Source of the DNA: a virus
Direction: 5' to 3' (one strand)
DNA: 26,536 bases
Virus record (IMG/VR): IMGVR_UViG_3300027973_000194
Coordinates: 1-26,536 of that record
The translations under genes and the position numbers were made by a program. The notes under the pieces were generated by a model. The model searched no databases, had not been told where the DNA came from, and was given only the letters and a program-made list of their open reading frames with translations. Position 1 is the stretch's first letter; every line of letters begins with the position of its first letter. Shown in pieces: positions 1 to 26,536 of the stretch.

Positions 1-1367
1 GCTCTAGCATCAAACTCTAAATCAAAGAATTTAGTTACAGCATTAGCTGCAAATAATCTATTTCTAACTACATCAATAGTCTTAAATACTTCTGGTGGTC
101 TATTAAGATTAGCAATCTCTCCAGAATCTACAGGAATATCATTCTCATTACCATTGTGTACTAGTGTTATTTCACCAATAGGTGGTACAGGTCTTTCATC
201 AAAAAAGAAAGCTTCTGGGAAATCTGGAATTTGATATACAACATATCCTATTCTAATACTATCATAATTAGTATCTAGGTTTTGTAAAAAGATTTCAACA
301 GACTTTTCAGAGTTAATTCCAGGGTTAGCTCCTGGTGTAGTGTAATCTGATAATGAACCAGGGAATAATGCAATTAAATTACTAACTGGGGAATAACTAG
401 ATGATGCTCCTTGGTTAGAAAATAGCTCATAAAAATATTGATACTTACCTACAGGTAATCTACCTCCTGTAATTAGTTGACTTACAATAGGTTTCTGTGG
501 TAAGTGAATAGGTATATATGAGAATAACTCTTCTGGTGTAGCCCATATTTGAGGATCAAATAGATTGCAAAGCCTTAAGTTTTGATTCCAATCTGTCCAT
601 ATTAATCTCATTATTTCTGTAGATTCATATCTACATTTTAAGTGCTCATTAATAGCATACTGTCTTGACAGGTTTAATTTACCTGCATACTTTAAAGTAG
701 TTAATGGTAATAGATAGTTTTGAGTTTCTATTTGAGAACTTACAATTTCATTAGTAGCATTATCATACTTACAATCCCATATAAAACCTTCAGTATCTTG
801 AGGATCTTCTAGGTTACTATTTCTAAAACAACTTATCATTACCAAGTTATCATTGTAATAACCCCATCCTAATATAGTATGTGATGCTATTCTAGAAGTT
901 CTTAACTCTGAACAGTCAGGTGATGTACTTACAACTATACCTTGACTGTTACTAGATTGTGGTAAAAAGTCATATATAACAATAAAGTTATTATTATAGT
1001 ATGCAATTACATATTGTTTATCTGGTAAACCAGATGCTTGTATCTGAGTATTAATCTCTTGAGTTAAAAAATCATTATTCTTATTTTCAACATTACTTAA
1101 TGTAAAAGTTATACTAACTGTTCCTCTGCTTATTGTAATATCAACATTACCAGACTCCTCTGAAAAATCAATCTTATAAGTAGCTTCAACAACAGGTAGC
1201 CTAAAACTAAACTTGTTACCTTTTACATTCTCAATAGCAAATGTAGAGTTACCCTCATCAGTAATTACCCTAATGTTATTAGCATTAAGGTAACTATCTG
1301 GTTGACTTTTTAACTTGGATAAATCTGAATTTAACCCATTGTTCCATGTATTCTTACTTGCAGGCAT
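1..1367 (-). CDS. Partial large tail stabilisation/muzzle-like protein (3' end off the window)
   Basis: An open frame starts at ATG 1367 and stays open to the left edge, giving 455 residues of the N-terminal part. It begins MPASKNTWNNGLNSDLSKLK and continues with a segment on a loaded 'NNIRVITDEGNST' motif. This opening (asparagine-rich 'GLN.D..' followed by 'N.IR.IT.EGN.TF.I') resembles the large crAss-like protein annotated as tail stabilisation protein, which is probably the tail 'muzzle' component; that match is from memory, not a search. No signal peptide or membrane segment is seen. The sequence is rich in short beta-type stretches, as expected for a beta-propeller or tail-nozzle protein. 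It follows the 321-aa ring/adaptor candidate with a 3-base gap, so the two are probably co-transcribed. Alternative: a generic tail protein or receptor-interacting protein. Confidence 0.6.
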   Translation of the reverse strand, partial: MPASKNTWNNGLNSDLSKLKSQPDSYLNANNIRVITDEGNSTFAIENVKGNKFSFRLPVVEATYKIDFSEESGNVDITISRGTVSITFTLSNVENKNNDFLTQEINTQIQASGLPDKQYVIAYYNNNFIVIYDFLPQSSNSQGIVVSTSPDCSELRTSRIASHTILGWGYYNDNLVMISCFRNSNLEDPQDTEGFIWDCKYDNATNEIVSSQIETQNYLLPLTTLKYAGKLNLSRQYAINEHLKCRYESTEIMRLIWTDWNQNLRLCNLFDPQIWATPEELFSYIPIHLPQKPIVSQLITGGRLPVGKYQYFYELFSNQGASSSYSPVSNLIALFPGSLSDYTTPGANPGINSEKSVEIFLQNLDTNYDSIRIGYVVYQIPDFPEAFFFDERPVPPIGEITLVHNGNENDIPVDSGEIANLNRPPEVFKTIDVVRNRLFAANAVTKFFDLEFDAR

Positions 1368-1370
1368 ATT

Positions 1371-2336
1371 TTAAAAGTATCTGTATGGATGATTAAACAT
1401 TTTTTCAGGTAGCTGCATATTTCTAAACATACTACTGTGGTTGTTGTATTTAGGGATAAGTCTAAGCCACTGATTCTTAAATGATTCCATCTCATCAATA
1501 CCAGGAGTTTTAGTTTTATTAACTGCTTGTGCTACTTTCCAATCTCTTTCTTTCTCAATAGTTTGGTAAACCTTATCTGTAATAGTACCTTGAACAAACA
1601 TCTTAAAAGCAATCTTGTAAGCAATCTCATACTGTACAGCTTGTCTCCACCACTCATCAGCAGGTATTAAAGGATAACCTTCTTCATCAGTAGGGATAGC
1701 TAAGTAAGACATCATCACCTTACCCTTATCAAAATTAGTAAATATGTAGTTACTGTTTACTGTATATGTACTTCCTGATTTACAGTAAAAGTCATAATCA
1801 GTAGAGTGTTGTTTTGTATGAAAGGTATCAGTAGCCCATCTCATAGGCTCTAGTCTGTATCTAGGTCTTTCAATACTACCACCATATCTTCTAATAATAG
1901 GATTACGAGGTACACATGGTATATTATTTGGAATATCTGGACCTTCAACAGTAGTACACTCATCACAAGTTGTAAATGCATTACAACCACATAACTTAAA
2001 TCTTCTGTTTACAATGTCAATTGCAGAGATTTCTACAAACTCAGTACCTCTATCTAATGTAGAAATAACACCTGTAGAACAACCTTCATTACCAGCTTCT
2101 ACCATTCTAGCTGTTTGTATGATAGATTCTAGATCACAAGGTAATGTACCTCTTGATTCATGGATTTCAATCTCCTCTACTTTATTCTGTAAAGTCAAAG
2201 GAACTTTTAATAAAGCCATAATACTACCTGCCCATTCAGCTGCTTCAGTAAATGATAGGCTATAATTAAAGCCAAAATCCATGTAGACTCTCTCTACAAT
2301 GGTTTTAAGACTAACATGTTTTCCAGAGATTGCCAT
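1371..2336 (-). CDS. Putative neck ring / tail tubular (adaptor) protein
   Basis: This 321-aa soluble protein opens MAISGKHVSLKTIVERVYMD and then has a predicted helical region ('FTEAAEWAGSIMALLKVP'). I recall this pattern in a conserved crAss-like structural protein placed next to the stabilisation protein and thought to form a ring under the portal (P22 gp4-like role). The middle holds a cysteine cluster (C-G-C...C-D-E-C, about residues 116-127), which could bind metal or form disulfides. The C-terminal third is helical and basic. It sits between an 85-aa unknown and the stabilisation-like gene, all minus strand with very short gaps, which supports a tail-assembly role. Assignment rests on motif memory and context; a different ring position or a tail-hub role is possible. 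Confidence 0.55.
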   Translation of the reverse strand: MAISGKHVSLKTIVERVYMDFGFNYSLSFTEAAEWAGSIMALLKVPLTLQNKVEEIEIHESRGTLPCDLESIIQTARMVEAGNEGCSTGVISTLDRGTEFVEISAIDIVNRRFKLCGCNAFTTCDECTTVEGPDIPNNIPCVPRNPIIRRYGGSIERPRYRLEPMRWATDTFHTKQHSTDYDFYCKSGSTYTVNSNYIFTNFDKGKVMMSYLAIPTDEEGYPLIPADEWWRQAVQYEIAYKIAFKMFVQGTITDKVYQTIEKERDWKVAQAVNKTKTPGIDEMESFKNQWLRLIPKYNNHSSMFRNMQLPEKMFNHPYRYF

Positions 2337-2348
2337 AGTTATTTGTTA

Positions 2349-2606
2349 TTAGAATGATAAGTTTTCTAGTCCATCAAGAATCTTATCTTCATAAGACTCC
2401 TCTTCTGTTTTAGGGGATGTTCCTTCAAGAGGGTTTTTCTTAGAGATATATTTCTTACACTCACTGGTGTATTTTTCATCTTCACCAGATGAACCATATT
2501 TCTCCATAGTAATTACAAAACCATTTTCAACTTGTTCTACACAAACTCTTTTGGTTATACCATCAGCTGTTTCTGATTTTTCCCAGCGTTTTTTATTATT
2601 ATCCAT
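2349..2606 (-). CDS. Small acidic hypothetical protein
   Basis: This 85-aa gene has no signal peptide, no membrane segment and a charged, lysine/glutamate-rich composition, opening MDNNKKRWEKSE. The middle 'CVEQVENGFVITMEKYG' looks like a short beta-hairpin. The C-terminal half is low-complexity and acidic, ending in a possible amphipathic helix ('EDKILDGLENLSF'). It lies between the HU/IHF-like gene (2-base gap) and the ring-protein candidate (12-base gap), and keeps a full open frame, so it is very probably translated. I do not recognise the family. Position suggests a small tail or assembly accessory factor, but that is inference only. Confidence 0.6.
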   Translation of the reverse strand: MDNNKKRWEKSETADGITKRVCVEQVENGFVITMEKYGSSGEDEKYTSECKKYISKKNPLEGTSPKTEEESYEDKILDGLENLSF

Positions 2607-2608
2607 AA

Positions 2609-3136
2609 TTATTGTTCTTTATAATCTGTTTGGTAAGGATTTGTTTTTAAGTGTGTTGCTAATTCCCTACACCATTTTCTGTTAGGGATAAACATTATAA
2701 CAGACTTAGCCTTATATTTAGCATTATCCTTAATGTATTTAAAGGACATTCTATATTTGTTCTTACAGTAAACTCTAGTTTTACCTTTAATTTGTTTTAA
2801 TTGTTCAGCAGGTAAGTCACCATATACTTGTTTCCAATGCTCTTTAGTGGCAAGCCAGTCTACTTTATAACATATTCTGTTTACACCACCATCTTCATTA
2901 TATACTATTTTCTGTTTTTTCTTCTGTATTTCAAGATCTCCAAACTTATGTGGGAACTTAAGACTGTAACCTTCCTTGATAATAAGATTCATCATCTTAT
3001 CAAATATATCAGTGAATACTTTATTGTGTGTTTTCTTATCTAATGGAATAGGAGAGAACTGCTTATAGTGATCATATATATCATCATAGCCTAGGTCTAC
3101 ATTAAACTTATTTTTAGAGTTCTTTCTGCTTATCAT
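2609..3136 (-). CDS. IHF/HU-like small DNA-binding or structural protein
   Basis: This 175-aa basic protein contains, at about residues 42-75, a helix followed by 'EGYSLKFPHKFGDLEIQKKK'. That layout mirrors the HU/IHF core, where a helix ending in a gly-containing turn leads to 'V.LPGFG.F.V..R'. crAss-like phages carry a conserved IHF-like protein in this part of the tail module, which fits. The remaining residues are lysine/tyrosine-rich ('KTRVYCKNKYRMSFKYIK'), consistent with nucleic-acid contact. The start ATG (3136-3134) overlaps the TAA stop of the preceding gene by one base (TAATG), which points to coupled translation. The classical HU DNA-binding arm and its conserved proline motif are not clearly seen, so a structural non-DNA-binding role is possible. 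Confidence 0.5.
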   Translation of the reverse strand: MISRKNSKNKFNVDLGYDDIYDHYKQFSPIPLDKKTHNKVFTDIFDKMMNLIIKEGYSLKFPHKFGDLEIQKKKQKIVYNEDGGVNRICYKVDWLATKEHWKQVYGDLPAEQLKQIKGKTRVYCKNKYRMSFKYIKDNAKYKAKSVIMFIPNRKWCRELATHLKTNPYQTDYKEQ

Positions 3137-3894
3137 TAGTCTTGTTGTTGTCTATTTTGACCAGGATCTGTACCCGCTTGGGTAAAGTTTGCTGCTACAC
3201 TAGGGATATTATCATCCTTAGAGTTGTTATTTTGATCTATATAAAGGGTTCTCTTAGTTCTCAATTCATTAAGAACAGCTGGTTTAACAAGTGTTTGCCA
3301 CATCCAAAAGTTAATTGGATAGCGTGAATTCCAATCAAAGCATGGTTTTTGAGTTTCACAGTTAATAAATAAACCTGCTTGAGTAGGATCCTCAAACACT
3401 CCTTGTAGATTTACATACTGTAATAGCTTATTAAAGTTACCTTTGTTGTATACTATATATAAATAGTTGTTTTTAAGGAATGCTCCTAGAGCTTTGGTAT
3501 TGTATCTACCATTACCATAATAAACAGCATGGTCATAATCCATAAAATAAATAGGAATAGACATAAAATCCACGGAGCTAATTCTCGTAATAGTTTTTTC
3601 ATGATTTAATTCAATGGCATTAGGTATTGGTTGCTTGCTTTTTAGTATTTTACAATCTACAAATACCTCACAGCATCTATCAGATTGCCTATTAACTAAG
3701 TCAAGCTCAACACAACCTAAGTCTTGAATGATATTATCATCAATACTCCTGTTTTTATTATGCTCTTTTCTGATCCAATTAGCCCTTTCTTGATTAATAA
3801 GGTCTTTAATTAGACGTTTATCTAATGTAGTATCATCAGCTGTTATCTGAAGATCTTCATAGATTTGGTAAATCATCTGGTTTAAACTAATCAT
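3136..3894 (-). CDS. Putative crAss-like virion/tail-neck protein
   Basis: This 252-aa protein opens MISLNQMIYQIYEDLQITAD and then 'DKRLIKDLINQERANWIRKE', a helical N-terminus of the kind found in phage head-tail connector and ring proteins, followed by a beta-rich middle. The C-terminus (about residues 222-252) is low-complexity, with N, D and Q runs, and probably disordered. I recall similar proteins in the crAss-like tail module beside the IHF-like and stabilisation genes, but cannot name the exact homologue. It overlaps the upstream spanin-like gene by 8 bases and the downstream gene by one base, so it belongs to the same transcript. Two central cysteine pairs are present ('DRCCEVFVDC'). 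Confidence 0.5.
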   Translation of the reverse strand: MISLNQMIYQIYEDLQITADDTTLDKRLIKDLINQERANWIRKEHNKNRSIDDNIIQDLGCVELDLVNRQSDRCCEVFVDCKILKSKQPIPNAIELNHEKTITRISSVDFMSIPIYFMDYDHAVYYGNGRYNTKALGAFLKNNYLYIVYNKGNFNKLLQYVNLQGVFEDPTQAGLFINCETQKPCFDWNSRYPINFWMWQTLVKPAVLNELRTKRTLYIDQNNNSKDDNIPSVAANFTQAGTDPGQNRQQQD

Positions 3895-4471
3895 GATCTC
3901 TATTTAATTGATAAGAAAAACCTACCATAACTGACTTAGTTAATGGTAAATAATTTAGTTGGTAAATATAACCTTTTTTATGATAATATGATATACCTAC
4001 ACCTGCTTCAAAAGTGTTTAGGTACTGACTGCCAAGTAATATACCATTAATTGCAAGTATGTTCTTGGTAGTTTTAACATACCTAATAACACTATCTGTG
4101 TGTGTAATGGTTGTAATTACTTCTTTAGGTACCTTTAGTTTATACTTAAAATCAGAAGCTACTAGGTCACCATCAACCTTATTGATAAAGGTAGCATCTA
4201 GATTACTATCACTATACTCTTTAGTGTATACATTTAACAGAGTATCTTCATAATATGTAGGTACTGGTATAGGTATTTCTAAAGTAACATACTTAGTAAC
4301 AGTATCTAACTTAACTACAGTAGTAGTATCAGATGTTCTGATTACTTCAGTTTTAATAACTTCCCTTGGTTCTGTAGGACAAGACTTATGACACTGTTGT
4401 AATAAGAATAGCAAAGCTAGCAATACAAGTATTGTAACTCTTTCAATAGTAAACCAAGATTTCTTTTTCAT
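3887..4471 (-). CDS. Spanin-like single-pass membrane protein of the lysis cassette
   Basis: The protein is 194 aa from ATG 4471, which overlaps the TGA stop of the peptidase gene as ATGA; an in-frame TTG nine bases upstream is less likely. It has a short cytoplasmic KKK segment, one membrane segment ('VTILVLLALLFLLQ', about residues 10-23), then cysteines, then a long periplasmic part rich in threonine and valine ('VIRTSDTTTVVKLDTVTKYV'). The last 50 residues alternate hydrophobic and polar residues with aromatics ('GVGISYYHKKGYIYQLNYLP'), resembling strands of an outer-membrane protein. Position right after holin and endolysin candidates suggests a spanin that links inner and outer membranes. 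This is inferred from topology and context, not from a recognised family. Confidence 0.5.
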   Translation of the reverse strand: MKKKSWFTIERVTILVLLALLFLLQQCHKSCPTEPREVIKTEVIRTSDTTTVVKLDTVTKYVTLEIPIPVPTYYEDTLLNVYTKEYSDSNLDATFINKVDGDLVASDFKYKLKVPKEVITTITHTDSVIRYVKTTKNILAINGILLGSQYLNTFEAGVGISYYHKKGYIYQLNYLPLTKSVMVGFSYQLNRDHD

Positions 4472-4980
4472 AGTGCCCAAGCTTTGTATAGTGTTTTCTT
4501 ACCAGATTTATATGCTCTAAGAACCTGGTTCCTGTTCTTACCTTCACAGTAAGAGATATGCACCCATGAAGGGTTATCATCAGTACCAAATTCTAATATA
4601 CACTGATCAAACTCAAAAGATGGATCACTTGATAGTTCTTTAATAACTGTTACAATAGAACCATTAAACTCTTTACTATCCTTAATAAAGTTAATATCAG
4701 CAGCTTGCCCATAACAATGTTGAGAAGTTTGTACAGGTTTACCATTAATTACTGTATATGCTCCACCTATCTTAGCATTTAATCTAGGACATCTGTAGCC
4801 AGAAGTTACTGTAATACTTCCTTTTAGACAATCTCTAATTGGCTGTAGTACTTTAGTACAGAGCAATGTTAGGTTGTTTATAATATCTTGTGGAGGATTA
4901 AATTGCTCATCAAATCCCCACCTTACTGCTGATGGTGATTTAACCATTTCAGACAGTACAAAATTTCTACTCAGTTTCAT
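4468..4980 (-). CDS. Endolysin: M15-family peptidase (D-Ala-D-Ala carboxypeptidase-like)
   Basis: This 170-aa protein shows the zinc peptidase signature of the M15 family: 'TSGYRCP' at residues 59-65, 'SQHCYGQAADI' at 86-97 (metal ligands His88 and Asp96 expected), and 'WVHISY' at 139-144 (third ligand His141). The N-terminal part ('FVLSEMVKSPSA..WG..') matches the start typical of the M15_3 phage group. These enzymes cut peptide cross-links in peptidoglycan and serve as endolysins. No signal peptide is seen, so release across the inner membrane would depend on a holin, and a holin-like gene overlaps it directly upstream by 14 bases. Length is normal for a single-domain M15 endolysin, with no separate cell-wall-binding domain. 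Confidence 0.88.
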   Translation of the reverse strand: MKLSRNFVLSEMVKSPSAVRWGFDEQFNPPQDIINNLTLLCTKVLQPIRDCLKGSITVTSGYRCPRLNAKIGGAYTVINGKPVQTSQHCYGQAADINFIKDSKEFNGSIVTVIKELSSDPSFEFDQCILEFGTDDNPSWVHISYCEGKNRNQVLRAYKSGKKTLYKAWAL

Positions 4981-5221
4981 TTTTTACATCTTTGTTTTTA
5001 ATTTTTGTTAATCCCATTCCTCCCAATATTACAGAAGTCATTGTTATCATAGCATATTCTACCAATGCTTTATTTGGTATTTCATTCTTCTTATAAAGTA
5101 CAATTCCTAATGTAATAGCAAACATTATTACAAAAGCAAATACAGTAAGTCTTTTATGATCTATCTTACCAGTGCTACCTTTAAGAGATTCTATGAACAT
5201 TTGTTTAATTTTGTTTAACAT
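4967..5221 (-). CDS. Putative holin (two membrane segments)
   Basis: This 84-aa protein has a basic N-terminus (MLNKIKQMFIESLKGSTGKI) and two hydrophobic segments at about residues 26-43 ('LTVFAFVIMFAITLGIVL') and 57-72 ('AMITMTSVILGGMGL'), followed by a charged tail. Size and topology fit a class II phage holin, which forms lesions in the inner membrane to let the endolysin reach the wall. The start overlaps the end of the upstream 102-aa gene by 17 bases and its end overlaps the M15 peptidase start by 14 bases, which supports a lysis cassette. No holin family motif can be confirmed by eye; another small membrane protein is the alternative. Confidence 0.65.
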   Translation of the reverse strand: MLNKIKQMFIESLKGSTGKIDHKRLTVFAFVIMFAITLGIVLYKKNEIPNKALVEYAMITMTSVILGGMGLTKIKNKDVKNETE

Positions 5222-5513
5222 GTTGTTTAAGTTCTACTTTAAGTCTTTCTATTTCAATTGCTTGTCTTAAATTCTCTTGTTCTAGTTCAGCTATTCTTTT
5301 AGTTAGTTTTTCCTCAATCAAATAAGATTGTTCTTCCTTTTGCTCTAGAATGTTTATCTTTTTCTCTAGTCTTTCAATTTCACTGTAAAGTTTAGCATGT
5401 ATTTCAGAATACATCTCTACAGCATCTTTCTTCTTACTAAAAAGTCTAGGAATAGTCACTGTTAAAATAGCAGATCCTAGTGCAATTAAGGCTACAAGAA
5501 TAGGTTGTTCCAT
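5205..5513 (-). CDS. Small membrane protein with coiled coil (lysis-associated)
   Basis: This 102-aa protein has one N-terminal membrane segment (about residues 5-24, 'ILVALIALGSAILTVTIPRL') followed by 'FSKKKDA' and an almost continuous heptad-type coiled coil from about residue 30 to 98, rich in E, K, L and I. This layout matches inner-membrane lysis accessory proteins such as antiholins, i-spanins or class III holin-like proteins. The positive stretch just after the membrane segment would place the coiled coil in the cytoplasm by the positive-inside rule, which argues against an i-spanin and for a holin modulator. It is the first gene of the cassette and overlaps the holin-like gene. Confidence 0.5.
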   Translation of the reverse strand: MEQPILVALIALGSAILTVTIPRLFSKKKDAVEMYSEIHAKLYSEIERLEKKINILEQKEEQSYLIEEKLTKRIAELEQENLRQAIEIERLKVELKQHVKQN

Positions 5514-5521
5514 AGGTTAGG

Positions 5522-6070
5522 TTATTTAATTAATGTTACTCTGCCAATCTTCTCATGGTTTTTATTGTTTATATCTTTATAGTATATCTTGTATGTATAT
5601 ACATCATCCTCACAAGCTCTATTATTATAGGAACCATTCCACCTTTTATTAAGATCATGTGACATAAAAATCATTTCTCCCCACCTATTCCAAATAGCCA
5701 TCTTAAATTCAACTATGTTTATTCCATAAGCTCCAAACTCTTCATTATCATTATCACCATTTGGTGTAAATGCTGTTGGTATCCATATAAATGTTTCCTT
5801 ACATTCAATAATTTTTATTACTATTTTGTTATCTGAATAGCATGCATCATTACTAAAGGTAGCTGTTATTACATAAGTACCTAAATCTCTAAAGGTAATT
5901 GTCATAACATCATTATTTACTTGGTATGGTATTAAAGGCATAACACTCCAACTAATATTAGATGAAGTGCTAGCTCTTATTTCCTTCTGAATCTCAGCAC
6001 CACATAATTCATATACAGGCTGTGCACTCAGTTTGATACTTATAAATAATAATAGTATGATATATTTCAT
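5522..6070 (-). CDS. Secreted protein with type B type IX secretion (CHU_C / gliding-motility) C-terminal sorting domain
   Basis: The protein is 182 aa from ATG 6070, whose A is also the last base of the preceding gene's TGA; a TTG three bases upstream is less likely. It has a clear signal peptide ('MKYIILLLFISIKLSAQ'), an Ig/PKD-like domain ending near residue 90, then a full CHU_C domain: 'IPTAFTPNGDNDNEEF' near residues 97-112, 'IWNRWGEMIF' at 126-135, 'WNGSYN' at 144-149, 'DVYTYKIYYKD' at 156-166, and the typical end 'GRVTLIK'. In Bacteroidota this domain directs proteins that crossed the inner membrane by Sec through the type IX system to the surface. In a phage this implies use of host secretion, probably for surface display late in infection. 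The catalytic or binding role is unknown. Confidence 0.88.
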   Translation of the reverse strand: MKYIILLLFISIKLSAQPVYELCGAEIQKEIRASTSSNISWSVMPLIPYQVNNDVMTITFRDLGTYVITATFSNDACYSDNKIVIKIIECKETFIWIPTAFTPNGDNDNEEFGAYGINIVEFKMAIWNRWGEMIFMSHDLNKRWNGSYNNRACEDDVYTYKIYYKDINNKNHEKIGRVTLIK

Positions 6071-6630
6071 CAATCAGTATATATAACTCCAGTGGGCAGT
6101 GGTTCTACAGTTACAGTACCAGTACCAGTAACAGGACAACCATTAGCAGTTTGTGATGTTACAGTAATAGTATAAGTTCCTGGTGCCAATCCTGCTGGAT
6201 TAAATGTTGTTCCTGAAACTCCTGTACCACTAAATACAGGATTAATACCTAGGTTTTGTCCTGTAATATTCTGTACAAGACCACCTTCACATACTACAAT
6301 AGGATTGACAGTAGCCTGTACAATATTCTGTACTGTAATTTGAGCAGTAGTTGTAAACTGACAACCAGCAGCGTTAGTCTCAATCATTGTCATAGTATAC
6401 ACACCAGGTATAGTCCAAGTAACTTGGATCTGCTGAGAAGCAGCAGTAAATGGTTGTGCAGGTACAATGCTAAATTGATAAGTTGAGGTAGGATCAATAA
6501 CTTGATCTCCATAAAAATGGGTTTCATTTGGACAAACAGTCTGACCATTAGCAGCATTAGGTGTTGGTACTTGACAATAAGCTGTTAAACTAGTCAATAA
6601 AATAATAATTGAGAATAGCAAATTTTTCAT
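6070..6630 (-). CDS. Secreted Ig/PKD-like repeat protein
   Basis: This 186-aa protein starts with a good signal peptide ('MKNLLFSIIILLTSLTAYCQ'), followed by two Ig/PKD-like domains: one with 'GQTVCPNETHFYGDQ' and 'PGVYTMTMIETNAAGC', the second with 'VVCEGGLVQNITG' and 'APGTYTITVTSQTANGCPVTGTGTVTV'. The 'GTYTITVT...GC' strand pattern is typical of Bacteroidota surface proteins that end in a type IX sorting domain. Here the reading frame stops right after the second domain with 'LPTGVIYTD', and the sorting domain lies in the next gene, whose start codon overlaps this stop (TGATG). The two products may act as partners. It has a promoter-like TATATTTG box 14 bases upstream of its start. Confidence 0.75.
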   Translation of the reverse strand: MKNLLFSIIILLTSLTAYCQVPTPNAANGQTVCPNETHFYGDQVIDPTSTYQFSIVPAQPFTAASQQIQVTWTIPGVYTMTMIETNAAGCQFTTTAQITVQNIVQATVNPIVVCEGGLVQNITGQNLGINPVFSGTGVSGTTFNPAGLAPGTYTITVTSQTANGCPVTGTGTVTVEPLPTGVIYTD

Positions 6631-6644
6631 AAAAAATCTTTTAA

Positions 6645-6652
6645 CAAATATA
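6645..6652 (-). promoter_or_regulatory. Bacteroidota -7-like box TATATTTG before the Ig/PKD secreted gene
   Basis: Minus-strand TATATTTG followed by TTAAAA lies 14 bases before ATG 6630 in the only sizeable gap within the secreted-gene block. It would allow the Ig/PKD protein, the type IX sorting-domain protein and the lysis genes to be transcribed independently of the fibre genes. No clear -33 element. Confidence 0.5.
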
Positions 6653-6678
6653 ATTAATAAATAAACCCTGTGATATAC

Positions 6679-7620
6679 CTAGTCTGAGTGTATAATTGGA
6701 AGGTTATAGGTGTTAGTATCCACATTAACAGTATCATAATATTCTATAGTGTTAGATCCACAGTTATATATAACTTCAGCTATATATGAACCTGAGTCAC
6801 AAACTACTATCTGAGGGTTATCTGTTATAAAATTACCATTACTATCTAACCAGCTAAACACACTATTAACCACACCATTAGGTGTAAACCTCCAAGCTTC
6901 AGGAGTATTGATTGTATAGTTTGCAGTATTTCTACCTATAGGTGCGTAAGCTGTGTTACCTGCTGTATTCTGAATACCAAGACATGCTCTACCACCATTC
7001 CAAGTATTGCAAGTTTGCTTTCTTTCTACATGAACTTCAATAACATTAGTTAGTTCATATAGGATTATTTGGAATTTAGACCTCTGTTGTGAGCAACTAA
7101 AGTGTGGAATATCATTAAAACTAACTACTAATTTTCTACATGGATATACACCTGTAACACCATATCTAACTTCACCACCTAATGATGGGTCTATATCATG
7201 GTAAAGTCCTATCATTGATCTTGGAAAATTAGCTGCTGCTGTTGGAATGCTAGCAGTAAATGCCCAAGGTGAGAATTGGTTTGAATAAGCTAAATTAAAA
7301 CTAATAACACCATTTGTACTAATAACATATTGGGTATAAGTTTGATTGAAAAAACAGAACTCAAATGGTAGATTTACAGTAGTAGACCATCTATCATCAA
7401 TAGCTATATTGTATATAGTACCAGTTGTATATGGTAATGGGCTGTATGGTATTGGTGTTATTAAATAAGAATCTGTAACTCTAGTTTGGGTGTAGTTAGC
7501 TGTTAATGTCTGACAGTCATTACAGTTAAGAGTTACATCATTACCTGCATTAACTACATTACATTGAGACTGTATTGCATTACTTATGATTAATAGAATT
7601 ATACTTATTAAGTACTTCAT
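6679..7620 (-). CDS. Secreted adhesin-like protein with flavobacterial nidogen-type surface module
   Basis: Start chosen at ATG 7620, giving 313 aa and a clean signal peptide ('MKYLISIILLIISNAIQSQ'); ATG 7638 in the same frame adds six residues. After a short Cys-containing segment comes a module spanning about residues 70-245, with 'STNGVISFN', 'GLYHDIDPSLGGEVRYGV', 'VVSFNDIPHFSCSQQRS', 'IILYELTNVIEVHVERK', 'TWNGGRACLGIQN' and 'PEAWRFTPNG'. I recall this combination from large flavobacterial surface proteins that end in a CHU_C domain. An Ig-like tail follows ('SWLDSNGNFI', 'YIAEVIYNCG'). The stop is TAG. It overlaps the preceding secreted gene by 41 bases. A host origin by transfer is likely; function may be adhesion or surface coating. 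Confidence 0.75.
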   Translation of the reverse strand: MKYLISIILLIISNAIQSQCNVVNAGNDVTLNCNDCQTLTANYTQTRVTDSYLITPIPYSPLPYTTGTIYNIAIDDRWSTTVNLPFEFCFFNQTYTQYVISTNGVISFNLAYSNQFSPWAFTASIPTAAANFPRSMIGLYHDIDPSLGGEVRYGVTGVYPCRKLVVSFNDIPHFSCSQQRSKFQIILYELTNVIEVHVERKQTCNTWNGGRACLGIQNTAGNTAYAPIGRNTANYTINTPEAWRFTPNGVVNSVFSWLDSNGNFITDNPQIVVCDSGSYIAEVIYNCGSNTIEYYDTVNVDTNTYNLPIIHSD

Positions 7621-8053
7621 ATAAATAGGTTGTATCATTGATATATACTAGATAAGAGTTATCTGTAACAATGTTTCTAATCATTATTTTATTAATAAAA
7701 TGGTTTTTTAACCAGTTTACTTCATATGAATTTAGATTAAAATATGCTATTATTTCACAAGATAATCTTCTAATACTGTAGGTAGATAGTGAGTCTCCTC
7801 CAGATATAAATGTCACATATGTTGAATCTGTGCATCTACTAGTTAATGGATCTCCCCTTCTAAATGAAATATGCTTAAATCCTATAGTATCTTTATAGTA
7901 AATCTTTATAGTCTGTACATACCAATACTTCTCACCCATCTCTAGATTTTCAACAATAGGTTGTATCTTAATATCTTTCTGTACTAAGGGTTCAGGTTGT
8001 TGAGCTGTTAGTATTATTGATACAAGAGCTAAAGCAAAAACTAGATATTTCAT
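7580..8053 (-). CDS. Secreted hypothetical protein
   Basis: This 157-aa protein starts with a signal peptide ('MKYLVFALALVSIILTAQQ', cleavage probably before the QQPEP stretch). The mature part is beta-rich, with 'YWYVQTIKIYYKDTIGFKHI' and 'DSTYVTFISGGDSLSTY', two cysteines that could pair, and a tyrosine/asparagine-rich end. No sorting domain, lipobox or membrane anchor is visible, so the periplasm is its expected place unless it binds another secreted product. It is the first of four consecutive signal-peptide genes and begins two bases after the stop of the 612-aa fibre candidate. I do not recognise the family. Roles such as superinfection exclusion or a chaperone for the next gene are only possibilities. 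Confidence 0.65.
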   Translation of the reverse strand: MKYLVFALALVSIILTAQQPEPLVQKDIKIQPIVENLEMGEKYWYVQTIKIYYKDTIGFKHISFRRGDPLTSRCTDSTYVTFISGGDSLSTYSIRRLSCEIIAYFNLNSYEVNWLKNHFINKIMIRNIVTDNSYLVYINDTTYLYEVLNKYNSINHK

Positions 8054-8055
8054 AG

Positions 8056-9894
8056 TTAGCTAACAAAGGTATAGTAAACACTTCCTGATGGAGCAATTAA
8101 TGGTCCCCAGTTTAGTGTTCTGAATAAAGCTATTGTAGAATTGTTTACATCATCACCATTAGATCCAAATACTAATATACTTTGACCAGCACTAGAATCA
8201 ATGTCTTGGGTTTGCACATAAGCTAAATTTTGACTTGCTGTTACACTATTAACTAACGTAAACTTTGCTTTATAACCAGCTCTCATTGTAATAAAAGGAG
8301 TTATAGTTCCTCCAGCAGCAGGAGTTATTGTAAATGTTGGTGAAACTCCACCTGTAATAACAGGTCTATTTGCAGGATTTAGTTGTGATGGTGAGAAGCC
8401 TGTTGCTTGTGATAAAGTCATTCCAATACTAGGAGATGTTCCTGACAGATAATTCAACTGACTAACAGGATTAATTGTTGCATTAAAGGTTGCTGATCCT
8501 GCTGCTTGTAAAACTATTCTACTTCCTACTGAGCCAAGTAATGTCAATACTCCTGTAACAGTATATTCTGCTAAAGGATTTGCAATAATGTTTTGTAAAG
8601 TAATTATTGCTGCTGGTGTAGAGCAGGTAAAATTTTGAGTTGTAAATCCGTAAGCACCAATAAGTGTAGTTGTTGATGATATAAGCAAATTATTTGAAAC
8701 TGTTAGTAATGAATCAAGTTGATAAGAAGCTACTGTACTTCCTACTAATGTTACGTTATTCCAAATAATATTTCCTGAATCTATTATACCACCAGCTGTA
8801 AAGTTAATTGTAAACAGTCCAGCATTTACAGTGCTTAAACCAAACTTTTTAAAAGCTCTACAAAAGAAATTAGATGTAAAGGTATAAGTTCCAACAGTAT
8901 TTATTTCAAAGTCATTTGTAACAACTAGTGTAGTAGTGGCACTTATATTTCCTGATCCTATTAAAGAAATAGTACCAGTACCCAAACTATTACCTCCTAT
9001 TTGTGCGTGTGTAAAATTGCCCCGACATTTTAATCTACGTCCTACTCCATTCAAAATAGTACCTGTTCCATTATTTGCACCGTAAGTAACATTATTAAAA
9101 TTAGCTTCACTAATTAATGTACAAGTAACATTACCATTTTGCTGATAATTATTAAACTGAACATCTTGTAAATCTAAATTAGAATTTCCTCCTATTGTCA
9201 AAAGTCCCGTATGGACAATAGTAGTTGGTGAAACATAGTTTAAGTTACCTGCAAATACAAGATTATTTATTGTTATAGTATTTGCCCCTGCATCTAAGTT
9301 TAAAGTTCCTGTAAAATTACCGGCTCCTGACGTAGATATAGTTGCTGTTGTTGCTACCTTAAATGTCATTGTACTTCCAGTCATAGGATTTCCCAAGGAC
9401 AAATTACCATTTACGGTCATAACCCCAGCTCCTTGAAAGGTAAATGGATTCCCACCATTAGCAGTTAAAGTAAATGAAGAAACAACCCAATTTCCAATAA
9501 ATGTTACTATATTACCCCCACTTCCGCCTTGTGTTGTAGTTAGTGACTTATTAAAAGCAAATCCATTTGAAGTATGAGTTACTGCTCCAATATTGTTTAT
9601 TATAATACCATTTGCTCCTGCAAATGCACCCATTGTAGGAGAAAGAGTTATACTACCTCTAACAGTTAAAGCATTAGTAAAAGTAATTACAGCTGTGTTT
9701 GGAGCAACGCCTGCTGTATAGCCAGTAAAATCTAAATTAGAACAAGTTGCTCCTGATGTAATTGTACATCGCTTATTTCCACTAAGCCCTGCTCCTGTAA
9801 ATAATGCAGGGGTAGTTGCAGTTGGAACACCTGTGTCCCAATTTAATACTGTACTCCAGTTATCATCTGCTCCTAGTCCTGTCCAAGTAGGCAT
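8056..9894 (-). CDS. Beta-rich fibre/adhesin candidate (possible receptor-binding protein)
   Basis: This 612-aa protein lacks a signal peptide and opens MPTWTGLGADDNWSTVLNWD, then 'TGVPTATTPALFTGAG'. This 'W.G..ADDNWS...NWDTGVPT' opening recurs in phage and bacterial beta-helix adhesins. The rest is made of short threonine, asparagine, glycine and isoleucine strands ('ITFTNALTVRGSITLSPTMG', 'GGNIVTFIGNWVVSS'), consistent with a parallel beta-helix of irregular coils. No catalytic motif is evident. Residues near the C-terminus ('GSNGDDVNNSTIALFRTLNW') may form a cap. It follows the 52-aa gene by one base and lies beside the tail fibre, so receptor binding or glycan contact is likely. Alternative: a decoration protein on the head. 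Confidence 0.6.
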   Translation of the reverse strand: MPTWTGLGADDNWSTVLNWDTGVPTATTPALFTGAGLSGNKRCTITSGATCSNLDFTGYTAGVAPNTAVITFTNALTVRGSITLSPTMGAFAGANGIIINNIGAVTHTSNGFAFNKSLTTTQGGSGGNIVTFIGNWVVSSFTLTANGGNPFTFQGAGVMTVNGNLSLGNPMTGSTMTFKVATTATISTSGAGNFTGTLNLDAGANTITINNLVFAGNLNYVSPTTIVHTGLLTIGGNSNLDLQDVQFNNYQQNGNVTCTLISEANFNNVTYGANNGTGTILNGVGRRLKCRGNFTHAQIGGNSLGTGTISLIGSGNISATTTLVVTNDFEINTVGTYTFTSNFFCRAFKKFGLSTVNAGLFTINFTAGGIIDSGNIIWNNVTLVGSTVASYQLDSLLTVSNNLLISSTTTLIGAYGFTTQNFTCSTPAAIITLQNIIANPLAEYTVTGVLTLLGSVGSRIVLQAAGSATFNATINPVSQLNYLSGTSPSIGMTLSQATGFSPSQLNPANRPVITGGVSPTFTITPAAGGTITPFITMRAGYKAKFTLVNSVTASQNLAYVQTQDIDSSAGQSILVFGSNGDDVNNSTIALFRTLNWGPLIAPSGSVYYTFVS

Positions 9895-9895
9895 A

Positions 9896-10054
9896 TTATA
9901 ATCTGTTTTTTATTTCTGTTAAGATTTCTTCTAGTGAAATACAAGGTATTTCCACATCAATAATAATAGGTTCATTGAACTCACTATCTCCTTCGTTCTT
10001 AGTAACAATCCTTATCCGATCTCCAAAATTTATTATTTCTATATACTGTATCAT
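9896..10054 (-). CDS. Small acidic hypothetical protein (52 aa)
   Basis: A short frame, below the usual length cut-off, fills the otherwise empty gap between two large fibre genes. It reads [20 protein letters not shown], then '[18 protein letters not shown]', and ends '[13 protein letters not shown]' before a TAA. The start ATG (10054-10052) overlaps the TGA stop of the 757-aa fibre gene as ATGA, and its stop lies one base before the next gene's start region, so packing is exactly that of the neighbours. It is strongly acidic, with a predicted C-terminal amphipathic helix. There is no recognised family. A fibre chaperone or assembly factor would fit the position, but this is inference only. 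Confidence 0.6.
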
Positions 10055-12324
10055 GATCTAGTAGTTCTAATTGTTAAGGTTGCATTTTTTATTGTAGATG
10101 CAGAGTTTACATAAAAACCAAATACATCACCAGCATTAAAAGTAAGAGTCCATCCAGCCATAGAAGTTGATGTAATAAAATTATTTGCTGTAAGTGTTGG
10201 AAATGCTGCTGCGACAATACTATTTGCTAAAACAGGTATTGCACCAATAGCTTTCCAAATATCAAATTGAATACTCCCTACTACATTAGCAGTAATACTC
10301 CACCCTGTAATAGTTCCTGCGTAAGGTATTACAACAAACCCTGTTTGACCAGGCTGAACAACAGCCGTTACACCATCTACTGTAACACCAAATGAACCTG
10401 TTTTTAGGTTAGCTTTTAATGTAGCTACTGTAACTCCTGATGAAGCTGCTGGTGTAGTAACATCTGTTGTTAATTCAGTAATACCACCACCTGTAGCATT
10501 CAAGGTATTCCCAGACATTGATAGGTTTGTCCCAAGAATTATTTCTTGTACAGGCGTGGTAGTAGAATTAGAACCAAGTAACCTTGATACAGCTGAAACC
10601 GCCTGCATCTTACCATAGGTAACAGCGTTGTTGGCTATTGAAAAGCTATGCGTTGCTACAGCAGAAGATATATTAAGGTCTGTACTTGCTAGTGTCTGTG
10701 AAGATGCTGTAAGAGAATTTATGGCAGTAATTCCTGTACCTGCTAATATACCTGCTTGTTGTGTTATAGTTAGTATAGTTGATTGCACAGCAGGGTGTGC
10801 AAATGGACTTGTTTGAGCTGTTCCTGCTAGTATAGACATACCTGTATCAGCACTACCCCAATACAACTCTATTATATCTCCTGCAATTAATTCTATTAAG
10901 TAATTCCAAGCAGCCATCATGTATGCAGGAGAATTACCCTGTAATGAAATGACACCAGCACTTGCAGTTACATCAGCTCCATTTCTTCTTAGCCAAAAAT
11001 TTACATAATCAACACCTGCATCAGTTTTATCCATTTGTGATGAAAACTGAATATTATATATGCCAGTATGAGCAACAACAATCTGAGATGTCATTGTTCC
11101 TGTATAGGGAGCACTTGTTCTATTTTGCGAAATAGAAACTACATAAGTACCTATTCCTCCTGTACCACTTGTAAATGCAGATATAAAAGTTCCAGGAGTT
11201 ATACTACCACCCGTTAATACCATCCCCACTTTTAATGTTCCAGATGTAACAAATGTAACATTTAATATTGTTCCTGCTCCTGCTCCACCATTGTTTATTG
11301 TTCCTGTAAAAACAGCAGTTTGTGTTTGTAAAGAAAATCCATTAGCTAAATCGGTAGTATTAAACTTAACTGCTCTTGGCGTGTTTGCAGTTGGATTATC
11401 TTGTGTTGTACTATCTGATATTGCAAAATAGTATCCTAATGCTGGAGGTGTTGTGTTAGACCCCCATTTAAGCCCTGTGGGTGTAGAACTATCTGCTATA
11501 AGAACATATGTATCACTTCCTACAGGAAGCCTTGTATCAGCAGTGTCGAATGTGTATAGATCGCCCTTTGTTGTAAGTGGAGATGATCCTGTTACTGTTG
11601 CATATTCTACAGCAGTTTCTCCAGCATTTACTCTAAGGTATTTTAATGCATTACCTGTAAGATTATCAGCAGGAGCAAGTTTTGTATTTAAAGATATTGA
11701 ACCTGTACCAGTTATAGTACCACCAGTTAACCCAGTTCCTGTACCTACAGATGTAACAGCAGTTGTTAAATATGTATTATTATCAAATACCCAAGCAGAT
11801 CCATCCCATTTAAGTAATCCTGTACTAAATCCAGCAGGTATATAAGGTACTTTAGTTGTATCAATGTTAATAGCTCCACTAACTGTAATAGTAGTAAAAC
11901 TCATTCCAGTTCCTGCTGATACAGAAGTTACTGTTCCTGAACCTCCACTACCTATATAATTAAATTCAATATCACCTCCACCTAAATCTACTACTTGAAT
12001 AGTTGCACTATCTATTAAGTTTAATATAGTTTGGCTGTCATTAGGATTACTGTTAGTTTCTAATGCTATACCTGTTGCTGAGAATGGTGTTGTAGTAATT
12101 CCTGTTATTCTACCCCACTGATCTACTTGTAAAATAGGTATAAGAGTAGGACTACCATAAGTACCACTTGTTACTCCTGTTGGAGTTAGATTGGCAGTTA
12201 GATTTAAATTCTCTAATGTAAAATCTATATTAGCACTATCAGTAACAAAAAAAGGAGTTCCATCAACCTGCTGTCTAGGAGGTTGGATACTGAAATCCTT
12301 TCTTTTGTTATTGAAAAATGCCAT
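10051..12324 (-). CDS. Mosaic tail fibre protein
   Basis: This 757-aa protein is built of several recognisable fibre modules. Near residues 50-80 comes '[20 protein letters not shown]', the common phage fibre shaft repeat ('G.YG....P...VD..GRI'). Near 150-215 lie Gly/Thr/Ser-rich shaft segments. About residues 340-415 hold '[20 protein letters not shown]' and '[12 protein letters not shown]', a repeat seen in many phage structural proteins. The last 110 residues ('[20 protein letters not shown]', 'FDIWKAIG', '[20 protein letters not shown]') resemble a widespread C-terminal head domain of phage fibres. The N-terminus ([20 protein letters not shown]) is the likely virion-attachment part. It is expected to trimerise and contact the host surface. 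Its stop overlaps the 52-aa gene start. Confidence 0.75.
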
Positions 12325-12327
12325 TTA

Positions 12328-13605
12328 TTATCTTACTAATTTATCAATATGTGCTATAATTTTACTTACGTCGTTATTAGATAAACACTCTTGACTAGCT
12401 GTAGTTTCTTCACAAGGGTTATCGTTAACAAATGGTCCAATATTACCTTCTTCAAAAGTACCTGAATAAGGAACTAATGTAGGATCTACACCAGTTTGAA
12501 AAAAAGCACTTTGTTTAACCCAGTTTGTATAAACTTCATCAAGCTCATAATTATATTGTATTTCAAATATTTGAGTATTATAAAAAGCAAATGAATTTTC
12601 AGGTGGGCTTATTTGAATTCTATAAAAATTTGGAGTGGTTCCAGAATTTATATACTCAAAAATAAAAGGTTGACAATTAGCATTTAATACATCAACTATT
12701 TGCTCAATATTTAAGTAATTAACAAAACTAGTGTCTTCGTAAAGTACACCATCATTATTTGTAATGTATATTTTACCTTGTGTATCTACTCCATTTAACT
12801 CTAACAAAAGTGTTCTAAAACTAAGAATACCTGTTGGACTAGGATCATTACCACCTTCATATTGACTAAATTCCACACTATAAGAAGTATAATCCGTATT
12901 ATCAATAGCTGAAACTACTACATAATTAGTTCCGTCATAATACAATGTCCAATTAGGATATGTAGTATTCCAAAGTTCAATAATAGCATCTGTATCATTC
13001 ATAATATTTGCAGGAATATTTAAAGATTCAATTACTGTTACACCATCATAAATAGTTATATTACCTTCCCAATTACCATAAACATTATTTACTGTGACAG
13101 CTGGTTCTTCTATTTCTTCAATAATAGCCACTTCAACAGGTGATATTGTATCAGTATTAAAACTACAGTTTTCTGTAAAGGTTATATTATTTAGGTTTAA
13201 AACAATAGGTTCATCTGTAATTGAATCTAGTATAGTAGTAAATTTAATTTCTATCATTTGATTATCATGATCATAAAAATAAATAAAAGGGTAACTTGTA
13301 TTATTGTAATACATGCTTCCACTATTATCACAACCAAATTGAATCTTAGTCTCAGTTACTTCTGAAAGGTCATTTAATAATACAGTATAGTCACCTTCTA
13401 CACAACAATGGCAGGTAATAGTGCTACCTACTATTGTGAAGTTTCTAAGTATATCTATATAAGCTCTAAGTAATCTTATTTCTTTGAAAAGACAAGTATT
13501 GTTTATACCTACAACTAATCCACCATAGTATTTAACGGATTTTAAAGCTAAACTGTAGAATGCTTTAATTATAGCTACTTGTATTTTTAATGGTGTTAGT
13601 ATCAT
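12328..13605 (-). CDS. Hypothetical virion appendage protein
   Basis: Start set at ATG 13605 (425 aa), because this codon overlaps the TGA stop of the preceding collagen-like gene as ATGA; a TTG 27 bases upstream in the same frame is less plausible. The N-terminal 60 residues are helical ('IQVAIIKAFYSLALKSVKYY'), followed by a Cys-rich piece ('STITCHCCVEGDYTVLLNDL') and then beta-rich, Asn/Tyr/Thr-rich sequence with repeated 'NWTLYYDGTNYVVVS'-type strands, suggesting Ig-like or jelly-roll domains. The C-terminus has 'CEETTASQECLSNNDVSKII'. No signal peptide is seen. Between the collagen-like gene and the tail fibre, a base-plate or fibre-connector role is likely, but I do not recognise the family. 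Confidence 0.55.
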   Translation of the reverse strand: MILTPLKIQVAIIKAFYSLALKSVKYYGGLVVGINNTCLFKEIRLLRAYIDILRNFTIVGSTITCHCCVEGDYTVLLNDLSEVTETKIQFGCDNSGSMYYNNTSYPFIYFYDHDNQMIEIKFTTILDSITDEPIVLNLNNITFTENCSFNTDTISPVEVAIIEEIEEPAVTVNNVYGNWEGNITIYDGVTVIESLNIPANIMNDTDAIIELWNTTYPNWTLYYDGTNYVVVSAIDNTDYTSYSVEFSQYEGGNDPSPTGILSFRTLLLELNGVDTQGKIYITNNDGVLYEDTSFVNYLNIEQIVDVLNANCQPFIFEYINSGTTPNFYRIQISPPENSFAFYNTQIFEIQYNYELDEVYTNWVKQSAFFQTGVDPTLVPYSGTFEEGNIGPFVNDNPCEETTASQECLSNNDVSKIIAHIDKLVR

Positions 13606-14012
13606 GGATATATTCTTATTTCTATTGGGCAACCATTTAATCTATTATCTTGAGTCGTTAAAAACTCTTTATCATAAGTATTAATTAATAAATTATTAGT
13701 ATTTGAATAACTTATTTCAACCGCACTTGTGCCATTATCTAAATTAAAAACTGGATTAGGTGGATAAAATACAGCTATTTTATTCTGCACAAAAATGCCT
13801 CCTGTAACTATCAAAGAATAACTACCTTCTGCTGTTCTTGAAAATGTAGGAGTTTCTTCAATTGTATTTTCCAAAACAATTGCAGTAGGTGCAGCATCAT
13901 CAACTTGAGTTAACAAAGCAGTATATATTTTATAAGGTAATTCACCTGCTGGTCCTTGTGGTCCAGTTGGTCCTGGAGGACCAATTGGTAATTCTGAGTT
14001 ATAGCATCCCAT
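13602..14012 (-). CDS. Collagen-like fibre protein
   Basis: This 136-aa protein opens MGCYNSELPIGPPGPTGPQG and continues PAGELP, a run of five Gly-X-Y triplets near residues 11-25. After this comes a compact beta-rich domain of about 110 residues ('DDAAPTAIVLENTIEETPTF', 'GSYSLIVTGGIFVQNKIAVF', 'CPIEIRIYP'). A Gly-X-Y stretch suggests a short collagen triple helix that holds three copies together, with the globular part as a C-terminal knob; this is a known design in phage fibres. It lies between another collagen-like gene and the 425-aa appendage gene, which it overlaps by four bases. Head-fibre or tail-fibre placement cannot be told from the sequence. Confidence 0.65.
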   Translation of the reverse strand: MGCYNSELPIGPPGPTGPQGPAGELPYKIYTALLTQVDDAAPTAIVLENTIEETPTFSRTAEGSYSLIVTGGIFVQNKIAVFYPPNPVFNLDNGTSAVEISYSNTNNLLINTYDKEFLTTQDNRLNGCPIEIRIYP

Positions 14013-14024
14013 AGTTTATAGTTT

Positions 14025-14843
14025 TTAAATGTAAGGTGTGTAATATTTTAATATTTGAGTAATTTGTATTGCAGGTTCAAAATCAGCATTAGTACCAAAA
14101 CTTATTTGAAAGTCAGAAGAATCAGTTACTGAATAGCTGCTATTTATAATCCAAGATTTTTGAACATAAAAACAATCTCCAAAAGTATCACTTTGAACAC
14201 AATATGCATAAATAGTTCCATATACTTTTAAAAATGTAGAAGTAACTCTTTCTATTTTCAAAGATCCTTTTACAACATTAGGTTGTTCTATACTTGGGTA
14301 TCCTGAAGGAGGACCTGTAGTTGGATCAACATCATATTTAATTTTTGCTTCTCTTAATCCTTGAGTAGATATATCTTTTGAAACACTAAATACTAATTCT
14401 GGTCCTGTACTAGTAATAAGTTGTATAAAAGCTGAGTTCATTGTGTCTGCAAAATCTGCAGGAGAACTTTGAAAATCTAGTGTAATTGATTGACCATTTG
14501 CAGTTAACTGTGTAAAGTTTATGTCAACTGATGTACTTGTACCAGCCCCAACTGCAGATTGGTCATTTAAAATTCTTTCTAATGATACTGGTCCTGCAGG
14601 TCCTTCATCACCTTGTTCACCTTCTGGAATTTCAAAGTTAAAAATAGCATTTGGAGCAACTCCTGTATTTGTTACTGTAGCTGGATCACCAAAAGGTACT
14701 GTATCTACTGTACCTACTGTTATAGTAGGAGTAGTACCATTTACTCCTGGGACTCCTTGGATTCCTTGAGGACCTGGGACACCTTGTGGTCCTCTAGGTA
14801 TTGTTGCTGAATTGCAGTTACAACTGCCTGAACATGAACACAT
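14025..14843 (-). CDS. Collagen-like appendage protein with Cys-rich N-terminus
   Basis: This 272-aa protein begins MCSCSGSCNCNSATIP, with five cysteines within twelve residues, followed by 'RGPQGVPGPQGIQGVPGVNG' (six or more Gly-X-Y triplets, residues about 18-37). A second short triplet run 'GEQGDEGPAGP' lies near residues 73-83. Between the runs is a beta-type domain ('PTITVGTVDTVPFGDPATVT') of the kind found in phage structural proteins. The C-terminal ~170 residues are beta-rich and form the likely knob. Trimeric assembly through collagen helices is expected; the Cys cluster could form inter-chain links or bind metal. The gene starts one base after the preceding gene's stop. Role: head or tail fibre by context. 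Confidence 0.65.
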   Translation of the reverse strand: MCSCSGSCNCNSATIPRGPQGVPGPQGIQGVPGVNGTTPTITVGTVDTVPFGDPATVTNTGVAPNAIFNFEIPEGEQGDEGPAGPVSLERILNDQSAVGAGTSTSVDINFTQLTANGQSITLDFQSSPADFADTMNSAFIQLITSTGPELVFSVSKDISTQGLREAKIKYDVDPTTGPPSGYPSIEQPNVVKGSLKIERVTSTFLKVYGTIYAYCVQSDTFGDCFYVQKSWIINSSYSVTDSSDFQISFGTNADFEPAIQITQILKYYTPYI

Positions 14844-14844
14844 A

Positions 14845-15324
14845 TTATATAATTGATAAATTTAATTTTGTTAAATAGACTGTTATTTCTACAGGACCAT
14901 CTGGTGTTGTTCCAGCATCACTATCTGTAGAAAATGTAAGTTTACCACTTGAAACAATAGTACCAAAATTACCAGCAGTAAATAGATACATTAATTCTCC
15001 TGGTTCTAAGTTAGAGTTTTCATTTTTAGAAATGTACATTGTTTCATTAATGATAACAAATTGGTTACTACCTAAATCTAATGTTTCAGTAGCATTAGCT
15101 GAATAATAAACATAACCATTTACAACTAAGTACATACCTTCAGGTACATTTAGTTCCACAGGTGCACTTGCTAATGTAGCAGCTTGTTCTGCTGTAATTA
15201 TAGTAGTAAATGTTTGATAGTCTTGAACCATTTTATTAAGGTGCCCAAATCTAGCAACATTTGCATCATTATCAGTTCTAATTAAAGGATCTGTTCCTCT
15301 GTTACCTAGTGTAAATTTTTCCAT
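14845..15324 (-). CDS. Hypothetical virion protein (beta-rich)
   Basis: Start set at ATG 15324 (MEKFTLGNRGTDPLIRTDND), giving 159 aa. This codon lies four bases after the TAA stop of the preceding gene, whereas an upstream start would add a run of valines that is only the antisense-frame reading of the neighbour's Gly-Cys codons. The N-terminal part 'TDPLIRTDNDANVARFGHLN' reads like a structural 'peg', followed by 'KMVQDYQTFTTIITAEQAAT' and beta strands with Gly/Asn turns. It ends before a beta-rich end ('VEITVYLTKLNLSII'). No known family is recognised. It sits in the appendage cluster between two Cys-rich proteins, and probably belongs to the virion surface. Confidence 0.6.
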   Translation of the reverse strand: MEKFTLGNRGTDPLIRTDNDANVARFGHLNKMVQDYQTFTTIITAEQAATLASAPVELNVPEGMYLVVNGYVYYSANATETLDLGSNQFVIINETMYISKNENSNLEPGELMYLFTAGNFGTIVSSGKLTFSTDSDAGTTPDGPVEITVYLTKLNLSII

Positions 15325-15328
15325 AATG

Positions 15329-15946
15329 TTAGCTGCAACCACAACCACAACCACCATTAGCTGAAGTTTGATTACAAAGTTTTTGAAGTTTGTTTAATAG
15401 TTTAGTAAATTCTTGAGTGCCTAATGATTCTGCAGTAGCCTTTAATGCTTGTAACATACCATCAGCAATTAGAAAATCATTATATGCTTCTGAGTCACAG
15501 TTATTACATAACTCATCTGCAACTCTAGCTGCTAGTTTAGATACACAACAAGCTACATTGCAATATACTACAAAAGTAGTATCTGTAGTGTAGGTTAGCC
15601 CTGCTTCATCTGTAAGAGTATATACAATATCGTAGTAACCATCAGCTAAAGTAAAAGTACTTCCTGTACTATCTACAGGAGTATACTGATATAATTCAAA
15701 ATCTGGAAATACAGATGCTTGTACTTTATCTAGTACACTAACTGTAATTGGTACACCGCCATTTAATGATATACTAATAGTAGCTGCAGTAACATGTGGA
15801 TTTCCACCTAATGCAGTTTTCCACAGAGTAGTATTATCATTCCAAGCATAAGGATTAGTAAGACTATTGTAAAACCCAGTAGTATCGTTAATTGTTATAC
15901 CTGTACACCCATTAAGACATGCAGATATTGTTGATATAAATGACAT
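15329..15946 (-). CDS. Hypothetical virion protein with Cys-rich tail
   Basis: This 205-aa protein has an N-terminal beta-rich domain of about 130 residues ('ATISISLNGGVPITVSVLDK', 'DGYYDIVYTLTDEAGLTYTT') that looks Ig-like, then an alpha-helical region with cysteines ('CNVACCVSKLAARVADELCN', 'FLIADGMLQALKATAESLGT'). It ends in 'GGCGCGCS'. It has no signal peptide. It is the first gene after a strong terminator and has a TATTTTTG promoter-like box within the terminator tail, so it probably starts a new transcript of appendage genes. I recall a similar Ig-plus-helix layout with a Gly-Cys tail in other Bacteroidota phage structural regions, but cannot name a family. Confidence 0.55.
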   Translation of the reverse strand: MSFISTISACLNGCTGITINDTTGFYNSLTNPYAWNDNTTLWKTALGGNPHVTAATISISLNGGVPITVSVLDKVQASVFPDFELYQYTPVDSTGSTFTLADGYYDIVYTLTDEAGLTYTTDTTFVVYCNVACCVSKLAARVADELCNNCDSEAYNDFLIADGMLQALKATAESLGTQEFTKLLNKLQKLCNQTSANGGCGCGCS

Positions 15947-15965
15947 AGTATATTATAGGTTTTAT

Positions 15966-16017
15966 TCTAAACAAAAATAGTGAAAAACCTAATTGTAAAA
16001 CTAGGTCCTTCACTATC
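15966..16017 (-). terminator. Intrinsic terminator after the 438-aa virion gene
   Basis: Read on the minus strand, arm 16016-16002 (ATAGTGAAGGACCTA) pairs with arm 15991-15977 (TAGGTTTTTCACTAT) over 15 base pairs, with two G-U pairs. A 10-base loop separates them, and TTTTTGTTT follows at once. This is the textbook layout of a Rho-independent terminator and it lies 23 bases after the stop of the 438-aa gene. Confidence 0.85.
15972..15979 (-). promoter_or_regulatory. Bacteroidota -7-like box TATTTTTG before the 205-aa gene
   Basis: Minus-strand TATTTTTG fits the Bacteroidota consensus TAnnTTTG and lies 25 bases before ATG 15946. It overlaps the U-tract of the terminator, so the match could be incidental. 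No clear -33 TTTG or TTG is seen. Confidence 0.35.
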
Positions 16018-16039
16018 CTTATCTAGAGATTAATTGTTA

Positions 16040-17356
16040 TTAGAATACGAAAGTAGCAGGTAAATCTACATTTGACCATAGGTTAAAAGTAGTAATAAAA
16101 GCTGCTTGTAACTCACCTACAGTAGGAACGTAAGTTGCAGCGCCAGTACCACCAGCAAAGTAAACAATAGCTTGCCCTTTGTTTTCACCTGCACCAATTA
16201 ATGATGGAAGTTGATCTACCCATCCAATTACAGCAGGTTGATATTGTTGTCCAACAACAGCATCTTGCTCACGGAACAATGGTGGAGTTTGATCAACAAA
16301 GATCTGCCCTTCATCACCCCAAGAGATATACTCATCATTAGCAACTTGCTCGTAAACAGCAATACCATCAAATGCAGCAGTTGTGCTTACAGCAGTTGGA
16401 TTAGCAACAGGAGGAAATCCTTCGAGGAATGTATTAAATCTAACTTTATCATATTGTCTCCAACGGTTAACATCATATTTTTGTTTGATACCTGTGATTT
16501 TGATACCCCACAAAGTTGCTGTACCAGCATCTGCTACTGAAATTGCAGTAAGAGAAGTACCAGCAGCAGTTCCACTAACTGTTTCACCATTGTAAGCAAC
16601 TTCTAAAGTTAAAACACCAGTAGTAGAATTTCTAGCTGCTACTTTGTAAACAGGAGTTGTAGTACCTACAGCAACTGAAATATAAGTTCCTGCAGTACAA
16701 TTAACTGTTGCAGCAGCAAGAGTTGGAGTTACTGTTCTAGAATATTTAGTAAATGTTAAAGTACCTGAACCTGTTCCTGCAGCAGATCTAGTTGCATTTG
16801 TCATTACTTCTGAAAATACTCTCCAATCAATAGTTCTGTTTGGTACAAAGTTTTGTACTAATGAAGCTGTAAGACCATTAGCAATTTCTTGCTTTGTAGC
16901 ACCAATACCTGATTGATAAGTACCATACTTGTAGTTAGCAGGACGCTTACCATAAGCAAATTGATTAGGTACATGTTCAAGTTTTACAGTGTAAAAATTA
17001 TTATCAGTTGCTTGAATTGTGTTAGCATTGCTACCATTATATCCAACATAGTCTACTTGCTCTCTAGCTAGTCTTCCTGCAACAGAAGATGCAGTTTTAA
17101 TTTGATTGCGTGTAAGAACTACTTGCTGTAATGGTAAATTAGCACCACGATCTTTGATAATTTTAATTTTATCAAAAAGAGTTGGATCCCAATTTCCTGA
17201 AGCTGCTGTATTAAGCACTTGATTTGACATATTAGCAATTACTACTGAGTTTGGTGCTAATGAACCAGGAGTTACTTTTGTTCCAGCTGTAGGTACAGTT
17301 GCCTGTACTGGAAAAATAAATACACTCTTAATGTTATTTTTTGAATCTAAAGCCAT
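16040..17356 (-). CDS. Abundant-type virion protein (auxiliary capsid candidate)
   Basis: This 438-aa soluble protein opens MALDSKNNIKSVFIFPVQAT. The first 195 residues and the last 150 form what looks like one alpha/beta core ('TASSVAGRLAREQVDYVGYN', 'NGLTASLVQNFVPNRTIDWR', 'RQYDKVRFNTFLEGFPPVAN'). Between them, residues about 200-285 are a Thr/Ala/Gly-rich, beta-type stretch ('GTLTFTKYSRTVTPTLAAAT', 'GTAAGTSLTAISVADAGTAT') that resembles an inserted Ig-like domain. It has its own promoter-like box and a strong terminator, and an A-rich 5' leader, all signs of high expression. Together these suggest a major virion component such as the auxiliary capsid protein of crAss-like phages. A tail-tube or sheath-like role is not excluded; the family is not recognised. 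Confidence 0.5.
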   Translation of the reverse strand: MALDSKNNIKSVFIFPVQATVPTAGTKVTPGSLAPNSVVIANMSNQVLNTAASGNWDPTLFDKIKIIKDRGANLPLQQVVLTRNQIKTASSVAGRLAREQVDYVGYNGSNANTIQATDNNFYTVKLEHVPNQFAYGKRPANYKYGTYQSGIGATKQEIANGLTASLVQNFVPNRTIDWRVFSEVMTNATRSAAGTGSGTLTFTKYSRTVTPTLAAATVNCTAGTYISVAVGTTTPVYKVAARNSTTGVLTLEVAYNGETVSGTAAGTSLTAISVADAGTATLWGIKITGIKQKYDVNRWRQYDKVRFNTFLEGFPPVANPTAVSTTAAFDGIAVYEQVANDEYISWGDEGQIFVDQTPPLFREQDAVVGQQYQPAVIGWVDQLPSLIGAGENKGQAIVYFAGGTGAATYVPTVGELQAAFITTFNLWSNVDLPATFVF

Positions 17357-17394
17357 TTTTTTAAAATGTTAATTTGTTGTTTGTTTTTGTTTTA

Positions 17395-17402
17395 CAAATA
17401 TA
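17395..17402 (-). promoter_or_regulatory. Bacteroidota -7-like box TATATTTG before the 438-aa gene
   Basis: Minus-strand TATATTTG followed by TAAAAC lies 38 bases before ATG 17356. A TTTG lies 16 bases upstream of the box, within range of the TTG/TTTG (-33) element described for Bacteroidota. The leader that follows is A-rich (AAACAAAAACAAACAACAAA), which favours strong translation in this group. Confidence 0.55.
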
Positions 17403-17412
17403 ATTGTTTTTG

Positions 17413-18186
17413 TTATTCCAAAACATCTGCCGTGAGTTGGTTAATTGGTATTTGTTCTCTTACTGCAGCAGACAGTAATTTTACAGCAATATCACAAATT
17501 CCTTGGTGAGTTAGAGAATCTAATTCACAATTAACTTGTGACCCTGGTGCATTAAGATTTACTACTATGTCAGATGGTGTTTTAATATATCTTAAATAGT
17601 ATTCAGTAACTATAAAATCATTGTTATTTTTACCATCAGTATCTGTAATAAGACCATGGATCTTTCTCTCAGTACCATTAACAGGTTTTCTACCATGTTC
17701 TAATCTCCATATAATACCTTCTGTACCATCAGTGTATGGTCTTTTATAAGGATTATAATAATTAAGATTATACTCATCATGTGAGATAGGAATAGTCATA
17801 ATTCTATTGAAAGTATTTGTAGTCCCACATTGTGGAATATTTGTAGTACAACCTTCATAAATTGCAATCATGAAATCAACTGGCAATGCCCAGAGTCTTT
17901 CTCCAGGCAATGTACCAGTTTGTTGGTTGTCGGGTAATTCAATAATAGGTGGATTAGCATCTTGTGAGTCTTTAACTAATGCAGAAAGTCCTTGGATTCT
18001 TATTTCAGTCTCCTCAAATCCTTCCATGTTTCTATTGCTCTTAGGGTTTAACCTTTGGAGAATATAATACCATTGTGCTTTAGTTAAAAGTATAGTAGCT
18101 TCAGGGTCTTCAAACCCAGGAGCACTTTGTGAATAAAGTGCATCATAAGTTACTAGTACATTTTCCCACATTTGATTAGCTGTCAT
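17413..18186 (-). CDS. Putative head-tail connector / ring protein
   Basis: This 257-aa protein opens MTANQMWENVLVTYDALYSQ and continues 'SAPGFEDPEATILLTKAQWY', the pattern (helix, then 'PG..D.E....L..AQ') I associate with connector or neck proteins of crAss-like and related podoviruses. A beta-rich middle contains 'ERLWALPVDFMIAIYEG' and 'RIMTIPISHDEYNLNYYNPY', and the C-terminus is helical ('HQGICDIAVKLLSAAVREQI'). It overlaps the end of the upstream 319-aa gene by 11 bases, which indicates co-translation. It is soluble, with a length normal for connectors. The exact ring position is not known, and the assignment relies on pattern and context only. Confidence 0.6.
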   Translation of the reverse strand: MTANQMWENVLVTYDALYSQSAPGFEDPEATILLTKAQWYYILQRLNPKSNRNMEGFEETEIRIQGLSALVKDSQDANPPIIELPDNQQTGTLPGERLWALPVDFMIAIYEGCTTNIPQCGTTNTFNRIMTIPISHDEYNLNYYNPYKRPYTDGTEGIIWRLEHGRKPVNGTERKIHGLITDTDGKNNNDFIVTEYYLRYIKTPSDIVVNLNAPGSQVNCELDSLTHQGICDIAVKLLSAAVREQIPINQLTADVLE

Positions 18187-19135
18187 AACCTGATTGCTCT
18201 TTAAGTCTTTCTACAATAGCAAAGTTTTCTGGATCTTCAACCCACTTAATGGCTTGACCTGTTGCTCCAATATCTTTACCATCTAGGAATTGATATGTTT
18301 TTTCTTTAGATAGAACAAGTGATCCTGACTTAGTTGCTCTCATTAAAAGTAACTTAGAATCTTTATGAGGATCTTGTACTAGTTTTAGGAAGTTTGATGG
18401 AGATTCATTTACTATTTTACCAACATATGCAAATACATAGTCATAGTTTGTAGTATTACTGATTCTTGAATCAGCTAACCACATAATCTCTCTAAGTTGT
18501 CCAATGTCTGATTTAATTCTAGCAAACCAAGAGAATGCTTCAAGTTTAGTGTTAAGATCTTCTTTTTCCTGTACTTCAGCAATTTCTTGATCTACAAGCA
18601 TAAATCTGTAAGTACGTTTTTTGTTTTTTTCAGAAGGAGAAGGTGCTACAACATTCTTGTTTAGCATAAGTACTTTATATCTAATCATATCCATAGGGAC
18701 AGATAGATCTAAAACATTAGATTCATTTCTAAGTTTTACAGTACCAAGTTTTTGCCAGAAAGTATCTGGATGGCGATTACCTTTTTCATCAGTTCTAAAT
18801 TTACCAACATCAAGATCACCTTTACTAAGACCAAGTAATCTTTCAAAGAATTCTTGTTCTGTAATTTCCTCATTTGGAAACTCAGGAGTCTTTACTTTAG
18901 CAATATTGTCTAATGGTCTGTACATGATACCTGTCTTTTTATTAATAGGTACTGATAGATATGTAATTGCTGTGTTAAATTGATAAGCACCATTGGTTTT
19001 ATCCTTACCATCTTCAGTAATTTGGTACTTGTGTGACCAACTATTAGGTCTAACCACTGGTACTACTTTTACTACTTTTTCAATTAGAAAGTGTGTGAAT
19101 TTATCCTGTTCTAATTCTAATTCCTTTTTAGCCAT
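18176..19135 (-). CDS. Conserved-type virion module protein of unknown role
   Basis: This 319-aa, highly charged soluble protein opens MAKKELELEQDKFTHFLIEK. It contains 'SVPINKKTGIMYRPLDNIAK', 'ERLLGLSKGDLDVGKFRTDE' and, after a lysine-rich linker near residue 170 ('SPSEKNKKRTYRFMLVDQEI'), a helical region with 'FSWFARIKSDIGQLREIMWL'. No signal, membrane or catalytic motif is visible. It is the first gene after the capsid protein and its terminator, and has its own TAACTTTG box. Proteins of similar size and charge follow the capsid gene in crAss-like genomes, but I cannot link this to a defined function. Candidates are an assembly factor, an internal cargo protein or a connector-associated protein. 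Confidence 0.6.
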   Translation of the reverse strand: MAKKELELEQDKFTHFLIEKVVKVVPVVRPNSWSHKYQITEDGKDKTNGAYQFNTAITYLSVPINKKTGIMYRPLDNIAKVKTPEFPNEEITEQEFFERLLGLSKGDLDVGKFRTDEKGNRHPDTFWQKLGTVKLRNESNVLDLSVPMDMIRYKVLMLNKNVVAPSPSEKNKKRTYRFMLVDQEIAEVQEKEDLNTKLEAFSWFARIKSDIGQLREIMWLADSRISNTTNYDYVFAYVGKIVNESPSNFLKLVQDPHKDSKLLLMRATKSGSLVLSKEKTYQFLDGKDIGATGQAIKWVEDPENFAIVERLKEQSGYDS

Positions 19136-19157
19136 AATTTCTTATTTATTTATTTTA

Positions 19158-19165
19158 CAAAGTTA
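19158..19165 (-). promoter_or_regulatory. Bacteroidota -7-like box TAACTTTG before the 319-aa gene
   Basis: Minus-strand TAACTTTG followed by TAAAA lies 22 bases before ATG 19135 and just after the capsid-gene terminator stem. The same 13-base string TAACTTTGTAAAA appears before the portal gene. The leader (AATAAATAAATAAG) is A-rich. Confidence 0.55.
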
Positions 19166-19198
19166 AAATAAAGAGGGAGATATTTCACTCCCTCTCTA
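19163..19198 (-). terminator. Intrinsic terminator after the major capsid gene
   Basis: On the minus strand AGAGAGGGAG (19197-19188) pairs with CTCCCTCTTT (19179-19170) over 10 base pairs with one G-U, around an 8-base loop, followed by ATTTTAA. The stem holds most of the G and C in this gap. It starts 12 bases after the capsid stop. Confidence 0.8.
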
Positions 19199-19208
19199 TA
19201 TTTATTTA

Positions 19209-20723
19209 TTATACTAAGTTATAACGGAAATCTACAACTTTAGTTGGGTCAGTAATCATCATACCACCCCACATCATTCTGTGAATTTCATATCCATCAG
19301 AACGTGAAACTGCTACTGAAGGAGAACCTTTTCCTGCAGGAGTAAATGGATCACGCATACCTGGGATATAACGGAATACTGAAGGTTGACCTTTTACTGA
19401 TACTCTCTTAATTCCTGATTCTCCACCAAAGTCAAGTGCTAGCATTCTACGTGATTCTGTAGTACCACCTTCTGGGTGAGTTTCTGGGAAAAGAACTTTA
19501 TCATCAAACATTGGACAGTACATCAATTCAAATGTAATACCGTTGATTGAGTAGTATTTAGTAAATTGGAAACCAGCTGAAAGTGGCTTAGGAATACCAT
19601 TAAGTTTTCCACCATTTTCTTTGTAGATAGTTGTGTCATTAGAACGTCCTGGACCTTGACCTGAAGTGTTAGCAATCATTAGTTCAGTACCACCTTTAGC
19701 AAGTACAGCTCTGTGGAAATCACGGATACCATATTCACCAGTACACAAAGTAACAACACGATTACCCATTTCAATTCTACCAATAGAAAGATCCAAGAAT
19801 ACTTCAGTCAAGAAGTCAAGATCTAGTGTTGAGTAGTAGTGAATGTTAGATGGTGCAATTTGCTCAAAAAGACCAGCACCTGATTCAACAGGATATTTAC
19901 CTGATGCATCTTTGTTCAAGAACAAGTCACGATCTGTAAAGTTATGTAGACCATAAAAGTGCATAACTACGTTAGCAACTTCTGCTTGGTACATTGCAAT
20001 CATATCTAGATAGTTAATCCAAACACGCTCTTGCTTACCATCTACACCTGGGAATGAAAACTCCAAAGGATAGTTTTTACCTTCATTAATCATGTTACCA
20101 GGAACTTCATATTCAAAACGCTGCATAGTAATGCGGTTTCTCATTCTGAAAGGTGAAGTAAAGTTTGGCTTCTGACCTCTGTTAGATAATGTTGATGGAG
20201 CTACGTTGAAAAACTTAGCCCAACGCTGACCAGCTTCAAGTTCTTCTGCAGGTACTGAAAGCATTGGATCTGATGTAAGAAGTTCTACTTCATACTCAAA
20301 GTTAGTGCCTTTTGGTTTAACAGAAAGAACTCTCAAAAGGTATTCTGCTTTGTTACCTTTAAGGATGTTATCTGGCTCAAAGTATTCTTCGCCAAATACC
20401 ATATAAAAGGCAGCAACACCTGCACCAAGTTCACCTGCACTAGCAGCTGAGGTTCCTGTTGCATCATACGCCTCAAGAAGAGGAATGTTTTTGTCATGTT
20501 GACCTTGGAGCATCCACTCATAGAAGTTGTTTTCTTCTACTTCAATAGTTGGGAACTGGTTGAGGAAATCAAACATCGCATTCTTCAGATTGGTTCTAAA
20601 GATTTGATGAATGGTGTTAGTTACAAGCTGTGGGCGTTTCATATAGAGTGCACCCAAATTGTTGGCAGTTACAAGACCATTGTAATCTTTAGCTGCGTAT
20701 TTCTGTAGTTGGAATAATTGCAT
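19209..20723 (-). CDS. Major capsid protein (HK97-like, crAss-like)
   Basis: This 504-aa protein sits directly downstream of the scaffold-like gene (2-base gap) in the terminase-portal-scaffold-capsid order, and its length is normal for crAss-like capsid proteins. It opens MQLFQLQKYAAKDYNGLVTA and has 'TIHQIFRTNLKNAMFDFLNQ', 'FRMRNRITMQRFEYEVPGNM', 'NEGKNYPLEFSFPGVDGKQE' and 'GNRVVTLCTGEYGIRDFHRA' with alternating helices and strands, as expected of an HK97 fold with insertions. The C-terminal part ('GYEIHRMMWGGMMITDPTKV', residues near 475-495) looks like the axial-domain end. The A-rich leader (AATAAATAAAAATG) and a strong terminator fit high late expression. No promoter box was found directly upstream, so transcription likely comes from the scaffold gene promoter. 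Confidence 0.85.
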   Translation of the reverse strand: MQLFQLQKYAAKDYNGLVTANNLGALYMKRPQLVTNTIHQIFRTNLKNAMFDFLNQFPTIEVEENNFYEWMLQGQHDKNIPLLEAYDATGTSAASAGELGAGVAAFYMVFGEEYFEPDNILKGNKAEYLLRVLSVKPKGTNFEYEVELLTSDPMLSVPAEELEAGQRWAKFFNVAPSTLSNRGQKPNFTSPFRMRNRITMQRFEYEVPGNMINEGKNYPLEFSFPGVDGKQERVWINYLDMIAMYQAEVANVVMHFYGLHNFTDRDLFLNKDASGKYPVESGAGLFEQIAPSNIHYYSTLDLDFLTEVFLDLSIGRIEMGNRVVTLCTGEYGIRDFHRAVLAKGGTELMIANTSGQGPGRSNDTTIYKENGGKLNGIPKPLSAGFQFTKYYSINGITFELMYCPMFDDKVLFPETHPEGGTTESRRMLALDFGGESGIKRVSVKGQPSVFRYIPGMRDPFTPAGKGSPSVAVSRSDGYEIHRMMWGGMMITDPTKVVDFRYNLV

Positions 20724-20725
20724 TT

Positions 20726-21901
20726 TTATTTATTATTTAGGAAATTTTCTAGTGATGTTAGTACATCAACCTCTTTATCGTTAAGATTATTACTTAAGTT
20801 AGAGCCTGATTTAAATGCTGCTTTTTTAAGTCTATCATCAATACTTCTAACAACTTTTGTTTCTGCTAAACGCATTAGTTTGGTTAAATCAGGTTTAATA
20901 TTACCCCTCTCATCCATGTTGAATAAACCTAGTTCTGTCAAGTAATGCAGTTGCAGTCTAAATGCTTCTGGATTCTTTCTGGAAATAGCAGCCACTTTGT
21001 TTAATGGTTGTTTGTTCTCATCGTAAGCAACTGTTTCTGTCATTGACTTGTACAGTTGATCTTTCATTTTATCTGTAATAGGAACTCCTTTGAAAATCTC
21101 TGGAGTTTGTGAAATTGCTGCTTTCAAAGCTTGAAGTCTTTGTTGAGCTTGCTGTTGTCTTTGAAGTGCAATATGTTGTTCTTCTTGTTTTTTGTATTCA
21201 ATGTGTTTTTGAGCTTCTTGATTTAATGCTTGTGCTGCTTCAAAACCTTCATCAGCTAATTCATCTAAATCTCTAGCTCTTTCTACATATTTAGTAATCT
21301 TCTCATTAGAAAATCCTTTAGTTCTAAGAAGTTCTCTGTAAAGCTGTTCTGCTTTTTGAGGATTAGATTCTAATTGATCTCTAGTAATTGATGAATAATC
21401 AACTACTCTACTACCAATATCTAGTGAAGAATCTTCATCTAGACCATCCATAAACAGTTCAAACTGTTTACGCATTTTAGTAGGCATTTCAGATACAATA
21501 TCTTCAAAGATCTTTACACCTCTTTTGAAGTCACGTCTTTCCATTAAAGATTTAAAACTATCTGGAGTACCATCAAATTTAAAATCATCATCTTCTTGGA
21601 AATCTTCATCATCAAATAATCCTTCAGCTTTAAGCTGTTCAGCTAGCACTTTATAAAGAGGTTCATCTTCATCGTCAGTACTTGTCTTTCTATCAGAAGG
21701 TGGTGCAAAATCTTTTGCTTTACTTTCTGGTGTCTCATCATCTGAATCATTAATTAGATCTGACAACTCTGTATCAAAGTCAAATTCATTAGATTCAGCT
21801 ACATCTTTTACCAGGTTTTTATCAGATGAATTATTGATTACTTCACCTGTCCCTCCTTCAGGAGCTTCAAAATCTGGGCTGTAAAATTTGTTCGTTTTCA
21901 T
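20726..21901 (-). CDS. Scaffold-like acidic protein
   Basis: This 391-aa protein is strongly acidic in its first 130 residues ('EFDFDTELSDLINDSDDETP', 'DDEDFQEDDDFKFDG') and basic and helical after that, with a glutamine-rich coiled-coil stretch near residues 220-260 ('EAQKHIEYKKQEEQHIALQR'). A long disordered acidic N-terminus plus coiled coil and helical C-terminus, placed between portal and capsid genes, is the usual design of a phage scaffolding protein, which guides capsid assembly and is later removed. No protease motif is seen in the window, and the gene could instead encode an internal virion protein. The start at ATG 21901 is ten bases after a TAATTTTG box. Confidence 0.7.
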   Translation of the reverse strand: MKTNKFYSPDFEAPEGGTGEVINNSSDKNLVKDVAESNEFDFDTELSDLINDSDDETPESKAKDFAPPSDRKTSTDDEDEPLYKVLAEQLKAEGLFDDEDFQEDDDFKFDGTPDSFKSLMERRDFKRGVKIFEDIVSEMPTKMRKQFELFMDGLDEDSSLDIGSRVVDYSSITRDQLESNPQKAEQLYRELLRTKGFSNEKITKYVERARDLDELADEGFEAAQALNQEAQKHIEYKKQEEQHIALQRQQQAQQRLQALKAAISQTPEIFKGVPITDKMKDQLYKSMTETVAYDENKQPLNKVAAISRKNPEAFRLQLHYLTELGLFNMDERGNIKPDLTKLMRLAETKVVRSIDDRLKKAAFKSGSNLSNNLNDKEVDVLTSLENFLNNK

Positions 21902-21911
21902 GTTATTCTTA

Positions 21912-21919
21912 CAAAATTA
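21912..21919 (-). promoter_or_regulatory. Bacteroidota -7-like box TAATTTTG before the scaffold gene
   Basis: Minus-strand TAATTTTG followed by TAAGAA lies ten bases before ATG 21901. It shares the TAnnTTTGTAA form with the boxes before the portal and 319-aa genes and could drive scaffold and capsid expression. Confidence 0.45.
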
Positions 21920-21942
21920 TTGTTAATAATTGTTTATCTACC

Positions 21943-21973
21943 AAATAAGCTTGTTTTTCTATATAGCTTATTT
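21943..21973. other. AT-rich hairpin at the portal stop codon
   Basis: AAATAAGCT (21943-21951) and AGCTTATTT (21965-21973) form a perfect 9-bp inverted repeat with a 13-base loop; the right arm covers the portal gene stop. On the minus strand no U-run follows, so it is a poor terminator in the coding direction. On the plus strand a T-run follows, but no plus-strand gene is present. It could protect an mRNA 3' end. Confidence 0.4.
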
Positions 21974-24502
21974 TTTATCATATTTGTTTTTGTTTTCCTT
22001 AGCTATCTTTAAAGCAGTCTCTGCTTTCATCTTTTCAATTTCTCTTTTGTCTCGTAGTTCTTTTTCTTTTAAGTTAAGTTTTTCTCTTTCTATTTGGGTT
22101 TTACGTTGATCCATTTCTACTTTTAATTGTGAGTCTCTTTCTTTTTGAATTTGTTCATATGTTTGCTTTTGTTGTTGTAAAGCAATTTTACTTTGTTCCA
22201 TCATATCAGGAATCATATTATCATTAAGATCTTGATCTTGTAAATAGCTCATACCTCTAATAGTTTCCAATTGAATCTTATTTTCTCTATCCAATTGTCT
22301 ATTAACGTCTTCTCTATTTAGTTTTTCCATTTCAAGCTCTAATTCTTGTGCTTTCATTTTAAGTGCTTCAGCTGCCATTCTTTCTTGAGATTCTTGCTGC
22401 ATTTGCTGCATTTGTTGTTGCTCTTGGGTAATCTTATCTTGAGCTTCTTCCAAGTATCTAGCAAGACTAGATATACTATCTTTCTTATAGATCTCAATAA
22501 TATCTCTAAACTTAATCTGACCAGTCTGCATACCTGCGTGTGCAAGTTGGTTAAGAGCCTGCATAAGTTCTTGAGTATTAGGACCATCATCAATATGAAT
22601 ATCATACTGTGATTCTGCAAACTCATCATAATAGCTTACTACTTCTGAGCCCATATCATCAAGAACAGCTTGTACTTTATGCGGATTATTTTTCCATACA
22701 TACTTAGCAACCTCCAATAATCTTTCCATACAATCTCTCTTAAATGAATTATGTAGAGAGAAATACTTTTCAGTCATAGAGTTAGATGCTGACCATCCCA
22801 TATTAGATGTGCCTACATTGGCATCACCTTTAACGTCACCTTGTCTGTATTCATTAACACCTGAAATTAAATCAAGCTGCTGTTTTACAAATGATAGCAA
22901 CTGTACATGCTGATTAATGTAATTACCCATCTCAAGATTAATACCTGTTGCAGCTAACTGATTATATGTACCTGCTGATTTACCCTGTAATGGTCCTTTA
23001 AGTACCTCATTAGTAGGATCCATAAACATTACATTGGTAGCTTCAGCATACTGTAACCATTTCAAAGGATCCCATTCTGAAGGAATCATACTAGTATTAA
23101 TTGCTAGCATTGGACCTTTATATTTAGAAATAGCTAGGTTTAATCTATGAAAGAAAATATCATACAAATAATCCATAGGTTTCATAACATCCATAAATGA
23201 CATTACTCTTGAATTATTAGTATTACAGTAAATACCTACATAAGGTGGTTTACTTTCTGATAGATTAGACATACTTCTTGATTGGTATGGAATAGGTCTA
23301 ATCTTAACATAAATATCATTAGCTACTTTAGTACCTTCCCACCACTCATTAATCCATAACCACTCTACAGTCTCACCTGCATCTTTATCAATCTTGTAGT
23401 ATTCATCTACAACCTTTTCTTGTGGACTACCATACTCATCATAATAACTTACTTTACCAATCTTTCTTCTAGATCTCCAGCAAACCCTCATTACCCTAAC
23501 ATTACCCCTTTGGTCATAAGCACCACCAAAGTAATGTGTAGCAATTTGGTTAGGTACAAACAACTCACCTGCTGTATATCCAAATCTTTCTTCAACAGTA
23601 ATATCTCTGTTATAAGCCATTTGAATACCACCAGTTCTCATTGAATTATACTCCTTACTTTGCTCAAGATTTGAGATCTGATCTTTAGTTAATTCTAAGT
23701 GGAATGCATCCACAACTTGACCTACTGACATCATTGTATATTCTACAATCCAGTCTGCATCTTCAAGTTTATAAGTTTCAGGTGATTGAATAGTAAATAA
23801 ATATAAAGGATTTACTTTTCTAAATACAATATCATTTCCAAGCTCTTCAATACATACAACTTCCTCACCTGAAATCAAGAAGTCTTCCCAACATCTTAGG
23901 AAAACATCTGGAACTTTTAATTTTTTATACTCATACTTAAGTATTTTGTTAGCAGTTATTTCTTTCAAATCCTGGTAACTGTACTTTAAATATTTATCAT
24001 ACTTAGCCAACTCTTTTTGCATCTCTTCTTCCATTACTTGAGGATCAACCTCTTGTCCTTGAAAAAAAGCTTGTAGCTTTTGTTCTGCCATTGATACCAA
24101 TTTTTGGTACCACATTTCTTTAATATCTTCCTCTTTGGAAGAAATTCCCATTTGGTCAGATGATGAAATATATGCCTTGAAAGGATATCTTGTTAACCTC
24201 TTAGCTTCTTCACCTACCAAAGTATTTATCTTTGAGTTACCTAGACCTATATGCTGTATATTCTTAGGGAAAGATGAGAACTCAATTCCATATGGTTCAC
24301 ATATAGACTCTAAATCTTTATCTGTTAGCATGTTATTTCTCAATCTATAGTTAACCTTCTTATTATAAAAGGTTTGTCTAACTACAGATGAATCAAACAT
24401 TAAAACATTTTCACCAGCATCAATACATTTTTTAGCCCACTCCAGATTCTTTTTATCATCTGATAGTGTTTGCCTTGGTACTTGTATTACTAAATTATTC
24501 AT
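21968..24502 (-). CDS. Portal protein (crAss-like)
   Basis: This 844-aa protein lies directly after the terminase gene, with a length typical of the crAss-like portal. The N-terminal part has 'GLGNSKINTLVGEEAKRLTR', then a helical stem region, 'KVPDVFLRCWEDFLISGEEV' and 'VFRKVNPLYLFTIQSPETYK', which fit the portal clip and wing domains. Later come 'SRVMSFMDVMKPMDYLYDIF', 'LLSFVKQQLDLISGVNEYRQ' and 'GWSASNSMTEKYFSLHNSFK', the stretch expected in portal crown-side helices. The last 170 residues are a long Q/E/K coiled coil. Portals form a dodecameric ring through which DNA is packaged. The box TAACTTTG ends five bases before the start codon, so the transcript may have almost no leader. Confidence 0.82.
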   Translation of the reverse strand: MNNLVIQVPRQTLSDDKKNLEWAKKCIDAGENVLMFDSSVVRQTFYNKKVNYRLRNNMLTDKDLESICEPYGIEFSSFPKNIQHIGLGNSKINTLVGEEAKRLTRYPFKAYISSSDQMGISSKEEDIKEMWYQKLVSMAEQKLQAFFQGQEVDPQVMEEEMQKELAKYDKYLKYSYQDLKEITANKILKYEYKKLKVPDVFLRCWEDFLISGEEVVCIEELGNDIVFRKVNPLYLFTIQSPETYKLEDADWIVEYTMMSVGQVVDAFHLELTKDQISNLEQSKEYNSMRTGGIQMAYNRDITVEERFGYTAGELFVPNQIATHYFGGAYDQRGNVRVMRVCWRSRRKIGKVSYYDEYGSPQEKVVDEYYKIDKDAGETVEWLWINEWWEGTKVANDIYVKIRPIPYQSRSMSNLSESKPPYVGIYCNTNNSRVMSFMDVMKPMDYLYDIFFHRLNLAISKYKGPMLAINTSMIPSEWDPLKWLQYAEATNVMFMDPTNEVLKGPLQGKSAGTYNQLAATGINLEMGNYINQHVQLLSFVKQQLDLISGVNEYRQGDVKGDANVGTSNMGWSASNSMTEKYFSLHNSFKRDCMERLLEVAKYVWKNNPHKVQAVLDDMGSEVVSYYDEFAESQYDIHIDDGPNTQELMQALNQLAHAGMQTGQIKFRDIIEIYKKDSISSLARYLEEAQDKITQEQQQMQQMQQESQERMAAEALKMKAQELELEMEKLNREDVNRQLDRENKIQLETIRGMSYLQDQDLNDNMIPDMMEQSKIALQQQKQTYEQIQKERDSQLKVEMDQRKTQIEREKLNLKEKELRDKREIEKMKAETALKIAKENKNKYDKK

Positions 24503-24507
24503 TTTTA

Positions 24508-24515
24508 CAAAGTTA
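24508..24515 (-). promoter_or_regulatory. Bacteroidota -7-like box TAACTTTG before the portal gene
   Basis: Minus-strand TAACTTTG plus TAAAA ends right at the portal ATG (24502). The 13-base string is identical to that before the 319-aa gene. If it is a true -7 box, transcription would start at or near the A of the ATG. Confidence 0.45.
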
Positions 24516-24516
24516 G

Positions 24517-26535
24517 TTATCTACGGAACATATTATTAAAATACAAGGCATTATCTTTATAGCTATTTACTTCCTCAAAAGTATCATAGCTATCCTTTAA
24601 AAACCCCTTTTCTTTAAAAAAAGGAGACTCTAAAAAGGATTTAGTTTTAACCTCTTCTCTTTTAATAATTTCCCTGTTTAAAGTTACATCTAAAATCAAT
24701 GCAGCAATCAAGGATGATACTCTATCAAAGTTACCATCTTTATTCCATTTAATCAACTCTTGAATTAAGCCTGTAGAGCGTATTCTCATTACATTTAATA
24801 TCTCAGAGTTAGGTTCAATTGGTTCCAATAACCACTCTCTAATCAATTCTCTACCCCAAGTATTTGTCCTTTCAGTTGCCTTAAAACCATAAGATGTATT
24901 CAAGTTAGGTTTCCACTCAATCTTATCCCTAAGTTGTAATGGAGTTTCTGATAACATATGCAAAGCCTTCTTGTGCTCCATGTATGTAACAAATCCTAAC
25001 TTATTAATTTCCGGGAATCCCATAGCATTATAATACACAATTAGCTTCCTACAATTTTCATAGAAATCTTTAGCTAATTGAGGTCTTCCTGTGTACTCAG
25101 CTACTATTCTCCTACTAAACCTATCATACACAAAAGCACAACCTGCTGAATCTGTGGTAGAATAATCATCATCATAAGGGTCAATAGATACTATATACCT
25201 TCTAGGAAATACTTTACCATCATTATCTTTTTGAGGCTGTTCAAATATCTCTATACAACCTGTGATATCATCATCTGGTCTTTTCTTTAATGGATAATCT
25301 CTTAAAGGTATTACGTTATCTTGTGAAGTAAATCTTAATTCACCTTCTTCATTAACAGCTAGATTACCAATCCAGCTAGATTCTGCATATTTCTGAGGAT
25401 TACTTTTTAATTCAGCTAATCTCTCATTAAGTAACATAGTAGGAAACATATTTCCTGATGTTACCAAGAATGCTTCTGATGGTGTTATTGGATACTGTGT
25501 AACAGCATCTCTAAATGCTGATGGATTACCTTTTTTAGTCTCTCTAAATGCTAGAATAGACTTCATTGCAGCAATCTCATTAGAGTTACCTTCATCATCT
25601 ACTAGCTTAGCAGTTTCTTTAGTTTCCTTATCAGTATACACACCAAACCTCTGTCTTGTAGCAGGTAAAAACCAACCACATTGTTGATTACCCTTATCTG
25701 ATTCCCAATCATTAGTAAATGCTAGTAGGTTAAATCTCTCTGGATCATAGTACATTTCAGAAAATGCTGCTGTACCACCACCCATATCACCACCAGTACC
25801 ATAAATAATAGGCATACCAATCATATCTTCACCATCTTTCCAACAAGGTTCAGATATATTGTAAGATTCAATAATATTACTAAAGATACCAGCTTCCTCA
25901 AATAGGAATATAGAGCTTGATAGACCAGCAGATGCAAATGAGTTATCCTTAAATGTAATCTTCTTTATCTGTGATTGGTAACCAACCCAAATATCCCTAC
26001 CATCTTCCATCTTTTTAAGATGTCTAGCCTTTACAAAGTCCTGAGTATTAGGGTTTCTAGGCTTATACCATACAGTAGCTTGATCTAGAAAGTTCAAATT
26101 ATTTAGAGTCATTGCCATTGTATTATCAGAATACTTATTCTCATAAGCTGATATGATACATTTAGCATCTCTATAGAAATTATATTCATGTGTAACTAAA
26201 GCAGCATTTTTGTAAGAGAAACCAGTTCTTCTTGGCTTAACCATTATAAACCCTTTCTTTTCTTTTCTAGCTTTCTCAATTAAAGTAAAGAACTCTAAGT
26301 CAACATCAGTAAACCTAGGGAAACCTTGGGTTTTTCTACCTGTTTTCTCATCCTTCAAATCCATTCTTGTATAGTTTAGATAGAAGTAATAAGTCCCTGG
26401 TATAGTTAAGTTACCAATAGTAACCCCTTCCATACACTTTCTCTGCTCTTCTTTCCAGAATTCATTATACTGATGAGTACCAATCAAAGCATTAGTGTAT
26501 GCTCCTGTGATCTCATAGTTAATTCTTGCTTCTAG
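24517..26535 (-). CDS. terL: Terminase large subunit (5' end off the window)
   Basis: The frame is open to the right edge: before the TTG at 26487, where a start might be placed, it reads LEARINYEITGAYTNA in frame with no stop, so the true start lies beyond the window. Counting from that TTG, the ATPase part has a variant Walker A 'KPRRTGFS' (84-91), Walker B 'IFLFEEAG' (193-200) with two acidic residues, and a coupling motif 'IYGTGGD' (228-234). The nuclease part begins at 'YIVSIDPYDDD' (431-441, catalytic Asp436) and has 'GNFDRVSSLIAALI' (586-599, Asp588). It cuts and pumps DNA into the capsid through the portal. Order and motifs fit crAss-like terminases. Expected to act with a small subunit not seen here. 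Confidence 0.92.
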   Translation of the reverse strand, partial: LEARINYEITGAYTNALIGTHQYNEFWKEEQRKCMEGVTIGNLTIPGTYYFYLNYTRMDLKDEKTGRKTQGFPRFTDVDLEFFTLIEKARKEKKGFIMVKPRRTGFSYKNAALVTHEYNFYRDAKCIISAYENKYSDNTMAMTLNNLNFLDQATVWYKPRNPNTQDFVKARHLKKMEDGRDIWVGYQSQIKKITFKDNSFASAGLSSSIFLFEEAGIFSNIIESYNISEPCWKDGEDMIGMPIIYGTGGDMGGGTAAFSEMYYDPERFNLLAFTNDWESDKGNQQCGWFLPATRQRFGVYTDKETKETAKLVDDEGNSNEIAAMKSILAFRETKKGNPSAFRDAVTQYPITPSEAFLVTSGNMFPTMLLNERLAELKSNPQKYAESSWIGNLAVNEEGELRFTSQDNVIPLRDYPLKKRPDDDITGCIEIFEQPQKDNDGKVFPRRYIVSIDPYDDDYSTTDSAGCAFVYDRFSRRIVAEYTGRPQLAKDFYENCRKLIVYYNAMGFPEINKLGFVTYMEHKKALHMLSETPLQLRDKIEWKPNLNTSYGFKATERTNTWGRELIREWLLEPIEPNSEILNVMRIRSTGLIQELIKWNKDGNFDRVSSLIAALILDVTLNREIIKREEVKTKSFLESPFFKEKGFLKDSYDTFEEVNSYKDNALYFNNMFRR

Positions 26536-26536
26536 A

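Follow-up and report, generated by a model that had tools for sequence, protein, structure and literature searches.

A crAss-like phage encodes a type B sorting-domain protein as the anchor of a putative split surface adhesin

Introduction

Why would a tailed phage carry, among its structural and lysis genes, a protein that bears the sorting signal of a bacterial secretion system? This question is raised by a 26.5-kb IMG/VR virus record, analyzed here over its whole length of 26,536 nucleotides (the window). A first-pass annotation of this DNA had described a gene whose product carries a signal peptide at one end and a complete type B (CHU_C) sorting domain of the type IX secretion system (T9SS) at the other, had considered the structural/lysis region of a tailed phage an unexpected place for such a domain, and had proposed that the phage displays the protein on the infected cell, with superinfection block, altered gliding adhesins, or surface coating as conceivable purposes. 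The analysis below is concerned with whether the domain is genuine and phage-encoded, whether the gene acts alone, and what its product might do.

A complete sorting domain at the end of a short secreted protein

The gene in question, here called the anchor, is read on the minus strand from position 6070 down to 5522 and encodes 182 aa from its ATG, the plus-strand frame of the same interval being full of stops. The profile search that the first-pass annotation had recommended placed both models of the domain above their curated cut-offs: PF13585 (CHU_C) matched residues 97-176 with 51.7 bits (E 1e-13, cut-off 27), and TIGR04131 matched residues 97-180 of 182, the extreme C-terminus, with 47.2 bits (cut-off 35). 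When the DNA of the window was searched with PF13585, the match was found at 5543-5782 (E 8.5e-16), and none was found in 14 control genomes. All sequence landmarks reported earlier (PNGDNDNEEF, NRWGE, RWNGSY, DVYTY, and the terminal GRVTLIK) are present. The Sec-type signal peptide, MKYIILLLFISIKLSAQ, was recognized by eye and is consistent with a helix at residues 2-14 of an AlphaFold2 model; this model (pLDDT 89), the second recommended check, contains two beta domains, an Ig-like domain and the sorting domain. The closest CHU_C domains to that of the anchor come from Flavobacteriales and other Bacteroidota, and TIGR04131 was matched by 20 of 20 anchors tested by profile search. Judged by its sequence, the anchor qualifies as type B cargo of the T9SS, supplied here by a crAss-like phage and with a predicted role in export.

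The gene belongs to the phage

On its gene content, the window is a crAss-like phage, for which Bacteroidota are the putative host group. Besides tail ring protein 2 (Table 1), it encodes a major head protein matching phrog_11589 (E 5e-84) and a terminase matching phrog_6681 (E 4e-124), and its TerL is 32-34% identical to those of gut crAss-like phages. Two proteins of the structural region (13602-14843) have collagen-like Gly-Pro-Gln stretches and are possible virion collagen-like proteins. The reported location in the structural/lysis region is borne out, the anchor lying between tail-fibre-like genes and lysis genes.

A copy of the anchor with 92% identity was found on an independent contig in the same gene order. 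Ten further relatives of the window phage were collected with ring protein 2 as a query, and a CHU_C gene occupies the same site in 7 of the 7 close crAss-like relatives among them that cover it. Together with the 92% identical copy, the survey of crAss-like genomes suggested at first pass thus gives eight of eight close relatives with the anchor gene; two relatives (L012 and L014) whose contigs end before the site were left out of this count, and a distant relative that covers the site (L013) has other genes there and no anchor gene. A chimeric assembly of phage and bacterial DNA, named at first pass as one of two findings that would overturn the claim, might be suspected from the abundance of CHU_C adhesins in Bacteroidota genomes, but it is ruled out by the eight relatives from other contigs that keep the same gene order, and its probability is negligible.

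A pattern scan for CHU_C retrieved 59 viral stretches, to which a second, looser scan added more, and in nearly all of the 59 a CHU_C-like protein is matched about 80 residues before its C-terminal end. The domain is really phage-encoded, but it is no lone oddity: about 50 viral contigs encode proteins ending in CHU_C, and earlier work had already described T9SS cargo in phages. Some viral ORFs of 107-111 aa consist of approximately a signal peptide and CHU_C alone (L057 431-754, L067 1667-1990, L071 6117-6446, and others in L213 and L230), and these short proteins are candidate decoys of the host type IX system.

The anchor is the last gene of a three-gene module

The anchor closes a same-strand module that also comprises a variable tip and a two-Ig-domain adaptor, the anchor itself being a short protein with one Ig-like domain and CHU_C (Table 1). 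The adaptor stop and the anchor start share one base (TGATG), and most adaptor and anchor pairs of unrelated phages have the same 1-nt stop/start overlap. Both tip and adaptor have signal peptides, lack the sorting domain, and end in a short C-terminal tail of about I-x-[H/T]-[N/D]. AlphaFold2 models (pLDDT about 89) show adaptor and anchor alike as beta sandwiches and leave the tail of the adaptor unpaired; the adaptor also has a PKD_4 match (E 6e-5) that falls below the cut-off. The nidogen-like domain of the window tip has its counterpart in the N-terminal part of bacterial CHU_C adhesins. The tips of relatives differ from that of the window, having 450 or 294 aa, other domains, and the ends AAIYTN or PAIYTN, with an adaptor ending in GIIYTD. 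When ten tips were compared with Pfam, PKD was found in two and no family in the other eight.

Other crAss-like phages, as well as the phages G081 and G085, carry homologues of a fourth conserved gene, 'sm', close to the module (Table 1). By its position, the secreted protein that 'sm' encodes is possibly a periplasmic helper or chaperone.

The module layout was observed in about a dozen unrelated phages, and several of the contigs are clearly phage, with genes for tail sheath, terminase, portal, and head protease. Where a CHU_C protein has about 183-201 aa and an Ig domain, a tailed adaptor-like gene usually lies directly upstream. A search of named phages for parts of the module matched, as phages, only the huge phages LR745206.1 (a fused form) and LR756502.1. 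The 4.2-kb record MT839536.1 (L363), although deposited as a phage, was set aside because it looks bacterial; by eye, its neighbouring long ORF resembles an excision-nuclease ATPase.

Table 1. Positions of the module genes, their neighbours, and related ORFs on other contigs (window coordinates unless a contig is named)
Feature	Position	Strand	Description
Tail ring protein 2	3136..3894	minus	PF25702, E 1e-36; marks the contig as crAss-like phage
M15 peptidase (endolysin)	4468..4980	minus	PF08291, E 4e-13
84-aa membrane protein	4967..5221	minus	holin-like, as suggested by position and make-up
102-aa membrane and coiled-coil protein	5205..5513	minus	weakly Rz/spanin-like, E 0.011
Anchor	5522..6070	minus	signal peptide, Ig-like domain (about residues 18-92), CHU_C/TIGR04131 (97-180); no tail
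Sorting domain proper of anchor	5525..5782	minus	PF13585 and TIGR04131 matches
Adaptor	6070..6630	minus	signal peptide, two Ig/PKD-like domains, C-terminal tail PLPTGVIYTD
Adaptor tail	6070..6090	minus	GVIYTD plus stop
Tip	6679..7620 (longer ORF from 7638)	minus	signal peptide, nidogen-like domain, tail NLPIIHSD
'sm'	7580..8053	minus	157 aa, fourth conserved gene; signal peptide, no tail, no known family
'sm' homologues	L006 2430-2897; L275 8707-9192; L277 9819-10316; L069 13979-14533		
CHU_C adhesin ORFs of huge phages	L086 3865-6363; L087 1453-6465; L362 4269-6467		

Tip and adaptor of the same phage share a tail type

The tail is strongly concentrated in the module. Among 922 ORFs of at least 100 aa from 16 phage contigs, 30 end in [IVL].[HT][ND], against 3.2 expected from column frequencies; tips and adaptors account for 28 of these, and 27 are encoded in the module, beside the anchor. 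The exception to this adjacency is a nidogen-like tip of the 174-kb phage G070 (L301 5231-6178), which ends in VELFTD and lies tens of kilobases from the anchor, suggesting that tips need not adjoin it. Adaptor tails of other phages include SPIQHN, GLIEHN, SPIEHD, GVITHD, GPIQHN, GPIIHN, and PTIFTN, among others, and two adaptors have tails outside the motif (IYKQ and ITIQ).

Within a phage, the four C-terminal residues of the tip agree with those of the adaptor: over 17 pairs, the BLOSUM score was 259, compared with a mean of 140 after shuffling (p = 2e-5, or p = 6e-4 with one phage per clade, both values serving as a guide because the shuffles ignore the kinship of adaptors), and 16 of the 17 share the penultimate residue. 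Tips with 59-72% identity to one another differ in their tails from phage to phage, each tail fitting the local adaptor. For example, the tips of G070 (458 aa) and G081 (464 aa) are 66% identical and end in IYTN and INHN, respectively, while the corresponding adaptors end in IFTN and IEHN. Common descent of the tips does not account for the agreement, since homologous tips change tail together with the adaptor of their own phage.

Where the tail might dock was approached with a missing-strand profile test, in which the tail was a candidate for the first strand of the Ig domain of the anchor. The outcome was mixed, the score being better with the tail in 5 of 19 pairs and without it in 12 of 19. 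Columns that separate the two tail types were found at 3 of 74 positions in the Ig domain of the anchor and at 1 of 83 in its CHU_C domain, which is no clear enrichment.

Fused counterparts in huge phages and in bacteria

In the 634-kb phage LR745206.1, a 732-aa CHU_C protein contains tip, adaptor, and anchor fused in that order and without tails, as indicated by 38% identity to the tip and by scores of 101.5 bits with the adaptor profile and 133 bits with the anchor. Long single-chain CHU_C adhesins of 732-1670 aa were observed in huge phages of 634 and 642 kb, where they are unannotated in the records (Table 1). Similarly, in a bacterial protein of 1221 aa (L119), the N-terminal part matches the tip with 41% identity (E 3e-57), the middle of the chain has adaptor-like repeats, and the C-terminus matches the anchor and CHU_C; the parts follow a similar order in bacterial adhesins. 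Parts that are fused in one organism and separate in another usually act together, and the fusion of tip, adaptor, and anchor in one chain elsewhere implies that the three phage genes make one assembly.

In 396 Bacteroidota genomes, for each of which the best eight candidates were scored, the adaptor and anchor profiles matched only inside long frames among the about 150 matches listed, fragments at contig edges excepted; rare exceptions may have been missed. No split tip-adaptor-anchor layout was seen among those matches, and scanning genomes with the full-length anchor gave no close relative in bacteria. The possibility that the split layout is an ordinary bacterial arrangement was rejected on the strength of those matches and because the short CHU_C genes retrieved from bacterial genomes lack a tailed partner. 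Bacterial proteins of 142-146 aa made of a signal peptide and CHU_C, likewise without tailed partners, were noted in L096 (5833-6273) and L116 (5739-6167). In L259, the ORF upstream of a short CHU_C gene ends in RVYTD and encodes a 528-aa protein outside the adaptor/tip family.

Proposed function and alternative explanations

Type B proteins are reported to be held by PorP-like barrels (PMC9143113). No PorP/SprF gene was found in 19 phage contigs, while the same search gave 15 and 17 copies in two bacterial genomes. With type B proteins held by such barrels, and none of these found in the phage contigs, the natural reading is that the anchor reaches the surface by way of the host system. This agrees with the earlier proposal that the phage displays a protein of its own, except that the protein is not displayed singly but would be the anchor of a three-part module. 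We consider it fairly probable that the module encodes a split phage adhesin, joined by its tails and borne on the cell surface by the anchor through the host T9SS, docking and export being predicted steps. Tip, adaptor, and anchor would all reach the periplasm by Sec. There, the tail of the tip would dock on an Ig-like domain of the adaptor or the anchor, and that of the adaptor on the Ig-like domain of the anchor, acting like a missing strand or a peptide tag. The CHU_C domain of the anchor would then take the assembly through the host T9SS, with tip and adaptor piggy-backing, and a host PorP/SprF barrel might retain it on the surface. The wider notion that subunits without a sorting domain ride the T9SS on a small CHU_C carrier by means of a docking tail, and so build a self-assembling surface structure, is more tentative, its chance being in our judgment a little short of even.

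Display probably takes place late in infection, as the module is followed on its strand by the lysis genes. The variable tip may serve adhesion to neighbouring cells or particles, or may mask surface receptors of the host; these roles are favoured because the tip resembles adhesin N-termini and is exchangeable. Interference with surface receptors is a real alternative purpose, since flavobacterial mutants in gliding and the T9SS are resistant to phages (PMC13288928, PMC5682007).

Three other explanations were weighed against the split adhesin. The tail could be recognized by a host factor as a sorting or retention signal in its own right, in which case tip, adaptor, and anchor would each be exported, or stay in the periplasm, on their own. 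Such a signal would fit a short linear motif at the C-terminus of proteins of unrelated fold, and the mixed missing-strand test as well; however, a fixed host reader would favour one motif, whereas the tail type differs between phages and shifts in step in tip and adaptor, nearly all tailed proteins adjoin the anchor gene, and fused versions without tails exist. We regard this explanation as unlikely. Somewhat more doubtful is the idea that the anchor is a decoy made in excess, which fills the T9SS/SprF barrels of the host and blocks the gliding-adhesin receptors of other phages (superinfection exclusion). The small size of the anchor, the phages that encode little beyond a signal peptide and CHU_C, the phage resistance of the mutants cited above, and the lack of a phage SprF in the 19 contigs are all compatible with a decoy, but it leaves unexplained both the conserved tip and adaptor with their matching tails and the fused long versions, and co-linearity with the lysis genes suggests late expression. 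It is also very improbable that the three proteins are virion parts, such as a fibre or capsid decoration, that merely resemble adhesins: although the module lies beside tail-fibre-like and ring-protein genes, the signal peptides on all parts and the intact sorting domain argue for export, and the distance between the G070 tip and its anchor also speaks against this explanation.

If the split-adhesin reading is true, Bacteroidota phages would re-coat the cells they infect by exploiting the adhesin export machine of the host, with a modular kit whose tip is exchangeable provided that its tail fits. The wider notion of subunits riding on a carrier would amount to an export code in two parts, the tail and the CHU_C carrier, that is not known from bacteria. 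The tail-match rule makes the split-adhesin reading directly testable, and the split module offers a handle on type IX export of partner proteins that have no sorting signal.

Comparison with known systems

Phage T9SS cargo is already known. Cryophage encodes T9SS type A cargo, comprising enzymes and a PA14 protein (PMC7468147), and crAss-like cluster 2 has sorting-domain proteins near the head genes (PMC6949934); both resemble the window in having phage genes with T9SS sorting domains, but the accessible parts of these two reports describe no split module or matching tails. No description of such a module was found in the literature searched, chiefly freely readable papers, and the split, tail-matched architecture appears to be new.

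The type B adhesins of Bacteroidota (e.g., SprB) share with the module the signal peptide, the Ig/PKD-like repeats, and the C-terminal CHU_C domain, and their N-terminus is matched by the phage tip. They are mostly single long chains, whereas the phage version consists of three genes with tails, and the genomes that encode them have many PorP/SprF genes, whereas none was found in the phage contigs. The 732-aa protein of LR745206.1 has the same parts in the same order as the window module, but in one chain without tails. A model for retention of the anchor is provided by PG1035 of Porphyromonas gingivalis, a type B protein placed on the surface via a PorP barrel; it is a bacterial gene, compared here by its description, and the available part of that description includes no tip/adaptor partner module (PMC9143113). 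Grappling hook protein A (GhpA) of Aureispira has Ig-like repeats that match the adaptor model (TM 0.50-0.57) and a C-terminus that matches the CHU_C domain of the anchor (E 2e-11), but it is a single chain of 5898 aa that forms heptamers (PMC11205867), so the likeness is limited to fold and sorting domain. In the way that it would work, the module may be compared with donor-strand-assembled pili, in which the free strand of one subunit completes the fold of the next.
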